Positions 1-64,000 of a stretch of 64,000 bases of DNA are shown one piece after another. The stretch is taken from assembly GCF_024138715.1 (NCBI RefSeq), contig NZ_CP092074.1, forward strand, positions 3,162,001 through 3,226,000, given 5' to 3'. The translations under genes and the position numbers were made by a program. The notes under the pieces were generated by a model. The model did no database searches and had not been told where the DNA came from. It was given only the letters and a program-made list of their open reading frames with translations. The DNA comes from Emticicia sp. 21SJ11W-3. Its GTDB lineage: Bacteria > Bacteroidota > Bacteroidia > Cytophagales > Spirosomataceae. The number at the start of each line of letters is the position of its first letter. Position 1 is the first letter of the stretch.

Positions 1-746
1 CAGGTCATGTGGTGCATCAGGGTCATTTCCTGCTCTTTGGCAGCGCGGCCGCGACCCTCATAATTATCAAAAAGCGTGGCAGGCTCCGGGAAAGTCTTCT
101 TCGTAAACTGGCGGTAATGCCGCTCGGCAGGCAGCCACTCGCGGTGGGGGGCTTTGTGCAGATACGCCAGAAAAAACGGCTTGTCTTCGTCGCGCTCGTT
201 TTTCAGCCAGTTCAGGGTCATGTCGGTAATAATGTCGGTTACATAGCCTTTCACCTTTGTTTTGCCCTCTTTTTTGGTAATAAAATCAGGATTATAATAA
301 TGCCCCTGGTCTGGCAGAATCTTAAATTCATCAAAGCCTTTCGGGTTATTGCCAAAGTGCAGCTTGCCAAACATGGCTGTCTGATACCCATTGGCCTGCA
401 AAATCTGCGGGAAAGTCACATTGGTGGTATCAAACGGAAAATAGTTGTCTATTTTACCATTTATATGGCTGTGCTTACCCGTAAGAATAACCGCCCGCGA
501 TGGCGCACAGATAGAATTAGTAACACAGGCATTGCTGAAAAGCATACCTTCTCTGGCAATGCGGTCGATGTTGGGCGTGCTGGTGAGGCGCGTATCATAA
601 GCCGAAATGGCCTGATAGGCGTGGTCGTCAGACATAATAAAAACAATATTGGGCCGCTTGTTTTTTCTGGGCGGGTGCGTTTTGAAAGCTACCAGCAGGG
701 CTGCCCCTACAGTAAACAATAAGATAGGAAAGAGAAGTTTTTTCAT
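1..746 (-). CDS. Sulfatase (arylsulfatase/choline-sulfatase type), 3' end beyond window
   Basis: Alkaline-phosphatase-superfamily sulfatase that would hydrolyse sulfate esters, probably of glycans, in the periplasm. The minus frame is open from ATG at 746 to the window edge, giving about 248 residues. An N-terminal hydrophobic segment (residues 4-21) looks like a signal peptide. It is followed by RPNIVFIMSDDH (metal-binding Asp pair near 40-41) and by CAPSRA (Cys near 80), the C-x-P-S-R signature whose Cys is converted to formylglycine. The start lies 10 bp downstream of the ThuA gene stop, so the two are probably co-transcribed. The C-terminal half is not visible. Family call is firm; the substrate is unknown. 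Confidence 0.9.
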   Translation of the reverse strand, partial: MKKLLFPILLFTVGAALLVAFKTHPPRKNKRPNIVFIMSDDHAYQAISAYDTRLTSTPNIDRIAREGMLFSNACVTNSICAPSRAVILTGKHSHINGKIDNYFPFDTTNVTFPQILQANGYQTAMFGKLHFGNNPKGFDEFKILPDQGHYYNPDFITKKEGKTKVKGYVTDIITDMTLNWLKNERDEDKPFFLAYLHKAPHREWLPAERHYRQFTKKTFPEPATLFDNYEGRGRAAKEQEMTLMHHMT

Positions 747-756
747 GGGGTTATTT

Positions 757-1617
757 TTATGGCTTCACCTGCGCCCAACGAATGGCGTTTTCGATGAGTT
801 TCAGGAAGTGCTCGTTTTTCCAGGCGGCATCGCTGTGGCCCATAGAGGTATAAAAGGTTTTACCCTGGCCGGTTTGTTTGCTCCAGGCCACGGGGTGGTC
901 TTTGCCCATGCCAAAGTTTTTATTGGTTACAAACAGAATATTGCCGCTGGGGTTAATGCTTTGGCCATTGATGCTCAGCTCAACCTGAAAGCCTTTGCTG
1001 CGCGGATTACCGAAGAACACATACCATTCGTCAGAGTGGAGCCAGCTTGGGGGGATACCCGCCGTCAGCAGGCTATCTGCCTGCGCATCAAGCAGCACTG
1101 ACGTTTCCTGAAACTGCGGATTGATAGGATGATGAGAAAATTTAAAACCCAGCAGGTTCTGCTCGTACCAGTCCCAGCGATGCGAGTCGTCGCCCGCGCC
1201 ATGAATCCCAATCAGTGTGCCGCCGTTTTCAACGTATTTTTCAAGGGCGCGTTTCTGGTCGTCGTTGATAACCTCACCAGTTGAGTTATTAAAAATGACC
1301 GCACTAAATTTGGCCAGTTGTGCTTCATTGAACACGCCGCCCTCTTCGGTTTCATACAAAAACCAGTTGTTTTTAGCCGCCAGACCTGCCATAACGGGTT
1401 TTGATGCCTCGATGGACTCGCCGTGACGGAAGCCGGTCGTTTTAGAGAACAAAAGAATGGCAGGTTTGCCGGTCGGGAAGTTGATGGCAGGGGCTTCGGT
1501 CTCATACGAAACCGGAAAGCCATATTTTACCTTGTAGATAAAAACGCCCAGCAATCCGCCAAGCACCACCACAATACCCAGCACCGACCATAGAACGATT
1601 TTAAAAATCTTTTTCAT
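757..1617 (-). CDS. ThuA-like domain protein, membrane-anchored
   Basis: 286-residue protein of the ThuA (trehalose-utilisation-like, glutamine-amidotransferase fold) family, which in Bacteroidota often accompanies sugar-catabolic genes. I chose the ATG at 1617 because it opens with MKKIFK and a strong transmembrane/signal segment (residues 6-28). An upstream in-frame ATG at 1779 would add 54 residues lacking family character. Visible family features are the GKPAILLFSKTTGFRHG strand-loop, the GGTLIGIHGAGD segment, and the C-terminal GKTFYTSMGHSDAAW block typical of ThuA proteins. It is followed 10 bp downstream by the sulfatase on the same strand. The exact reaction is not established for this family. 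Confidence 0.85.
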   Translation of the reverse strand: MKKIFKIVLWSVLGIVVVLGGLLGVFIYKVKYGFPVSYETEAPAINFPTGKPAILLFSKTTGFRHGESIEASKPVMAGLAAKNNWFLYETEEGGVFNEAQLAKFSAVIFNNSTGEVINDDQKRALEKYVENGGTLIGIHGAGDDSHRWDWYEQNLLGFKFSHHPINPQFQETSVLLDAQADSLLTAGIPPSWLHSDEWYVFFGNPRSKGFQVELSINGQSINPSGNILFVTNKNFGMGKDHPVAWSKQTGQGKTFYTSMGHSDAAWKNEHFLKLIENAIRWAQVKP

Positions 1618-1908
1618 GTTAAGGGTTGAATGAGTGTGTGAAGATAACACTTTGTGGCAAATTTTGAAAAGGAATAACTTTAGTTTGCCCAGGAGTTTTG
1701 ATTTCTGAGTAATTAAGATTTTTACAATAGCATTTGTATTGAGTATCGATGACACCCGGAGTTCTATTTTAAAAATCAATCATTTAGTTAATAATCCCAC
1801 ATTTGATTAATGTTTTATCAAAACTTTATAGATTTGTATAATCAAAATTTCATATTATTCGGTAATAATGATTTTTTCAGCTTAAACTTTAAATAGTTTA
1901 CTTTAATC

Positions 1909-1914
1909 AAGGAG
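1909..1914 (+). promoter_or_regulatory. Shine-Dalgarno-like AAGGAG before the ATPase gene
   Basis: AAGGAG lies 2 bases before the ATG at 1917. A good SD match is unusual in this window, where most starts lack one. The spacing is shorter than optimal, so its contribution is uncertain. Confidence 0.35.
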
Positions 1915-1916
1915 CT

Positions 1917-2945
1917 ATGTTCATAAAAGATATTGAAATAAAAAATTTCAGAGGGCTAACTAACCTGAAAATTTCTGACCTGGGGCAGATAAATGTGTTT
2001 ACAGGCGAAAACAACTCTGGTAAAACGAGTGTCTTAGAGGCAATATTTGCATTAATGGGATGGAGAATTGATGCTTTATACCGTCTGAATAGCTATCGAA
2101 GCCAACGGGCTGAAGTGGGTATTACTTATTTTTTCAATAAGTCGGTTAAAGATACGCCAATAGAGATTTTTGCTTCGTTTAATGAAAGCGGATATCAAAG
2201 AAAATTTAAAGCAGAATTATTGAATTTTAATAGAGGATTAGACAGCAAGACAGGGTTTTCAACTTCGATTTACGAGATTAATGAAACATCGAAAAAAAGT
2301 GAATCAATAGAATCATTAGAAGATATTGAAGGTCCTGCTGAGGCAAAAGTAATTGAATTTAAAGGACAACCCCCTTTTCAGAATTTTAATTATAGTTTTC
2401 CTTCATTCAGAATATTTGAACATGAAAACTTAAAAAGAACTCTTTCCTCAATTATAACTGCAAAAGAAGATCGCAAAATCACCAGGCTAATAAAACCTTT
2501 CGATGAAAAAATTCAAGGCATTAACGTAGTAGGCAATGGTATATTTTTAGATATTGAGGGCTTATCATCTCTATTGCCAATTGAAGTGAGCGGAGACGGT
2601 TTAAGAAGAACTTTAAGTTTGATTCTGGCAATTTATGGAGTTGGTAAGGGTGGGTTTGTAATGATTGATGAGTTCGAGAACGGATTGCATTATAAAAGCA
2701 TGCCCAAAGTTTGGAAAGCCATCATCAATTCGGCAAAAGAAATGAATGTGCAATTGTTTATAACTACTCACAGCGAAGAGTTATTAAAGGTTTTGTCTGA
2801 AGTAATTGAGGATGAATTACCCGAAGATAAATCAAAAATAAGGTATTACAATATCAAGCGGTATGAAAACAATGAATCTACGGCTTATAAGTATGACTTT
2901 ACTAAATTTGATTTTCTGATTTCAAATGACAATGAAATCCGTTGA
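1917..2945 (+). CDS. AAA family ATPase (OLD/RecF-like), candidate defence ATPase
   Basis: 342-residue ABC/SMC-like AAA ATPase of the OLD/AAA_15/AAA_21 type. It begins MFIKDIEIKNFRGLTNL, the usual first strand, followed by Walker A GENNSGKTS (about residues 31-39). A signature-like stretch SGDGLRRTLSLILAIYG is followed by Walker B FVMIDEFENGLH and the H-loop FITTHSEELL. The protein lacks the long coiled coil of SMC proteins. The next gene starts 3 bp after the stop and encodes a TOPRIM-like protein, so the pair resembles ATPase plus TOPRIM modules such as OLD class 2, Gabija or PARIS. A defence role is inferred from this architecture. The partner is interrupted, so the module is probably inactive here. 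Confidence 0.85.
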   Translation: MFIKDIEIKNFRGLTNLKISDLGQINVFTGENNSGKTSVLEAIFALMGWRIDALYRLNSYRSQRAEVGITYFFNKSVKDTPIEIFASFNESGYQRKFKAELLNFNRGLDSKTGFSTSIYEINETSKKSESIESLEDIEGPAEAKVIEFKGQPPFQNFNYSFPSFRIFEHENLKRTLSSIITAKEDRKITRLIKPFDEKIQGINVVGNGIFLDIEGLSSLLPIEVSGDGLRRTLSLILAIYGVGKGGFVMIDEFENGLHYKSMPKVWKAIINSAKEMNVQLFITTHSEELLKVLSEVIEDELPEDKSKIRYYNIKRYENNESTAYKYDFTKFDFLISNDNEIR

Positions 2946-2948
2946 CTT

Positions 2949-3275
2949 ATGCATCGATTATACATAGAAACTACAAACCCTTCAGGTAAAAAGAAAACAA
3001 ACGAATATAGGTTTTTTGAGCATTTGTTGAATATTCTGGGAAAACAAGCAGATATTGTAGGTATTCATGGCAAAACAAGATTGGCTGAGTTCGAGAATAG
3101 TTTTATTGACACTAAAAAAAGAGGATTTAAAAACCTGATAATTATTGATGCCGACGGTAATCATAATACACCAGGTTGGAGTTTTCAGCGTGAGTGTAGC
3201 AAAATCCAAAATACGCTCGACACCTTTTGTGTAGGTTGTGAATTTTTTCTTGAGTTTGACACGATTTTGGGATAA
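2949..3275 (+). pseudogene. TOPRIM-like (DUF3226-type) protein, 5' fragment
   Basis: The first 100 codons of a gene coupled to the ATPase (3-bp gap). After residue 100 the frame enters the IS1634 element and adds eight foreign residues (LEFDTILG) before a stop. NLIIIDADGNHN contains the DxD acidic pair expected of TOPRIM folds, and MHRLYIETTNPSG carries the early conserved Glu. Joining the repeat copies at 3248/5221 restores a continuous reading frame of about 201 residues with the fragment at 5092-5527. I compare it with DUF3226 proteins by overall pattern; no search was run. Confidence 0.7.
3119..3248 (+). repeat. Long direct repeat flanking IS1634, left copy
   Basis: About 130 bp of coding sequence recurs immediately to the right of the insertion sequence (5092-5221). 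By eye the copies differ at four positions: one in GATAAT/GATTAT, one in GCCGAC/GCTGAC and two in CAGCGT/CAAAGT. The left copy ends exactly where the element's inverted repeat starts. Confidence 0.85.
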
Positions 3276-5094
3276 GTGACTGATAATAAGGCACATGAAT
3301 ATCCAATCGGCTCTCTACAAACCGTTATTTGGAGTGCGAGTTCAGATTTTAAATTTTGCTTGCGTTTGTATGGGTAATATTGGTTTTAAGCCCAGTTTTT
3401 GGAGGATAGTTTTTTCGTTTTCTGTTGGCATAGACCTTAGATAAGATTTGGCTCCGTTATTTTCTATCAGGCTTACTTGCATTTTGTCAAGGGTATCCCT
3501 CAACCCTTTTTCAGTGATTACATTTTTATCGCGGTTAATTTTTTGTAAGACAAAGTTTTGTATGGCGAAGGCTATGTAACACAGGCATATATGTCCTTCG
3601 ATTCGCTGGTCTGTCCAGTGAAACATGGGCCTGGTTTCCAGATGGGATTTGAAGGTTCTGAAGCTATGTTCTATTTTGAATAGTTGTTTGTATTGGTCCA
3701 GAACTTCGGCTACCGGCATGCTTTGATTATTGGTGCTTATAGCTAAAAACCCATCATACTTTTCGGAGACCTTTATTTTTTCTTCATTCAGGCTATATTT
3801 CTGGTTTTCATCTGATTTTAAGAAGAATCTGGTGGCTTTATTGTTGATTTTCGAAGGGTTCTTCAAGAGGTGCTGTGCGTGCTGTAGTTTATCTTCCCGG
3901 TCTTGCTTGTCTTTGGCCGCTCTTTTTGCCGAGTAGGTAGTAATAAAGGTCTTGCCTTCCTGTTTTAATGTGGTGTAGCGAATCAAAACATCTTGTCCGG
4001 TAGCATCTTTGTATATCCACTGCTGATGGTAATTCTTTAAGTCGAGTAGGGTTTGCTGCGTTTTTTGGGGCAGACTCTTCAAACGTTCTCCAATGATAAA
4101 TTCGTAGCCTTTGCTATTTGTTATTTCCAGGTTTTTCTTTGAAAGCATCCCCCTATCGGCTACTACAATTACTTTGTCAATCTGGTATCGCTTTTTAAGG
4201 TCGCCCAGTGCTTCCCTAAAAGTATCCCCTTCATAGGTGTTGCCTTTGAAAACCCTATAACCGATAGGGTTTTTCAGGTGGTCTATGAGCATACAAAAAA
4301 GAACTTGTGTTTTACCTATTTTGCCATCCTTACCAAAACCCATTTGTCTGAGTTGTCCTTCTTTCTCAACTTCGCTGGCAAAGTAGAAGGTCGTTACATC
4401 ATAAAATACCACATCCAGGCTTTGATTGAAAAGATTCCGACCCGTTTGAAAAATCTGCTGCTGGATTAACTCAGTATACTGAGCCAACTTATCCAGAGCC
4501 CGATACAAGTGCTGTAATGACAATTCGGGAAGGTTTATGTACTCATCACGATGCTGAAAGTTGCTGCGTTTGCTGCAAGGGCTTTGCAGTCGTTCCAAAA
4601 GCATCAGAAATACACTGTCAAAAAGACTGAACTGAAGCTTGCTCTTTTGCTGAAGACGATCCAAAAGAAGCCTTAACCCATACTGCTCCAGGGCATAACC
4701 AAATACTTTTTGATAACCATAATTGTATCGACCTAATTCGATTAGGTCCCCTTCCAAAATAGTCTTCAACTCTCCTCCACCTAATTCGTAAAATCTGATG
4801 CCAATGTTACGAAGTTCTTCAGGCTTATAATCTTCAACCTTACCAAGAGAATACAAAACCCTCGAACTAGGCTTCCCTGACCCATTTCGGAAACTCTCCA
4901 AAATGCGCAAATAAGTGCCTGATTGCTTTCTCTCTACTTTCAAATATGCCATAATGCAAAATTACAACCATATAGCTTTGAATGTCAATAGACAAAAACA
5001 CAATCGGCTCTCTACACTTTTTCCGAAAAATAGCCAAAATAGCCCCCAGTTAGCCATCCAAGAGCTTTTTCCAAAAACAACTGTCAAACTTAAG
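3249..5094 (-). mobile_element. IS1634-family insertion sequence
   Basis: An element of about 1.85 kb bounded by imperfect terminal inverted repeats: CTTGAGTTTGACA at 3249 and, inverted, CTTAAGTTTGACA ending at 5094. It carries one transposase gene on the minus strand. CAATCGGCTCTCTACA occurs in the same orientation near both ends (about 3304 and 5001). It is flanked by ~130-bp direct repeats of host coding sequence. The founding IS1634 of Mycoplasma mycoides is known for generating long, variable-length target duplications, which fits. Confidence 0.85.
3342..4952 (-). CDS. IS1634-family transposase
   Basis: 536-residue DDE transposase of the IS4 superfamily, IS1634 family. The N-terminus MAYLKVERKQSGTYLRI and the following SLGKVEDY segment are typical. 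The catalytic core is visible as VVFYDVTTFYF (first Asp), VIVVADRGMLSK (second Asp) and the C-terminal block with EHSFRTFKSHLETRP (Glu). No frameshift or internal stop is seen, so the element may be active. The four differences between the flanking repeats suggest it did not insert very recently. It disrupts the TOPRIM-like gene. Confidence 0.92.
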   Translation of the reverse strand: MAYLKVERKQSGTYLRILESFRNGSGKPSSRVLYSLGKVEDYKPEELRNIGIRFYELGGGELKTILEGDLIELGRYNYGYQKVFGYALEQYGLRLLLDRLQQKSKLQFSLFDSVFLMLLERLQSPCSKRSNFQHRDEYINLPELSLQHLYRALDKLAQYTELIQQQIFQTGRNLFNQSLDVVFYDVTTFYFASEVEKEGQLRQMGFGKDGKIGKTQVLFCMLIDHLKNPIGYRVFKGNTYEGDTFREALGDLKKRYQIDKVIVVADRGMLSKKNLEITNSKGYEFIIGERLKSLPQKTQQTLLDLKNYHQQWIYKDATGQDVLIRYTTLKQEGKTFITTYSAKRAAKDKQDREDKLQHAQHLLKNPSKINNKATRFFLKSDENQKYSLNEEKIKVSEKYDGFLAISTNNQSMPVAEVLDQYKQLFKIEHSFRTFKSHLETRPMFHWTDQRIEGHICLCYIAFAIQNFVLQKINRDKNVITEKGLRDTLDKMQVSLIENNGAKSYLRSMPTENEKTILQKLGLKPILPIQTQAKFKI

Positions 5095-5527
5095 AGGATT
5101 TAAAAACCTGATTATTATTGATGCTGACGGTAATCATAATACACCAGGTTGGAGTTTTCAAAGTGAGTGTAGCAAAATCCAAAATACGCTCGACACCTTT
5201 TGTGTAGGTTGTGAATTTTTTTTATTACCTAATCATCAGTTGGAAGGTGACTTTGAAGTACTGCTTGAAAATATCATAAACCCTGCACATCAAAGGTTAA
5301 TTGATTGTCATCAGGTTTTTGAAGATTGTGTAAAGCAGTACGGGGGGTATATTACCCCAAATCAGAAGGCCAGAATTTATTCTTATGTCAGTTCTTTTCC
5401 AATGACAAAAAGCCAGGAAGAGGATTTTAAGAATAAAGGCGACTGTTTTTTTACTGATGACAATTTATGGAATTTCAATTCAGTATCTCTTCAACCATTA
5501 AAAGAATTTCTGGTAAAGCATCTTTAA
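5092..5527 (+). pseudogene. TOPRIM-like (DUF3226-type) protein, 3' fragment with repeat
   Basis: Begins inside the right copy of the ~130-bp repeat (RGFKNLIIIDADGN onwards) and reads without interruption through CVGCEFFLLPNHQ to a stop at 5527. It supplies the C-terminal ~100 residues missing from the fragment at 2949-3275. The fragment has no start of its own except a TTG near 5240, so it is probably not expressed as a working protein. Collapsing one repeat copy plus the IS would restore the gene exactly. Confidence 0.75.
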
Positions 5528-5640
5528 TAAAAATTAGAATCTCTGTGTCATTTCCTGAATTTACTTTACAGTTATTATTGTTGTAAATTTTCTTTTTTGC
5601 TTCTTTTTTCTTTTGGAATTCATGTGGATAAGTGGATAAC

Positions 5641-5724
5641 TAGGCTGCCTGATGGACCTTGTCAGGCACCTTTAAATCCAATGCCCAGTGAGGTCGTTGC
5701 TCATTGTACAAGTTTACTGTAACT
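5641..5724 (-). pseudogene. IS3-family OrfB C-terminal remnant
   Basis: The minus strand encodes VNLYNEQRPHWALDLKVPD and a short tail before a stop. This is the characteristic end of an IS3-family integrase-type transposase (LYNxxRPHxAL). No catalytic residues remain. The T-rich tract and GTGGATAAGTGGATAACTAGGCTGCC stretch beside it resemble the corresponding end of the intact IS3 element at 59.4-60.7 kb, which suggests a related element. Confidence 0.7.
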
Positions 5725-5749
5725 CGTCCTAAAAAGCAGTATAATTTGG

Positions 5750-5796
5750 TGAGTAATAATTTTATAAGCCTGATGTAATTATAAATTATCTGAGTA
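5750..5796 (+). repeat. 47-bp AT-rich repeat, solitary copy
   Basis: GAGTAATAATTTTATAAGCC and the following 27 bases recur at about 6697-6744 and 7026-7073, between the tandem units of the neighbouring element. This copy adjoins the DMP19-like gene and is separated from the array by that gene. Confidence 0.7.
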
Positions 5797-6204
5797 TTAC
5801 AAACCTGATTTGTTGATAAAATTTAATAGGGCGTCTTCTAAATCGCTATAATTCAACCAAAACTCATCATTAATAGACTCCATCATTTTCGACTGATCTG
5901 TTGTCCACTCCTGAATCACCTTATTTCGTTCATTAATATCTCGTGAAGGTTTTCCGCCTGGGAAAAGCATATTCATTCGCTGTACCAATCCAGCAATATC
6001 ATTGAATCCAAGATAAATCAAATCTTCGATTATGTCTTCAATATGTTCGGCACCATAGTTTGTGTATTGGTCGAAAATACCATCTACAGTAATCGGTTCC
6101 AAATTGAACCAAATTCGCTCTTCCCTTGATAACGATTCATAATTCTTAAAACCATTATCCACTAAATTCTCCCATGTACTTTGTAGTTCTTCTCTTGTTT
6201 TCAT
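5797..6204 (-). CDS. DMP19-like/DUF4375 domain protein
   Basis: 135-residue acidic protein starting at ATG 6204 (MKTREELQSTWENL). An in-frame upstream extension to 6399 reads into the repeat element and has no family character. The motif order (SREERIWFNLEPITVDGIF, YTNYGAEHIEDIIEDLIYLGF, the MLFPGG stretch) resembles DMP19/DUF4375 proteins; the Neisseria member is a DNA-mimic that binds a repressor. The gene ends beside a 47-bp sequence that recurs in the repeat array to the right. The call rests on pattern resemblance only; function is unknown. Confidence 0.55.
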   Translation of the reverse strand: MKTREELQSTWENLVDNGFKNYESLSREERIWFNLEPITVDGIFDQYTNYGAEHIEDIIEDLIYLGFNDIAGLVQRMNMLFPGGKPSRDINERNKVIQEWTTDQSKMMESINDEFWLNYSDLEDALLNFINKSGL

Positions 6205-6281
6205 GATTACGTTCCGTTTTATTATGCCATCAAAGTACGAAGCACAGCAGCTTAAAAAAAACGCAGTAAAAATACTAAAAT

Positions 6282-7350
6282 TAACCCGTAGTGCATTTTG
6301 AATCGGAGAATATAAGCTGCCAATAAATATTCTAAAGGGTTTGATTGAAACATTCAGTTCAACATCTTCAAGTTTTTTGATGCAGAAATGAATCTGCACT
6401 TGCTTTGGATTGCTTTTAGATTGATTCTGCGCTTTTTGAAAGATTGGGTATCCCGTAGGGATGATATATCGGTAGAAAATATGGCAGATACACGTCTAAA
6501 GTCCCATCGGGACGATATATTAACTACTCAACAATAAATATATTATCCCTGACGGGATACACAGCTATAAGCCCAATCTACGTCTACTGATATACCATCC
6601 CTACGGGATTCCGTTTGAATGAAAGGTTAACTGATTAAATTCAACAATCTTTGATTAGTGCTAATTGGAGGTCTATTCTTCTTAAATACACTACGAGTGA
6701 GTAATAATTTTATAAGCCTGATGTAATTATAAATTATCTGAGTGATTCAGCGTTTTTTGAGAAATTGGGTATCCCGTAGGGATGATATATCGGTAGAAAA
6801 TATGGCTGATACACGTCTAAAGTCCCATCGGGACGATATATTAACTACTCAATAATAAATATATTATCCCTGACGGGATACCCAGCTATAAGCCAAATCT
6901 ACGTCTACTGATATACCATCCCTACGGGATTCCGTTTGAATGAAAGGTTAACTGATTAAATTCAACAATCTTTGATTAGTGCTAATTTGAGGTCTATTAG
7001 TGTATGCTTATTAAATGCACTACGAGTGAGTAATAATTTTATAAGCCTGATGTAATTATAAATTATCTGATTGATTCTGCGTTTTTTGAAAGATTGGGTA
7101 TCCCGTAGGGATGATATATCGGTAGAAAATATGGCAGATACACGTATAAAGTCCCATCGGGACGATATATTAAGTACTCAACAATAAATATATTATCCCT
7201 GACGGGATACGCAGCTATAAGCCCAATCTACGTCTAATGATATACCATCCCTACGGGATTCCGTTTGAATGGAAGGTTAACTGATTAAATTCAACAATCT
7301 TTGATTAGTGCTAATTTGAGGTCTATTCTTCTTAAATACACTACGAGTTA
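6282..7350. repeat. MITE-like element with tandemly triplicated hairpin interior
   Basis: Bounded by inverted termini TAACCCGTAGTGCAT at 6282 and ATACACTACGAGTTA at 7350. The interior holds three tandem units with periods of about 321 and 329 bp. Each unit carries four short palindromes with TCCC/GGGA arms: ATCCCGTAGGGAT, TCCCATCGGGA, TCCCTGACGGGA and ATCCCTACGGGAT. The 47-bp sequence also found at 5750 links units 1-2 and 2-3. It encodes no plausible protein. A single-unit version lies at 13845-14271. Confidence 0.8.
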
Positions 7351-7972
7351 CTATTAAACTCTAATGAACAACAAATGTACAAATGATATATTGATTTCCT
7401 CAATTCTCAGTACTCCCACTCCCTCAACCATGCAAGCCCCGCCAACGCCGCGAATAAGAAACACAATGAGCAGAGGCTAATTGCCAATATTCCGCCGGTG
7501 CGTTTGGTGTTCTATGTACGCGTTTTCAAGCTGGCAAAGCCAATGGGGCGAAATCGGGAGGTTCATATCTATACACCTTTTTAACTATTCTTCGCCTGGC
7601 GCAAACCATTCAATAAGTAATATTTGCTACCACTTGATAATAAAAGTTATAAAATATAAATTTGTGTCCGAAATCACAGACAGGTATCTACTTGTCAGGA
7701 TTCAATTAATTGGCTGCTTCTACTGCCCTTGTGCCCTAGTGCAAATTATGCTTTGTCCGAACAACACAACCGCCTGCAGCAAATCATGAGCACTACTGTT
7801 TTGGTAGTATTCAAAAAAAAGCCATGTTTAAAATAATACTTGTGATGAAAAACCCCTAAGGGCAATTAATATAAGTACCCCTACCATTCTAAAATACTTT
7901 AAGAATGGCCTCAGTTGTATTGAGTATTATCGTCTTTATATATTTTTCTTAACTAATTTAAACTAATAAAAA
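7351..7972. other. Intergenic region with segment shared by the paralogous lipoprotein gene
   Basis: No credible gene. The segment at about 7625-7735 (ACCACTTGATAATA ... TCCGAAATCACAGA ... TGTCAGGATTC) resembles 16585-16675 upstream of the paralogous lipoprotein at 16956. Only the upstream and coding regions are shared; the surrounding genes are not. Confidence 0.5.
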
Positions 7973-9043
7973 ATGAAAACTAAAAACTCCCTACAATTTG
8001 TAAGCCTGAGTCTATCTTTGTTACTGGCAACAGGGTTATACAACTGCACACCTCAAAAATCAGAACCTGAAATACCGAAATTTGACGAGGAGTACAAAAA
8101 CGTTAAATTGCCTGAAATAACCATTGTGAAGCCTGCTGAGGTGGTGTTAGTGCCTGGTAAGGTAGAAGAACCAAAGGCAGTAACTTCATTATCTGCCGAA
8201 CTCACTGCCGGCACCGTTACTCCGGCTATTACCGCAGCTGCAACCGACATGGAGAAAATTGTTTCGGCCGATAAAGCTGCTGAAATTAACGCCGCCTTTA
8301 CTGACGACGTTATCAATAAACTGGCCAAAGGCGAGCCAATACCTGCCAGTTTAAAGGCTTCCATAGATGCAATTGCGGCTAATCCGGCATTTGCAGCCTA
8401 TTTGCCTTCATTAACCTTACCCACTGTAAACGGAAAACCGGTAACCGGAATAGTGAAAGAGCTACCATTTAAAAATAATCAGCCGCTGTTCACCGTTCCC
8501 GATTACGCCATTGCGGCCATCAACAGCCCATGTACAGACTCTGCTCAGGCAGCTTTTAACCGTGCCAAAGCTGTGATAGACAACGCCAGAATTCAACAGC
8601 GAGCCAATGTAACCAACAGTTACAATCAGAACGTAGCTTCAATAAACAATACCGAGTGTTTTTCAACATTCCAGACTACGATTGTTAGTTCCATTGCCAC
8701 GTCCTTAAATGTGTTTAATACCCGATTGGTTTTAATAAACTCAATAACAACTCCAACATCGCGCATAAAAAGCCCTGCGAATACCCTGGCGAACCCGGAA
8801 GCACAATTGGTTAAAACACTATTTATAGTAAACTTTACTACTCAGATAAATTCTTTTAATATGCTATCGGTTGTGTCAAGCACTGCCTGTGATACCGAAA
8901 AAACAGAAAAATTAAGGGCTGCCGAAATTGCAAGAGACACTAACTTTGTAACCATAGAAAACAATTATAAAACAGCCCTGGCAAATTTACAAGCTACGCT
9001 AACCAAAAGTTTCCAGACCTGCCACGATCAGGGCCAGGGTTGA
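7973..9043 (+). CDS. Lipoprotein of unknown function, paralogue A
   Basis: 356-residue predicted lipoprotein: an N-terminal hydrophobic stretch followed by lipobox GLYNC (Cys about residue 25). Next comes a short conserved linker (SEPEIPKFDEEYKNVKLPE) and a long Ala/Thr/Asn-rich body predicted to be helical. It ends FQTCHDQGQG. The gene at 16956-18002 shares the lipobox, the PEIPKF linker, the body pattern (including AAITSPCTD-like CTDSAQAAFNRAKA) and the FQKCHDQGQG end, so these are dispersed paralogues. Four Cys in the mature body (CTD, ECF, ACD, TCH) could form disulfides. A terminator follows at 9203. No domain recognised. Confidence 0.85.
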   Translation: MKTKNSLQFVSLSLSLLLATGLYNCTPQKSEPEIPKFDEEYKNVKLPEITIVKPAEVVLVPGKVEEPKAVTSLSAELTAGTVTPAITAAATDMEKIVSADKAAEINAAFTDDVINKLAKGEPIPASLKASIDAIAANPAFAAYLPSLTLPTVNGKPVTGIVKELPFKNNQPLFTVPDYAIAAINSPCTDSAQAAFNRAKAVIDNARIQQRANVTNSYNQNVASINNTECFSTFQTTIVSSIATSLNVFNTRLVLINSITTPTSRIKSPANTLANPEAQLVKTLFIVNFTTQINSFNMLSVVSSTACDTEKTEKLRAAEIARDTNFVTIENNYKTALANLQATLTKSFQTCHDQGQG

Positions 9044-9202
9044 TTGACACACACAGGTTTCTGAGTTAACGTTTCTATTATACTGCCTGATAAAGGTTCT
9101 ATACCAAATAGTATTTAACAAAAACCCCAATCTTTCTGTGCGGTTTTCGCCAGGTTTAATTCAGGATAAAATCTTTTTTAAACAGCCCCATAGATTATAT
9201 AA

Positions 9203-9236
9203 AACGGACAGGCCATCAATCAACAGCCTGTCCGTT
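9203..9236 (+). terminator. Intrinsic terminator
   Basis: AACGGACAGGC pairs perfectly with GCCTGTCCGTT across a ~12-nt loop, followed by CTTTCGTTT. It lies about 160 bp after the lipoprotein gene. Confidence 0.8.
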
Positions 9237-9328
9237 CTTTCGTTTAATTGCCTTCACCCAAAACCTAAGCACATTTTTGCAGCTTCATCACAAAATGAAG
9301 ATACACCTGCAAAAAAGCTGCTCCTGCT

Positions 9329-9376
9329 CGGCTGATTATCCAATCAGTCGGAGTGTTGAGCATTCTCTGAACACAC
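9329..9376. repeat. Short dispersed palindromic repeat, copy 1
   Basis: CGGCTGATTATCCAATCAGTCGG with the following ...TTCTCTGAACAC stretch. Similar copies occur at 11121-11163 and 13152-13195; the CGGCTGA/TCAGTCG arms form a small stem. Confidence 0.6.
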
Positions 9377-9524
9377 TTTTAATACCATCTACTAAAACCA
9401 AACAGCATACCCCAAGCCTATCTGCAATAATAATACCTAATAAATTGCAATCAACACAACCGATAAATAAGTTTTTGTTATCTAACCTGAAATATTCAGT
9501 TAATTATGCCTTTGCATTACTGTA

Positions 9525-9903
9525 TTGCCGCCTTTGAAACCGATAATCGTATTTTGTATCCTGTTGCTCCTCCTGTCGTCTTACGAAAACATCAACATGA
9601 ATTGTTGCGAGAATCAGGATACTGAAACTGAAATAGCGGTGCTAAAAAAAAACACAAGCATAGACCTGCTGAATCAAAGCCAGCCAGGGCAGTATGTATT
9701 CGGTAACATTGCGCTCGCATACGGATGAGGCTTTGGGTGATTAAAACACAATAAAAATATACCCGAACGACACCGACACGGACGTATTTACGTTGCATTT
9801 CAAGAAAACAAAGGGGCTGATCTTTACAGATTTGGTGTTTTTAAACAATAAACTGGTGTATAACCATGCAAATGGTGAACAATTTATAACCATACTGAAA
9901 TAA
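9525..9903 (+). pseudogene. Possible degraded small secreted protein gene
   Basis: An initial frame (9525-9728) encodes a hydrophobic N-terminus and then NCCENQDTETEIAVLKKN. It stops, and another frame continues with IKIYPNDTDTDVFTLHFKK and ends FITILK at 9903. The second part looks like real protein sequence but has an in-frame stop at its 5' side (about 9742). The simplest reading is one small secreted-protein gene broken by a frameshift and a stop. Not recognised; the evidence is modest. Confidence 0.35.
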
Positions 9904-10002
9904 CAAAGCTGACAACTCGTCGCATAGGTTTCGCCACTTCAAAGTTAAAGGCAATTAAATTTAGTGCAACGGTAGCTTAACAAACCATACACAATAAAAC
10001 CC

Positions 10003-11079
10003 ATGAAAACATTCTGCCTTGTTAGTTTAATCATTCTGTTTCCTGTTGTCTCACTTTCCCAGAGTTTTCAGCTTAACGGCAAAATAGATAACTGCCATAA
10101 TAGATGGGTTTATATAGAGGAAGTCAATAAAAATACAAAATCAGACTCCGCACTATGTAAAAGCAATCAGTTCAGCCTGACGGGGTCTATTTCTGAACCT
10201 AAATTGGTGAGGCTGACGGTGAATGGCAGCGATAGCTGGGTAGATTTTTTTTTAGAGAAAGGTACAATAAACATAACTACACAAAAAGATTCTCTTTGGA
10301 AAATCAGTTTTACGAACTCACCGCTAAATCAATTATACCAGAACTTTAATACCCATAGCGCAAATCCAATCCGGATGAAATTGGTTGAGTTTAGCATTAA
10401 AAAAAACAATTTAATACAACCACAAGATTCGGTTCAAATAACTTTAGTGAATAATGCCATTGACTCACTGTACAACCAATCTGTAAAAAATATTATTAGC
10501 TTTATAGAAGAAAACAACGATAGTTTTCTGAGTTTGTATTATTTAGAATATCAGTATGGCGCTATTGGAATACCAAAATCGATTCAACTTTTTTCAGCTC
10601 TGCGTGAAGATATCAGGATAACACCGACCGGACAACGATTGATTGAAAAGTTGAATAAAATAGGAATCTTACAGATTAATGACCAGGCTCCGGCTTTTGT
10701 ATTGAAAGATATGCAAGGAAAAGAATTTAGCCTGTCTCAGTTGGCAGGTAAAAAGGTTCTTTTAAACTTCTGGGCCAGTTGGTGCGGCCCTTGCCGTAAA
10801 GAGCACCCCGAGTTAGTGAAAATATATGAGAGACTAAAATCTAAAAATATTGAGTTTATCAGTATTTCGACTGACGAGGATATAACTAACTGGATAGAGG
10901 CGGTAAAAAAAGACAAATTACATTGGCCTCAGCTTATCGATAAAAAAGATACCAAGGGCCTTACAATTGCTAACAAATATGGCATTTATGGCATACCAGC
11001 CAACATTATATTAGATAAAAACGGCAAAGTGATAGCAAAGGATATAAATTTGAAAGACATTGACAAGTTTTTAAATTAA
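10003..11079 (+). CDS. TlpA-like thioredoxin-fold protein with DUF4369-type N-terminus
   Basis: 358-residue periplasmic thiol-disulfide protein. A signal peptide (residues 1-19, ending SLSQS) precedes a β-rich DUF4369-like region (FQLNGKIDNCHNRWVYIEE). The C-terminal AhpC/TSA-thioredoxin domain starts near 228 (NDQAPAFVLKDMQGKEFSL) and carries the redox motif WASWCGPC (CxxC about residues 262-265) and the cis-Pro region YGIPAN. In Bacteroidota such proteins reduce or resolve disulfides of secreted substrates. No obvious partner is adjacent, and the upstream neighbour looks degraded. Confidence 0.88.
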   Translation: MKTFCLVSLIILFPVVSLSQSFQLNGKIDNCHNRWVYIEEVNKNTKSDSALCKSNQFSLTGSISEPKLVRLTVNGSDSWVDFFLEKGTINITTQKDSLWKISFTNSPLNQLYQNFNTHSANPIRMKLVEFSIKKNNLIQPQDSVQITLVNNAIDSLYNQSVKNIISFIEENNDSFLSLYYLEYQYGAIGIPKSIQLFSALREDIRITPTGQRLIEKLNKIGILQINDQAPAFVLKDMQGKEFSLSQLAGKKVLLNFWASWCGPCRKEHPELVKIYERLKSKNIEFISISTDEDITNWIEAVKKDKLHWPQLIDKKDTKGLTIANKYGIYGIPANIILDKNGKVIAKDINLKDIDKFLN

Positions 11080-11120
11080 GTATCAATGAGTGATTTGCAA
11101 CTTATCCAAACACCTTTTTT

Positions 11121-11163
11121 CGCCAGATTATCCAGTCAGTTGCCGTGGCAGCCGTTCTCTGAA
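11121..11163. repeat. Short dispersed palindromic repeat, copy 2
   Basis: CCAGATTATCCAGTCAGTTG followed by GCCGTTCTCTGAA. It corresponds to the 13152 copy, which lies just upstream of the intact histidine phosphatase. The arms are degraded. Confidence 0.5.
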
Positions 11164-11249
11164 AGGCTGCGTAAATCACCAGCGGCATAGGCTGAAAACC
11201 GGATACATTTCCTGATTATGCTGCTACCCAAAATCTAATTGCACGGGTT

Positions 11250-11304
11250 TTGGCAGGAAGCCATTCAACAACCCTGCCAACGGCAAGGTTTATTTGTTTG
11301 AGAA
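11250..11304 (+). pseudogene. Remnant of histidine phosphatase 3' end
   Basis: Encodes FNNPANGKVYLFEKPA and a stop, matching the C-terminus FINPANGKVYLFEKN of the gene at 13257-13787. The upstream palindromic repeat at 11121 also matches that gene's upstream repeat. It therefore looks like a second gene copy with its middle deleted. The stretch 11080-11363 holds nothing else I can support. Confidence 0.6.
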
Positions 11305-11363
11305 ACCCGCCTGAGGGCGCCTCTGGCTCAGCAGCAACGCCCAACAGTAAAGGTATAGGTTGC

Positions 11364-12374
11364 TTACAGCAAATTGCGGTGCACCATCAGATACGCCAGC
11401 GCTTCGGTTACGGCCTGCTCAGGACTCTTAGGATTAAAGCCCAGTTCGTTTCTCGACTTCGATATATCAAAATCCTGTTGCAGTCCAGAAAACATCGCAA
11501 TGTCTTTCCGTGTCAGTACAGGCGGTTTACCACTCAGTCTGGCCGACAGCTCCATCAGTCCGGCAATGGCAAACAACCCTATTTTCGGAACCGCCCCCGG
11601 AATCTTGATTTTCAGTTCAGGATACAGCCTCTGCGCCAGCCGGGTGGTATCAGTAATGGTCATGCTTTTTTCGTTAGCCAGTATGTATCGTTCGCCGGGT
11701 TTGCCATGTAGCGCAGCCAGCAGGCAGCCTTCGGCCACATCTTTTACATCTACCCAGTTCAGGGTAATGCCCGTGTCTACCGGTATCTGCCGGTTCAGTA
11801 TCAGCCTCAGTATGCCGTAAGACACATTCAGGGGCAGAAAAGCCTCGCTGCCAATCATGGCGCCGGGCATAACGGCCACCAGCGGCACACCCAGGTTTTT
11901 GGCCAGTTCAAAAGCCAGTTTTTCACCATCATTCTTTGAGTTATAGTACATATCGCGCCGGTCCGGGTTGTAGCCGTTGCTCTCCCGGGTAGGCAGCCGG
12001 CGGTAATCCAGCGCGGCTATCGAGCTCACATATACTATCTTTTTTACCCCGGCCACGGCGGCCGCCTCAATGGTGTTGCGCGTACCGGCCATGTTTACGT
12101 CATAAATTTCTTTTTTAGGGTCTTTGGCCCATAGTTTAAAGGCGGCACCTACGGCATAGAAGGTATCTACCCCCTGCAAGGCGGCTATGAACGATGCCTT
12201 GTCGGTAATATCGGCCTGCACTACCTCGCAGGCCAGCCCCTTAAAGCTCTCGCGGTTGTTTAGGTTGCGCACCGTAGCCCGAACCGCGTATCCTTCTTTT
12301 AATAGTAACCTTACCAGATTATTGCCCAGATGCCCGTTAGCGCCAGACACCAGCACCAGATTTTTATTTTTCAT
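11364..12374 (-). CDS. NAD(P)-dependent epimerase/dehydratase (extended SDR)
   Basis: 336-residue extended short-chain dehydrogenase. The start at 12374 (MKNKNLVLVSGANGHLGNN) places the Rossmann motif GANGHLG at the N-terminus; an upstream ATG at 12428 would add 18 unconvincing residues. Conserved elements are DITD after strand 3, VYVSSIAAL, and a catalytic Y-x-x-x-K given here as YYNSKNDGEK. It resembles the dihydroflavonol-reductase-like/3β-HSD-like SDR group. The substrate cannot be told. A Crp/Fnr regulator gene lies 64 bp upstream on the same strand. Confidence 0.88.
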   Translation of the reverse strand: MKNKNLVLVSGANGHLGNNLVRLLLKEGYAVRATVRNLNNRESFKGLACEVVQADITDKASFIAALQGVDTFYAVGAAFKLWAKDPKKEIYDVNMAGTRNTIEAAAVAGVKKIVYVSSIAALDYRRLPTRESNGYNPDRRDMYYNSKNDGEKLAFELAKNLGVPLVAVMPGAMIGSEAFLPLNVSYGILRLILNRQIPVDTGITLNWVDVKDVAEGCLLAALHGKPGERYILANEKSMTITDTTRLAQRLYPELKIKIPGAVPKIGLFAIAGLMELSARLSGKPPVLTRKDIAMFSGLQQDFDISKSRNELGFNPKSPEQAVTEALAYLMVHRNLL

Positions 12375-12438
12375 GAATATTGATTTTAAATGATGGAGCA
12401 AAATTATGCCCGGCCCAGGTAAAACCACTTCACAAATG

Positions 12439-13014
12439 TTACCTAATGATCTGCTTCCGGATACGGCTGAGGCTTTTGGGGTTCATACCCAGAAAAGAGG
12501 CAATATACTGCACCGGCACATGGCGGATAACCTCTGGCTGCCCGGCCATCAGCTTCAGATACCGCTGCTCGGCGCTGAGGGTGGCCAGGTCTCTGGCGCG
12601 GTTTTCGTTATAGGCCAGCGACTGCTGAAACACCTGAATGCTGAAATCCCGGAAAGCCCGGCTCTGGTCAATGAGGTGGTCCAGCCCTTTTTTGGTTATG
12701 CGCAGCAGCTCGCAGGCTGTTATACATTCCAGGGTATCGCTGGCAATAGTCTGATTAATAAAATGGGCATAAGAAGTAATAAATCCGGGCGGACAGTTGA
12801 TGTGCGTGGTTACTTCGTCGCCCTTATCATTATAATGATACAAACGCACAAAGCCCGACACCACAAAATACAGATGCCCCGGTATTTTGCCCTGTTCTTC
12901 CAGAACGGTATTTCTGGCATACGGCACGGGTTCAAAGTATTGCAGGCACAATTGTCTGTCGGTGTCTGTAAGCCCCACCTGTGCAGTAATTATGTCAATC
13001 AGTTGCTTGTGCAT
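12439..13014 (-). CDS. Crp/Fnr-family transcriptional regulator
   Basis: 191-residue regulator with an N-terminal cyclic-nucleotide-binding-like β-roll (GKIPGHLYFVVSGFVRLYHYNDKGDEVTTH, about residues 43-72) and a C-terminal winged-helix DNA-binding region (VQYIASFLGMNPKSLSRIRKQ). It lacks the Cys cluster of Fnr and the full Arg-Ser cAMP site of Crp, so its ligand is unknown. It precedes the SDR gene on the same strand and might control it. Confidence 0.88.
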   Translation of the reverse strand: MHKQLIDIITAQVGLTDTDRQLCLQYFEPVPYARNTVLEEQGKIPGHLYFVVSGFVRLYHYNDKGDEVTTHINCPPGFITSYAHFINQTIASDTLECITACELLRITKKGLDHLIDQSRAFRDFSIQVFQQSLAYNENRARDLATLSAEQRYLKLMAGQPEVIRHVPVQYIASFLGMNPKSLSRIRKQIIR

Positions 13015-13151
13015 GGCACAAAAATAAACATTAGCCGCACATCTAAGGCTGATGCTTGTGTATTTTTAATGGGTGGGTTTATCAATAAGCATCTGTTTCA
13101 GATTTAATTTACCTTGCCTTATGGTCCAGAATTCTGAACCCCACCTCCTGC

Positions 13152-13195
13152 CCGGCTGATTATCCAGTCAGTCGGCAGGTCGGCTGTTTTCTGAA
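13152..13195. repeat. Short dispersed palindromic repeat, copy 3
   Basis: CCGGCTGATTATCCAGTCAG followed by TCGGCAGGTCGGCTGTTTTCTGAAC. It lies 60 bp upstream of the histidine phosphatase gene; related copies are at 9329 and 11121. Confidence 0.6.
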
Positions 13196-13256
13196 CTCCT
13201 GTCTGTACCATAATGCACTGAAAGCACTATCTTTGCAAGGTTAAAAACTTTCAACA

Positions 13257-13787
13257 TTGAAATTAGGACTCGTACGCCATTTTAAAGTTAAGCATAAACT
13301 CCCCGGCGGTTTTCTAATTGGGCATGGCGCCCTGGTAGAATGGTTTGAAGGATATGACAAGGCCGACCTCATCATTAATCCGGTTGACATGGGCGGCATC
13401 GATTGGAAACTTTGCTATGCCAGTTCTATGAGCCGTGCCTGCCAAACCGCCAGCCATATTTATACCGGCGATATTACGTTTCAAGACGAACTACGAGAAA
13501 TAAATGTAATTAACCTGCTGAATAAAAAACTGCGTCTACCCATACTTATCTGGGCTTTACTCATCAAAAGAAAAACCCTTTCTGCCAACGTTATTACTGC
13601 CGAAGTAGAAAAAAAACTGGACGCTTTTCTTGATAACGTCGAACAAAATACCGAAAAAGAAATCTTAATAGTAAGCCACGGCTTCATCATGATGCTGCTG
13701 CAAAAAAAACTTACTTCCAGAGGCTTTACCGGACAGAAATTCATCAACCCTGCCAACGGTAAGGTTTATTTGTTTGAGAAAAATTAA
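13257..13787 (+). CDS. Histidine phosphatase family protein
   Basis: 176-residue branch-1 histidine-phosphatase-like protein. It starts at a TTG codon (13257), since no ATG precedes the conserved first strand MKLGLVRH, whose Arg-His is the catalytic phosphate-binding pair. SSMSRACQTA (the second catalytic Arg) and the C-terminal ILIVSHGFIMMLL (the second catalytic His) complete the site. The first motif reads RHFKV rather than the common RHG. A truncated relative of the 3' end lies at 11250. Substrate unknown. Confidence 0.82.
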   Translation: MKLGLVRHFKVKHKLPGGFLIGHGALVEWFEGYDKADLIINPVDMGGIDWKLCYASSMSRACQTASHIYTGDITFQDELREINVINLLNKKLRLPILIWALLIKRKTLSANVITAEVEKKLDAFLDNVEQNTEKEILIVSHGFIMMLLQKKLTSRGFTGQKFINPANGKVYLFEKN

Positions 13788-13844
13788 ACCCCTGCCGAAG
13801 ACAAACCCCACCCCCCTACCCATGGCATACTCTTTTGGTTATAA

Positions 13845-14271
13845 TAACCCGTAGTGCATCTGGAATCGGAGAATATAAGCTGCCAATAAATATTCTAAAG
13901 GGTTTGATTGAACCATTCAGTTCAACATCTTCAAGTCATTTGATGCAGCAATGAATCTGCACTTGCTTTGGATTGCTTTTAGATTGATTCTGCGTTTTTT
14001 GAAAGATTGGGTATCCCGTAGGGATGATATATCGGTAGAAAATATGGCTGATACACGTATAAAGTCCCATCGGGACGATATATTAACTACTCAACAATAA
14101 ATATATTATCCCTGACGGGATACGCAGCTATAAGCCAAATCTACGTCTACTGATATCCCATCCCTATGGGATTCCGTTTGAATGGAAGGTTAACTGATTA
14201 AATTCAACAATCTTTGATTAGTGCTAATTTGAGGTCTATTTGTGTATTCATCTTAAATGCACTACGAGTTA
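13845..14271. repeat. MITE-like element, single-unit copy
   Basis: 427 bp with 15-bp inverted termini TAACCCGTAGTGCAT (13845-13859) and ATGCACTACGAGTTA (14257-14271), differing at one position. The interior matches one unit of the array at 6282-7350, including the four TCCC/GGGA palindromes. AT-rich flanks (TTATAA / TAATAAT) are compatible with a TA or short AT target duplication. No protein coded. Confidence 0.82.
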
Positions 14272-14333
14272 TAATAATATTTGTGAGCCGCCGCAAATAC
14301 TTATATTTTTGATACCGCCATCCAAACCACTGC

Positions 14334-15719
14334 ATGATGGCAAACCAGAGCCTTATTAAAGAAAGATTACCCATTACCCTGGCCATTGCTATTTTTATGC
14401 AAATGCTAGACTCCACCGTTCTCAACACTGCCCTGCCGGCCATTGCACAAGACCTGCATCAGTCGGCCATCAATATGCATTATGCCATTGTAAGCTATGT
14501 ACTCACGCTTGCCGTGCTGATGCCCGTGAGCGGTTTTCTGGCCGACAGGTTCGGTACCAGAAAAATATTTCTGCTGGCGCTGGTGGTTTTCAGTGTGGGG
14601 TCTTTGCTTTGTGCCTTGTCGCAAACGCTTATGCACCTTATTATTGCGCGTATTATTCAGGGGGCGGGTGGAAGTTTGCTTACGCCTGTGGGCAAGCTGG
14701 CGCTTATCAAGACTTTTAACAGCAAAGAAATGGTGCAGGCCATGAACTTTGCCATTGTGTCTGCGCTGATAGGCCCGGTAATGGGCCCGCTGGTGGGTGG
14801 GTATGTGTCGGTGTACCTTTCATGGCACTGGATATTCCTCATTAATATACCCATTGGTGTGCTGGGCATAGTGCTGGCGCTTAATTATATGCCCGACTAC
14901 CGCTCCGAATCGCCAAAGTTCGATTTACGCGGCTTCCTCTATTTCTCGCTGGCTTCGCTCCTGCTCTCGCTGTCGATAGAACTCCTGGGCGACATCCAGA
15001 ATCTTACCCTGGTGCTTACTATCTTTATTATAGGCATACTGCTGTTTGTGCTGTACTTTGCCTATGCCCGGCGGTCGGCCAATCCGCTCTTTCCGCTCAA
15101 CCTGTTTATGGTACGCACATTCAGAGTAGGCATACTGGGTAATTTTGCCACGCGGCTGGGTATCAGCGCGGTACCACTGTTGCTTCCGCTCATGATACAG
15201 ACCATTTACGGGCAGTCGGCCATTGTGTCAGGCTGGATGCTGGCGCCTATGGCGCTTATGGCCATTTTTGCCAAGTCGCGCGTTATCAATATCCTGTCCC
15301 GGTTCGGCTACCGCAACACGCTGGTAGTAAACACCACCATTATAGGCCTGCTGATATGCGCCCTGGCTATACCGGGCATACATACCAACCTTTACTGGTT
15401 TGTACCCATTATTTTTTCTCTGGGGTTCTTCAACTCCATCCAGTTTACTTCTATGAACAGCATAGCCCTTGCCGACCTCCGCCAGCATCACACCAGCAGT
15501 GGCAACTCGCTATTGGCGGTTAATCAGCAGCTGGCCATTGGTTTTGGTATTTCAACCGGGTTGGTGGTACTGAAATATTTTCAGTTTAACACCACCCTTA
15601 CCCACAACAACGCCCATAACGCTTTCCGCTACACGTTTGTAGTGATGGGCCTTATCAGCATACTGGCCAGCCTGGTTTTCAGGCGCCTGCACCCGTCAGA
15701 CGGCACCAACCTGCAATAG
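14334..15719 (+). CDS. MFS transporter, DHA2 (EmrB/QacA) family
   Basis: 461-residue polytopic membrane protein, predicted as a proton-coupled drug or metabolite exporter. The first helix carries the DHA2 signature FMQMLDSTVLNTALPAIAQDL (D at about 22). It is followed by GFLADRFGTRKIF (MFS motif A) and the RIIQGAGGS motif B, then GPVMGPLVGGY motif C. Around 14 hydrophobic segments are visible, as expected for DHA2. Start is ATG 14334 or the adjacent ATG 14337. It stands alone, with the MITE-like element directly upstream. Confidence 0.9.
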   Translation: MMANQSLIKERLPITLAIAIFMQMLDSTVLNTALPAIAQDLHQSAINMHYAIVSYVLTLAVLMPVSGFLADRFGTRKIFLLALVVFSVGSLLCALSQTLMHLIIARIIQGAGGSLLTPVGKLALIKTFNSKEMVQAMNFAIVSALIGPVMGPLVGGYVSVYLSWHWIFLINIPIGVLGIVLALNYMPDYRSESPKFDLRGFLYFSLASLLLSLSIELLGDIQNLTLVLTIFIIGILLFVLYFAYARRSANPLFPLNLFMVRTFRVGILGNFATRLGISAVPLLLPLMIQTIYGQSAIVSGWMLAPMALMAIFAKSRVINILSRFGYRNTLVVNTTIIGLLICALAIPGIHTNLYWFVPIIFSLGFFNSIQFTSMNSIALADLRQHHTSSGNSLLAVNQQLAIGFGISTGLVVLKYFQFNTTLTHNNAHNAFRYTFVVMGLISILASLVFRRLHPSDGTNLQ

Positions 15720-15979
15720 CCCCTATAATACGTCAGAATCTAACCCAGGCCATACATACGCGTGGTTTTAGGCAATAAACCCATCTGCAAGGCCCATCAG
15801 GGTCTGTTCTGCTTTGGCTAATACCAGTACCACCATGCGCTTAACCTGTAAACAGAAGCATTTTTGGGCAAAGCTACGCCCGCAAAACCTTCTGTGGGCG
15901 TTTGTAAAAAGGCCACAGCGAGTCTCAGTCTCGTAAATCGCATATACACCGGCCATAAGGGCGCCGGTTTCAGAACTGC

Positions 15980-16192
15980 TTATTTAAATAAGCTCGTATC
16001 TTCTTTTGAGCCGAAGAACTTCCTGACAGGGGAACTTCGTCTGAAAAGAATCCTTAAAATAGTTACAAACACCATGTAAGCCGCCAGCCCGATAAACAGG
16101 CGTTTCGAAACAGGGATGTTAAAATAGCCTACCATGTAAACCCCTGCCACAAGAGGAGCAAGCAATAAAAAGAAGTAGTGACGGCGTCGCAT
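15980..16192 (-). CDS. Small two-helix membrane protein, paralogue A
   Basis: 70 residues: MRRRHYFFLLLAPLVAGVYM, a second hydrophobic helix (LFIGLAAYMVFVTILRIL) and a basic tail (FRRSSPVRKFFGSKED). The gene at 22566-22811 has the same layout and near-matching motifs (MRR start, RILYKKSSYVQKLFMSKE), which supports both as real genes despite their size. Function unknown; the basic end suggests a cytoplasmic tail. Confidence 0.75.
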   Translation of the reverse strand: MRRRHYFFLLLAPLVAGVYMVGYFNIPVSKRLFIGLAAYMVFVTILRILFRRSSPVRKFFGSKEDTSLFK

Positions 16193-16955
16193 AGATTTTT
16201 ACGTTTTAAAAAGTCAAAAGGCCGGAGCAGTTTAAATCCGGCAAGCAGTTATTAATTAGTTATTTACTTTAGATGCAGATTTCATGCCATTGATACCTGT
16301 TGAAACATATAATTTTTTTTTCGTTTCGGGTAAAAAATTTTAATCTCACCAAATGTATCCGCCTGATAATTTTTTAAGCCTGCCTCAGGTGGTCTTCAGG
16401 CAAAACCCTGAAAGACAAACCGGCAAAAAGTATCGACAAAACAGACGCCACCACCCATCTGTAAAGGTACCGCTTAATAAATTATTGGACTGAAATAAGG
16501 AAAAATATAACGTTAGCAATCAACAACCGGGCATTATGGTTAGTTGTGTTATTTTTTGCGTTTTTTTACATAAATAAATCTGTTACCGCTTGATAATTAG
16601 TTTTTTTTACAATATTTTAGTGCCTGAAATCAGATAGAAGATTTCATAATGTCAGGATTCTAATATTTACTGCATTCTTTCTGAACCTCGTTTTATCATT
16701 GGTATGTCTTTTGCTTGAACGGGTTTTCAGCTTTCACCGGGCGTTTTAGAATGTATTGCATACCGAAAAAATTAAAGGCCGGGTTGCTCTATTAAGAAAT
16801 ATAACGGGTAAAGGCGGGAGGGTAAAAACCCTCTGATTGAAAAACTTGTGCGTATGCCGTCCTCCCCACTCAAATCCAAACAAACTAGAAAATTTAAATT
16901 TGCAAAAAACCAATTCAGATATAGTTAAATTATTACGCATCCAAAGTAAAAAAAA
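16193..16955. other. Long upstream region of lipoprotein paralogue B
   Basis: About 760 bp without a credible gene. It contains the segment shared with 7625-7735 (ACCGCTTGATAATTA ... TGCCTGAAATCAGA ... TGTCAGGATTC at 16585-16675). A small hairpin (GAGGGT/ACCCTC) lies near 16818, and a -7-like box TAAATTTG at 16895-16902 sits 54 bp before the ATG. Confidence 0.5.
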
Positions 16956-18002
16956 ATGAAACCAAGAAACCATTTCAAATTCTTAAGCCTGAGCCTGATT
17001 CTGACACTAGCTGTCGGCTTGTATAACTGTAAGCCAACACCATCAGAACCGGAGATTCCGAAGTTTGAGGAAGACTTCAAGGGCGTAAAGTTGCCGGACG
17101 TTACGCCAACTACGCCTAAAGCCGCTACCACAACTGCCGCTTCAATTCAAACATCAACGGCAGTTTCTGGCGTTGCTACAGCAGCTGCAGCGGGTCCTTC
17201 AGCACCAGCAATTGTTTCAGCAACCACAAACATGCAGAAAATTGTTTCTGCCACTGAGGCTGCCGAATTAGTAGCTGCTTTTACGCCAGCGGTAATAAGC
17301 AATCTTCAAACCACGGGCGCTTTGCCTGCAGATTTGAGCATTAAAGTAAATGCAATTGCCTCAAACCCTGCTTTTGCAGCGTACTTGCCAAAAGTTACGC
17401 TTCCTACGGTAGATGGAAAAGTCGTTACTGGTGCGGTTAAAGAGTCAACATTCGACAAAAACCAGCCTTTAATCACTTTCCCTAACTACTCGGTAGCAGC
17501 TATCACCAGCCCTTGTACTGATGCAGCACAGGCAGCTTATAACACTAAAAAAGCTGAAATTGATGCAGCCAGAGCTACACAGGTTGCCTCTGTAACTAAT
17601 ACTTACACTACTGCTGTTACAGCTGCCAACGCCTCAGGAGCTTCTTGTTCTTCGGCAATACCTGGCAAATATGCCACCTTAAAAACTGGTGCCGCTACAG
17701 AACTTAACGCGGGTCTTGCAGCATTGCTTTCAGCCAAAGCAATTTTGGGTGAAAGTAATTACAATTTGTTGGTATTACTTTATTATTCAGCTTATGTAAC
17801 TAACCTGAATGCACTTTCTAATCTGCAAACAGCAGAATTGAACGCCTGTGCTACTTTAGTTACAGCCAGCATTGCCAACGCAGCAGCCGCAAGAGATGCA
17901 GACTTAGCGAACATCACCGTTAATTATAACTCTCAAATGTCAACCTTGCAAAGCATCCTTACTGCAGGTTTCCAAAAATGCCATGACCAAGGTCAGGGTT
18001 GA
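16956..18002 (+). CDS. Lipoprotein of unknown function, paralogue B
   Basis: 348-residue predicted lipoprotein: hydrophobic signal and lipobox GLYNC, then SEPEIPKFEEDFKGVKLPD and an Ala/Thr-rich, probably helical body. Conserved landmarks shared with the gene at 7973 are AFAAYLPKVTLPTVDGKVVTG, ITSPCTDAAQAAYN and the terminal FQKCHDQGQG. Mature-part Cys occur at CTD, SCS, ACA and KCH. A -7-like box at 16895 gives a ~50-nt leader, and a terminator follows at 18051. The function is not known. Confidence 0.87.
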   Translation: MKPRNHFKFLSLSLILTLAVGLYNCKPTPSEPEIPKFEEDFKGVKLPDVTPTTPKAATTTAASIQTSTAVSGVATAAAAGPSAPAIVSATTNMQKIVSATEAAELVAAFTPAVISNLQTTGALPADLSIKVNAIASNPAFAAYLPKVTLPTVDGKVVTGAVKESTFDKNQPLITFPNYSVAAITSPCTDAAQAAYNTKKAEIDAARATQVASVTNTYTTAVTAANASGASCSSAIPGKYATLKTGAATELNAGLAALLSAKAILGESNYNLLVLLYYSAYVTNLNALSNLQTAELNACATLVTASIANAAAARDADLANITVNYNSQMSTLQSILTAGFQKCHDQGQG

Positions 18003-18050
18003 TATAAACTTTAGTCTGGCCTGAAACTGGTTTTCAAAGCCGGCCATCAA

Positions 18051-18100
18051 AACTCTGTTTGTTGCTCTTTGTTAATAAGAGCCACAGGCAGAGTTTTTTT
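18051..18100 (+). terminator. Intrinsic terminator, two nested stems
   Basis: Outer stem AACTCTG/CAGAGTT followed by TTTTT, enclosing a perfect inner stem GCTCTT/AAGAGC. Lies 49 bp after lipoprotein B. Confidence 0.8.
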
Positions 18101-18185
18101 GTTGCCTGTGTACCTGATATTTTTTCATTTTAGCAGCAACTGGCACGATTATTTTATTGATTGCCCTGTAACAAAATACAGCAAA

Positions 18186-18737
18186 ATGAACTATCTGTTT
18201 GAAAAATATTATTTCCTTGACGACGGCACCATGCCTAACAGCGAGCTGCCCGTTATTGTGTATCGCCAGGTAACGCAGGCCACCAACAAAACCGAATGGC
18301 TGGAAGACACCTTTAAAACCAACGGCTGGACCAACAACTGGCGCGACACCGTTTATGGCTATGATCATTTCCATAGCATTACGCATGAGGTACTCGGCAT
18401 AGGCGATGGCTCCCTGACCCTGCGCATAGGTGGCCGCAATGGCTTGTCGTTGGCTCTGGAAGCCGGCGACGTGGTTATTCTACCGGCCGGCACCGGCCAT
18501 TCGGCGGTGTCTGAGCACCTGAATTATACAGTGGTAGGCGGCTACCCTAAGGGTATGGATTGGGATCTGCTCATTGGCAATGACGACGAACGCGCACAGG
18601 CGATTGAAAACATCAGCCGTGTGCCGCTTCCTGAAACCGACCCCGTTTTTGGTTTACAGGGCGAACTACTGAAACAATGGCAGTATCAGGAAATAAATCA
18701 GCTACCTGATTTCAAACGGGTAATAGGCGGTTGTTGA
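18186..18737 (+). CDS. Cupin-domain protein
   Basis: 183-residue single-domain cupin. I chose ATG 18186 because the upstream in-frame ATG (18069) would overlap the terminator at 18051-18100. The β-barrel core shows DHFHSITHEVLGIGDGSLTLRIGG (motif 1, His/His/Glu metal ligands) and LEAGDVVILPAGTGHSAVS (motif 2, last His). This size and layout match uncharacterised cytoplasmic cupins. No partner gene is evident. Confidence 0.85.
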   Translation: MNYLFEKYYFLDDGTMPNSELPVIVYRQVTQATNKTEWLEDTFKTNGWTNNWRDTVYGYDHFHSITHEVLGIGDGSLTLRIGGRNGLSLALEAGDVVILPAGTGHSAVSEHLNYTVVGGYPKGMDWDLLIGNDDERAQAIENISRVPLPETDPVFGLQGELLKQWQYQEINQLPDFKRVIGGC

Positions 18738-18928
18738 AAGTGTGTTGCGCCACAGCAGCAGCATTTTTTAAAGTAACAGCAGTCTGACGACATAGAAACA
18801 CAAATTTAAATTTCTGCCCAATGCAAATACATGGCAGATACCGCATAAACCGGCCATAAATTGCCGGGTATATTACAGACACAGCCCTTTTATGCCGTGG
18901 CTGTGTCTGTAAACTTAGGCTCGCCCTC

Positions 18929-20443
18929 TTATTGTTTCACCACCGAAACGCTCTCAACCTGAATATCTTCAGCCTTTGAGCCGTTAAATTTAAGAATCGA
19001 CAAATCAAAAGTCTTCTTATCAAGCGCTTTTGTATGAGCAGATTCATTGGTGATTTCATAATTAAAGGTTTTGTATATCTTGTTACCTGCCTTATGGCCA
19101 TGCGCCGCGCTTTTAGAGTGCTTGTGGTCTGCCCCGAAGAACGTCATAGAACCCACATAATATTTATTACCCGGCGTAGGTGTCTCTTTAGGCGGCAGGT
19201 TCAGGTAAATCTCATAGTCAGACTTCGGCGCCTTGGTAAATGATACCTTCACCGACATCACCAGCACATCCTTGGGTTTTACGTTCTTTTGCATCCAGTT
19301 CAGACTTTGTTTAGGGTCACGCTGTATAATCAGTTTGGTCATTGGGTTAACCAGCTTTACGGGCTTGCTGGTATTACCAAGGGTATCTTCCTTGCTTACA
19401 GAGGCCGCCAGCATTTTCAAATTCTCTTTAGGTGCATTTTTAGGTTTCACAATGGCATCATCATAGTCGTAATCCAGGTTATAGATAATCTTCACCACCT
19501 CTTCAATGGTATAAGTAATTTTTTCGCCGTTTTCATTAAAGAAAACATAAGGCCAGGCTACTTTTTTCAGTTCTTCAAGCATAACATCCTGCCCGTTGGG
19601 CGAGTTAGTCCATTGCTGCCACAGGCGGTCAATATTAGAGTGATGCGCCCAGAAAATCGGGTCAAAAGCGGCCGTTGAAACGTCAGCCATCATACCGTAA
19701 GCGGTATTCTGATAAATAACCGAATACTGCGATTTACCGGTGGTGTCGTTACCAAAGCCTATGTAATTGTGCATGGCTCCGTGCGGTGCCGTGTTCATAT
19801 TTTCGTTGTAAAGTGCATAGGTACGGTATTGGTTCAGCTTGGTCAGGTCAAGGCGGCGTACGGTTTTACCCGATATCGGGTCGCCGTTATTGAGGCTGTC
19901 CAGCCGCTCAACGGTGTAAAGGCTGTTGCTGGTATTACGCCATATAGGCGGCATGGTGCGGTTTTGGGTAATGTTGGTGGTATCGGTATAGCCCCAGTAA
20001 GGCAGGGCGAAATCCTGATAGCCAGACAATTTGCGCACAATTTTTTCAAAATAGTAAATGTACATGCGGTGCCAAACCAGAAAATGTATCAGCTCACCCT
20101 GGCCCAGGTGCGTACAGTTGTCCCAGCCTGCTTTGAGCTGCAATACATTCTGATAACTGCTACACAACTTGTTCTGGCCCGTAATGGTATCGGGTATCCA
20201 GTGAATAGCCCCCTGGTAATACCAGCTGGTGGGGTCTGAGCAGTCGGCTTTTCTCATAATGGCCAGGGCTTTATCCAGGGCTTCAAGGTCTTTGGCGGCA
20301 TCAGGCGAATACGCGTTTTTCCGGATATACTTCTTGGTATCTGGCCCGGCAATGGTAGAATCTTTTCCATCCTCACCTTTGTTGGTGCAGCTCATGGCCA
20401 TAACGGCCAATAACAGGCAGGTAAATAGCAGTAATTTTTTCAT
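18929..20443 (-). CDS. Tyrosinase-family copper protein, lipoprotein
   Basis: 504-residue predicted lipoprotein (signal followed by lipobox AMSC, Cys 19) with a tyrosinase/polyphenol-oxidase core. CuA ligands are suggested by GAIHW and the LIHFLVWHRMYIYYFE helix. CuB is shown by HGAMHNYIG and FDPIFWAHHSNIDRLWQQW. A long C-terminal region (about 330-504) contains His-rich FGADHKHSKSAAHGHKAG and β-rich sequence like the C-terminal domain of plant-type polyphenol oxidases. It would oxidise phenols outside the inner membrane; substrate unknown. It stands alone. Confidence 0.9.
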   Translation of the reverse strand: MKKLLLFTCLLLAVMAMSCTNKGEDGKDSTIAGPDTKKYIRKNAYSPDAAKDLEALDKALAIMRKADCSDPTSWYYQGAIHWIPDTITGQNKLCSSYQNVLQLKAGWDNCTHLGQGELIHFLVWHRMYIYYFEKIVRKLSGYQDFALPYWGYTDTTNITQNRTMPPIWRNTSNSLYTVERLDSLNNGDPISGKTVRRLDLTKLNQYRTYALYNENMNTAPHGAMHNYIGFGNDTTGKSQYSVIYQNTAYGMMADVSTAAFDPIFWAHHSNIDRLWQQWTNSPNGQDVMLEELKKVAWPYVFFNENGEKITYTIEEVVKIIYNLDYDYDDAIVKPKNAPKENLKMLAASVSKEDTLGNTSKPVKLVNPMTKLIIQRDPKQSLNWMQKNVKPKDVLVMSVKVSFTKAPKSDYEIYLNLPPKETPTPGNKYYVGSMTFFGADHKHSKSAAHGHKAGNKIYKTFNYEITNESAHTKALDKKTFDLSILKFNGSKAEDIQVESVSVVKQ

Positions 20444-20733
20444 TTTCTTGACTATCGATTTAGGTTGTTAAAAAAACCATGTGCAATGTAAATGCAATTT
20501 CAATTAGTTTTATTGACAGGAACACTTACTTATTTTACGGTACCGTATTTTTACGCATTTACTACCGCTTAATAATTTTTTACCCAAAAACAGCACAAGG
20601 CACCTACCCAAATCAACCGATAAATAGAATAATTTGCCTGTAAATAAAATAACTATAAAGCCTATACGCAGCAGCTATATATTAGTGGTGCATTTACATT
20701 ATGTACTTATAAAAAATTAACTACCAATATTTT

Positions 20734-20831
20734 ACCACGGAGTGGCTCTGAGTTTAGCACAGCGTTTCACGAAGTTTAGAGAAAAATCCTCCGTGAAACT
20801 CCATATTTTCAACTTTGTGTTACTTCGTGGT
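20734..20831. repeat. Dispersed palindromic repeat (ACCACGGAGT type)
   Basis: Termini ACCACGGAGT and ACTTCGTGGT are inverted repeats enclosing several CGTGAA/TTCACG-like segments. A degraded relative appears at about 42150-42192. It lies between divergently transcribed genes; nothing else is recognised in 20444-20890. Confidence 0.55.
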
Positions 20832-20890
20832 TTCAATCTTTAATTTTAATTAATATTTTCTTTGTACTTACCCTCTTAAAAGCTGTACTC

Positions 20891-22090
20891 ATGAAAAAAA
20901 TTCTCCTCCTCATTTTTCTACTTTCCGGTAGTCTGTTGTATGCCCAAAAGAACCGTATCCGGCTGAATCAGTACGGACAAACGGTTGATAAAAACGGCAA
21001 AGAAGAAAACAGCCAGATGCTGCCCAATCAGAAGATACTACTTGAGGGAGAACTGAAAAAGCCCCTGCAAAACCCCGAAAAAATTTCGATGCTGGTGTAT
21101 GCCTCATCTCAGGCACAGGCCACTGAGGTAAAAGCCGCCCCTACCACCACCGGCTACAGGGCATTGATTGGCCCGTTTCTACCCCGCGAAACCGTAGGGC
21201 TGGAGATATACGTTGAAAAAACACAGGATGATGCACAGAAAGACCTTATCAGAAATCAGATAGCCGAAGGCCTCCCTAAAGCCGCCGGGTCGCTGAGCGC
21301 CATTTACAAAAGCAACAACGTCGGCTTAACGCCCGACGAGTTTAAAGCCACTGTGCTGAAGGCGTTTCAGGAAACGCTACCGAACGACCTGAATATTTAC
21401 TACGTGGGCGATAAAAAACTGAAAGATAACTTTGTAGAAATATTTACGCCGCTGTCGGCCACGTCAGATTACCTCAATTTGCTGAATACCTCATTAAGGC
21501 TGGCCCACCCTGGGTTTGCCCCCAAGGCTGATTCGCTTAAGAAAGTGATGGATACTGAAACAGATAAGATTTTCAGCGAGGGGCTTAAAAACCTGGTAGC
21601 CAAAGAGATTACGGCCGCTCAAACGCTGGATGTGTCGGTTATTGTAAGCGAAATCATGTACTACGCCTCTTTTGACATTACCCCGGCCATGACGTTTCTC
21701 GGCAACTCAAGGCCAGACTCCGTTAAAAGAAACTTTGGTATGTTTTTTACCATAAGCCCCTATTTGTTTGCCCGAATACCGCCCGATGTATCGCTGAAAG
21801 ATTACGTTACAGCCGCGCCTGCCAAAAGTTTCCAGCGTTTCCACAGGGCCATCGCTTACCTGATACAGCCAACGCTGGGCGTGGGTATAATGGGTAACAA
21901 AGACGTAAAACTAACGCCCATTATTTATGCAGGTGGCACGCTCAGGTTTAACCAACTGTTTAAGTTTACCTATGGGGTAGCGTTAAACAGTAAAGATAAA
22001 TACAGCACAATGGGTTTATCTATCAATATCAACTATTTCGGCGACATCCTCAAAGCATTCCAAACGGCGCAGGCCAATTCAAAATTCTAA
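20891..22090 (+). CDS. Secreted protein of unknown function
   Basis: 399 residues with a cleavable signal peptide (ending LLYAQ). The middle is rich in charged helices. The C-terminal third (TLGVGIMGNKDVKLTPIIYAGGTLRFNQLFKFTYGVAL and a final NINYFGDILK) has the alternating pattern of β-barrel strands, so an outer-membrane association is possible. The next gene starts 4 bp after the stop. Not recognised as a named family. Confidence 0.75.
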   Translation: MKKILLLIFLLSGSLLYAQKNRIRLNQYGQTVDKNGKEENSQMLPNQKILLEGELKKPLQNPEKISMLVYASSQAQATEVKAAPTTTGYRALIGPFLPRETVGLEIYVEKTQDDAQKDLIRNQIAEGLPKAAGSLSAIYKSNNVGLTPDEFKATVLKAFQETLPNDLNIYYVGDKKLKDNFVEIFTPLSATSDYLNLLNTSLRLAHPGFAPKADSLKKVMDTETDKIFSEGLKNLVAKEITAAQTLDVSVIVSEIMYYASFDITPAMTFLGNSRPDSVKRNFGMFFTISPYLFARIPPDVSLKDYVTAAPAKSFQRFHRAIAYLIQPTLGVGIMGNKDVKLTPIIYAGGTLRFNQLFKFTYGVALNSKDKYSTMGLSININYFGDILKAFQTAQANSKF

Positions 22091-22094
22091 AACA

Positions 22095-22481
22095 ATGGCA
22101 CTTACCATAGACATAAACTTTTCAACGGCTCAATGCAAGGTAATTGTAACCGTGGCCGACACCGACAATAGCGGCCAGCCCGGCACCATTACGCTGGTAA
22201 GAGGCAATAGCGCAAAACAGGTAAAACCTGTACCCTCTGTTACGGCAACCCCATTAGATGTAGATTTTGATGCCCCCAAAGATGGCCTGATATACCAGTT
22301 TACAGCCACCCTGGTAGTGGGCAGCAGCCAGACCAGCCTAACACAATATATACCCGTTTGTGATGCTGCCGCTGCCAAAGATGCCGAAGAAGCTGAGCCG
22401 GACACCGACACAAAAGAAGAAGAAGAAGAAGAAGAAGAGAAAACAGACCAAACAGACGAAGCACAAACAGACAATCCTTAG
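22095..22481 (+). CDS. Small β-sandwich-like protein with acidic tail
   Basis: 128 residues. The first ~95 (MALTIDINFSTAQCKVIVTV ... TLVVGSSQTSLTQYI) look like a small β-domain. The rest is an acidic tail with a run of eight Glu encoded by GAA/GAG repeats. No signal peptide. It is probably translated with the preceding secreted-protein gene (4-bp gap). A bidirectional terminator follows. Function unknown. Confidence 0.7.
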   Translation: MALTIDINFSTAQCKVIVTVADTDNSGQPGTITLVRGNSAKQVKPVPSVTATPLDVDFDAPKDGLIYQFTATLVVGSSQTSLTQYIPVCDAAAAKDAEEAEPDTDTKEEEEEEEEKTDQTDEAQTDNP

Positions 22482-22500
22482 AGCGCCTGCTGATAAACGC

Positions 22501-22529
22501 AAAAAGCCGCACATACAGGCGGCTTTTTG
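22501..22529. terminator. Bidirectional intrinsic terminator
   Basis: AAAAAGCCGC-ACATACA-GGCGGCTTTTTG lies between convergent genes (22481 stop on +, 22566 stop on -). Confidence 0.8.
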
Positions 22530-22565
22530 TGACACGGCAAAAAATGAACTGCAGGCGGCAATTAC

Positions 22566-22811
22566 CTAGCGGTAATCGTAGTACTGGTCATCAATGCCGG
22601 CTTTCAATCTTTCAAGCTTTTCTTTAGACATAAAAAGCTTCTGAACATACGAACTTTTCTTGTACAAAATCCGCAATAAAATAACTACGGTTATGTAGAT
22701 TAAGAATCCAAGGATAACAGGTTTAGAGAATCCAATATTCAAAAAACCCATTAAATATCCCCCTAATACCGGGGGTCCCAGCAGCAGAAATAAAAAAAGA
22801 CTACGTCTCAT
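22566..22811 (-). CDS. Small two-helix membrane protein, paralogue B
   Basis: 81 residues: MRRSLFLFLLLGPPVLGGYL, a second helix (VILGFLIYITVVILLRIL), then basic YKKSSYVQKLFMSKEKLERL and an acidic/aromatic end. It is similar along its length to the product at 15980-16192, which has a shorter tail. Function unknown. The 435 bp upstream (22812-23246) hold nothing else I can support. Confidence 0.78.
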   Translation of the reverse strand: MRRSLFLFLLLGPPVLGGYLMGFLNIGFSKPVILGFLIYITVVILLRILYKKSSYVQKLFMSKEKLERLKAGIDDQYYDYR

Positions 22812-23246
22812 AAGGTAGTGTAAATTTAAAAAGTCACTAGAATTGGTTGGTGTGTTTCACCGGGTTAATTGATGCAAAATTAAAGATTCAGAAAGTAGCG
22901 AGGCGCAAAAAAAACAATAACTTATCAAAAGGTAGCAAATCATGTATATACATATAATTCTCAGGCACTTGAACGGTAGTAAAGATACGTAAAATTACGC
23001 AGTTGCAGCCCAAACCCCATCAGCTATAACCTGCTGTTTTTATCTGTAATCAGCAAAAAAACATAACCGTTTTTACGACGTTCCGGGGCGTTTAAAAATC
23101 AGTTGCCATTAAATAAATTCATCTTGCTTTACCGCCAGATTCTTTATCATTTTGTGCAGCCTAAAGCCAGAGTAAACCACTGGTTGTAGCTGTGCGCTGT
23201 GTTGCTCTCGCTCTTTACCCATTGCCTTAAACTAACCTGCAAAACC

Positions 23247-24365
23247 ATGATTACCCGACTGACACTTTTGTATCTGTGCGGCCTTGTGCTGGGCTGGCAA
23301 CCACTTTTGGCGCAACGCTACAACGTATATTATGGCAATATTCATGCGCATACGTCTTATTCAGACGGCTGTAAAGACGGCGCCGAAACCGGTGTGAAGA
23401 CCCCGGCAGATGCGTTCCGCTTTGCGCGGGAATCTGCCCATCTCGATTTCCTCGGTATCTCAGAGCATAACCACAGCCAGGCAGGTATGCAGCTTGCCAG
23501 CTACGCCAAAGGCCTGGCCGATGCCGACGCACTGAACGAAAACGGCCGCTTTGTGTGCCTCTATGGCATGGAGTACGGCGTTATCAGCAAAGGCGGGCAT
23601 ATTGTTATTTATGGCTCAGACAAGCTCATTGGCTGGGAGCGCAACAATTATGACATTTACTCGGCCAAGTCAGACTACGCCTCACTGTTCCGAATCCTGG
23701 CCGCCAACCCCCATGTTTTTGCCACGCTGGCACACCCGGAGCCCACTCATTTTTCAGACCTGGCCGCGCAAGGCTATAACCTGACGGCCGACCAGGCCAT
23801 TTGTGGCGTGGCCATCAGCAGCGGCCCGGCGTTTTCAAAAAAAACAGATTATTCAGACAAGCCCTCGCCCCGGTTTTACAGCTACTATAAAACGCTGCTG
23901 TCAAAAGGCTATATTGTAGGCCCCACCATAGACCACGACAACCACAATACCACCTTCGGGCGGATGTCGGCCACAAGAACAGCCGTGCTGGCTCAAACCC
24001 TGCACCGCGACAGCATCATTGCCGCCTACAAGGCCAATCGGTTTTATGCTACTGAAGACTGGAACGCAAAGGTTGATTTCACCCTGAATGGCATGCCGCT
24101 GGGTAGCTACAGTAAAAACAAGCGGACACTGCAACTGACGGTAACCGTAACAGACCCCGACACAACCGATACCATTAAAAGCATAAAGGTGCTGTATGGC
24201 AAGCCGGGTACAGGGCAAATGCCCACCGTGCTTGCCAGAAGCACCACCGACACCCTGAGCAAAACCGTAACACTGGCACCGGGCAATGCCTTTTATTACT
24301 ATGTTGAAATTGTGCAGCAAGACGGCGACCGCATCTATACATCACCCATCTGGGCAAAAAACTAA
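23247..24365 (+). CDS. PHP-domain metallohydrolase (CehA/McbA-like), secreted
   Basis: 372-residue secreted protein: signal peptide ending PLLAQ, then a PHP-type metal site beginning YYGNIHAHTSYSDGCKDG (HxH near residue 30). LDFLGISEHNHS, TLAHPEPTHFSDL and GPTIDHDNHNTT supply further metal ligands. The C-terminal ~90 residues (LQLTVTVTDPDTTDTIKSI onward) form an Ig-like β-domain. ATG 23247 is preferred over 23199 because it starts directly with the signal peptide. First of three genes spaced 12 bp apart (with 24378 and 25020). Substrate unknown. Confidence 0.85.
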   Translation: MITRLTLLYLCGLVLGWQPLLAQRYNVYYGNIHAHTSYSDGCKDGAETGVKTPADAFRFARESAHLDFLGISEHNHSQAGMQLASYAKGLADADALNENGRFVCLYGMEYGVISKGGHIVIYGSDKLIGWERNNYDIYSAKSDYASLFRILAANPHVFATLAHPEPTHFSDLAAQGYNLTADQAICGVAISSGPAFSKKTDYSDKPSPRFYSYYKTLLSKGYIVGPTIDHDNHNTTFGRMSATRTAVLAQTLHRDSIIAAYKANRFYATEDWNAKVDFTLNGMPLGSYSKNKRTLQLTVTVTDPDTTDTIKSIKVLYGKPGTGQMPTVLARSTTDTLSKTVTLAPGNAFYYYVEIVQQDGDRIYTSPIWAKN

Positions 24366-24377
24366 ACATTCATAAAT

Positions 24378-25007
24378 ATGAAACCTGTTCTTTGGTATTG
24401 GCTCATTTTCGCGGTGCTTACGTTCTGCGTAGCCTACTGCAATCACAAATATTGTATGCTGAAAGACCAGAGCACGGCCGAGAAGCAGCCGTACAGCTGG
24501 TCGCGGGTGCAACTGGCCTGGTGGACGGTTATCATCATGTCGGCCTTCACATCTATTATGATTACCCACAACAATGCCCCCGAACTCTGGGAGTCGACGG
24601 TTATTCTGCTGGGCATCAGTGCGGCCACCATTGCATCGGCACGGGTTATAGACGCAGCCGATGAAAGCGACCCGAACATCCAGCGGCATCAGGATACAAA
24701 CGGAACCAACTTTGTGGTAGATATCCTGTCAGACCAGACAGGCGTTAGCATCCACCGCTTCCAGACAGTGGTTTTTAACCTGGCCTTTGGTATCTGGTTT
24801 ATTCTGAAGGTGGTCAACAACCTCACCACGCCGCCACAAAACAACATCAACCTGATAATACCTGACATTGAGCCCAATAACCTGATTCTGCTGGGTGTGA
24901 GTTCGGCCACTTATGTAGCGTTGAAAGTTACCGAAAACAAAGGCACGGCCGCAAGCGCCGGTGCGGCCGGTACGCAACCCAATCTGGAAGAACAACCCGT
25001 AGGCTAA
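24378..25007 (+). CDS. Membrane protein of unknown function
   Basis: 209 residues with about four to five hydrophobic segments (residues 4-22, 46-62, 71-88, a segment near 135-152 and one near 175-190). A soluble loop carries VIDAADESDPNIQRHQDT. The C-terminus is Ala/Gly/Gln-rich. It sits between the PHP hydrolase and an amidase with 12-bp gaps on both sides, so co-expression is likely. A holin-like role next to the amidase is conceivable but unsupported by any motif. Confidence 0.7.
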   Translation: MKPVLWYWLIFAVLTFCVAYCNHKYCMLKDQSTAEKQPYSWSRVQLAWWTVIIMSAFTSIMITHNNAPELWESTVILLGISAATIASARVIDAADESDPNIQRHQDTNGTNFVVDILSDQTGVSIHRFQTVVFNLAFGIWFILKVVNNLTTPPQNNINLIIPDIEPNNLILLGVSSATYVALKVTENKGTAASAGAAGTQPNLEEQPVG

Positions 25008-25019
25008 ACCAATAACCAA

Positions 25020-25832
25020 ATGGCATTTACAGAAAAATTCAGCATTGGCGCCAGCTACCTGCCCAAGCCGTCGCGCAGGCGGTCGGGTCTGGCCATAGCC
25101 AAGGTCAGGTTCCTGGTGGCACATGACACCGGCAACCCGGACTCTACCGCGGCTGGCAACATCAGCTATTATACTAACACCGCCCAAACGGTACCGCCTA
25201 AAAAAACGGCCTCGGCCCATATTTTTGTTGACGACCGCCAGATACTGGAATGTATTCCCGCTCTGACAGCCCCGCCCGAAAAAGCCTGGCATGTGCTATA
25301 TGACCGCCCCAAAGACAACGAACTGTTTGGCGTAAACGCCAACGATGCCGCCATTGGCGTAGAATATTGCTACGGCGACAAAATAGATGCCGACAAAGCC
25401 TACAACAAGTTTGTGTGGGTGCTGGCAAAGTTATGTTATGAGTTTCAGCTAGACCCGGCCAAAGATATTGTGGGACACTTTTTTCTGGACCCCGGCCGTA
25501 AGACAGACCCCCTCACGGGCCTTGCTCACAGCAGGCGCACCTACGAGCAACTGCTGAAAGACGTAGTGGAAGAATACCGCGAATGCACCGGAGAAACCCA
25601 GCCAGAGGCCGACACCACCCCTACTGAAACCGGGCAGCTTACCACTTCAGTGCGGCTAAACATACGCACCCAGCCCAACAGAAGAGCCGCGGTGGTAGAA
25701 ACCGTAGCCGCACGTACAGTGCTGGCTTACACAGCCAGAACAGAAAAAGGCGAGGCCATCAATAATAACCCGGTATGGTATCAGACAGCACAGGGCAACT
25801 GGTTCTGGGACGGCGGCATTCTGCATGGGTAG
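25020..25832 (+). CDS. N-acetylmuramoyl-L-alanine amidase with C-terminal SH3 domain
   Basis: 270-residue amidase_2/PGRP-fold enzyme. The zinc site is visible as FLVAHDTGNP (His1), AWHVLYD (His2) and DIVGHFFLDPGRKTDPL, a variant of the usual His3-x7-Cys/Asp segment with K/T nearby. The C-terminal ~70 residues (QLTTSVRLNIRTQPNRRAAVVETV ... WYQTAQGNWFWDGGIL) are an SH3b-type wall-binding domain. No signal peptide is seen, so export, if any, would need a holin-like route. A terminator follows at 25891. It resembles phage or tail-system endolysins as well as cellular amidases. Confidence 0.85.
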   Translation: MAFTEKFSIGASYLPKPSRRRSGLAIAKVRFLVAHDTGNPDSTAAGNISYYTNTAQTVPPKKTASAHIFVDDRQILECIPALTAPPEKAWHVLYDRPKDNELFGVNANDAAIGVEYCYGDKIDADKAYNKFVWVLAKLCYEFQLDPAKDIVGHFFLDPGRKTDPLTGLAHSRRTYEQLLKDVVEEYRECTGETQPEADTTPTETGQLTTSVRLNIRTQPNRRAAVVETVAARTVLAYTARTEKGEAINNNPVWYQTAQGNWFWDGGILHG

Positions 25833-25890
25833 GATGCAGAACCCCGTTCCGTTCCCCGCCCGTTTGCTGTAATTTTGTAGCGTAAAACCA

Positions 25891-25920
25891 GAGCCGGGTG
25901 AAGGTCCCGGCTCGCTTTTT
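25891..25920 (+). terminator. Intrinsic terminator
   Basis: GAGCCGGG/CCCGGCTC perfect 8-bp stem with 7-nt loop, followed by GCTTTTT. Confidence 0.85.
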
Positions 25921-26810
25921 GGTACGGCCTGTGGCCGGGGTTTTCACACAGCTTTTGTCTCTGCCGCGCAAGGCGTTATGCCCATGCTGCCTTGTATTGA
26001 TATAGCTAAATCTGCAATTTTTACTGCAATAGCACCGTATAATCAAAAAAACCACTCAAACTGGCTCAATTTTAATCGGATATTCTAAAATGCTTACAAT
26101 AAATTCTAAAAATAGTAGAAATATGACTTGCTTTTTCAAATACCACACTTTAACTTTGAATAGGCATTTTTAACAGTCTGCCACTTTACAACACAACAAA
26201 ACAGCCCACCGTTAATGACCAGCCATAAGTGCCAGCCACACTGCGGGAATCTGTTTTTTTTAATGTGCCAGCCAGCCTTACCACCAGCCATAAAAGATTG
26301 ATAATCGGCCTTTAATGCATCTCTATACACTATTAGAAGCCTGTTGTTGATAGAAATACTTTATTTATCGTTAATATTTTTGCGCTTTAATAATTACTTT
26401 TGTGGGTTGAAACAAACGAAGCAGTATAAGACTTAAAAAAGAAAAAGGCCTTTTGGGCCACCGGTATTCAACCTTTAAGAACCAAACCCGCTGACTACCA
26501 GGCCTTAGGCCGTACTAATCTATTATCTACCCGCTGGCAGGCTCCCCAATACTGCCCGGGCGCCGTGTAAAGCGATATTTGCACCCCGTTACGTGTTTTT
26601 TAACTATTGAAACTCCTATGGATTTGACGCTTTGCACTATGGCTTTTTTTTCAGGCGCAAAAGGCAACCCTCAGTTTGATATTTAATAACAAGTACCCGC
26701 CCGTGTTATTATAAGCCGGGCAAAAGCAAACCTGTGTTTCGTGAGTTTTTTCAACATACAAAACAAAAAGCGATCAAACTGAAACTTATTTAACCAAACA
26801 ATTAGTCTTT
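25921..26810. other. Long intergenic region, no gene recognised
   Basis: About 890 bp without a credible open frame, AT-rich in the first half. A -7-like TACTTTTG lies at about 26395, but without a matching TTTG upstream. I see no RNA gene or repeat shared with other parts of the window. Confidence 0.4.
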
Positions 26811-28910
26811 ATGCAACCTATTTTCCGCGAAATCACCATTTCCGCATCATTTCTCTATTTTTCCGTTTTCTTTATCCTATTCCTGCTCTATTTACTGCTA
26901 TTTTTCACTAAGAAAAACGCCATGCTGAGGGTGCTTTCGTGGCCCATTAAAAGAATCAGCAATGCCAATTTCAACAAACTGCTTGATAAATACTCATCAG
27001 ACGAGAACAAGGATTTCAAAGGAATCATGATTATTACCTATACGCTGCTGTATCTGTTTTTCTCGGCGTTTGTGCTAAAAATCATGTTTATATTCTTCAA
27101 ACAGTTGTTTATTGACAGTTCTACCATTACTACCACAGGCGGTAATGTGCAGCAATTTGTGCCGGGCGCCTTATATGAGTTACTGCTGCACATGGACCTG
27201 GCCGGTATCATCATCGGGTTTTTAGGTATTCTTTTCGGTATTATTATTGCGCTGATGGTTGACGGCGAAAACCGCAAAGAAAAAGAAGCAAGTTTTGCTA
27301 CCATTTACGACAAGAGCCATAATCTGCTCGAAAAAACAAACGCAATAGTAAAGAACTTTACGGCTGTACAGCCTAAATATACGCTCAGAGAAAGACTAGA
27401 CTCGCTGAAAAGCATTCTGGCGTTGAGCCTTGAAAACGAAGAAGAAAGCGAGTTGTATATCATGAGCTACTCGGCCGACCTCAACTACATGACCAGCCAT
27501 AATATGGAAGTAGTGCTGAACTCGTTTGCACAGGGTAATACCGATATCAGCAAATTAAGCCAGCTTGACTACCACAAGTATTACAGAAAAATAGACAAGC
27601 AAAATACTGAAATAAACGACCTGATTGAGAAACTGGTAACACGCTACCGCCAGAAGTCAGACTCCATACACATGGCTATTCTGAACACCAAAAAAGACGA
27701 CATTGAGTTTAGCCAGTACGAAAAATACCTTGAAAAAGGATTGGAAAGAGCCGATATTATTTACTACGACCAGTTTGGCGAAGAGGCGCTCAGCACCGGA
27801 AGTGTAAGCCTGAACGTGGAAGACGGCAACGTATATTATGCATTTGCCAAGGGTATTAACCTGGGCTTTGGCGAAACCATTGAAGAAAAACGTGAAGAAC
27901 TGAAAGAGTTTTTATATGCCAATAACCTGAGCCAGATAGACAAACTGGTTGACTGGGGCTACCTGCGCGAAAACATACATGAGTTTGACAGCATACCGTT
28001 TCAGTTTGTGCTCACCAAGTCTATCACAGGCACAACACCGTCTAAAGCCTTAATAACCCTTACCAATATAGATGCCCTGGGCAAAAACGGCGGTATTTTC
28101 AGCTACGAAACCACCGACCCTAAAACCCTGGCTAATCTGGTAAATATCTTTAATGCGTACAGCAAAAGCCAGGAGTCTCGCGACAACGACGCCCGCGCCA
28201 TTAAAGAAAGACGTGCCAAGTTCAGCAACCTGTTTAATGCCAACACCATTAACAGAAACAACATTGCCACTATACTTAAATACAAATTTATTGATACCGA
28301 CAACGACGATTTCTACCCCGGTGTGCCCAAAACCGATATTAAAACGGCGGTGGCTATCAGAGAGGCCTTCTACGAAACCCTGGGTATTATACCCCTGCCG
28401 GTGTATATTGGCGTAGGCGAAAAATACAAAAACGTAAAAGAATTAATAAAAACCAGAAAACCGGGTGTATACGTAGCCATCGGTATTTTTGGCAGCGACC
28501 AGAACCCGCCAACTGTAGCTGAGTACATCATCAACTCCGACAACTCGTTGCCGTTTGAGCTGGTGCGGAAATCTACCAGACCTAAGAAAATTGAATACAA
28601 AGACGAAAGCGAAAGAAACATTTTCTACGCCAAGTTTGCTGATAAATGGGTTGAGTATGAAGAAAAATGGGTGAACGACGATTGTGCCGACTATGGTATT
28701 ATTGCCAAACTAACCCTCGGAGACGACATCTCGGTGTTTATTATCGGTGGGTTGAACCACTACGGCACCGAAAAAATTGGCGCGTACCTGAGAGACTCTT
28801 GGGAAACCATTGCCGACGAAGTGGGCGACAACCAGTTCCTGTTCCTGTACGATATTCCGGAAAAACAATCAAGCGAACCTATCACGCTGAGAGAAAAAAG
28901 AATCTGGTAA
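26811..28910 (+). CDS. Large membrane-anchored protein of unknown function
   Basis: 699 residues. Three hydrophobic segments lie in the first ~155 residues (about 10-34, 74-96 and 131-153). A charged region with coiled-coil character follows (ENRKEKEASFATIYDKSHNLLEK), and then a long soluble C-terminal part beginning near 190. The sequence continues without internal repeats to KEKRIW-like LREKRIW. No catalytic motif recognised. It is monocistronic, with ~980 bp of non-coding DNA upstream and a strong terminator downstream. Confidence 0.8.
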   Translation: MQPIFREITISASFLYFSVFFILFLLYLLLFFTKKNAMLRVLSWPIKRISNANFNKLLDKYSSDENKDFKGIMIITYTLLYLFFSAFVLKIMFIFFKQLFIDSSTITTTGGNVQQFVPGALYELLLHMDLAGIIIGFLGILFGIIIALMVDGENRKEKEASFATIYDKSHNLLEKTNAIVKNFTAVQPKYTLRERLDSLKSILALSLENEEESELYIMSYSADLNYMTSHNMEVVLNSFAQGNTDISKLSQLDYHKYYRKIDKQNTEINDLIEKLVTRYRQKSDSIHMAILNTKKDDIEFSQYEKYLEKGLERADIIYYDQFGEEALSTGSVSLNVEDGNVYYAFAKGINLGFGETIEEKREELKEFLYANNLSQIDKLVDWGYLRENIHEFDSIPFQFVLTKSITGTTPSKALITLTNIDALGKNGGIFSYETTDPKTLANLVNIFNAYSKSQESRDNDARAIKERRAKFSNLFNANTINRNNIATILKYKFIDTDNDDFYPGVPKTDIKTAVAIREAFYETLGIIPLPVYIGVGEKYKNVKELIKTRKPGVYVAIGIFGSDQNPPTVAEYIINSDNSLPFELVRKSTRPKKIEYKDESERNIFYAKFADKWVEYEEKWVNDDCADYGIIAKLTLGDDISVFIIGGLNHYGTEKIGAYLRDSWETIADEVGDNQFLFLYDIPEKQSSEPITLREKRIW

Positions 28911-28933
28911 TAACCAGCCACCCGTGTTTCAGA

Positions 28934-28966
28934 AACCCTTTACCAGCCCCTTTGCCGGTAAAGGGT
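28934..28966 (+). terminator. Intrinsic terminator
   Basis: AACCCTTTACC/GGTAAAGGGTT stem. A second palindrome (TGTTTACAAG/CTTGTAAACA) lies just after, at 28970-28992, followed by CAACCTTTTT. Ends the 699-residue gene. Confidence 0.75.
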
Positions 28967-29280
28967 TTCATGTTTACAAGCCCTTGTAAACAACCTTTTT
29001 CAGGCTTGCATTTTACGTAGCTGTGTTCGTATATATGCTACGTTCACCTATGCGTGCAAATGCAACACCATTGCGGAAAAAAATATTCTTAAAAGTTCAT
29101 TATTGTTCCTGCAAGTGCGCAAATGAGCCTTGTCCTTTAAGATGTTACTACTAATTTTGAGAGCGTACTAAACCTTTTTTAAAATAATTTTTCACGGCTG
29201 GGTGCTTTGTTGTCAGAGGCGTCATTAAACGCTTTTGGCCTGGCCTTGCAAAACCCAATTTCTACATAACACTATAAAAT

Positions 29281-29922
29281 ATGAACTCGGCTAAAAAAGT
29301 CAATCACGGAAAATCTCTGTCATTACTGTTTATATCATTTTGCTCGGGTTTTACAAGTTTCCATTATCAGGCTGTGTGCTCACAATACCTGTTTGCACAT
29401 CATGGCTTTAGAACCTACAATTTTCAGATGTCGCTGGTGGCATTTTTGCTTAGTTGCCCACTGGGTTATCTGATGGCTAAACGGGTGCTTTTTAGCATCG
29501 GAAACCACTCTTTATTGCTGATGATTACCATTTTTGAAATTTTCTTTATTACTTTTGCTGTGTTTAGCAAAAATATTATGTGTAGTGGTGCGGTGTCTGC
29601 CATCCTTTTACCATTGCTCCGTTTGTTTGAGGCCAGCCTGCTTTATATCATTTCGTTAGCACTGCTGCCTTTATTAATGAGTACCTCTGTTGCTTTGCTG
29701 TCCAGAATTTTTGAAGATGCCGATGCGTCTACCCCAAAAACATTGTATCTGTGGTTCATAACAGGTTCCGTAACCAGCCTGTTTTTTTCGCAGGTATTAA
29801 GGCTAAACCTGATGGGGCTTGAAAATTCTCTTTACCTCTGTGCCTTTTTGAATTTTTCCTGTATTTTAATTTTGCTGATTCATTACAGTTTTACCCAGAA
29901 CAGAAATCAAACTGGCAGGTAA
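29281..29922 (+). CDS. Polytopic membrane protein of unknown function
   Basis: 213 residues, mostly hydrophobic, with about six predicted helices (starting near 12, 48, 72, 98, 125 and 180). A Lys-rich N-terminus (MNSAKKVNHGKS) probably stays cytoplasmic. The layout resembles a half-size transporter-like fold, but no signature motif is seen. An XRE-type regulator gene lies 184 bp downstream on the same strand. Confidence 0.65.
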   Translation: MNSAKKVNHGKSLSLLFISFCSGFTSFHYQAVCSQYLFAHHGFRTYNFQMSLVAFLLSCPLGYLMAKRVLFSIGNHSLLLMITIFEIFFITFAVFSKNIMCSGAVSAILLPLLRLFEASLLYIISLALLPLLMSTSVALLSRIFEDADASTPKTLYLWFITGSVTSLFFSQVLRLNLMGLENSLYLCAFLNFSCILILLIHYSFTQNRNQTGR

Positions 29923-30106
29923 TTTGTATGGGTTGTCTGGTGCTATCCTTTATAACATGAAGCTATTCTGATTTTTTTACCGGCAAGCCAGTAGACGGAT
30001 TGCTGAAACATCGAGTAACTATGTGCTAGTATTTTACGGCAGATTTTTTTACCTGCCTGTAAAGCAAGATAGCCTTAGAATGACGAACTATATTAAAACT
30101 TAAAGT

Positions 30107-30475
30107 ATGTTGATAGGAAACAGGCTAAGGAAATTGCGTGAGTTAAGGAATTACACGCAAGAATATGTAGCTAAGGCACTGAACATGACTGCCACAGGGT
30201 ATGGTAAAATAGAAAGAGATGAGTCGGAGGTATCGTTTCAGAAACTCAGAAAAATTGCGGAAATACTGGATATTCAACTGGAAGACATCCTGAATTTTAA
30301 CGAAAACATGGTGTTTAATGTTAAAAACAGACAGGGCGCCGCAGAGAATGAAATACCAGGTGCTAACCCCGGGCTGGCAGATTCTGAAAAACGGCTATAT
30401 GAACAAATCATTGAACAGCTAAGGCAAGAAAACACCTACCTAAAAACAATCATAGACAGGCTGCAACTTAAATGA
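30107..30475 (+). CDS. XRE-family helix-turn-helix regulator
   Basis: 122 residues. The N-terminal HTH (LRKLRELRNYTQEYVAKALNMTATGYGKIERDESEVSFQKLRKIAEILDI, residues 7-56) is a canonical Cro/CI-type domain. The C-terminal part ends in a predicted coiled coil (LYEQIIEQLRQENTYLKTIIDRLQ) suited to dimerisation. Target unknown. Confidence 0.88.
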   Translation: MLIGNRLRKLRELRNYTQEYVAKALNMTATGYGKIERDESEVSFQKLRKIAEILDIQLEDILNFNENMVFNVKNRQGAAENEIPGANPGLADSEKRLYEQIIEQLRQENTYLKTIIDRLQLK

Positions 30476-30687
30476 AGCCGCAGGTTTTTACCGCAGTTTC
30501 GGTGTATTCAAATTAAAAAATTCCGGATTGCATTGCGTTGTCCCAACCAATTTCAGTGTCAATCCAGCAGAGTATCACTTCGGTAAATCCTTCCACACCT
30601 TTCAGCCCCACCGGGCAATTTGCACCAACTTACCTTTTAAACGGCCTTTTTTTAGGCCTGGCCTTGCATTTGCTGCAATGGAAGCAA

Positions 30688-31134
30688 TTAAAGTATTCTT
30701 CTGAACTTACGCTTAACACTGGCAGAAGAGCGAAAACAATCTTTTATAAGGCCTAGCAACTCAGGCTTTAACTGCCCGATAATGTCATAATCAATACCTT
30801 CAACCGGATAAATGTCATACAGAATGGCTTCGTCATACGCATCAATCTGGCTGCCATACAAAAATGTTGGTAAGGGGAAGCCCCAGCCAGTAGTAGTTAC
30901 AGCAGATTGCGGCTTTATAAAAAAGCAATTGAAGTTAAACTCTGCCAACTCAATACAAGTATGATGGTCATAATCTTGCCAGACAGACGGCACAAAATCT
31001 TTACTGGAAGGTAAAGTAGCCAGAATAAGCATCGAATCGATTCGTTTCAGAACAATAAAATATTTGCTCTTGGAATCGCTTCCGTTTTTAAAACGGAAAT
31101 CATTGTAGTATAAAATAAGACCTTCCTGAAACAC
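30688..31134 (-). CDS. Candidate toxin partner of Panacea-domain antitoxin
   Basis: 148 residues; the sequence itself is not one I recognise. It opens with a β-rich segment (GLILYYNDFRFKNGSDSKSKYFIVLK) reminiscent of small SH3-barrel PemK/MazF-like toxins, and ends in a basic helix (VKRKFRRIL). It starts 5 bp after the stop of a Panacea (SocA-like) domain gene, the arrangement typical of PanAT toxin-antitoxin pairs, in which toxins are extremely varied. The toxin role is inferred from position. Confidence 0.55.
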   Translation of the reverse strand: MFQEGLILYYNDFRFKNGSDSKSKYFIVLKRIDSMLILATLPSSKDFVPSVWQDYDHHTCIELAEFNFNCFFIKPQSAVTTTGWGFPLPTFLYGSQIDAYDEAILYDIYPVEGIDYDIIGQLKPELLGLIKDCFRSSASVKRKFRRIL

Positions 31135-31139
31135 AGCAA

Positions 31140-31739
31140 TCAGAATTTTAAGGAACGGCTAACTTCAACAAATTCGGTTTGTTCTAAATAGCGCGTATAT
31201 TTTTGTTGGTCACTTAACAGTAATTGAGAAAAATCTATTTCAATTGCTGTACTATTCATTGAATCGTTTTCAAAGTATTCAAGCACACCGTTATCTTTGG
31301 CTGCCTTGTGCCAAAGGCCATGCTCACGATGGGTTAGTTTTACCAGTTCTTCTGCACTTACGTTCTTAAATTTTTCAGTTATAAAATCCAGCAATTCAAT
31401 TTCATTGTCTGAAAACTCATCATCTACAAACCCCTTGCGCGCGCTTATTGTAGTTGTGCCATTTACAACAGTACTGTCAATGTAGCTATCAAATAGCGTA
31501 GGCTCAGAGCCTGACGATAAATCAATGAAAATATCTTTGGCAACGGGGCCGAACTTCCAGACCTGAAAACTTAAATTAAGAAATGGCATTCCGTATTTTT
31601 TCACCGACGACTCCTCAAGCAGATAAAGCAATTTAAGCAGCTTTGTTCTTGAGAGTGGCTGTATGCGCTGCGCCATATAAATCATAGAGTTACCTATTTT
31701 ATCCAAGTCTGCTCTGGTATAAGGGGCTACAACTTTCAT
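31140..31739 (-). CDS. Panacea-domain (SocA-like, DUF4065) putative antitoxin
   Basis: About 199 residues from ATG 31739. The N-terminal region (ADLDKIGNSMIYMAQRIQPLSRTKLLKLLYLLEE ... FQVWKFGPVAKDIFIDL) matches the Panacea/SocA pattern: a helix with LTKLKLxKLLYL-like spacing, then Y/F-x-x-W-x-x-GP-V. A -7 box (TATATTTG at 31767-31774) sits so close to upstream ATGs at 31778 and 31763 that the 31739 start is favoured. Known Panacea proteins neutralise cognate toxins, often through hydrophobic contacts. It is followed by the candidate toxin gene. Confidence 0.75.
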   Translation of the reverse strand: MKVVAPYTRADLDKIGNSMIYMAQRIQPLSRTKLLKLLYLLEESSVKKYGMPFLNLSFQVWKFGPVAKDIFIDLSSGSEPTLFDSYIDSTVVNGTTTISARKGFVDDEFSDNEIELLDFITEKFKNVSAEELVKLTHREHGLWHKAAKDNGVLEYFENDSMNSTAIEIDFSQLLLSDQQKYTRYLEQTEFVEVSRSLKF

Positions 31740-31766
31740 AGCGCTATTGATGGGGGAAGTCATATA

Positions 31767-31774
31767 CAAATATA
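31767..31774 (-). promoter_or_regulatory. Bacteroidota -7 element before the Panacea operon
   Basis: TATATTTG fits TAnnTTTG exactly on the minus strand. No good TTTG -33 box is present at 19-20 bp. It sets the likely transcription start a few bases before 31760. Confidence 0.5.
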
Positions 31775-31878
31775 ACAATAATCAGCCTTAAAAATTTCAA
31801 TTCCGAACAATTTTTAAGTTTTCATTCTTTCTGCTAATGCTTTTGCCTTGCTGCCTTTTTTTAGGCCTGGCCTACCCT

Positions 31879-32604
31879 TTATTTAAAATGTTCTATCAGC
31901 TCGCGGCGGTAGGTAAGCCCGATGGGCAACGAAACGTCATGAATAAACAAGGCATTACCGCTGATGCGCGTAATGCGCCTCACCGCCACCAGGTAAGACT
32001 TATGCACCCGCACAAACTGCCCGGCTGGCAAGCGCTGGTCCAGCTCGGTTAAGGTAAGGGCTGTCAGGTAAATTTGGGTATCGGTAAAAATCTTTACATA
32101 ATTACCCCAGCTTTGGGCATACTTAATGTCGTTGGTTTCAATCCGCATCCAGTCGCCGTCTACCCTTATCATTATAGAGGCATCAGGCACAACCGCGGGT
32201 AAGGCCTGAGTGGCTCTGTCGGGCAGGCCAAACAAATAAAAGGCCTTGTCTACGGCTTTCAGAAAGCGCGCAAGCTGAATAGGCTTCAGCAAATAATCAA
32301 CCACATCGTAGCAATAGCTTTCAAGGGCGTAGTCAGAATAAGCCGTCGTAAAAATAACCAGCGGCTTTTGTTTCAGGGTGTTCAGCATTTCAAGCCCGCT
32401 CATTTGGGGCATGTTAATATCCAGAAAAACCAGGTCTACGGGTGCCTGGTGCATCAGGTTAATGGCCTCAATGGCGTTTTCGCAACTACCGGCCAGCTCA
32501 AGCCTGTCTACCTGTGCCACATAATGCTGCAATACCAGATGCGCGCCGCGTTCGTCGTCAACAATTATACATTTCAGTGTTTTGGGCAATACCGGGTCAG
32601 TCAT
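31879..32604 (-). CDS. LytTR-family response regulator
   Basis: 241 residues. The receiver domain (residues 10-125) carries IIVDDE (acidic pocket), VFLDINMP (phospho-acceptor Asp) and LLKPIQ (conserved Lys). The C-terminal LytTR DNA-binding domain shows DIKYAQSWGNYVKIF and FVRVHKSYLVAVRRI. It overlaps the histidine-kinase gene by 8 bp, so the two form a two-component pair in one operon. Targets unknown; such pairs often act locally. Confidence 0.92.
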   Translation of the reverse strand: MTDPVLPKTLKCIIVDDERGAHLVLQHYVAQVDRLELAGSCENAIEAINLMHQAPVDLVFLDINMPQMSGLEMLNTLKQKPLVIFTTAYSDYALESYCYDVVDYLLKPIQLARFLKAVDKAFYLFGLPDRATQALPAVVPDASIMIRVDGDWMRIETNDIKYAQSWGNYVKIFTDTQIYLTALTLTELDQRLPAGQFVRVHKSYLVAVRRITRISGNALFIHDVSLPIGLTYRRELIEHFK

Positions 32605-33631
32605 GTAGGTCGGGGGTTAGTTGAAGGCGAAGCAAAGTATGGTACTGGCATTCGGTTTCGTGCATATCAAGCCTGAACCGCCCGGTATAAAAGGCTTCAA
32701 GGCGTTTCAGGGTATTGGGTATGCCCACCCCGGTAGAAACCAGCCGGGGCCTGCGCGCCGGTATAGAATTGAGGATATCAAGCACCAGCACCTGCCCGGC
32801 AAGGGTAATAGTAATGCTCACAAAGCAATTCTTAATGGCGCCGCTGCTATGTTTAAAGGCGTTTTCTATCAGCGGCAGCAGCAGCAAAGGCACTATATAA
32901 TGCGGTGTGCCGGTATGTGTAGGGTAAACATAATTAAGCGTGCAGCGTTGGCCGATGCGCTCTTTTTCAAGATGTATATAGCTGGTGAGGTACGCAAGCT
33001 CGTCGCTTAGTTTTACCTGTTTCTTTGAGGCCGACTCTACCTGATACCGCATCAGTTGCGACAACTGCATGATCATATCGGGCATCCGGGCAGGCTCTTT
33101 TATGCTGATACCGTACAGATTGTTAAGCGTATTGAACAAAAAATGCGGATTAAGCTGCGCCTGCAGTAGTTTGGTCTGGGCTTCGCTCAGTTGCAGCAGC
33201 TGATTACTGCTTCTGATTTGCTGGCGGTAAAAATACTCAAGCAAAAAAACGGCCTCCATGGTAATGATACTGCCAGAGGTAGTAGCCAGATAAAGCAGCC
33301 CCATTTTTACCGGATTCTGGTTTTGATGAAACTCCCGAAAAAACCAGAGGTAGTCGGCCAGATACAATACCGCGCTGCCAGCCAGCAACACCACCATCGA
33401 CACCACCAGAAACCGGTTAAACTGCCCGCTTTTAAAAAAAGGAAAAACAAATATGCGGTAAAAAACAGCCATGGCATAGAGCATCAGAAAATGCAGAAAA
33501 CCAATGGTGATTTCTTCAACCGACGAAAGGAAGTTCCAGCGGCTGATAGACATCAATATAAAGAAACCCCAGAAAAACAGCAGTTCTCTTACCCAGTCTA
33601 TTTTTTTTAATTTTATGCCTGCGTGCAACAT
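32597..33631 (-). CDS. LytS/YehU-type sensor histidine kinase
   Basis: 344 residues from ATG 33631 (MLHAGIKLKKIDW); an in-frame ATG at 33727 would extend it. Four hydrophobic helices in the N-terminal half form the sensor. The His_kinase domain follows with LNPHFLFNTLNNLYG (phosphorylated His), and the C-terminal ATPase part has PLIENAFKHSSG and STGVGIPNTLKRL. It is co-transcribed with the LytTR regulator through an 8-bp overlap. Confidence 0.9.
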   Translation of the reverse strand: MLHAGIKLKKIDWVRELLFFWGFFILMSISRWNFLSSVEEITIGFLHFLMLYAMAVFYRIFVFPFFKSGQFNRFLVVSMVVLLAGSAVLYLADYLWFFREFHQNQNPVKMGLLYLATTSGSIITMEAVFLLEYFYRQQIRSSNQLLQLSEAQTKLLQAQLNPHFLFNTLNNLYGISIKEPARMPDMIMQLSQLMRYQVESASKKQVKLSDELAYLTSYIHLEKERIGQRCTLNYVYPTHTGTPHYIVPLLLLPLIENAFKHSSGAIKNCFVSITITLAGQVLVLDILNSIPARRPRLVSTGVGIPNTLKRLEAFYTGRFRLDMHETECQYHTLLRLQLTPDLHD

Positions 33632-33812
33632 TTTTTTTGGAGTTTCAACAAAAGAAAAAAAATCATGATTTGTTACCAAAAACAAATGACAAACCCAGTT
33701 CATCACAAATATTAGCGGGTTTATCACTCATTTTTCCGGCAAAAGGTTTTATAAATTACCTTAGCTGGCAATAATTAAGTAATATTTAATATTTTTTTAA
33801 GGTTGTTTCTAT

Positions 33813-33820
33813 TATATTTG
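33813..33820 (+). promoter_or_regulatory. Bacteroidota -7-like element, plus strand
   Basis: TATATTTG matches TAnnTTTG. No clear TTTG lies 19-20 bp upstream. It is the only promoter-like element before the orphan terminator at 34081. Confidence 0.35.
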
Positions 33821-33825
33821 TAGAA

Positions 33826-34107
33826 ATGACACTTATTCTTTTCCGGCTTTACCCAAGCCATAGTACCATCGGCTGCGACAAATATAAATGAAAAAGTTAT
33901 TGACTTATCCGCACCAGCCAAAAACTGTCACGAACGTCAATCCATAAAAACAAAAAAGATGAAATTATTTTTCATCAGTTATCAGTGTTTTATTTAGCCA
34001 TGAACAAAAGATATTGCGGGTATGTAAATACCCCTGAAGACGTTAGATTCTACATGAATCTTTCATACGCTTGTAGCAAAAAGCCCCTTAATTTAGGGGC
34101 TTTTTTG
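33826..34107 (+). ncRNA. Candidate small transcript ending at an orphan terminator
   Basis: A strong plus-strand terminator (34081-34107) has no annotated plus-strand gene before it; the preceding gene is on the minus strand. A -7-like box at 33813 would start a transcript of about 280 nt. The only open frame, from ATG 34000, runs through the terminator hairpin and so is doubtful. An unknown small RNA is one explanation; termination of stray antisense transcription is another. Confidence 0.35.
34081..34107 (+). terminator. Intrinsic terminator with no assigned gene
   Basis: AAGCCCCT/AGGGGCTT stem with 6-nt loop followed by TTTTTG, 50 bp before the hydrolase gene at 34159. Confidence 0.8.
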
Positions 34108-34158
34108 TTGGTATTTTTCCAAAAACTATCTATATTTTATCTTTGTAATTAAAAAACG

Positions 34159-34722
34159 ATGAAAAACAGAAAAGCCTTACTAGTGATTGATATGCAGAAA
34201 GGTTCGTTTACTGCATTAACTCCGCGGCACGACACCGATGGGGTGGTTCAAAGAATAAATTTAATGGCTGAGGCTTTTCGTACCTATGGTTTGCCTGTAT
34301 TTTTTATTCAGCACGATGGAACCCACTCCGGCAACTTTGTACCCCATACAACAGAGTGGGAATTGTTGGACGACTTAAAAGTGGAAGCCGGTGATATTCT
34401 GATTGACAAATACGCAAATGATGTTTTTTACAGGTCTGAACTTCAATCGCAACTGGATCAATGTTTGGTTGATGAGCTGATAATTTCGGGCTGCGCTACA
34501 GACTTCTGCATAGAATCAACGGTGCAATCGGCATTAACACGCGATTATAAGATAACAGTGGTTGAAGATGGCCACACTACGGGCGAAAGGCCCCACTTAA
34601 AAGCAGTGCAGGTAATTGAGCATTATAACTGGGTCTGGAAAAACATGATTCCTACTAAGGGCACTGTAAATGTCATGCCTCACCGGGCGATATTAGATGA
34701 ATTGGCAGGTACCAGCCGATAG
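34159..34722 (+). CDS. Isochorismatase-family cysteine hydrolase
   Basis: 187 residues with the Asp-Lys-Cys triad of the family. LLVIDMQKGSF gives Asp at about residue 11. A Lys lies in the ILIDKYANDVFY segment, and ISGCATDFCIESTVQSA gives the catalytic Cys and the following cis-peptide region. The length is normal for cysteine hydrolases such as YcaC- or nicotinamidase-like enzymes. Substrate cannot be decided. Flanked by terminators on both sides, so monocistronic. Confidence 0.9.
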   Translation: MKNRKALLVIDMQKGSFTALTPRHDTDGVVQRINLMAEAFRTYGLPVFFIQHDGTHSGNFVPHTTEWELLDDLKVEAGDILIDKYANDVFYRSELQSQLDQCLVDELIISGCATDFCIESTVQSALTRDYKITVVEDGHTTGERPHLKAVQVIEHYNWVWKNMIPTKGTVNVMPHRAILDELAGTSR

Positions 34723-34734
34723 ATTATAAAATTA

Positions 34735-34771
34735 GCAGGGCTTATTGCCGTGTTGGTTGCAATAAGCCCTG
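34735..34771. terminator. Bidirectional intrinsic terminator
   Basis: AGGGCTTATTGC/GCAATAAGCCCT long stem between convergent genes. Confidence 0.85.
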
Positions 34772-34790
34772 TTAAAGTACCTGAAGATGC

Positions 34791-35432
34791 TTATTTTCTG
34801 GCCACAACAGTCATCATTAACTCAATGTTATCAGATACAACCTGGTCGGCGGCTATATCATAAAACCTGCCTGAATTATACCTGATGCCCCATTCGGTGC
34901 GGTCAATCACCAGTTTGCCATCTGCCTTTAAAACTCCGTCGGCTAATGTCATTTTTGCCGGAAAACTAACCGTGCGCGTAACACCCTTAATGGTCAGTTT
35001 ACCTTTTACTTCCAGCGTTTTTCCGGCTGCAGGCGTTACGCCCGTAATAACAAATGCAGCGGTGGGGAATTTCTCGACATCAAAATAATCGGCCGATTTT
35101 AAGTGAAACACGGGGCTGTTTTTATGCTGCTTGTCTTTATAGACCATTGATTTCATGTCTATTACCACTTTGCCACCCACCAGTTTGCCATTATCTGTTA
35201 TCATTTCTCCACCCGACGGATACACATACCCGGCGTGGTCTTCGCCGGTGTCTAGCAGCAAGGAGCCGCGCCAGGTTACAAAACTTGCTTTGGTATCAAT
35301 TATAAACTTTTGCGCCGACGCCCCATAGCTGCCCGCGGTGCTGCCGGTTTCATCATGCGCAGTCTGGCCGCAAGCCAGGCACCCCAAAGCAAACATAAAA
35401 ACCAGACACGCAAATAATAGCTTGTTTTTCAT
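34791..35432 (-). CDS. YceI-family lipocalin-like lipoprotein
   Basis: 213 residues. Signal and lipobox (CLAC, Cys 21) precede a YceI domain starting KFIIDTKASFVTWRG and ending with DNIELMMTVVARK. Conserved internal blocks are SADYFDVEKFPTAAFVITGV and the GKLTIKGVTRTVSFPAKM strand. YceI proteins bind polyisoprenoid lipids in a β-barrel. Upstream on the same strand is the BNR-repeat protein gene, 60 bp away. Confidence 0.9.
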   Translation of the reverse strand: MKNKLLFACLVFMFALGCLACGQTAHDETGSTAGSYGASAQKFIIDTKASFVTWRGSLLLDTGEDHAGYVYPSGGEMITDNGKLVGGKVVIDMKSMVYKDKQHKNSPVFHLKSADYFDVEKFPTAAFVITGVTPAAGKTLEVKGKLTIKGVTRTVSFPAKMTLADGVLKADGKLVIDRTEWGIRYNSGRFYDIAADQVVSDNIELMMTVVARK

Positions 35433-35492
35433 AGTTCAGAAACACAATTGAGCAATAATGAATGATTTTAAACCAGTCGGGTTTACCCTTGC

Positions 35493-36584
35493 CTAGCAGC
35501 CCTTAAAGGGCATCACATACAATGTATTACCCGAAACAGAAACATGGAAACCGTAATTGCCAGTTAGAGGCACCGCCAGTGGATGCCAGGTTTTGCCCAT
35601 GTCTGCCGAGCGGTAGATGCCATCTGCCCGCCCGCATATTAAAAATTCACCCATTTGTTTGATAGATAAAATAGTAGATGACGTAGGAAGCATACCTATT
35701 TTTCTCATAAACAACCTTTCGCTTGACGGCAGCAGGTCTCCGCCCACCGCATTCCAGGTTTGGCCTTTATCCGTTGAAATATACAGGCGGTTGATGCGGG
35801 CTTCCTTGCTGGTAACAATAGCCGCAAACCCGCCTGTTATGGGTTCAACGGCAACGCCAACGCCCCCCTCACCCAACACGGGCGCCCAGTTCAGTCCATT
35901 GTCCGTCGACCTCAGCACCCCTTCTTTATACGTAGCCAGAAGCACCCCGTTTTGCTCTGCCAGTTTCATCAGCCCACCCCCGATATGCACGCGTTTCCAG
36001 GTTTTACCATAGTCGGCCGTTCTGAAAAGATTGTTGCTGGCGCCTATAAAAACAATGCCTGCGGCCGTTTCAAAAACGGTATTTACCTGGCGCTCTTTAT
36101 AACTGTTGTACATCCAGTCGATGGTTTTATCTAAGCTCACGGCTTGTTCCTGAAAATTGGTATAAATGGGTGCCCAATCATTGGTTCCGTTTATTTTTCG
36201 CATGAACTGACCTCTGAAATCAAAGGCAAACATCTTGTTGTTGCCCGGGGAAAGATACCGTTGCTTACCAGGGAAACCCTCTTTTGTCCAGTCTGAATTA
36301 GCCTTACTTGCTTCATTATAATAAACCCCGTCACCTGCACGTAAAAACAGCCCGTTGTCGCTGGCAATCAGGCTCTCTCCCCTCACCCCATCTTTCTGCA
36401 AATTTTCAGGCAGCCCTTTGCTGATGTCGTGCCAGGTTTGTCCGCCATCGGTAGATTTAAAAACAATGCTGGCAACACCCGCCGGTTTACCTGTTCTGTT
36501 TCCCTCCTTTTCTTTCCGCACAAAAGAATTGAGAAGAAATAAACCCAGCATAATTACCGGAATAAACACAAACAATTTTTTCAT
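35493..36584 (-). CDS. BNR/Ycf48-like β-propeller protein, exported
   Basis: 363 residues: an N-terminal hydrophobic anchor (residues 5-21), then repeats of the S/T-x-D-x-G-x-T-W Asp-box: STDGGQTWHDIS, TADYGKTWKRVH, STDNGLNWAPVL, STDKGQTWNAVG and SADMGKTWHPLA. These form a propeller like sialidase/Ycf48 proteins, but sialidase catalytic residues are not evident. It probably binds glycans or assists assembly outside the inner membrane. The YceI gene follows 60 bp downstream. Confidence 0.85.
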   Translation of the reverse strand: MKKLFVFIPVIMLGLFLLNSFVRKEKEGNRTGKPAGVASIVFKSTDGGQTWHDISKGLPENLQKDGVRGESLIASDNGLFLRAGDGVYYNEASKANSDWTKEGFPGKQRYLSPGNNKMFAFDFRGQFMRKINGTNDWAPIYTNFQEQAVSLDKTIDWMYNSYKERQVNTVFETAAGIVFIGASNNLFRTADYGKTWKRVHIGGGLMKLAEQNGVLLATYKEGVLRSTDNGLNWAPVLGEGGVGVAVEPITGGFAAIVTSKEARINRLYISTDKGQTWNAVGGDLLPSSERLFMRKIGMLPTSSTILSIKQMGEFLICGRADGIYRSADMGKTWHPLAVPLTGNYGFHVSVSGNTLYVMPFKGC

Positions 36585-36914
36585 AATTTTATAAATTTAA
36601 AGGTAAAATCAATTTTGATGATAACCAGCCCAAAGTAGCAGGCAATGGCAGTTCTGGTTTAACAATAAACCCTGCCTGGTTTTAATTGCCGCTGCTTTTC
36701 CGGTGGCCGTTATATCAGCAAATCTACCTGTTGTTATTCCGGCAACTGTTAAAAGCCTGTAAAAAGAAGTAAACCAAATGTAAAATGATGTTTGGGCTTG
36801 CGTTAAGAACCTAGAAAATTGCCACAACCCCCATATATGATAAAAATGTATATTTGTAACCTAAACAAAACCACCGTATCAGCAGGAATAAAACCCAGAC
36901 CAAAGCCAAAAGCT

Positions 36915-37095
36915 CTTTCCCCGGAACGCCGCCCGCTCAATCACCGGAACGCCGGCCGCTAATTCACTAAATCGCTCATTCACCGGAACGCCGGCCGCTA
37001 ATTCACTAATTCACTCAATCGCTCATTCACTCAATCACTAATTCACTCAATCACTAATTCACTAATTCGCTCAATCGCTCATTCCCCCATTCGCT
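36915..37095. repeat. Degenerate 8-bp tandem repeats upstream of DUF1593 gene
   Basis: Many near-copies of ATTCACTA, ATCACTCA, ATCGCTCA and ATTCGCTC in tandem, mixed with three CCGGAACGCCGSCCGCT blocks. The tract ends directly at the ATG of the DUF1593 gene (37100). The periodicity could vary by slippage. The rest of 36585-36914 shows nothing I can support. Confidence 0.7.
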
Positions 37096-37099
37096 CCTC

Positions 37100-38587
37100 A
37101 TGAAACTAAAAACAATATACCTCTTGCTGATGCTGCTGGCCAGTTTGTCGGCCATGGCACAAAAACCCCGCACCATCGTAACCACCGACGGCGAACTGGA
37201 CGACGTGGACTCGTTCATCAGGATGCTACTCTATGCCAATGAATTAAAGCTGGAAGGCCTCGTTTACAGCAGCTCGCAGTGGCACTACAAAGGAGACGGC
37301 AAAGGCACGCGGTTCAGGTCTGAGATGCAGTTAACCGCCGAACGCTATGGCGAGCGCACCGAGTTGCGCTGGCCCGGCACTACATGGATGGAAGAGCTGC
37401 TTGATGAATACGGCAAAGTACAGCCGAATCTGGCCAAACATGCGGCAGGCTACCCCACCGCCTCGGCCCTGAAAAAACTGGTAAAAGTAGGCAACATAGA
37501 TTTTGAAGGAGAAATGGACAAAGTAACGGAGGGTTCGGAACTGATAAAAAAAGTACTGCTGGATGCTAACCCGCAACCCGTTTATCTGCAGGTTTGGGGT
37601 GGCACCAATACCATAGCGCGCGCGTTGAAATCGATAGAAGAAGCCTACAAAAACAAACCCGACTGGCAGAAGATATACAACAAGGTATCAAAAAAAGCGA
37701 TTATCTACACCGTGCTTGACCAGGACGCCACCTACCGCAAGTACATAGCGCCCAACTGGCCGCAGATACGCGTCTTTTATAATGCCAACCAGTTCTGGTG
37801 TCTGGCGTATCCCTGGACACAGGTAGTGCCTGCCGCATTGCAACCTTACCTGCGCGGAGAATTTATGAGCCGGAACATCATTCATAACCACGGGCCTTTG
37901 ATGGCTAAATACTATTCATGGGGCGACGGACAAAAAATTGCCGGAGACCCCGAGCATACCCACGGCAGCCCAGAGGATATGGAAAAATACAAAATGACCC
38001 CTTATGATTTTATTTCGGAGGGCGACTCACCCGCTTATTTTCAACTGCTGGATGTTGGTCTGATGAACCGCAATAACCCCGAATACGGCAGCTGGGGTGG
38101 CCGGTTGGTGCAGTCAAAAGAGAATCCGTTCCGTTGGGAAGATGCCTCCACCCTGACAGACTTTAATCATTTTACAGGTAAGCAGGATGCCTCTTTTCCG
38201 CAAACCCGCTGGATAGATGCCCTGCAACTGGATTTTGCCGCCCGTGCCGACTGGTGTGTAAAACCTTATAAAGACGCCAACCATGCCCCTAGAATTTCGG
38301 TAAAAGACGGTAACATCAGAAGAGTAAAAGCCGGTGAAAAACTGAGCATCAGCGCTGCGGCATCAGACCCTGACGGACATTCGGTAGCGTTTACTTACTG
38401 GCAATATGCCGAGGCGGGTACGTCGCCGGAAAATGTGACCATACAGTCAGCAGCCAACAATACGGCCACCATAGAAATACCACAAACCGCCAAAACCGGA
38501 TATACCATACATATTATTGTAGAAGGGAAAGATAGTGGAAGCCCGGCTTTGATACGGTACCAACGCGTAATATTCGTAGTTTATTAA
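37100..38587 (+). CDS. DUF1593 nucleoside-hydrolase-like secreted protein
   Basis: 495 residues: signal peptide (ending SAMAQ) followed by KPRTIVTTDGELDDVDSFIRMLLYAN. The D-x-E-x-D-D-x-x-S pattern resembles the metal-binding start of inosine-uridine nucleoside hydrolases and defines DUF1593. QVWGGTNTIARAL is a second family block. The C-terminal ~85 residues (ISVKDGNIRRVKAGEKL onward) form a cadherin/Ig-like β-domain. It probably acts on a glycoside or nucleoside in the periplasm. Tandem repeats occupy its 5' leader. Confidence 0.88.
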   Translation: MKLKTIYLLLMLLASLSAMAQKPRTIVTTDGELDDVDSFIRMLLYANELKLEGLVYSSSQWHYKGDGKGTRFRSEMQLTAERYGERTELRWPGTTWMEELLDEYGKVQPNLAKHAAGYPTASALKKLVKVGNIDFEGEMDKVTEGSELIKKVLLDANPQPVYLQVWGGTNTIARALKSIEEAYKNKPDWQKIYNKVSKKAIIYTVLDQDATYRKYIAPNWPQIRVFYNANQFWCLAYPWTQVVPAALQPYLRGEFMSRNIIHNHGPLMAKYYSWGDGQKIAGDPEHTHGSPEDMEKYKMTPYDFISEGDSPAYFQLLDVGLMNRNNPEYGSWGGRLVQSKENPFRWEDASTLTDFNHFTGKQDASFPQTRWIDALQLDFAARADWCVKPYKDANHAPRISVKDGNIRRVKAGEKLSISAAASDPDGHSVAFTYWQYAEAGTSPENVTIQSAANNTATIEIPQTAKTGYTIHIIVEGKDSGSPALIRYQRVIFVVY

Positions 38588-38707
38588 TATTTGTGGCGCG
38601 AATCTCCAGATTCGCAGCATCCACCAGCGTGCCACTCCTACCCTCGATTGAGAAAGGGCATGGCGCGCTTAATTATTTTAAAGAAGGTATCTGGCAGGCA
38701 CAAAAAA

Positions 38708-38733
38708 AGGCTTAAACCCGCCGGTTTAAGCCT
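38708..38733. terminator. Intrinsic terminator
   Basis: AGGCTTAAACC/GGTTTAAGCCT perfect 11-bp stem, with an A-run on its left that becomes a U-run for minus-strand transcripts. It could end the lasso-cyclase-like operon (stop at 39020, about 290 bp away). The interval 38588-39019 holds no gene. Confidence 0.6.
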
Positions 38734-39019
38734 ATAAGAGGAACGGTGTTCCCAAACCGGAACCGATGATAGTGTTTCATGACCTAATGATTAGCATTTT
38801 TCCTGCCCGTTCAGGCAAAAAGGTACATCTCTTCAGGAAATTAAAGTTTGGCGCTATGCGTACTATCGTTCTTGTTGATATCGTAAGATACCAGTATCCG
38901 GGATACCTTACGAAGTTAACAAAATAAATTCCGGATTTCAAAAATGTTTTTTTGCAATGGAACAGAATTGAATGCGTATTTTAAAACACAAGGCCTAAGC
39001 CAGCGGTGTGATGCCCCTA

Positions 39020-40753
39020 CTAAAACCCGTTCTGCTCCAGAAAAAACCCGAACGCAACTAATTTAAGCAAACAATTCAATTGACCCAGTCCGGGTGGGGT
39101 ATCTGTTTTCAGTTGCTGCAAGGATCGTATCATGGCCGAGGTATCAGCAAAGTGGCTAAAAACAGCATTTTTTTCAAAATGCCTGCAATAATCAATTAAT
39201 ATGTCGGCTTCGGTAATTAGCCTTTGGTCTATGTCTGAACCCTGCAATCCTCTACCTTTCTCGTTTAAAACCATATCGGGCAGGCGGCCTGCCATCATAC
39301 GCTTCAGCACTTGTTTGCTTTCAGATTTTTCATTAAAAAAAAACTGATTGGGTATAGCCATACAATATTCAAGTATTCTGCTATCAGCCGTGGGGTCAAG
39401 AATTTCAAACGGAAATTCGCTGTCTGTACTGGCTAAACGGTTCCGGTTTCCGCGCTGTGTCAGATACATCATTTCTTCCTGTTTGGTAAAAAAAAACGTT
39501 TTGCTGCAACTGCGGTTCAGTAGCACATCTTTTCTGATACCATATTCGCCCAACAGGCTTTTGTTCAGAAAGCTACTACTGAAATAGGCTTCAAATGCCC
39601 GGTATTCAAGCAGGTTCTTCAATAAAGGTCTCACCACCTTTTGTTTAAGTGCCTTTAAGCCGGGTGGCATTGGCAATTGTACACGGCTGCCTGTATACGA
39701 CAAGGCTACATTTCCGAACTGCCCCGAAAGCAGAACTTCAACACCCTGTGCAGCGGTGTGTTCATAAATATCAAGAACCCAATTAGCACTAGAGCCATTG
39801 AAAGCAAATGAATTGTGAATAGCAACCAGTTTCCTGATGCTTTGGATGGGTGAAACCGTGGCCGACTGCAATAAAAATGGCTTTATATTGGTTCTGGTGG
39901 CGGCTGTTGCCTTTATGTAAGGGCTTTCGTCGGCTATGCATCTGGGAATCGCCGCCGGATTGCGGTGCGGATACAAAGGCACATGGCTAAAAGTAACCAA
40001 AGGTGCATTGCCCAGGCATTCGGCAGCCAGATAAGCCACAGTGCCTGAATCAAGCCCGCCGCTGAGCATAGCCGCAACCTTAGCATTGCCCGGTATCCTG
40101 CATCTCACAGCCTCTTTGGTTATTTCAAGTAATTCATCGGCATAATCTTGAGTCTGCTTGTAGCATTTGAGCGGAATCTGCTCTGGTTGCCAGTATCGGT
40201 AAAAAGTAAGACGACCTCCAAACCAGGTTAATGAATGCCCTGGCAGTATTTTTTCTATACCCCTGAATAAGGTCTGGGTTTCAGACCCTTCATAATTCCA
40301 CCGGCTTAACCGGCTTAGTGCAAAAGGCAAATTCAGTTCTTTGCCTGTGGCCGTAAGCAAGCTAACCGAGCTGCCAAATACCAGCCCGTGCGGTGTTTGC
40401 CTGTAGAAAACTTCTCCACTGCCGTTCTGGTCTCTGGCCAGGAAAACCTCGCCCGTTTGCGTATTACAGGCAAAAAAAAGCCAATCGCCCAACAGGCGTG
40501 AGGCACATTTTTTTCCCCATGCCAGGTACGCACGCCACATATATTCAGGCCCGCCTGAACAAACACCGGTAAAAGGTTGCAGGTCTTGCGGGTTGTCAAT
40601 GCGGCCCTGTGCGGCAAATACCAGATGGCGTTCGGGGTTTTCAAACATTGCACAAGCCCTGCCTTGGCAGGCCAGCCTTAATGCAGGGGTTTCAAGAATC
40701 TGAAAACCAGTAAAATCTAAATTGGTATAGAGGTCGGTAGACCCAAAAATCAT
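39020..40753 (-). CDS. Asparagine-synthetase-like lasso peptide cyclase candidate
   Basis: 577-residue AsnB homologue. The N-terminal domain is glutaminase-like but starts MIFGS with no Cys at position 2, so it cannot hydrolyse glutamine. The C-terminal ATP pyrophosphatase domain has the PP-loop AAMLSGGLDSGTVAYLA and the block LDPTADSRILEYC. This combination is typical of lasso-peptide cyclases (C proteins), which adenylate an Asp/Glu side chain of a precursor. The gene overlaps the 60-residue peptide gene by 4 bp. No RRE or transglutaminase-like leader peptidase (B1/B2) is adjacent, so assignment to lasso synthesis remains an inference. Confidence 0.72.
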   Translation of the reverse strand: MIFGSTDLYTNLDFTGFQILETPALRLACQGRACAMFENPERHLVFAAQGRIDNPQDLQPFTGVCSGGPEYMWRAYLAWGKKCASRLLGDWLFFACNTQTGEVFLARDQNGSGEVFYRQTPHGLVFGSSVSLLTATGKELNLPFALSRLSRWNYEGSETQTLFRGIEKILPGHSLTWFGGRLTFYRYWQPEQIPLKCYKQTQDYADELLEITKEAVRCRIPGNAKVAAMLSGGLDSGTVAYLAAECLGNAPLVTFSHVPLYPHRNPAAIPRCIADESPYIKATAATRTNIKPFLLQSATVSPIQSIRKLVAIHNSFAFNGSSANWVLDIYEHTAAQGVEVLLSGQFGNVALSYTGSRVQLPMPPGLKALKQKVVRPLLKNLLEYRAFEAYFSSSFLNKSLLGEYGIRKDVLLNRSCSKTFFFTKQEEMMYLTQRGNRNRLASTDSEFPFEILDPTADSRILEYCMAIPNQFFFNEKSESKQVLKRMMAGRLPDMVLNEKGRGLQGSDIDQRLITEADILIDYCRHFEKNAVFSHFADTSAMIRSLQQLKTDTPPGLGQLNCLLKLVAFGFFLEQNGF

Positions 40754-40932
40754 GATGCTGGATTTCCGGTACTAATTGAACCGTCAGGGCTGGTATTACC
40801 GCTATTCTTCAAATTCAAAACTCTCAGTGCTGGTTTAATCCAATCTTTTTTTTGTGCAATCAATTCAATCTCTTGGCTGCTTAAAGTTTCTTCGCTTGAA
40901 GACATAGTTGGGCTATTGCTAGAATCTATCAT
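40750..40932 (-). CDS. Small precursor-like peptide preceding the AsnB-type cyclase
   Basis: 60 residues from ATG 40932; ATG 40905 is an alternative, and upstream in-frame ATG 41007 overlaps the promoter. A charged N-terminal part is followed by AQKKDWIKPALRVLNLKN, then a Gly/Ser/Thr/Asn-rich end with a single Asp (SGNTSPDGSISTGNPAS). W-x-x-P-x-L matches the YxxPxL-type leader motif of lasso precursors. Asp lies 7-9 residues from S, N or K, compatible with a macrolactam ring, but the usual Thr at -2 is not obvious. Stop and start overlap with the cyclase gene. Confidence 0.65.
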   Translation of the reverse strand: MIDSSNSPTMSSSEETLSSQEIELIAQKKDWIKPALRVLNLKNSGNTSPDGSISTGNPAS

Positions 40933-40976
40933 AAAATTTAGGTTGATATTTAGTACTCCATTTTTCAGAATACCCC

Positions 40977-41008
40977 CAAAAATAAAGACTGTAACGCTAA
41001 CTAACAAA
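40977..41008 (-). promoter_or_regulatory. Bacteroidota promoter of the precursor-cyclase operon
   Basis: TTTG (41005-41008) and TATTTTTG (40977-40984) separated by 20 bp on the minus strand. Initiation a few bases downstream would give a leader of roughly 40 nt to ATG 40932. Confidence 0.65.
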
Positions 41009-41134
41009 TGGTTGGATAATTTTCACCCAAGTTTTAGCAGGCAGCTCAAAATCCGGCATTCAGAACAGACAGGTTTAGTCTTAAAAAAACAGAAACGCCT
41101 TTGCCTGCCGGTGCTTCTAATAAACCGGAAATGG

Positions 41135-41554
41135 CTATACGATGCCGACTCCCCTTACCAGCAACCAGCGGCAAAGTACCCAGAAATTGGCAATGAAAAC
41201 TATCAGATTAACCAGAAAGATGTTATCAAAAAAATAAGAGAAGTACCTGAACTCCATGCTGTTGTCGCCGTCGTTTCTGAACGACCCCACATTGGCATAC
41301 AAATACACCACAAAGCAACTTACCAGTGCCAGCAAGCCAAAATTGAGATTATGAAGTAGTAAAGCTCTTGTTTTGCTGGTAAACTGCCCCCGCCATAACA
41401 ACACCACGTGCAACGCCTCTAGCAGCCCAAACACCACCCAGAAACTGCGCGATACCCCGGCGGCCTGAAAGGTATAAAAAGCCATGGCCACAATGGCCGC
41501 CACCACCAAAGAAACAACAAGCCAGCATAAATGATACAAAATACGGTAAAGCAT
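41135..41554 (-). CDS. Four-helix membrane protein of unknown function
   Basis: 139 residues from ATG 41554 (ATG 41596 possible). Four hydrophobic helices are evident: residues 7-27, 38-51, 66-83 and 108-132. A short polar loop GSFRNDGDNSMEFRYF lies between helices three and four. No motif recognised. Confidence 0.6.
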   Translation of the reverse strand: MLYRILYHLCWLVVSLVVAAIVAMAFYTFQAAGVSRSFWVVFGLLEALHVVLLWRGQFTSKTRALLLHNLNFGLLALVSCFVVYLYANVGSFRNDGDNSMEFRYFSYFFDNIFLVNLIVFIANFWVLCRWLLVRGVGIV

Positions 41555-41794
41555 GTGTATGTTTTTTTGTAAAGGTAATGATTTATAATTACGCATTCTC
41601 TGCCTATATTCTCACTGAAAAAATAACATAGTCCCCTATCATTTATAATAGTAAATTTTGGTAGAGGTGCGATGCTTGCGGCTTCAGGTGGCTGTGAAAA
41701 CAATAAATGATTAATATTGGCATGGTTCTATAGCAACCTAATTCTGCGATTAGCCGCATTCAATGCGGCTCTACGAATGGCTACAGAACACAAA

Positions 41795-42118
41795 TCATCC
41801 GGTAATCTTCAATGACGCAATCTTATCATTATCCAATTCAAAATGATATTTAAACACAATCGGACTACCAGGGAATGTCCCCGAACCCAGGGTTGTCAGA
41901 ATACCTCCTTTCGGCGTAGTGGCATAATCAATCGGCGCAAGAATGGTGGCGTATTCGGCATTGGTTTGCTCGTTCCAGGCTTTTATTTGTTCAAAGCCCT
42001 GGTGGGTGCGGCCTTCGTCATACACCAAAGCATTGTTTGCAAAACAGCGGGCATAAGCTGTGCTGTCGAAATCGTTCTGGGCTTTCAACAAAGCCGCTAT
42101 TACATCTGGTAAATTCAT
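41795..42118 (-). CDS. SnoaL/NTF2-like small protein
   Basis: 107 residues from ATG 42118. LLKAQNDFDSTAYARCFANNALVYDEGRTHQGFEQIKAW is the characteristic helical start and first strand of NTF2-like cone folds. The second half is a β-sheet (FKYHFELDNDKIASLKITG). Such domains bind small ligands or act as isomerases/hydrolases; no catalytic residue can be assigned. Confidence 0.75.
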   Translation of the reverse strand: MNLPDVIAALLKAQNDFDSTAYARCFANNALVYDEGRTHQGFEQIKAWNEQTNAEYATILAPIDYATTPKGGILTTLGSGTFPGSPIVFKYHFELDNDKIASLKITG

Positions 42119-42242
42119 TGTTTTGTGTTTATTAAAGTGATAAAATTTAACCACGCAGTGTCACGAAGCTTTACGCTGAGTTTCACTGAGTAAAAAATAA
42201 CAAGTAAAATTCAGTATCCGCAAAACATCATTTCCTGTTGAG

Positions 42243-42312
42243 GCGGACGGCTAGTCGCGGACGGCTAGTCGCGGACGGCTAGTCGCGGACGGCTAGTCGC
42301 CGACGGCTAGTC
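42243..42312. repeat. Five tandem copies of a 14-bp unit
   Basis: GCGGACGGCTAGTC is repeated exactly at 42243, 42257, 42271 and 42285; a fifth copy at 42299 has one change (GCCGAC). It lies between the NTF2-like and SDR genes, both on the minus strand. Confidence 0.9.
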
Positions 42313-42410
42313 TTGGTTACTTTTTCCGCAAAAAGTAACAACAGAGGAAGAAAAAAAATGTAGATTTTTTCTTCAGAATTGTACTATGCGCCTGAAAGTA
42401 AAAAAAACCA

Positions 42411-43208
42411 CTAAACAGTCGGTACTGTCCCACCATCAATCACATATTCAGTTCCGGTGAGATAAGAAGCCCGTGGAGAAACCAGAAACCCTACCAGCTC
42501 GGCTACTTCTTCAGGTTGCGCCGGTCTGCCGACGGGTATCCCGCCCAGGGCATCCATCACACCTTGGGTGGCCTGTTCTACCGTTATGCTGCTGCTGGTG
42601 GCAATGCGCTGCATCATTCTTTGTGCTGCGCCGGTCATAATCCATCCCGGCGAAACCGTCAGCACACGTACCCCCTGCGGAGCCACCTCGTTCGACAACC
42701 CTTTGCTATAATTTACAAGCCCTGCTTTGGCGGCCGCATAGGGTAGCGTTGAATCATACAGCGGCAACCGTGCCTGTATAGAACCTACATGAATAATAAC
42801 CCCGCTCTTTTGCGCCAGCATAGCAGGCAGAAAAGCCCTGTCTAACCGCACCGGAGCCAGCAGATTAGTTTGCAGGGTTTGTTCCCAGTCGTTATCAGTC
42901 AGTACGGCAAAGCCTCCGCCGGGGGTTTCAGAGCCACCCAGGTTATTCACCAGTATATCCAGGCGGCCATATTGTGCCAGTATAGCATCGGCTACCTTGC
43001 GGGTTCCTTCTGTCCGGCTTAAGTCTGCCCTTATCAGGTGCATCTGGCTGTTGCGCTCTTCGGGTTCGTTTCTGGCGGCAATAATCACCGTTGCGCCGGC
43101 TTGTAATAACCGCTCTGCAATGGCCCTGCCCGTGCCTTTGGTTCCGCCGGTTACCAGCGCAATCTTGCCTTGCAACTCATTATTGAAATTAAATTGTTCC
43201 ATTTTCAT
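42411..43208 (-). CDS. SDR-family oxidoreductase
   Basis: 265 residues from ATG 43208 (ATG 43202 equally possible). A classical SDR: cofactor motif VTGGTKGTGRAIAE, DLSRTEG, LVNNLGG (NNAG variant), catalytic Ser in HVGSIQARLP and Y-x-x-x-K in YAAAKAGL, then VSPGWIMT and the C-terminal YLTGTEYVIDGG. The nearest sequence logic is 3-ketoacyl-ACP-reductase-like SDRs of broad use. It is divergent from an HxlR regulator, with 121 bp between starts, which suggests that regulator controls it, probably in response to an electrophile or quinone. Confidence 0.9.
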   Translation of the reverse strand: MKMEQFNFNNELQGKIALVTGGTKGTGRAIAERLLQAGATVIIAARNEPEERNSQMHLIRADLSRTEGTRKVADAILAQYGRLDILVNNLGGSETPGGGFAVLTDNDWEQTLQTNLLAPVRLDRAFLPAMLAQKSGVIIHVGSIQARLPLYDSTLPYAAAKAGLVNYSKGLSNEVAPQGVRVLTVSPGWIMTGAAQRMMQRIATSSSITVEQATQGVMDALGGIPVGRPAQPEEVAELVGFLVSPRASYLTGTEYVIDGGTVPTV

Positions 43209-43329
43209 TGTTGTTGATGGCGCAAAATTGGGGCATAAAAACAGTTTGGACAAGTACGGAAATACGATTCAGATACGGATAAATTTATCCCCTGTTGCGC
43301 ATACAGGCACTAAAACATACATTTGTACT

Positions 43330-43713
43330 ATGTACGAAAGAAAGACCTTACCGAACCTCAATTGCGGCCTCGACCTGATAGGCGAAGTGCTTTATGGCAA
43401 ATGGAAAATGCGTTTGCTGTGGTTTATTCATCAGGGACATCAGCGACCAAGCCAGTTGCAACGCAAAATTCCGGATGCTTCGCGGCGGGTTCTGAATATG
43501 CAACTGAAAGAACTGGAAGAACACGAGCTGGTAACAAAGGTGATATATCCGGTGGTGCCGCCAAAGGTAGAATACAGCCTGACCGACTTCGGCAAAAGCC
43601 TGATACCCCTCATTGGCGCCATTGGCCAGTGGGGCGATACGCATGAAGAACGCCTGCGACAGCTCATTTTAAGGCAGCTTGAAAAGACGGATACAACAGA
43701 CGTACAAAATTAA
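43330..43713 (+). CDS. HxlR-family transcriptional regulator
   Basis: 127 residues from ATG 43330. A winged-helix HxlR domain: LIGEVLYGKWKMRLLWFIHQG, then FSELQRKIP-like PSQLQRKIPDASRRVLNMQLKELEEHELV and the wing YPVVPPKVEYSLTDFGKSL. Its divergent orientation to the SDR gene points to local control. The longer in-frame extension upstream overlaps the SDR gene and is discarded. Confidence 0.9.
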   Translation: MYERKTLPNLNCGLDLIGEVLYGKWKMRLLWFIHQGHQRPSQLQRKIPDASRRVLNMQLKELEEHELVTKVIYPVVPPKVEYSLTDFGKSLIPLIGAIGQWGDTHEERLRQLILRQLEKTDTTDVQN

Positions 43714-43847
43714 TATTCCTATATTTTCAATATATATTGAAACATCAAAATTATTCATATTTTCAATACGTTCAAATTCTCATTATCTCTTTAAACGCTT
43801 TTGTATATACGGAAAATTGATTATGTTTAGATAAAAAATACCCCGTA

Positions 43848-44471
43848 ATGCGCCTCACCCCTGAAGAACTATCAACAGAACAATATGTCTTGCTTGAGAA
43901 GCTCGACCATCAGGAACTTATCCCCTTTGTGCAGAAATACCTGAAGCAACCCACCTGGGCATCCAGGTTTTACTATGCTGCCAACCTGCTTATAATGGCA
44001 GCCATTGCGCTGCTGGTATGGCGGTATGGCACGCAACCCGGCGCCAAATGGTGGAACGCCCTCAACTACCTGGCCATGGGCATTGCTTTTACTTTTTTGC
44101 TGATACCTGTGCATGAGTACATACACGCGCTGGCATATCGTAGCGTAGGTGCAACGCATACTTCATTTGATATGTACCTGCGGAAGTTCTACTTTATGGC
44201 CGTTGCAGACAAATTTGTGGCCAGCAGAAAAGAGTTTACCATTGTGGCGCTGGCGCCGTTTGTGGTGATAAGCGTTGTGCTGCTGGGGCTGTTAATAGTA
44301 GCCACGCCACAACAGGCTTTTATTATTATGGGTACTTTGCTTTTTCATACGGCGGCTTGCTCGGGCGACTTCGGCCTGCTGAGTTTCTACAACCACAACC
44401 GGCAAAAAACCATTCTTACTTATGACGACAAAACCAGCCGGATTTCTTATTTTTATGAGAAGGTAAACTAA
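43848..44471 (+). CDS. DUF3267-type membrane metalloprotease-like protein
   Basis: 207 residues with about five hydrophobic helices. The third contains HEYIHALAY, the HExxH zinc motif (H-E-Y-I-H), as in DUF3267 proteins, which resemble site-2-type proteases. TAACSGDFGLLSF near the C-terminus supplies the conserved Gly-Asp typical of the family. Physiological substrate unknown. Stands alone. Confidence 0.85.
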   Translation: MRLTPEELSTEQYVLLEKLDHQELIPFVQKYLKQPTWASRFYYAANLLIMAAIALLVWRYGTQPGAKWWNALNYLAMGIAFTFLLIPVHEYIHALAYRSVGATHTSFDMYLRKFYFMAVADKFVASRKEFTIVALAPFVVISVVLLGLLIVATPQQAFIIMGTLLFHTAACSGDFGLLSFYNHNRQKTILTYDDKTSRISYFYEKVN

Positions 44472-44562
44472 CACCTGCCACCAAAAGGCATTGAAGTGGT
44501 GCATCAGCAAAATACACCAGGCTCTACCGGCAGGCAGGCCATTCTAAGCACTACCCCCCCCA

Positions 44563-45081
44563 TTACATAACTACGCCATAAACGCGGCGGTAAATTTCGG
44601 TTTTAACAACGGTTAAATCTACTATTCCGGTGGCCATCAGATACATGTGTATGCTGTTTTTGGTTTGGTCGTAGGCAGGTTGGCGATACTGCTCATCTAC
44701 CACCTTGAAACCGCTGTTTTCGTAAAACGCAATGCGTTTTCTGGCCACGTTGCCCAGTTCAGGTGGTTCGGTCTCCAGCACAATTACCTGATACCTGTTT
44801 TTTAAAGCCTGCAATGCCCGGGCTCCCAACCCGGTGCTTCTGAAAATGGCATAAATCTCAAAAAACTCAACAAACAAAAAATCTTCAAAAGGCCAGGTTA
44901 CAAAATAGCCCATCGATTTATCGTTAGAATCGATACTGAAAATCCGGGTGTGTTCGTTTTCGAAAAGCTGATGAAACTGGCCTTCGTTTCTACGTTCGTC
45001 TACAGGAAAAGTATGTTCATATTGTTTATATATAAACGTGCGCTCTTCTACTGAGGCACCTTTTAAATCTCTGAAATCCAT
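44563..45081 (-). CDS. GNAT-family N-acetyltransferase
   Basis: 172 residues from ATG 45081 (MDFRDLKGASVEERTF); the in-frame ATG at 45129 is less likely. The GNAT fold is shown by LFVEFFEIYAIFRSTGLGARALQALK, in which R-S-T-G-L-G-A is the acetyl-CoA pyrophosphate loop, and by RIAFYENSGFKVVDEQY near the end of the fold. Acceptor unknown. Confidence 0.85.
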   Translation of the reverse strand: MDFRDLKGASVEERTFIYKQYEHTFPVDERRNEGQFHQLFENEHTRIFSIDSNDKSMGYFVTWPFEDFLFVEFFEIYAIFRSTGLGARALQALKNRYQVIVLETEPPELGNVARKRIAFYENSGFKVVDEQYRQPAYDQTKNSIHMYLMATGIVDLTVVKTEIYRRVYGVVM

Positions 45082-45317
45082 CTCAATTAGCAATTTATTT
45101 TTACAGCACAAAACTACGGCTTTCAACAAAAAACACGTAATTATTCTATAAATTTATTCATTTTTCAGGCCAAAACTACCAAAACAAACTAAATTATTTT
45201 CAGAACGCGCCCACATCATCCGGCTGAGCGGGTGTGGCGGCCTCATTGGCAAAAAACGTTTCAGGCTGCATTCATAAAAAAAGCTATATTTGTTTCGGAC
45301 TTCAACCTTATACCACA

Positions 45318-46034
45318 ATGAAACATTTAACACTGATTGCTCTTCTGTGCGGCCTTACGCTGCACTCCGTTGCACAAACCACCCTTAGCCCCGAAGAAAA
45401 AAAAGCCGGCTGGAAACTGCTCTTTAACGGCCGCGACCTGAAAGGCTGGCATGCCTACGGTGGCGGGCAGCCCGGCTCTGCCTGGGTAATTGACCAGGGC
45501 GCCATTAAACTGAACGTACCCGAGCGCGCCGGAAACAAGGCCAAAAACGGCGGCGATATTGTGATTGACGAAGAAATAACCGGCGATTTTGAACTGAAAG
45601 CAGAATGGAAAGTAAGCAAATTTGCCAACAGCGGCCTTTTCTTTTTTGTGAAAGAAGCCCCTCAATACAAAAACATGCACGACACCGGCCTTGAACTTCA
45701 GGTAATTGACGACAAGATTTATGAGGGCTCGCCCGAAAACACCCATCGTGCCAGCGATTTCTTTGGTGTGGCCAACGCCCGCCTGCGCGAAAGCAACCCG
45801 CAAGGCGAATGGAACAGCATTCATTTTATAATGCGCAAAGGGAAACTAACTGTTTTGCAAAATGGCTTTACCGTGCAGGAACACGACCTGAACAGCCCCG
45901 AATGGAAAGAGAAGATTGCAAAAAGCGGCCTGGCTAAAGCCCCCATAGGCAAAGGTAACTACAGCGGCCGCATTGGCCTGCAAGACTGGGGCAGCACTGT
46001 TTGGTATAGAAACATAAAATTAAGAAAAATGTAA
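45318..46034 (+). CDS. DUF1080 (3-keto-disaccharide hydrolase-like) secreted protein
   Basis: 238 residues: signal peptide (ending HSVAQ), then the DUF1080 concanavalin-like domain. GWKLLFNGRDLKGWHAYGG is the family start, followed by FELKAEWKVSKFANSGLFFFV, TGLELQVIDD and GRIGLQDWGSTVWYRNIKL at the end. Family members cleave 3-keto-glycosides in sugar catabolism. The promoter is not evident, and ~980 bp of non-coding DNA follows. Confidence 0.92.
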   Translation: MKHLTLIALLCGLTLHSVAQTTLSPEEKKAGWKLLFNGRDLKGWHAYGGGQPGSAWVIDQGAIKLNVPERAGNKAKNGGDIVIDEEITGDFELKAEWKVSKFANSGLFFFVKEAPQYKNMHDTGLELQVIDDKIYEGSPENTHRASDFFGVANARLRESNPQGEWNSIHFIMRKGKLTVLQNGFTVQEHDLNSPEWKEKIAKSGLAKAPIGKGNYSGRIGLQDWGSTVWYRNIKLRKM

Positions 46035-46124
46035 GCTGCACCCCCCAACTGATAAAGCTGAACCAGGTGCATTACCGCAGGTGTTGAAGACGAGACACTT
46101 TATTGATGATTGAGACCTGCCTGA

Positions 46125-46190
46125 AAAAATAAAGACTGCTCAAAGAGCAGTCCCTATCTAAAATAACTTTTGCTGTGACTTTTGATGCAA
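46125..46190. repeat. Direct repeat with hairpin, copy 1
   Basis: AAATAAAGACTGCTCAAAGAGCAGTC contains an 8-bp stem (GACTGCTC/GAGCAGTC) with an AAA loop; it continues CCTATCTAAAATAACTTTTG. A second copy follows at 46364. Confidence 0.7.
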
Positions 46191-46363
46191 GTTAGCTTGT
46201 AAACACACGCTGCCGGAAAAAAAATAGTTGAATGAACTGAAATCATCGCCGAACTGCAAAAAATTAAGGGTTTTTGAAATGGCTTTCTGCCAAAAGACAG
46301 ATAAAACCAACAAAACCGGGCGCGAATCAGGTGCCGGAAGAGCCCGGCATTTGTGGGGGTATA

Positions 46364-46430
46364 TAAAAAAATAAAGAGCTACTCAAAGAGCAGCCCCTAT
46401 CCAAAACAACTTTTGCTGTGACTATAAGTC
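46364..46430. repeat. Direct repeat with hairpin, copy 2
   Basis: AAATAAAGAGCTACTCAAAGAGCAG with an imperfect stem, then CCCCTATCCAAAACAACTTTTGCTGTGACT, closely matching the 46125 copy. The rest of 46035-47016 shows no gene. Confidence 0.7.
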
Positions 46431-47016
46431 TCAAATTTATAGCATTTTTTTTAAGTAGCAAAAAAATATATCAAATATTGTTACATTTTAATCTGCACCG
46501 GGTTATTATTTTATTAAATGGCTTTTACTGATGCCTATATGGCATCTGCCGGATATACGCCCCTTCTTCCATTATCTGCCTCCGTATAAAACCTGCCGTG
46601 AGCGCAGCAATTGCTGCCTCAACACATTTTTTCGGTAACGGGTTTGCGTATATTCATTAGGGAAGCACTATCGGGCAATAGCACTTAAACACCTCATTAT
46701 AAAAAAGTTAATGCGAAAATATTTTTTATTTTATACTAAAACCAATATATTTGGTAAGGCATTTCAATCAGTCAACTGCAACGATTAAAATCTGACTAAC
46801 CGAAATGCCCTAACGATGCTGTAGATTAGTGCGCTTCTGTTTTTTCTTTCTATTGAGTCTCTTAATTAATACACCAGTATAATCTACCAATGCCAACGGT
46901 CAGTTAACCATGCCTATGCGTGTAGCCGGTTGTTTGGTTGTGCCTGTATGAATATTCGTTACCAATTTTAAGCCCTTTCAATACCCTTTTAATTACACAA
47001 TTAAACCAGCAATTTT

Positions 47017-47193
47017 ATGTTAAAAAACGAGCAATTAAATGATCAAACACGCTGTACTGAAAAACCTGAGGCCGTTTTAAAAAAGAAATGGTCCACACCC
47101 AGGTTCGAGAAAATTGAAGTTGCCTTCAGAAGCCTGTGGCTATTGCAGCCCGGCCCCGGCCCGGGGCATACGCCGTCAGGGCCATCTTCCTGA
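47017..47193 (+). CDS. WxxP-KIEVA family small peptide, member 1
   Basis: 58 residues. The polar N-terminus (MLKNEQLNDQTRCTEKPEAV) precedes the family block KKKWSTPRFEKIEVAF. The C-terminal part differs from its paralogues: Leu/Trp then a Pro-Gly stretch (QPGPGPGHTPSGPSS). First of a same-strand series of five such genes. A precursor-peptide role (leader plus variable core) is inferred from the conserved-block/variable-tail layout. No modification enzyme is directly adjacent. Confidence 0.65.
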   Translation: MLKNEQLNDQTRCTEKPEAVLKKKWSTPRFEKIEVAFRSLWLLQPGPGPGHTPSGPSS

Positions 47194-47362
47194 AATGATA
47201 ACCGGTTTTACCAGATAGCAGTTTTAAAAAATACCCGGGCATACAGGCGGCAGCACTTGCTAAAAACCGTATAACCGGGTATTTGCCTGTAAACTGCCCG
47301 GCAGACAGCAATGCCACCCAAGCACAGAAAGGGCATTTTAACAAATAAAATCTGCACTATTT

Positions 47363-47393
47363 TTTGTTAAAACTAATGAATATCTTATTTTTG
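47363..47393 (+). promoter_or_regulatory. Bacteroidota promoter before peptide 2
   Basis: TTTG (47363-47366), 19 bp, then TATTTTTG (47386-47393), 24 bp before ATG 47417. Close to the consensus TTTG-N19-TAnnTTTG; the same -7 sequence precedes the lasso-type precursor at 40.9 kb. Confidence 0.7.
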
Positions 47394-47416
47394 TTTCAAA
47401 TACTTAGATAACCACA

Positions 47417-47572
47417 ATGCAAACACCGCCTATCAAAACCAACCATTCTGTGGTGAAAAAACACACCCAAACCACCAAAAAACGATGGGCTACCCCGGCA
47501 ATAGAAAAAATTGAGTTGAATACCTCAGTTTTTACCCGGTTAATGAAAGCGGCCGAGCCGTTTGGTTCTTGA
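47417..47572 (+). CDS. WxxP-KIEVA family small peptide, member 2
   Basis: 51 residues. A Thr/Lys-rich start is followed by KKRWATPAIEKIELNTS and a short variable tail (VFTRLMKAAEPFGS). It has its own strong promoter at 47363-47393, so the family may be transcribed as more than one unit. Shares the W-x-x-P and KIE positions with members 1 and 3-5. Confidence 0.68.
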   Translation: MQTPPIKTNHSVVKKHTQTTKKRWATPAIEKIELNTSVFTRLMKAAEPFGS

Positions 47573-47681
47573 TACATCCATCTGCCTTTTACAGCTAAAA
47601 GTATATTCAACCACAGGCACGCCTTGATGCGTCTGCTTGTCTTACATTTCAACCTATTATAAACGCAAAACAAAACTGTAC

Positions 47682-47843
47682 ATGAAAAACAAAGCAAACA
47701 ACCACCCAATGCCAACCGTTGCCAACCAACCCGAAGCAAAAAAAATGTGGATAAAGCCATCTATTCTAAAAATTGAAGTAGCAACCCAAATTAATGTAGC
47801 CAGCTTGCTGGGCCTTAATTCAGCTACCCCTATTCACTCGTAA
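47682..47843 (+). CDS. WxxP-KIEVA family small peptide, member 3
   Basis: 53 residues from ATG 47682 (MKNKANNHPMPTVANQPEA); in-frame ATG 47637 is less likely. The block KKMWIKPSILKIEVATQINVA closely parallels KKDWIKPALRVLNL in the precursor beside the AsnB-type cyclase. The tail SLLGLNSATPIHS contains no Asp or Glu, which argues against a lasso ring made by that cyclase. Confidence 0.68.
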   Translation: MKNKANNHPMPTVANQPEAKKMWIKPSILKIEVATQINVASLLGLNSATPIHS

Positions 47844-47939
47844 TTACTATGCCTGCTAATGGAACAAACCCTCCGAACAGGCGCTGGATTCAGAAAAAAG
47901 AATGAGTATACCTTATTAACCTATTAATGAAATTGCCAG

Positions 47940-48098
47940 ATGATCAAAAAATCAGAAAAGGAATCGACTTCGGCCATTGCGAGCCGTGTAGGTTCAAAAA
48001 AAACTTGGGTGAAGCCCGGAATTCAAAAAATTGAAGTAGCGTTCAGCATAAAAGCAGCATCTTTACTTAGGCTGGACCCAACAGGTGCGGTATCCTGA
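47940..48098 (+). CDS. WxxP-KIEVA family small peptide, member 4
   Basis: 52 residues: MIKKSEKESTSAIASRVGS then KKTWVKPGIQKIEVAFSIKA and the tail ASLLRLDPTGAVS. The tail is nearly the same as that of member 5 (LLKLDPTGTLS), so members 4 and 5 are the closest pair and may come from a recent duplication. Ends 84 bp before member 5. Confidence 0.7.
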   Translation: MIKKSEKESTSAIASRVGSKKTWVKPGIQKIEVAFSIKAASLLRLDPTGAVS

Positions 48099-48181
48099 TA
48101 AGTGTTGCGCCAGTTGAAAACTGTTTTCTGAAATGCCGGCAAAGTATGAATCTTTCAAAAATCTTTAAAAATAACCGTAAC

Positions 48182-48337
48182 ATGACAACAAATTCAAAAA
48201 AAGGGCTGGGACAATTTGCCAACCAACTTAAAGCAAAAAAAGCCTGGGCAAGGCCGTCATTTCAGAAAATTGAAGTTGCCGCCAGAATCAACGCAACAAA
48301 TTTGCTGAAACTGGACCCAACAGGTACTTTATCCTGA
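48182..48337 (+). CDS. WxxP-KIEVA family small peptide, member 5
   Basis: 51 residues from ATG 48182; ATG 48146 would add 12 residues. MTTNSKKGLGQFANQLKA precedes KKAWARPSFQKIEVAARINA, and the tail is TNLLKLDPTGTLS. Its stop codon overlaps the ATG of a degenerate sixth member. Confidence 0.7.
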   Translation: MTTNSKKGLGQFANQLKAKKAWARPSFQKIEVAARINATNLLKLDPTGTLS

Positions 48338-48552
48338 TGAGTGGCGCACCTGCTGAAAACAATAGGCTGAAAGTCTGGCCAAAACATTCATTTCAGCAGA
48401 TGCAAACGCGCCGTCCTGAAAGGTTTATCGTTGAGACCATCATCCCTGCCGGGGCGATGGTCTTTTATATTTACCCCTGCCCTTCGCATGGCCTAAAGTA
48501 CCCCCGGCAACTCTGCCAACCAAAAACCAGCAACAGCCCTACCACTAGCTGA
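48337..48552 (+). pseudogene. Degenerate sixth member of the WxxP-KIEVA family
   Basis: Frame opening at the ATG that overlaps the stop of member 5. Its first residues (NRLKVWPKHSFQQMQTRRPE) align with KAWARPSFQKIEVAARIN of member 5 but have lost the W-x-x-P spacing and KIEVA. The frame then runs through a terminator hairpin, so the C-terminal half is unlikely to be meaningful. Confidence 0.45.
48434..48467 (+). terminator. Intrinsic terminator ending the small-peptide series
   Basis: AGACCATC/GATGGTCT stem enclosing CCCTGCCGGGG, followed by TTTTATATTT. Confidence 0.7.
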
Positions 48553-48645
48553 CACGGCCAAACCCCTGCTATTGCGCTAAAAATACTGATTACTACTTTG
48601 GTTTATTTATTATGGCTATCTTTGCAGCTATTAAACCAAGCAAAG

Positions 48646-48891
48646 ATGACAGCCCAACAGGTAGATAACGTGCTAGACAAGCTAAGTGCCAACAGTTTCC
48701 TGAACCATTTTGAAGGCATTAACCATGACGCCGACATGCTGCATGTATTTTATACGTCATTTACGCTACTAAACTATGAGGCGCTGGTTGAATTTTGCGC
48801 CGAAGAAGAACTCTTCTTTTACTCAGCCCCTAACAAACAATACTTCCAGCTGACACTCATCAATGACCCGGTGTACGAAGCAGGTAATTAG
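48646..48891 (+). CDS. Small acidic protein of unknown function
   Basis: 81 residues from ATG 48646 (MTAQQVDNVLDKLSANSFLNHFEG); an upstream ATG (48598) is possible. The composition is acidic and aromatic (EFCAEEELFFYSAPNKQYFQ), with a normal codon pattern. Not recognised. It is the last chromosomal gene before the REP/IS110 array. Confidence 0.55.
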   Translation: MTAQQVDNVLDKLSANSFLNHFEGINHDADMLHVFYTSFTLLNYEALVEFCAEEELFFYSAPNKQYFQLTLINDPVYEAGN

Positions 48892-48926
48892 TGCTGGATA
48901 AGCTACCGGCTGATAGTTTATTGTCC

Positions 48927-48970
48927 CGACAGAGTCTCCCGTAAGCCCAGGCCGGAACCAAGCAAGGGGA
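48927..48970 (+). repeat. REP-like palindrome 1, left part (split by IS110 copy 1)
   Basis: CGACAGAGTCTCCCG ... CAAGGGGA. The right arm resumes at 50251 (GACTCTGTCGC) after IS110 copy 1. Confidence 0.85.
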
Positions 48971-48992
48971 TTTCTATGATAAAGACAAAGAA

Positions 48993-49994
48993 CTAGTTCA
49001 AGGAAAAGTTAAATTTTTCTTGTTTGCGAATCAGCGCAGAAACTATATGTAAAATTTTGTTTCTAACAGCATTCAAAGCCGACATTTTGCTTTTATCTTC
49101 GGCAAGTTTTCTTTCATAATATTGCTTAATAGGTTGACACCATTTGACCGTAGATAGCGCGGCCATATGCAGTGCTTGCTTTAGTTTTTTATTAGCCAGA
49201 TGTGAAACTCGTGGTGTATTTTTAAGACTACTCCCTGATTCTTTTTTAAAAGGTACTACACCTGCATGACAAGCAATTTTTCTTGGATCAGAAATCGTTT
49301 CAAAGTTATTAGTTGCCGTAATCAGGGCAATGGCAGTTTGTTTGCCAACACCTGGAATACTTTCAATCAAATCCTTGTTATTGTCAACTTGCAGATCTTC
49401 TTTGACTATTTCATCCAACTCTTTGTCAATTTTGGCAATACTTTTGGCTAATCCTGCTATTGAATCCTGTAAGGTCTTCTTTAAAGATGCATGGTCTTTT
49501 GTAGAAACAAATCCCTTCATTTCATTGACATGCCGTTCTATCTGATGCTTCTGTTTGAGTAATAATTGTCTAGCAGATTGTAAACGTTTCATCTTTACAA
49601 CCACTTTATTATCAGGTTTATATATCCTGATTGTTGGAAGATTCTTTCTTAAATACTGGGCAATTAGATACGCATCAGCACTATCTGATTTCTCTCGCCT
49701 AATACCCTTTGAGTTAGCAATGTCTAGGGCATTAGATACCACCAAATCTAATCCTTTTTCGACCGCATAAACTTTAAAAGGATTTGAATAGATACCCGTA
49801 TTTTCCATCCCAAATAATATCGAGCCTAAGTCTTTATACCCTGCATTCTTCAGATTTTTTAACAAACCAGAAATGTCTTTTGCTGTATTGTCAATCTGCC
49901 CATTTAATAGAACTTTGTCCATTGAATCAATTAGCGAATAATCAATCGTCAATTTTGATACATCCATTCCTAAAAATAATGTCTTGGTTTTCAT
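48993..49994 (-). CDS. IS110-family DEDD transposase/recombinase, copy 1
   Basis: 333 residues, identical to the other four copies; see the plus-strand copy at 56209-57210 for domains and choice of start. No frame disruption. Confidence 0.92.
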   Translation of the reverse strand: MKTKTLFLGMDVSKLTIDYSLIDSMDKVLLNGQIDNTAKDISGLLKNLKNAGYKDLGSILFGMENTGIYSNPFKVYAVEKGLDLVVSNALDIANSKGIRREKSDSADAYLIAQYLRKNLPTIRIYKPDNKVVVKMKRLQSARQLLLKQKHQIERHVNEMKGFVSTKDHASLKKTLQDSIAGLAKSIAKIDKELDEIVKEDLQVDNNKDLIESIPGVGKQTAIALITATNNFETISDPRKIACHAGVVPFKKESGSSLKNTPRVSHLANKKLKQALHMAALSTVKWCQPIKQYYERKLAEDKSKMSALNAVRNKILHIVSALIRKQEKFNFSLN

Positions 49995-50026
49995 ATCTTT
50001 GTAATAGTTGAAGAATAAGAAGTTGG

Positions 50027-50218
50027 TTTCGATAGATTGACACATGTCTTTAATAATAGGGTCGGTAGCCCTGAATTTCTATTTGTGTTGACTATCGAAG
50101 TAGCGAGGGTAGGACTATATCCCCTTATAGGCTCCAAGCCTATGACTCTAATTAGTTTCCCTACCCCCCACAACTTCTATAATTGTTAATCTTACCAAAG
50201 ATAACCTTTCTTGGTTTT
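50027..50218 (-). ncRNA. Bridge RNA candidate, IS110 copy 1
   Basis: Same sequence and fold as described for 55985-56176 in copy 5. Located in the 5' non-coding end of the element and running into the first codons of the longer open frame. Confidence 0.75.
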
Positions 50219-50295
50219 GTACAGCTTGCTTTTCATTTACAAATCTAAAAGACTCTGTCGCAGAAACTGTCATAACAAATAGAAAAAAATTGTCC

Positions 50296-50348
50296 CGACA
50301 GAGTCTCCCGAGTGCGAATGCCAAAGCCTAGCAAGGGGACTCTGTCGC
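50296..50348 (+). repeat. REP-like palindrome 2, intact
   Basis: CGACAGAGTCTCCCG, a central segment GAATGCCAAAGCC, and CAAGGGGACTCTGTCGC. GACAGAGTC and GACTCTGTC pair. It contains an unoccupied IS110 target in the right arm. Confidence 0.85.
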
Positions 50349-50392
50349 GGAAACTGTCATAACAAATAGAAAAAATAACAAAATAATTGTCC

Positions 50393-50435
50393 CGACAGAG
50401 TCTCCCGTAAGCCATGCCGGAACTAAGCAAGGGGA
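50393..50435 (+). repeat. REP-like palindrome 3, left part (split by IS110 copy 2)
   Basis: CGACAGAGTCTCCCG to CAAGGGGA; the right arm continues at 51716 (GACTCTGTCGC). Confidence 0.85.
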
Positions 50436-50457
50436 TTTCTATGATAAAGACAAAGAA

Positions 50458-51459
50458 CTAGTTCAAGGAAAAGTTAAATTTTTCTTGTTTGCGAATCAGC
50501 GCAGAAACTATATGTAAAATTTTGTTTCTAACAGCATTCAAAGCCGACATTTTGCTTTTATCTTCGGCAAGTTTTCTTTCATAATATTGCTTAATAGGTT
50601 GACACCATTTGACCGTAGATAGCGCGGCCATATGCAGTGCTTGCTTTAGTTTTTTATTAGCCAGATGTGAAACTCGTGGTGTATTTTTAAGACTACTCCC
50701 TGATTCTTTTTTAAAAGGTACTACACCTGCATGACAAGCAATTTTTCTTGGATCAGAAATCGTTTCAAAGTTATTAGTTGCCGTAATCAGGGCAATGGCA
50801 GTTTGTTTGCCAACACCTGGAATACTTTCAATCAAATCCTTGTTATTGTCAACTTGCAGATCTTCTTTGACTATTTCATCCAACTCTTTGTCAATTTTGG
50901 CAATACTTTTGGCTAATCCTGCTATTGAATCCTGTAAGGTCTTCTTTAAAGATGCATGGTCTTTTGTAGAAACAAATCCCTTCATTTCATTGACATGCCG
51001 TTCTATCTGATGCTTCTGTTTGAGTAATAATTGTCTAGCAGATTGTAAACGTTTCATCTTTACAACCACTTTATTATCAGGTTTATATATCCTGATTGTT
51101 GGAAGATTCTTTCTTAAATACTGGGCAATTAGATACGCATCAGCACTATCTGATTTCTCTCGCCTAATACCCTTTGAGTTAGCAATGTCTAGGGCATTAG
51201 ATACCACCAAATCTAATCCTTTTTCGACCGCATAAACTTTAAAAGGATTTGAATAGATACCCGTATTTTCCATCCCAAATAATATCGAGCCTAAGTCTTT
51301 ATACCCTGCATTCTTCAGATTTTTTAACAAACCAGAAATGTCTTTTGCTGTATTGTCAATCTGCCCATTTAATAGAACTTTGTCCATTGAATCAATTAGC
51401 GAATAATCAATCGTCAATTTTGATACATCCATTCCTAAAAATAATGTCTTGGTTTTCAT
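50458..51459 (-). CDS. IS110-family DEDD transposase/recombinase, copy 2
   Basis: 333 residues, identical to the other copies; see 56209-57210. Confidence 0.92.
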   Translation of the reverse strand: MKTKTLFLGMDVSKLTIDYSLIDSMDKVLLNGQIDNTAKDISGLLKNLKNAGYKDLGSILFGMENTGIYSNPFKVYAVEKGLDLVVSNALDIANSKGIRREKSDSADAYLIAQYLRKNLPTIRIYKPDNKVVVKMKRLQSARQLLLKQKHQIERHVNEMKGFVSTKDHASLKKTLQDSIAGLAKSIAKIDKELDEIVKEDLQVDNNKDLIESIPGVGKQTAIALITATNNFETISDPRKIACHAGVVPFKKESGSSLKNTPRVSHLANKKLKQALHMAALSTVKWCQPIKQYYERKLAEDKSKMSALNAVRNKILHIVSALIRKQEKFNFSLN

Positions 51460-51491
51460 ATCTTTGTAATAGTTGAAGAATAAGAAGTTGG

Positions 51492-51683
51492 TTTCGATAG
51501 ATTGACACATGTCTTTAATAATAGGGTCGGTAGCCCTGAATTTCTATTTGTGTTGACTATCGAAGTAGCGAGGGTAGGACTATATCCCCTTATAGGCTCC
51601 AAGCCTATGACTCTAATTAGTTTCCCTACCCCCCACAACTTCTATAATTGTTAATCTTACCAAAGATAACCTTTCTTGGTTTT
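51492..51683 (-). ncRNA. Bridge RNA candidate, IS110 copy 2
   Basis: Same sequence as the candidate at 55985-56176, minus strand. Confidence 0.75.
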
Positions 51684-51758
51684 GTACAGCTTGCTTTTCA
51701 TTTACAAATCTAAAAGACTCTGTCGCACAGGCCTTTCAAAAAAACAATAACTTTGTCC

Positions 51759-51811
51759 CGACAGAGTCTCCCGTGTGCGAATGCCAAAGCCTGGCAAGGG
51801 GACTCTGTCGC
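51759..51811 (+). repeat. REP-like palindrome 4, intact
   Basis: CGACAGAGTCTCCCG ... GGCAAGGGGACTCTGTCGC, immediately upstream (24 bp) of the truncated RAYT copy. Confidence 0.85.
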
Positions 51812-51835
51812 AGTGGCCTTTCAAATAAACAATAA

Positions 51836-52008
51836 ATGCTGACACCCATGGCTGTAAGAGTAAGACAAAATCAAAAAGAAGCGGTTTATTTCGTGACATT
51901 CACCTGTTACAACTGGATACCCCTTTTTGAAATCACTCAGTTATATGATAACCTCTATCAATGGCTTAACCTACTGAATCGGCAGAACATCCGGACGTTG
52001 GGTTATAA
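51836..52008 (+). pseudogene. Truncated duplicate of the RAYT gene
   Basis: The first ~57 codons match the intact RAYT at 53476 apart from one visible substitution (GTG for TTG at codon 20). The match also extends upstream through GCAGTGGCCTTTCAAATAAA. After GGGTTAT the sequence jumps into REP palindrome 5, so the HLH motif and the catalytic Tyr are missing. The open frame continues to 52186 only by reading REP sequence. Confidence 0.85.
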
Positions 52009-52014
52009 TTGTCC

Positions 52015-52067
52015 CGACAGAGTCTCCCGTGTGCGAATGCCAAAGCCTAGCAAGGGGACTCTGTCGC
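52015..52067 (+). repeat. REP-like palindrome 5, intact
   Basis: Directly follows the truncated RAYT; CGACAGAGTCTCCCG ... AGCAAGGGGACTCTGTCGC. Confidence 0.85.
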
Positions 52068-52115
52068 AGAGGCCTTTCAAAAAAACAATAACTTTCATAG
52101 CAAAAAAAAATTATC

Positions 52116-52160
52116 CAGACAGAGTCTCCCGTGTGCGAATGCCAAAGGCTGGCAAGGGGA
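52116..52160 (+). repeat. REP-like palindrome 6, left part (split by IS110 copy 3)
   Basis: CAGACAGAGTCTCCCG ... GGCAAGGGGA; right arm at 53441 (GACTCTGTCGC). The first bases deviate from CCCGACAG. Confidence 0.8.
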
Positions 52161-52182
52161 TTTCTATGATAAAGACAAAGAA

Positions 52183-53184
52183 CTAGTTCAAGGAAAAGTT
52201 AAATTTTTCTTGTTTGCGAATCAGCGCAGAAACTATATGTAAAATTTTGTTTCTAACAGCATTCAAAGCCGACATTTTGCTTTTATCTTCGGCAAGTTTT
52301 CTTTCATAATATTGCTTAATAGGTTGACACCATTTGACCGTAGATAGCGCGGCCATATGCAGTGCTTGCTTTAGTTTTTTATTAGCCAGATGTGAAACTC
52401 GTGGTGTATTTTTAAGACTACTCCCTGATTCTTTTTTAAAAGGTACTACACCTGCATGACAAGCAATTTTTCTTGGATCAGAAATCGTTTCAAAGTTATT
52501 AGTTGCCGTAATCAGGGCAATGGCAGTTTGTTTGCCAACACCTGGAATACTTTCAATCAAATCCTTGTTATTGTCAACTTGCAGATCTTCTTTGACTATT
52601 TCATCCAACTCTTTGTCAATTTTGGCAATACTTTTGGCTAATCCTGCTATTGAATCCTGTAAGGTCTTCTTTAAAGATGCATGGTCTTTTGTAGAAACAA
52701 ATCCCTTCATTTCATTGACATGCCGTTCTATCTGATGCTTCTGTTTGAGTAATAATTGTCTAGCAGATTGTAAACGTTTCATCTTTACAACCACTTTATT
52801 ATCAGGTTTATATATCCTGATTGTTGGAAGATTCTTTCTTAAATACTGGGCAATTAGATACGCATCAGCACTATCTGATTTCTCTCGCCTAATACCCTTT
52901 GAGTTAGCAATGTCTAGGGCATTAGATACCACCAAATCTAATCCTTTTTCGACCGCATAAACTTTAAAAGGATTTGAATAGATACCCGTATTTTCCATCC
53001 CAAATAATATCGAGCCTAAGTCTTTATACCCTGCATTCTTCAGATTTTTTAACAAACCAGAAATGTCTTTTGCTGTATTGTCAATCTGCCCATTTAATAG
53101 AACTTTGTCCATTGAATCAATTAGCGAATAATCAATCGTCAATTTTGATACATCCATTCCTAAAAATAATGTCTTGGTTTTCAT
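52183..53184 (-). CDS. IS110-family DEDD transposase/recombinase, copy 3
   Basis: 333 residues, identical to the other copies; see 56209-57210. Confidence 0.92.
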   Translation of the reverse strand: MKTKTLFLGMDVSKLTIDYSLIDSMDKVLLNGQIDNTAKDISGLLKNLKNAGYKDLGSILFGMENTGIYSNPFKVYAVEKGLDLVVSNALDIANSKGIRREKSDSADAYLIAQYLRKNLPTIRIYKPDNKVVVKMKRLQSARQLLLKQKHQIERHVNEMKGFVSTKDHASLKKTLQDSIAGLAKSIAKIDKELDEIVKEDLQVDNNKDLIESIPGVGKQTAIALITATNNFETISDPRKIACHAGVVPFKKESGSSLKNTPRVSHLANKKLKQALHMAALSTVKWCQPIKQYYERKLAEDKSKMSALNAVRNKILHIVSALIRKQEKFNFSLN

Positions 53185-53216
53185 ATCTTTGTAATAGTTG
53201 AAGAATAAGAAGTTGG

Positions 53217-53408
53217 TTTCGATAGATTGACACATGTCTTTAATAATAGGGTCGGTAGCCCTGAATTTCTATTTGTGTTGACTATCGAAGTAGCGAGGGT
53301 AGGACTATATCCCCTTATAGGCTCCAAGCCTATGACTCTAATTAGTTTCCCTACCCCCCACAACTTCTATAATTGTTAATCTTACCAAAGATAACCTTTC
53401 TTGGTTTT
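53217..53408 (-). ncRNA. Bridge RNA candidate, IS110 copy 3
   Basis: Same sequence as the candidate at 55985-56176, minus strand. Confidence 0.75.
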
Positions 53409-53475
53409 GTACAGCTTGCTTTTCATTTACAAATCTAAAAGACTCTGTCGCAGTGGCCTTTCAAATAAACAATAA

Positions 53476-54051
53476 ATGCTGACACCCATGGCTGTAAGAG
53501 TAAGACAAAATCAAAAAGAAGCGGTTTATTTCTTGACATTCACCTGTTACAACTGGATACCCCTTTTTGAAATCACTCAGTTATATGATAACCTCTATCA
53601 ATGGCTTAACCTACTGAATCGGCAGAACATCCGGACGTTGGGTTATGTTTTTATGCCAAATCACCTGCATTGCATGATTTACTTACCCAAAGATGCTCCT
53701 GAACTCTACAAAGTTATCAGTAACGCAAAAAGATTTATGGCCTATGAAATTGTCAAGCGGCTAGAACAAGCTAATAATTCAGAGTTATTGGAAAGGCTCG
53801 AAAATGCTGTAAAAGCCAGAGAAGCAAAAAAAGGAAAGTTACATCAGGTATTCAATGAGTCTTACGATGCCAAAGAATGTTTTAATGAAGATTTTATACT
53901 GCAAAAGCTAAATTACATGCATAAAAACCCATTAAGTGGTAAGTGGAATCTGGCAGCAAATTATCTGGCGTATGCTTATTCATCTGCCAGATTTTATAAT
54001 TTGAACGAGAAAGATGCGAAAGTAGAACTGACTCACTATCTGGATATTTAG
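53476..54051 (+). CDS. REP-associated tyrosine transposase (RAYT, Y1/IS200-like)
   Basis: 191 residues (or 187 from the second Met). A single-domain Y1 HUH-type nuclease: VYFLTFTCYNWIPLF as the first strand, VFMPNHLHCMIYL with the HxH metal pair (residues 63-65), and LNYMHKNPLSGKWNLA with the catalytic Tyr at about 147, followed by AYSSARFY. RAYTs are single-copy domesticated relatives of IS200 transposases that act on REP palindromes. This one is flanked by the window's REP-like repeats on both sides, which supports the pairing. IS110 copy 3 lies 34 bp upstream and may affect its expression. Confidence 0.92.
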   Translation: MLTPMAVRVRQNQKEAVYFLTFTCYNWIPLFEITQLYDNLYQWLNLLNRQNIRTLGYVFMPNHLHCMIYLPKDAPELYKVISNAKRFMAYEIVKRLEQANNSELLERLENAVKAREAKKGKLHQVFNESYDAKECFNEDFILQKLNYMHKNPLSGKWNLAANYLAYAYSSARFYNLNEKDAKVELTHYLDI

Positions 54052-54068
54052 TGTTTAGATAGTACCAA

Positions 54069-54122
54069 CGACAGAGTCCCCTTGCTTATGCTCATACCAA
54101 AACACGCGGGAGACTCTGTCGG
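54069..54122 (-). repeat. REP-like palindrome 7, intact, opposite orientation
   Basis: CGACAGAGTCCCCTTGCTT ... CGGGAGACTCTGTCGG, 17 bp after the RAYT stop. With the opposite-orientation copies before the gene it frames the RAYT in inverted REPs. Confidence 0.85.
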
Positions 54123-54175
54123 AACCAGCTTTTCACAACAAGAACCTTATAAATATACAAAAACCTTGGCTGTCT

Positions 54176-54241
54176 CAGCAGTGTCTCCTGACTGTGCGTC
54201 CCCGTGCGCCTAAGTCCACGTCAAGCAAAGGGACTCTAATG
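54176..54241 (+). repeat. REP-like palindrome 8, degenerate
   Basis: CAGTGTCTCCTGACTG ... CAAGCAAAGGGACTCTAATGC; arms decayed. Confidence 0.6.
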
Positions 54242-54316
54242 CAGCCGGGGAAATATTAAAGAAGAAAATGGCTAATCGTAAAACTTTAAAAAATAATCCC
54301 TAACCCAAAGGCCATA

Positions 54317-54365
54317 GCGACAGTGTCCCCTTCCTTATGCTCATACCAACACACGCGGGAGACTC
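54317..54365 (-). repeat. REP-like palindrome 9, degenerate
   Basis: GCGACAGTGTCCCCTTCCTT ... CGCGGGAGACTC; the terminal arm is truncated. Confidence 0.6.
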
Positions 54366-54405
54366 ATAAACAATAAATGCCATAACAAATAGAAAAAAAT
54401 TGTCC

Positions 54406-54448
54406 CGACAGAGTCTCCCGTAAGCCCGGCCGGAACTAAGCAAGGGGA
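54406..54448 (+). repeat. REP-like palindrome 10, left part (split by IS110 copy 4)
   Basis: CGACAGAGTCTCCCG ... AGCAAGGGGA; right arm at 55729 (GACTCTGTAGCGG) with one altered region. Confidence 0.8.
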
Positions 54449-54470
54449 TTTCTATGATAAAGACAAAGAA

Positions 54471-55472
54471 CTAGTTCAAGGAAAAGTTAAATTTTTCTTG
54501 TTTGCGAATCAGCGCAGAAACTATATGTAAAATTTTGTTTCTAACAGCATTCAAAGCCGACATTTTGCTTTTATCTTCGGCAAGTTTTCTTTCATAATAT
54601 TGCTTAATAGGTTGACACCATTTGACCGTAGATAGCGCGGCCATATGCAGTGCTTGCTTTAGTTTTTTATTAGCCAGATGTGAAACTCGTGGTGTATTTT
54701 TAAGACTACTCCCTGATTCTTTTTTAAAAGGTACTACACCTGCATGACAAGCAATTTTTCTTGGATCAGAAATCGTTTCAAAGTTATTAGTTGCCGTAAT
54801 CAGGGCAATGGCAGTTTGTTTGCCAACACCTGGAATACTTTCAATCAAATCCTTGTTATTGTCAACTTGCAGATCTTCTTTGACTATTTCATCCAACTCT
54901 TTGTCAATTTTGGCAATACTTTTGGCTAATCCTGCTATTGAATCCTGTAAGGTCTTCTTTAAAGATGCATGGTCTTTTGTAGAAACAAATCCCTTCATTT
55001 CATTGACATGCCGTTCTATCTGATGCTTCTGTTTGAGTAATAATTGTCTAGCAGATTGTAAACGTTTCATCTTTACAACCACTTTATTATCAGGTTTATA
55101 TATCCTGATTGTTGGAAGATTCTTTCTTAAATACTGGGCAATTAGATACGCATCAGCACTATCTGATTTCTCTCGCCTAATACCCTTTGAGTTAGCAATG
55201 TCTAGGGCATTAGATACCACCAAATCTAATCCTTTTTCGACCGCATAAACTTTAAAAGGATTTGAATAGATACCCGTATTTTCCATCCCAAATAATATCG
55301 AGCCTAAGTCTTTATACCCTGCATTCTTCAGATTTTTTAACAAACCAGAAATGTCTTTTGCTGTATTGTCAATCTGCCCATTTAATAGAACTTTGTCCAT
55401 TGAATCAATTAGCGAATAATCAATCGTCAATTTTGATACATCCATTCCTAAAAATAATGTCTTGGTTTTCAT
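54471..55472 (-). CDS. IS110-family DEDD transposase/recombinase, copy 4
   Basis: 333 residues, identical to the other copies; see 56209-57210. Confidence 0.92.
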   Translation of the reverse strand: MKTKTLFLGMDVSKLTIDYSLIDSMDKVLLNGQIDNTAKDISGLLKNLKNAGYKDLGSILFGMENTGIYSNPFKVYAVEKGLDLVVSNALDIANSKGIRREKSDSADAYLIAQYLRKNLPTIRIYKPDNKVVVKMKRLQSARQLLLKQKHQIERHVNEMKGFVSTKDHASLKKTLQDSIAGLAKSIAKIDKELDEIVKEDLQVDNNKDLIESIPGVGKQTAIALITATNNFETISDPRKIACHAGVVPFKKESGSSLKNTPRVSHLANKKLKQALHMAALSTVKWCQPIKQYYERKLAEDKSKMSALNAVRNKILHIVSALIRKQEKFNFSLN

Positions 55473-55504
55473 ATCTTTGTAATAGTTGAAGAATAAGAAG
55501 TTGG

Positions 55505-55696
55505 TTTCGATAGATTGACACATGTCTTTAATAATAGGGTCGGTAGCCCTGAATTTCTATTTGTGTTGACTATCGAAGTAGCGAGGGTAGGACTATATCC
55601 CCTTATAGGCTCCAAGCCTATGACTCTAATTAGTTTCCCTACCCCCCACAACTTCTATAATTGTTAATCTTACCAAAGATAACCTTTCTTGGTTTT
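55505..55696 (-). ncRNA. Bridge RNA candidate, IS110 copy 4
   Basis: Same sequence as the candidate at 55985-56176, minus strand. Confidence 0.75.
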
Positions 55697-55830
55697 GTAC
55701 AGCTTGCTTTTCATTTACAAATCTAAAAGACTCTGTAGCGGAGGCCTATAATTAAAGCAGTTGAGAGCATATATTCAATACCTACTATGATGAAGGAAAT
55801 ATTTCCGCTTTGGGGAATAAAAAGTAGAGA

Positions 55831-55871
55831 TTGCGCCTAAGCCCACGTTAAGCAAGGGGACTCTGCTGCGG
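55831..55871 (+). repeat. REP-like half-element 11
   Basis: GCCTAAGCCCACGTTAAGCA then AGGGGACTCTGCTGCGG; only the right half is present. It is followed by the ~85-bp spacer repeat (GAAGAAAATGACTAACCTTA ...) that also occurs at about 54255 and 57410. Confidence 0.65.
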
Positions 55872-55984
55872 CCAATGACTAGAAATTCATAAAGAAGAAA
55901 ATGACTAACCTTAAAAAACAATCCCAAACCCAAAGGCCACAACGACAGAGTCTTTTAGATTTGTAAATGAAAAGCAAGCTGTAC

Positions 55985-56176
55985 AAAACCAAGAAAGGTT
56001 ATCTTTGGTAAGATTAACAATTATAGAAGTTGTGGGGGGTAGGGAAACTAATTAGAGTCATAGGCTTGGAGCCTATAAGGGGATATAGTCCTACCCTCGC
56101 TACTTCGATAGTCAACACAAATAGAAATTCAGGGCTACCGACCCTATTATTAAAGACATGTGTCAATCTATCGAAA
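55985..56176 (+). ncRNA. Bridge RNA candidate of IS110 copy 5
   Basis: Three stem-loops are readable. A 5' hairpin: ACCAAG (55988-55993) with TTTGGT (56004-56009). A target-binding loop: outer stem GGGTAGG (56037-56043)/CCTACCC (56090-56096) and inner stem ATAGGCT (56060-56066)/AGCCTAT (56070-56076), with internal-loop strands ending AGAGTC (56054-56059) and starting AAGGGGA (56077-56083). A donor-binding loop: outer stem TTCGATAG (56104-56111)/CTATCGAA (56168-56175), inner hairpin AGGG/CCCT, and strands ATAGAAATTC (56121-56130) and TTAAAGA (56150-56156). AGAGTC equals the left target half plus core. AAGGGGA is complementary to the core plus right half (TCCCCTT). The donor strands resemble the element ends ATAGAAATC and, inverted, TCTTT. 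Confidence 0.82.
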
Positions 56177-56208
56177 CCAACTTCTTATTCTTCAACTATT
56201 ACAAAGAT

Positions 56209-57210
56209 ATGAAAACCAAGACATTATTTTTAGGAATGGATGTATCAAAATTGACGATTGATTATTCGCTAATTGATTCAATGGACAAAGTTCTATTAAA
56301 TGGGCAGATTGACAATACAGCAAAAGACATTTCTGGTTTGTTAAAAAATCTGAAGAATGCAGGGTATAAAGACTTAGGCTCGATATTATTTGGGATGGAA
56401 AATACGGGTATCTATTCAAATCCTTTTAAAGTTTATGCGGTCGAAAAAGGATTAGATTTGGTGGTATCTAATGCCCTAGACATTGCTAACTCAAAGGGTA
56501 TTAGGCGAGAGAAATCAGATAGTGCTGATGCGTATCTAATTGCCCAGTATTTAAGAAAGAATCTTCCAACAATCAGGATATATAAACCTGATAATAAAGT
56601 GGTTGTAAAGATGAAACGTTTACAATCTGCTAGACAATTATTACTCAAACAGAAGCATCAGATAGAACGGCATGTCAATGAAATGAAGGGATTTGTTTCT
56701 ACAAAAGACCATGCATCTTTAAAGAAGACCTTACAGGATTCAATAGCAGGATTAGCCAAAAGTATTGCCAAAATTGACAAAGAGTTGGATGAAATAGTCA
56801 AAGAAGATCTGCAAGTTGACAATAACAAGGATTTGATTGAAAGTATTCCAGGTGTTGGCAAACAAACTGCCATTGCCCTGATTACGGCAACTAATAACTT
56901 TGAAACGATTTCTGATCCAAGAAAAATTGCTTGTCATGCAGGTGTAGTACCTTTTAAAAAAGAATCAGGGAGTAGTCTTAAAAATACACCACGAGTTTCA
57001 CATCTGGCTAATAAAAAACTAAAGCAAGCACTGCATATGGCCGCGCTATCTACGGTCAAATGGTGTCAACCTATTAAGCAATATTATGAAAGAAAACTTG
57101 CCGAAGATAAAAGCAAAATGTCGGCTTTGAATGCTGTTAGAAACAAAATTTTACATATAGTTTCTGCGCTGATTCGCAAACAAGAAAAATTTAACTTTTC
57201 CTTGAACTAG
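56209..57210 (+). CDS. IS110-family DEDD transposase/recombinase, copy 5
   Basis: 333-residue IS110 recombinase. The RuvC-like DEDD domain shows LFLGMDVSK (Asp11), FGMENTGIYS (Glu64) and KSDSADAYLIA (Asp104, Asp107). A coiled-coil linker follows. The C-terminal Tnp_20 domain has IESIPGVGKQTAIALI and CHAGVVPFKKESGSS with the probable catalytic Ser near 253, then the PRVSHLANKKLKQAL helix. I start at ATG 56209 rather than the in-frame ATG 56158, because 56158 lies inside the donor-loop stem of the bridge RNA and the family begins with this first strand. The long 5' and short 3' non-coding ends place it in the IS110 rather than the IS1111 group. Confidence 0.93.
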   Translation: MKTKTLFLGMDVSKLTIDYSLIDSMDKVLLNGQIDNTAKDISGLLKNLKNAGYKDLGSILFGMENTGIYSNPFKVYAVEKGLDLVVSNALDIANSKGIRREKSDSADAYLIAQYLRKNLPTIRIYKPDNKVVVKMKRLQSARQLLLKQKHQIERHVNEMKGFVSTKDHASLKKTLQDSIAGLAKSIAKIDKELDEIVKEDLQVDNNKDLIESIPGVGKQTAIALITATNNFETISDPRKIACHAGVVPFKKESGSSLKNTPRVSHLANKKLKQALHMAALSTVKWCQPIKQYYERKLAEDKSKMSALNAVRNKILHIVSALIRKQEKFNFSLN

Positions 57211-57232
57211 TTCTTTGTCTTTATCATAGAAA

Positions 57233-57279
57233 TCCCCTTGCTTACACTTTATCCCTCATACACGGGAGACTCCGTCGGA
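57233..57279 (-). repeat. REP-like palindrome 12, right part (split by IS110 copy 5)
   Basis: TCCCCTTGCTTACAC ... CACGGGAGACTCCGTCGG; its other end, CGACAGAGTC, is at 55943-55952. Confidence 0.8.
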
Positions 57280-57330
57280 ACCACCTTTTCATTATAAGAA
57301 CAATAAACCCATAAAAAGCAGTAACGGTCT

Positions 57331-57400
57331 CAGCAGTGTCTCCTGACTGGGCGTCCCCGTGCGCTCAAGGCCACGTTAAGCAAGGGGACTCTGTTGTGGC
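57331..57400 (+). repeat. REP-like palindrome 13, degenerate
   Basis: CAGCAGTGTCTCCTGACTGG ... GTTAAGCAAGGGGACTCTGTTGTGGCC. Similar to degenerate copy 8, with the same spacer repeat following. Confidence 0.6.
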
Positions 57401-57472
57401 CGAGGATATCTTAAAGAAGAAAATGACAAACCTCAAAACCTTAAAAAGCAATCCCCAACCCAAAGGCCACAA

Positions 57473-57526
57473 CGACAGAGTCCCCTTGCTTACACGTTAT
57501 CCCTCACACACGGGAGACTCCGTCGG
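57473..57526 (-). repeat. REP-like palindrome 14, intact
   Basis: CGACAGAGTCCCCTTGCTT ... CACGGGAGACTCCGTCGG; opposite orientation to copy 15. Confidence 0.8.
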
Positions 57527-57567
57527 AACATTCATAACTGCCACAACAAATAACAATAAAATTGTCC

Positions 57568-57619
57568 CGACAGAGTCTCCCGTAAGCCCGGCCGGAACCA
57601 AGCAAGGGGACTCTGTCGC
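57568..57619 (+). repeat. REP-like palindrome 15, intact, at the broken exporter gene
   Basis: CGACAGAGTCTCCCG ... AGCAAGGGGACTCTGTCGC. Its right edge is the point where the C39 peptidase/ABC exporter gene loses homology. Confidence 0.85.
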
Positions 57620-57996
57620 AGAGGATCTTTTGTGTAGGTAAGCAATTCTTTGCCCGGATCAGCCACATGAACAGTTATATCTCTGCCAAAACGGCTTTTT
57701 GAAATCTTATAAACCACCACAAAATGATTCTGCTGCCAGTGCACTATACATGGCAAAGGTGCTTCTGAAACGAGTTTTTCAAAGCTTACTTTTACGGCCA
57801 ATGTTTTAAAACCAATATCTTCAGCGGCTTGGGCAATACCCAATAAAGAAACACCCTCTTTGCCAATTTCTGCTTTGTTGCGCAGTGTCTGTATGCTCAG
57901 ACTCTTCTTATAGTGCTTTGCCACCATGCGTAAGCAGGTAGGGCCGCAATCCATCGCGTCGTGTTGCTGTATATAAGGAAATTTAGTACTTGGCAC
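57620..57996 (-). pseudogene. C39 peptidase domain of a peptidase-containing ABC exporter, truncated
   Basis: About 125 native residues. The frame then enters the REP palindrome and adds about 29 junk residues before a stop at 57532. The C39 domain is complete: QQHDAMDCGPTCLRMVAKHY (catalytic Cys 17), HWQQNHFVVVYKI (catalytic His) and VHVADPGKELLTYTK (Asp). The membrane and ATPase domains, normally another ~550-600 residues, are missing. The start lies 4 bp after the stop of the TlpA-like gene, so the two formed an operon. Intact relatives cleave double-glycine leaders and export peptides. The peptidase alone could in principle still fold. Confidence 0.8.
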
Positions 57997-58000
57997 AACT

Positions 58001-59089
58001 TTAGTTAATTAGTTTTTCCTTCAATAATTTTTCTAATTTTCCCGGAGAAATATCAATGGCAATAATCGTACCTTCTGAGTCAATTAAAAAGTTAGAGGGC
58101 AAACTGTTTATATTCCAGTTATTCAAAACTTCGGGCTCCATCATATTCTCCCATTTCATTTCGTATTTCCTGAGAGTTTTTTCATAAATAGCTTTTTTTG
58201 AGGCCTCATCACTAGAAATTCCATATATTTCAAAGCCTTTAGAATGATAATCTGTATAAATTTTCTTTAAGTCTGGAATAAGCGCAAGACATGGCTTACA
58301 CCATGTTGCCCAAAATTCTATAAGTGTGATTTTATTTTTATGAAAATCCTTGTACTTATTAGGTAATATATTCCTGCTGATTTGCGAGCCGACTACTAAG
58401 GTTTTTTCAATATTTAATTTTTGTATTAATGTTTTATAAGGTCTGCTTGATTTTATTTCATCAGAGAATAATGTGGTATTATTAAATATCTCGCTAATGT
58501 ATCCATTACTCGTATAATCTAAAATCGTAATCCATAATGCTATGTAAGAACCCGGATGCTCAGTAATATACTTATTAAGGATTTTATGCTTTTCATGAAT
58601 GTCTGTTACGTTAGGAAAAAACATGGAAGACTGATTATTTATCTCTAAATGTTTATATAAGGCTCTTATTTTTAGAAATTCATTATTGGCTGCAGTGATG
58701 TCCAATAATTCTATAACCGGACTCTGTAAATTATTTATTTTTACATGAGTTACACCGGCTTGTACAAAAAAAACGTGAGATATATTAAAATTTATGCTTC
58801 CATCTATCATTTTCTCCTCCGTTATTTGCATAGGTATAGGATAATCTACTTTACCTTTTATTTCAAAAGCATTATTTCTTACTTTTACGTATTTCATCGG
58901 AAAATCAACTTTATCAAAAGAACTATCTATACCTATTTCCAGATAATCTTTGTCAAGACCAACAGCTGCAATTAATAATTCTTTTTTATCATAATAATTG
59001 GACTTTCCGATAATTTTAAATTCTTTTTGATTCTGTCCCATTATCATTTGAGCAGAAATAATCAGCAAAAAAAATGTTGATTTCCACAT
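58001..59089 (-). CDS. TlpA-like thioredoxin-fold protein near peptide exporter
   Basis: 362 residues: signal peptide (ending MIMGQ), a β-rich N-terminal half of DUF4369 character (FKIIGKSNYYDKKELLIAAV), and a C-terminal thioredoxin domain with FWATWCKPC (CxxC about residue 267) and the cis-Pro region NSLPSNFLID. The next gene downstream begins 4 bp after its stop and encodes the C39 exporter peptidase. Thiol proteins beside C39 exporters in Bacteroidota commonly serve Cys-containing secreted peptides. The gene itself appears intact. Confidence 0.87.
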   Translation of the reverse strand: MWKSTFFLLIISAQMIMGQNQKEFKIIGKSNYYDKKELLIAAVGLDKDYLEIGIDSSFDKVDFPMKYVKVRNNAFEIKGKVDYPIPMQITEEKMIDGSINFNISHVFFVQAGVTHVKINNLQSPVIELLDITAANNEFLKIRALYKHLEINNQSSMFFPNVTDIHEKHKILNKYITEHPGSYIALWITILDYTSNGYISEIFNNTTLFSDEIKSSRPYKTLIQKLNIEKTLVVGSQISRNILPNKYKDFHKNKITLIEFWATWCKPCLALIPDLKKIYTDYHSKGFEIYGISSDEASKKAIYEKTLRKYEMKWENMMEPEVLNNWNINSLPSNFLIDSEGTIIAIDISPGKLEKLLKEKLIN

Positions 59090-59094
59090 AATTT

Positions 59095-59360
59095 CTTTTT
59101 TAAAGAATAGAAGTTATTTAATTTTATGTTTTTGTTTGTAGCCGTTTTCAAGAAACGGCAAGTAAATGAGATTAAAGTGATTTCTGCTTTAGTTTCAAAT
59201 CTAATTAATAATGATTTAAAACTATCCATCCATGCGTTTGCATATTCGATTACACAACGTCTCTTATAGAGTTCTTCATCAAAGTATTGATAAGGATTAG
59301 TTAGTAGCGTATTCTTAGCATTTCTTGAATTATAACCAATATTAGCTTCAATTCCCTTTA
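59095..59360 (-). pseudogene. IS5-like transposase C-terminal remnant
   Basis: The minus frame carries FDEELYKRRCVIEYANAWMD then SFKSLLIRFETKAE and FTCRFLKTATNKN. This is the C-terminal E-x-x-N-A-W...RFE pattern of IS5/IS1182-type DDE transposases. The upstream part is cut off by the IS3 element whose end lies at about 59361. The first Asp residues of the catalytic site are absent. Confidence 0.75.
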
Positions 59361-59535
59361 TGCTACTCCCCAATGGTTGTACCACGAAGTGGTAAAGTTA
59401 AGTTGAGAATAAATAATTTATTGTTGTAAATCTGTGTTGAAAGCGGGAAATAACTCAAAGAGTTATTCTCGTTTTCAACACTTTTTCTTTTTGGTTCTTT
59501 TTCTTTTTGTTAGTAAGCTGTGATTATGTTGATAA

Positions 59536-60342
59536 CTAAGCTGCCTTAATCAAGTAAAGACCCTGGGGCGTCTGTCTGCCAATTCCCTGATGCCTCAATT
59601 CTATATTATAATGTTGAAAATAATTCTTCAGACCTCTATACAAGCTTTTTCCATCTTCGATAACATTCACATATACATAGTCATATTTGACAGACCTCCA
59701 TAATCTTTCAATATATATATTGTCTAATGCCCTTCCTTTGCCATCCATGCTAATCTGCATTCCCTTGGTGGCCTGTAACCATGCCTCACAAGTAAATTGA
59801 CTCCCTTGGTCGGAGTTGATTATCTCAGGCTTGCCATAGCGTTCTGAAGCTGCTCTCAGAACCGCATGACAGCTTTTTGCATCAAGGGTATTACTGAGAT
59901 CCCATCCGGTCACGAAACGGCTGTATACATCAATGATAGCTGTTAAATAAAGAAACCCTTTGGCCATCGGAATGTAGGTGATGTCAATTTGCCACACCTG
60001 ATTGGAGCGGGTAATCTGCAGCCCTTTCAACAGGTAGGGATATTTATATTGTATTTCACCAGGCTTGCTCAGGTTTTTCTTTGGATACAACGCCTGTTGC
60101 CTCATAAGCCGTAATAACCGCCTGATTCGCTTCACGTTAGCCACATACCCTTTGGAGTCTACAAAATCTTGCATCCTCAATACACCATAGCTTGGATGGG
60201 AAAAGTAATGTTCGTCCATCAGCCTCATGATTTCTAGATTCTCTACCGACTCCTCACAGGATTTATAATACAATGAACTGCGGCTAACGCTCAATAAATC
60301 ACATTGACGACGGATACTTAGAGGCGATGTAGCATCAACCAT
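59536..60342 (-). CDS. IS3-family transposase OrfB (DDE integrase)
   Basis: 268 residues from ATG 60342, probably made mainly as an OrfAB fusion by -1 frameshifting. HTH_21 region (MRLMDEHYFSHPSYGVLRMQ) then the rve core: QVWQIDITYIPM (Asp), INSDQGSQFTC (Asp) and the Glu in ALDNIYIERLWRSVKYDYVY. No internal stop. The C-terminus is the normal IELRHQGIGRQTPQGLYL. Confidence 0.93.
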   Translation of the reverse strand: MVDATSPLSIRRQCDLLSVSRSSLYYKSCEESVENLEIMRLMDEHYFSHPSYGVLRMQDFVDSKGYVANVKRIRRLLRLMRQQALYPKKNLSKPGEIQYKYPYLLKGLQITRSNQVWQIDITYIPMAKGFLYLTAIIDVYSRFVTGWDLSNTLDAKSCHAVLRAASERYGKPEIINSDQGSQFTCEAWLQATKGMQISMDGKGRALDNIYIERLWRSVKYDYVYVNVIEDGKSLYRGLKNYFQHYNIELRHQGIGRQTPQGLYLIKAA

Positions 60343-60356
60343 CGCTAATCGCTGCT

Positions 60357-60650
60357 TTATAGTCCGGCCTTCTTTATGTTTTTTTTTAGAAAATCATTTT
60401 CCATCTCCAATTGACCAATCTTGGCATAAAGATTATTTATATCCAATTCTGGCTCCTGGATTGCTCCAGATGATTTATCAAACACCCCACTAGATAAATC
60501 AAGAAATTCCTGCTTCCATTTGCTAATCACAGCAGGCTGTAGTGAATACTTAACAGCCAAATCAGACAAAGTTTGTTGCTCTTTTACAGCCTCAATCGAC
60601 ACTTTCCATTTGAATGCCGAAGTAAATTTCCGCCGAGTTTTTTTCATCAT
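60357..60650 (-). CDS. IS3-family transposase OrfA (HTH_Tnp_1)
   Basis: 97 residues: KKTRRKFTSAFKWKVSIEAVKE then the HTH TLSDLAVKYSLQPAVISKWKQEFL, and a leucine-zipper-like end (LYAKIGQLEMENDFLKKNIKK). The 3' end contains a run of nine A followed by C on the coding strand (about 60375-60384). The orfB frame lies -1 to this frame downstream of the run, the normal geometry for IS3 frameshifting. Confidence 0.92.
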   Translation of the reverse strand: MMKKTRRKFTSAFKWKVSIEAVKEQQTLSDLAVKYSLQPAVISKWKQEFLDLSSGVFDKSSGAIQEPELDINNLYAKIGQLEMENDFLKKNIKKAGL

Positions 60651-60752
60651 GATACTTTAAAGTTAACGTTTTAATTTTAACTTAACCAATGGTACTGTTT
60701 TCGGGGAGTAGTATAATTCAACCTACATTAAAGCTAATGTATGGTCACTTAT

Positions 60753-60989
60753 TTAACAACCACTACCGCCACCTCCACATGGTTCACGAGGGGGTTTAAA
60801 AGATGTGGAGTCTTCACCGACTGCAAATATACTCTTGTAGTCATTAGATTTACTTTGTTCTTTTGTTACGGGCTGAGGAGATTCGCTTCTACAAGCCAAA
60901 AGTCCAAAACAAATCAATAACGCAATTAGGAAAAGTGCCTTGAGTTCATGGGCAGTATTGCCTATGAAATTGGATAGAGAGTGTTTCAT
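60753..60989 (-). CDS. Small lipoprotein with Cys-Gly4-Ser-Gly-Cys tail
   Basis: 78 residues. A long N-terminal polar part and hydrophobic segment (ALFLIALLICFGLLACRSE) with lipobox LLAC. Then a short polar region (PQPVTKEQSKSNDYKSIFA) and the C-terminus FKPPREPCGGGGSGC. Not recognised. Its position upstream of the TlpA-like/C39 pair, separated by IS debris, makes a link to that export system possible but unproven. Confidence 0.55.
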   Translation of the reverse strand: MKHSLSNFIGNTAHELKALFLIALLICFGLLACRSESPQPVTKEQSKSNDYKSIFAVGEDSTSFKPPREPCGGGGSGC

Positions 60990-61197
60990 TTCTATTTTTT
61001 TTTTTTAGTTTCTTCTAAATTAACCTCTAAATAAATAGTAACAAAAGCAATTCTGAATATTTTATTATAAGGCACCTCAATTGTATTTTCTGTTAGAAGG
61101 ACATCTAAAATCTTTATTCATAGTTTCCTTTTATTAAATACTATAGCTGCTAATAAGCCTTTTTTGAAATCTTGTTTCAGTACTAGTCTTAACCAAC

Positions 61198-61224
61198 AAA
61201 AAAGCCGCGTCCCGCGGCTTTTTC
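61198..61224 (-). terminator. Intrinsic terminator ending the phage tail block
   Basis: AAGCCGCG/CGCGGCTT with flanking A5/T5 runs; the stop codon of the downstream chaperone frame lies at its edge (61224-61226). Confidence 0.85.
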
Positions 61225-61550
61225 TACCCACCCCCATTCAGACTATTAAAATAATCCATCATTTCCTGGGCGTTTTTGTTGGTTAGTTTTTTGGCGTGTT
61301 TCAGGTTCTTGGGCTTGCCTTTGTCGTCGGTATCGTAGTTATACTGCGGTGCGTCGGCCAGCATGCGTTGCACGATACCCCAGCGGATACCCCAAACCAG
61401 ATACTCATAAGGCCAGTGAAAATGGCTGCAGATAGCTCCTCGTGAGCCAAACGGACTGTTTAGTCCGCTGGTGCGGCTGTCTCTATCCGATGAGGAGCTG
61501 TCGTCCGGGTCGCGGACATCAATCTGATAGAGCTGATAAAATCCCCCAGG
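61224..61550 (-). CDS. Tail assembly chaperone, downstream (-1) frame
   Basis: A 108-residue open frame without a start codon of its own. It opens after a TAA at 61551-61553 and overlaps the preceding frame by about 90 bp in the -1 register. It encodes FYQLYQIDVRDPDDSSSSDR, then AICSHFHWPYEYLVWGIRWG and a Lys-rich end with MMDYFNSLNGGG. Many tailed phages make a longer tail-assembly chaperone by -1 frameshifting just upstream of the tape-measure gene. The same position and register here suggest a G-GT-type fusion with the frame at 61460-61966. A mutational frameshift is the alternative. Confidence 0.6.
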   Translation of the reverse strand, partial: PGGFYQLYQIDVRDPDDSSSSDRDSRTSGLNSPFGSRGAICSHFHWPYEYLVWGIRWGIVQRMLADAPQYNYDTDDKGKPKNLKHAKKLTNKNAQEMMDYFNSLNGGG

Positions 61551-61966
61551 TTATTAATCTGGTTAATGTATATCGTCAACTGAATTAGCTTAGATGGCTG
61601 TATATGCCACAGAAAATAATTGGCCAGCAAACCGGCAAACAATCGTATCTTCCATTTCGAATTCAGCACCGATACCGCCACGGCCATGGCGCATTTCTTA
61701 GCCGACTCGGCCGTTATTCGCTTCGCCTCCGCCAATGCGTTTTCTGATAGCATTTCTTCATTAAACTCAATGCTCAGAAACAAATGGCTCAGGGTATCGA
61801 GCGTACCCAGGTAAGGCTGTTCAATAGAAAATGTACGCTGCTTCTGCTTCGAAAAATATCTTAAAATGCTGCGCTTAGGCACCGTAAACTGCACACCGCG
61901 GTTTATCAGCACATCTGCTTCGTGCATTTCTGCTCTGTGTGGGTCAAAATTCAGGTTTTCAAACAT
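61460..61966 (-). CDS. Putative phage tail assembly chaperone, zero frame
   Basis: 168 residues from ATG 61966 (MFENLNFDPHRAEMHEADVLINRGVQF). Mostly helical, hydrophobic near the end of the body (AGLLANYFLWHIQPSKLIQL). It lies directly after the major-tail-protein-like gene, the standard place of tail assembly chaperones in siphophages. GGGGGATTTT (about 61538-61547 on the complement) is a possible slip region leading into the -1 frame. Family membership is inferred from gene order and frame geometry. Confidence 0.6.
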   Translation of the reverse strand: MFENLNFDPHRAEMHEADVLINRGVQFTVPKRSILRYFSKQKQRTFSIEQPYLGTLDTLSHLFLSIEFNEEMLSENALAEAKRITAESAKKCAMAVAVSVLNSKWKIRLFAGLLANYFLWHIQPSKLIQLTIYINQINNLGDFISSIRLMSATRTTAPHRIETAAPAD

Positions 61967-61990
61967 AATTGGGTGAGTTTTATGGTAAAA

Positions 61991-62079
61991 ACACCTCACC
62001 CCTGCCCCTCTCCTTGGAGGAGAGGGGTTTTAAAGTCTCCCTCTCATTTAGGGAGAGGGAGATTTAGTGGGTGAGGTGT
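61991..62079. repeat. Long imperfect inverted repeat between tail genes
   Basis: ACACCTCACC at 61991 pairs with GGTGAGGTGT at 62070-62079. Inside are two further hairpins (CCCCTCTCC/GGAGAGGGG and CTCCCTCTC/GAGAGGGAG). It interrupts an otherwise tightly packed phage operon. Confidence 0.8.
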
Positions 62080-62096
62080 AGATTTGTCAATCAAAA

Positions 62097-62621
62097 TCAA
62101 TCTTCTTCTTCACCTTCATTAGCTGCCAAAGACAAAATCATTGGTGCTGCATTACCTGCAGGTTTCAGAACAGTAATCACCACTTCAACTTTCAGAGTTT
62201 CAGAACGACCAAACTGACCCGTAAACTTGGCAGTAATTTTGGCTCTCGGAATTTTAAATACAATTCCCTCTTTAGGTGTAATTTTTACCGATTTTTCGAT
62301 TGTCTGCAAGCCTGAAGGATAGTTCCAAGTGGCTGATACGCCAGTACCAGTTACACTACCGCCAAACACCTTGGCACATTGTGCTAAATCGGGTGCTGCC
62401 AATTGGAAGGTAATAGTGGTTACAGCCATTTTAGCAGCTGTGTGGATAGGTTCGTCCTGCTCTTCGGAAAAAAACTCGGTTATCTCAGGGTCTGCTGTTT
62501 CAATGGTGCAGCTACCTTCTGCAGTGTGTCCGATAGTTGCCAGCGGACTGCCCATTGCTCCGTCAGTTCCCAGAGGAGCTACTTCAATTTTGGCTAAGCC
62601 AATCGTTACTAATTTATCCAT
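62097..62621 (-). CDS. Phage major tail protein-like
   Basis: 174 residues; a β-rich protein (GLAKIEVAPLGTDGAMGSPL ... TVTTITFQLAAPD ... FKIPRAKITAKFTGQFGRSETLKVEVVITVLKP) ending in an acidic tail GEEED. Size, β-content and position between the tail-completion and chaperone genes fit a tail-tube protein. Separated by 16 bp from the upstream gene. Confidence 0.6.
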   Translation of the reverse strand: MDKLVTIGLAKIEVAPLGTDGAMGSPLATIGHTAEGSCTIETADPEITEFFSEEQDEPIHTAAKMAVTTITFQLAAPDLAQCAKVFGGSVTGTGVSATWNYPSGLQTIEKSVKITPKEGIVFKIPRAKITAKFTGQFGRSETLKVEVVITVLKPAGNAAPMILSLAANEGEEED

Positions 62622-62637
62622 TTGAATTTTGTAATTT

Positions 62638-63048
62638 TTAATTTGTATCCATTAATCTGAATTCAATTCTGAAATGAAGCCTGGTTTGTTTCATCTCAGG
62701 CTCATCATAATCTCCCTGCCGCGATGTCCAAAGTGAATAATAGCTCCCATAAGCCTCTCTCAACACCCCTCGCGCTACTGCCAGCACCTCGTCTACCCTT
62801 TTGGTATCTTTCAGTGTCTGCTTTTTGCCGTTAATGTTCTGGTAAACCTTGGGTACATAAATATTTACGTTGGCCACACCTGCCTGCAAGGTTCCGTCTC
62901 CTACCAACATACTGCTGATCACCACGTCTTCGCCGGGCGAGTCCAGCGGGCGTTCGCCCTTGTAAACGCCACCTCTGATAAAGGTTCTGAGCGGCGAGCT
63001 ACTGATTAAGTCATACAATATGTTGTCCTGATCGGCTGTTGTTCTCAT
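62638..63048 (-). CDS. Phage tail completion/terminator-like protein
   Basis: 136 residues (MRTTADQDNILYDLISSSPL). Mixed α/β with a long helix (KRVDEVLAVARGVLREAYG) and a final β-strand FRIEFRLMDTN, resembling small tail-terminator proteins. The call depends mainly on its place after the HK97 gp10-like gene (11-bp gap). Confidence 0.5.
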   Translation of the reverse strand: MRTTADQDNILYDLISSSPLRTFIRGGVYKGERPLDSPGEDVVISSMLVGDGTLQAGVANVNIYVPKVYQNINGKKQTLKDTKRVDEVLAVARGVLREAYGSYYSLWTSRQGDYDEPEMKQTRLHFRIEFRLMDTN

Positions 63049-63059
63049 TTTTCTGACGA

Positions 63060-63542
63060 TTAAACTTTCCCTTTCCTGAGCTTTTCAAGCGCATCCGTCA
63101 CCGTTTTACCTACATACATTTCAGCGCCGGTCAGTACGTCTTTCGACATCGACTCGGCCTGCACCGCATATTCCGACCCCGAAACCACAATCAGCGCATA
63201 GCCCTTGCCATATTGGGCCGCCAGTTCATAAGCCAGGCTTTCGCCTTGTTGTGCTTCGTTCACCGGTGGTTCGGCCTCTGTGCCATCAGGGGCGCTGGCA
63301 GGCGCATCGGGCATAGGCAAAAAATCTCTGGCTACCACCATCCCGTCTGCCACTATCACGTAGCCAATAGAAGCCGCCAGCCTGCCCGAAGCATCAATTG
63401 TGTGGGCATTGGCGCGCGCTTGCTGCACGCTCTCCTCACCCGCCTGCTTCAATATCTGCAGAAACGCCTCCTTTACCTGTTTAATGCCCGCCTCCAGTTC
63501 CTTCCTGATGTCGGCATGGCTGAAAGTGGATTTCAGAGCCAT
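63060..63542 (-). CDS. HK97 gp10-like tail component
   Basis: 160 residues. An N-terminal helix (FLQILKQAGEESVQQARANAHTIDASGRLAASIGYVI) has the R-A-x-x-x-T/D-G-x-L-x-x-S-I pattern of HK97 gp10 proteins. A Pro/Ala-rich insertion (PMPDAPASAPDGTEAEPP) and AAQYGKGYALIVVSGSEYAVQAES follow, the Y-A/x-V-E block near the end. Overlaps the next upstream gene by 10 bp, as in packed phage operons. Confidence 0.72.
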   Translation of the reverse strand: MALKSTFSHADIRKELEAGIKQVKEAFLQILKQAGEESVQQARANAHTIDASGRLAASIGYVIVADGMVVARDFLPMPDAPASAPDGTEAEPPVNEAQQGESLAYELAAQYGKGYALIVVSGSEYAVQAESMSKDVLTGAEMYVGKTVTDALEKLRKGKV

Positions 63543-63859
63543 AATCTTGTATGAAAACGGTCTTTACTTGCAAAAATCACCTCGCCCTCCAACCGGATAG
63601 TGCCGTCAGCCTCCAACACCCTTACGCGCTCGCCGGCCTGCAAAGGCGGTACACCCTTCGGGCAGTGTATCAGGTGTGTGGCCTGTAAATAGCTGCCATC
63701 TTCCTTGCTGAACTTCCTTTGCCTGCCTGCTTCGTTACGGCAGGCGCTCACTACTATCCAGGCGGGTTCGTCGGTCACAAAATTGCCCCGGGCATCTTGT
63801 GTAGCCACCGGCACATGGAGCCTGTGTAATACGTATGGATACTGGATTGACATCACCAC
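63533..63859 (-). CDS. Phage head closure/head-tail adaptor-like protein
   Basis: 108 residues. A small β-barrel (YVLHRLHVPVATQDARGNFV ... VSACRNEAGRQRKFSKEDGS ... GVPPLQAGERVRVLEADGTIRLEGEVIFASKDRFHTRLWL) with the conserved end typical of head-tail joining proteins. It overlaps both neighbours (ATGGTGATG start overlapping the upstream stop). Confidence 0.6.
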   Translation of the reverse strand: MVMSIQYPYVLHRLHVPVATQDARGNFVTDEPAWIVVSACRNEAGRQRKFSKEDGSYLQATHLIHCPKGVPPLQAGERVRVLEADGTIRLEGEVIFASKDRFHTRLWL

Positions 63860-64000
63860 AAATCAGATTTGTTTTTAATTTTTGGTTGTGCTGCTTTCTG
63901 CACTTTGTTTTCGCGCCCCAGGTTATGGCACAGCAATGCGTAATAATCCTGAATGCCTTCCTTGTCGTAGCTGATGCTATAGCCCCCTTCAGAGACCGAC
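63853..64000 (-). CDS. Phage gene 5' of head closure protein (head-tail connector-like), partial
   Basis: The last ~48 codons are visible (GGYSISYDKEGIQDYYALLC and a basic tail KIKNKSDLW, stop TGA at 63853-63855); the 5' part lies beyond the window. Position suggests a gp6-type connector. Function is inferred only from order. Confidence 0.45.
   Translation of the reverse strand, partial: SVSEGGYSISYDKEGIQDYYALLCHNLGRENKVQKAAQPKIKNKSDLW

Follow-up and report, generated by a model that had tools for sequence, protein, structure and literature searches.

An IS110 Element of Emticicia with a Candidate Bridge RNA Aimed at a Palindromic, REP-Like Repeat

A 64,000-nucleotide stretch of the Emticicia sp. 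21SJ11W-3 genome (hereafter the window, i.e., the whole stretch of DNA analysed) carries an insertion sequence of the IS110 group that very probably encodes a bridge RNA aimed at the palindromic repeat in which the element sits, with the guide probably made mainly from the excised circle. Bridge RNAs of IS110 elements are known from IS621 of Escherichia coli (PMC11208160, PMC11208158), and REPs are named among IS110 targets (PMC11208160). Since the literature already covers both the bridge RNAs of IS110 elements and the targeting of REPs (PMC11208160, PMC1525189), the novelty of this case is limited; it contributes a further element, a separate check of the guide rule, and a split promoter that appears to be of the Bacteroidota type.

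Results

The element and its homologues

The features of the element are collected in Table 1. The genome (5,177,490 bases in one contig) holds seven copies, five of them in the window, and all seven are identical throughout their 1,284 bp and have the same ends. Both domains of the IS110 group, the RuvC-like DEDD domain and Transposase_20, are present in the recombinase, and a profile of its homologues searched against PDB matched the transposases of IS621 (8wt6; E = 9.7e-48) and ISCro4 (E = 1.4e-47). Together with the match to the RNA model described below, these results bear out the IS110 identity given to the element in a preliminary description made from the sequence alone, and the limits proposed there hold, with a TC core at each of them. 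The true start of the recombinase is likely position 56209, clear of the bridge RNA, since homologues start near residue 19 to 23 and the open reading frame (ORF) from 56158 would overlap the RNA. The non-coding left end is long, about 207 to 258 nt depending on the ORF start, and the right end is short, 24 nt, with the cores included in both.

Table 1. Positions in the window of the IS110 element, its copies, and its sequence features
Feature	Position	Strand	Evidence
IS110-group insertion sequence, intact	55951..57234	+	1,284 bp, both TC cores included; ends resemble homologues' ends
Core TC, left junction	55951..55952	+	Common to both junctions; once in uninterrupted repeats
TAGATTTG, putative -7 half of Bacteroidota-type promoter, left end	55956..55963	+	Exact TAnnTTTG here in 32/48
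Bridge RNA, target- and donor-binding structures	56036..56168	+	Covariance model that excludes this element: score of 46 bits (E = 5.2e-12) over model positions 1-132
Left target guide AGAGTC	56054..56059	+	Identical to target left half and core; family tests
Right target guide AAGGGGA	56077..56083	+	Complement of TCCCCTT, right junction; family tests
Left donor guide ATAGAAAT (then TC, to 56130)	56121..56128	+	Identical to element right end; co-varies in homologues
Right donor guide AAAGA	56152..56156	+	Complement of left-end TCTTT
IS110 recombinase ORF	56158..57210	+	Pfam DEDD_Tnp_IS110, 6.5e-21; Transposase_20, 4.2e-20
TTTG, putative -33 half of promoter, right end	57214..57217	+	TTG 20 nt from left-end TA after joining, 44/48
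Core TC, right junction	57233..57234	+	Junction comparison
Identical copy	54447..55730	-	RNA model match 55513-55645
Identical copy	52159..53442	-	RNA model match 53225-53357
Identical copy	50434..51717	-	RNA model match 51500-51632
Identical copy	48969..50252	-	RNA model match 50035-50167

Homologues were sought in 98 genomes (own included), 38 of which had a match, in 390 genomes of the order (own included), 70 of which had a match at 1e-40, and in contigs, where a scan with the single protein found no relative and an alignment-based scan found at least 589 stretches and at least 469 relatives, the best 80 being kept. By their titles these best 80 contig matches come from what we take to be Bacteroidota taxa, except for L095, a Lachnospiraceae metagenome-assembled genome. 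Within the host family, genomes with a homologous element appear to include Runella, Spirosoma, Dyadobacter, Larkinella and Rudanella. The collection comprised 138 loci, the seven own copies among them; in 69 of these, again with the seven, both ends and the donor loop were located by motif, and 48 remained after near-identical RNAs were dropped. As the motif list behind this step was a short one, elements with unusual ends are missing from this sample. Leaving out L071 as truncated gave 47 rows, and leaving out L088 and L097 gave alignment A2 (45 sequences); alignment A3 (43 rows) was made without L001 on purpose and without L022, which has a loop insertion. Keeping one element per target gave a distinct-target set of 18, 16 of them in A2. 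The recombinase of the Emticicia element is 33 to 41% identical to those of the 47 other nonredundant elements compared.

All copies occupy one point of a palindromic repeat

All seven copies are inserted at a single position in one arm of a palindrome that is REP-like, with the consensus CGACAGAG-TC-CCCTTGC. Before TTTTAG, the left junction reads ACAGAG-TC in six copies and GGCAGAG-TC in one; after AAA, the right junction reads TC-CCCTTGC in six and TC-CCTTTTC in copy L002, whose repeat is diverged. Uninterrupted repeats have a single TC at the insertion point, which indicates, for 7/7 copies, that insertion was specific to this site, took place at a short core and left no duplication of the target.

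Intact palindromes were defined by an exact pattern (AGAGTC, 22 to 48 bases, GAGACTCTG), diverged copies falling outside the count. The genome has 24 of them, and the reversed control has none, so that the repeat is a dispersed short palindrome, as for a REP. This number, which counts exact-pattern copies only, compares with the more than 100 copies per genome usual for REPs (PMC2817692). The genome has three Y1_Tnp loci, and in a search for RAYT linkage no ACAGAGTC arm was found in their fetched flanks. All 24 exact-pattern palindromes fall within 2,912,288-3,423,086 of the host contig (G000:C1), 0.51 Mb or one tenth of the chromosome, and the window copies are inside this span. The preliminary description had spoken of a REP insertion site: the guide does spell the palindromic repeat, and the repeat itself, with 24 exact-pattern copies in 0.51 Mb and no arm near the Y1_Tnp loci, is better termed only REP-like.

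It is possible, though we consider it unlikely, that duplication and recombination between repeats, and not separate RNA-guided insertions, gave rise to some of the additional copies, as five of the seven lie within about 8.3 kb and an exact 206-bp flank duplicate stands beside one copy. Against this, the outer flanks of the copies differ, two copies are separated from the cluster by about 150 and 190 kb, one of the five cluster copies is inverted, and the co-variation described below is independent of these copies. As to the duplicate itself (51801-52006 = 53441-53646), one of its members adjoins an IS copy and the other lies between two repeats, which suggests a repeat- or IS-mediated event.

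Another trace of the repeat is seen at 57532-57996 of the window (minus strand), where a 154-residue ORF has a Peptidase_C39 domain (Pfam, 7.8e-33, residues 5-125). Since its final residues are encoded by the palindromic repeat (57568-57618, by eye), this gene may once have been longer and have been cut by the repeat.

The left end encodes a conserved two-loop RNA structure

The 5' end of the element had been described as folding into a 5' hairpin and two internal-loop structures. The two internal-loop structures are confirmed by the homologues: RNAalifold on alignment A2 gave 23 pairs, 22 of them with compensatory changes on both sides, and an independent covariance model (43 homologues, this element left out) recovered each of the five window copies with E = 5.2e-12, and the hit ranked after them scored 4.4 bits (E = 4.9). 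The default structure of this model, R1, is the donor loop alone (10 pairs) and was used as such in the window search. In A2, 92.2% of the cells are paired, compared to a mean of 73.8% (SD, 0.8) after shuffling, with 0 of 500 shuffles reaching the alignment on each of five measures, and pairing is at most 50.5% when partner columns are displaced by one to three positions. A fold of this element as a single sequence predicts the stem of the 5' hairpin ahead of the two loops and leaves AGAGUC and AAGGG unpaired in an internal loop. Folds of the element alone surpass those of shuffled sequences by a modest margin (z = -1.87 and -2.39), so that folding by itself is no proof of a bridge RNA. Rfam gave no match over the window at gathering thresholds.

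Donor guides follow the ends of the element

The resemblance between the strands of the second loop and the ends of the element, which had been remarked earlier, is exact over 8 nt for ATAGAAAT, and the right strand matches TCTTT of the left end, TCTTTTAG. Left donor guide and right end are the same over 8 bases in 41 of the 48 nonredundant elements and differ at the last base in the other seven. These exact matches are in part a product of the motif list by which ends and donor loop were found; the informative evidence is the co-variation among variants. All 12 loci with a ATGGAAAT (CATGGAAAT) right end have ATGGAAAT in the loop region (7/7 nonredundant), the three CATAGGAAT right ends listed each go with an ATAGGAA loop, and L023 has ATAGATTT in both places. 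L043, with the right end ATAGAAAT and the loop ATAGGAA, disagrees and counts against donor pairing. On the opposite side, the first base of the left end and the right donor guide occur in three states, each complementary and two of them seen once: C with AAGG (46 elements), T with AAAGA (this element), and A with AATGG (L105).

Joining the ends would assemble a -33/-7 promoter

The Bacteroidota promoter consensus was taken from PMC7366714 and PMC9723704, the latter placing the -7 box at -12 to -5; PMC2483708 is also cited for this type of promoter. When the two ends of each element are joined, as in the circle junction of this element, AAATCTTTTAG, TTG stands 20 nt before the left-end TA in 44 of the 48 elements (65/69 with redundancy), the exceptions being L097, L105, L118 and L122. 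This spacing occurs in 0/48 chromosomal left flanks and in 0/7 of those of the own copies. A looser left box is present in 48/48 elements, but is part of how the left end was found.

That this pattern reflects shared descent or coding constraint and no promoter is improbable in our view. In its favor, TTG lies mostly inside the last codons of the ORF, further right-end columns are conserved (46/48 at -14 and 44/48 at -37), and the -33 motif was not found in F. johnsoniae RNA-seq data in the account of PMC7366714. However, the place of TTG is constant though the distance of the stop codon from the end varies: it is kept in 5/6, 37/38, 1/1 and 1/1 elements with the stop codon at 4, 11, 23 and 36 nt, respectively, hence in different frames, and is not seen in the single elements with the stop codon at 35 and 51 nt (0/1 each). 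Moreover, the TTG columns (48, 47 and 44 of 48) stand out from their neighbors, i.e., the ten columns before (16 to 31) and the two after (33 and 22).

A promoter across joined ends has already been described for IS110 elements (PMC11208160, PMC11187229), and a 2022 review holds that junction promoters should be host dependent, citing the -33/-7 motifs of B. fragilis in a passage that does not bring in IS110 (PMC9330008). No description of a -33/-7 type promoter in IS110 elements was found in the portions of text covered by the literature search, and the word "bacteroid" is absent from the main text of PMC11208160. The joined-end arrangement of IS110 seems to be present here with the phylum's own type of promoter. 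As the two halves come to stand 20 nt apart only once the ends are joined, the excised circle is probably the main template for transcription of the bridge RNA.

Target guides follow the insertion sites

The preliminary description had held that the strands of the first loop match and complement the two halves of the occupied target. This is correct for this element: both strands reach the TC core, and overlapping them at TC gives the target predicted from the RNA, AGAGTCCCCTT, an 11-mer seen eight times in the window compared to 0.03 expected. A chance origin of the 11-mers in the window is ruled out by these figures. Across the genome there are 20 uninterrupted sites (reversed control, 0), 16 of them within intact palindromes. 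A locus at 3,307,500-3,311,500 of the contig (L142) has 11 uninterrupted target sites, seven of them spaced 147 bp apart as a tandem array, and 0/7 IS copies.

Both arms of the intact palindrome have AGAGTC, on opposite strands, and CCCCTT follows the left arm in 16/24, so that the left target guide by itself would not distinguish the arms and the right one would. All seven copies are in the arm able to continue into CCCCTT, a 1 in 128 outcome if arms were indifferent and copies independent, and none is in the other arm, where AGAGTC on the opposite strand is followed by TC.

Among the homologues, the right target guide is exact (6/6) against its own flank in 14 of the 16 distinct-target elements, compared to 2/240 mismatched pairings; over the whole alignment it is exact in 31/45 rows and inexact in 14. 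With the register fixed by the alignment, it scores 5.69 of 8 on its own flank and 3.44 on other flanks (0/20,000 permutations), the own flank ranking top in 37/45 rows. Of four registers examined for the left target guide, the best is reported: at register 2 the own flank scores 5.11 and others 3.27 of 8 (0/20,000 permutations), with the own flank top in 18/45 rows only. Register 0 gave 1.91 versus 2.07 (no signal), register 1, where the guide of this element fits, 2.89 versus 2.05, and register 3 3.60 versus 2.73. The longest matches, summed over both sides, average 12.30 for own and 9.59 for other flanks (n = 47; 0/20,000 permutations), with own higher on either side and own top for the sum in 18/47 rows; on the left flank of the 18 distinct-target elements the values are 6.33 and 4.64 (0/20,000 permutations).

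Loop strands that fail to co-vary with insertion sites among homologues had been named beforehand as what would count against the proposal, and the comparison run on the homologues (14/16 versus 2/240) did not refute it. No near relative with another target was found among the genomes and contigs searched, so there is no recent retargeting event to cite. In homologue L096, a short sequence like the homologues' own targets, GGCATCGGCCGTCCGA, was noticed by eye inside the bridge RNA region.

That the recombinase alone recognizes the palindrome by DNA structure or sequence, the loop matches being incidental, is very improbable: the palindrome is strong (-27.8 kcal/mol when folded as an RNA) and REPs serve as insertion sites for several other IS elements (PMC1525189), but the loop strands co-vary with differing insertion sites across homologues, and the arm matched by the right guide is the only one used in 7/7 copies. 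RNA-guided targeting of the palindrome is thus preferred, and the earlier proposal of a naturally REP-programmed IS110 is supported for a REP-like repeat by guide-flank co-variation and by the 20 predicted target sites found uninterrupted.

Core dinucleotides

TC is common to target and donor in this element. Among the 48 nonredundant elements the left-junction core is GC in 22, CC in 15, TC in five (this element included), AC in five and GG in one. The right junction is AAATC in 48/48 by script label, a label that puts AAA ahead of the final base of the end matched; that end, but not the C, was set by the motif search. In homologues the right target guide keeps the donor form of the first core base. 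In one homologue group, whose target has core GC, GCACGGGCGGCCC occurs 4, 12, 5 and 0 times in four genomes, with reversed controls at 0; an extra C in the targets of this group was considered and rejected, as GCACGGGCCGGCCC occurs 0 times in the four genomes. These counts and the core tallies indicate that dispersed repeats are the targets of some homologues as well, and that C is often all that donor and target have in common. We lean, with some reserve, toward the view that in the Bacteroidota IS110 branch the bridge RNA would be switched on only with a joined -33/-7 promoter, and that most cores would share the donor-target C alone (TC versus GC, CC or AC), with the donor form of the first base retained in the right target guide.

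Discussion

Comparison of sequences establishes the ends of the element, its insertion sites, the RNA structure, the co-variation of the four guides and the promoter halves. We propose that the left end encodes a bridge RNA whose first loop (AGAGTC/AAGGGGA) would pair around the TC core with each strand of the palindromic repeat and whose second loop (ATAGAAAT/AAAGA) would pair with the ends of the element itself once these are joined. The element would leave the chromosome as a circle, excised by the recombinase, and circle and repeat would recombine at the core without target duplication. End joining would assemble the -33/-7 promoter that is absent from the inserted copy, and the guide RNA would come mainly from the circle. 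We infer circle formation, transcription, pairing in the cell and recombination.

The closest known system is IS621, which has a recombinase of the same family, a 5' bridge RNA with the target loop ahead of the donor loop (PMC11208160), left guides of 8 to 9 nt and right guides of 4 to 7 nt, and a promoter reassembled at the circle junction. Unlike IS621, the Emticicia element belongs to another phylum, has core TC and not CT, is directed at a different repeat, and has putative promoter halves of the Bacteroidota type where those of IS621 are of the sigma-70 type; the sequence similarity is only distant. ISPa11, ISPpu9 and ISPpu10 are likewise specific to REPs (PMC1525189, PMC8450116), and ISPpu9 has seven copies in REPs, as this element has seven in REP-like repeats, although these are other elements in other repeats. 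Two small RNAs regulate the ISPpu9 transposase (PMC8450116). For ISEc21 (IS110) and ISEc11 (IS1111), the elements with a seekRNA, a non-coding region is needed for circle formation and transposition, and a promoter arises from the joined ends, as proposed here; they differ in their -35/-10 promoter motifs and in their targets (PMC11187229).

This element is a separate instance, from a different phylum, of an IS110 guide RNA that predicts insertion sites in the genome, the arm of the palindrome included, and it makes a Bacteroidota pair of recombinase and RNA available for testing. The conserved halves at the two ends suggest that the circle-closure promoter has been retained in a form suited to the sigma factor of this phylum.
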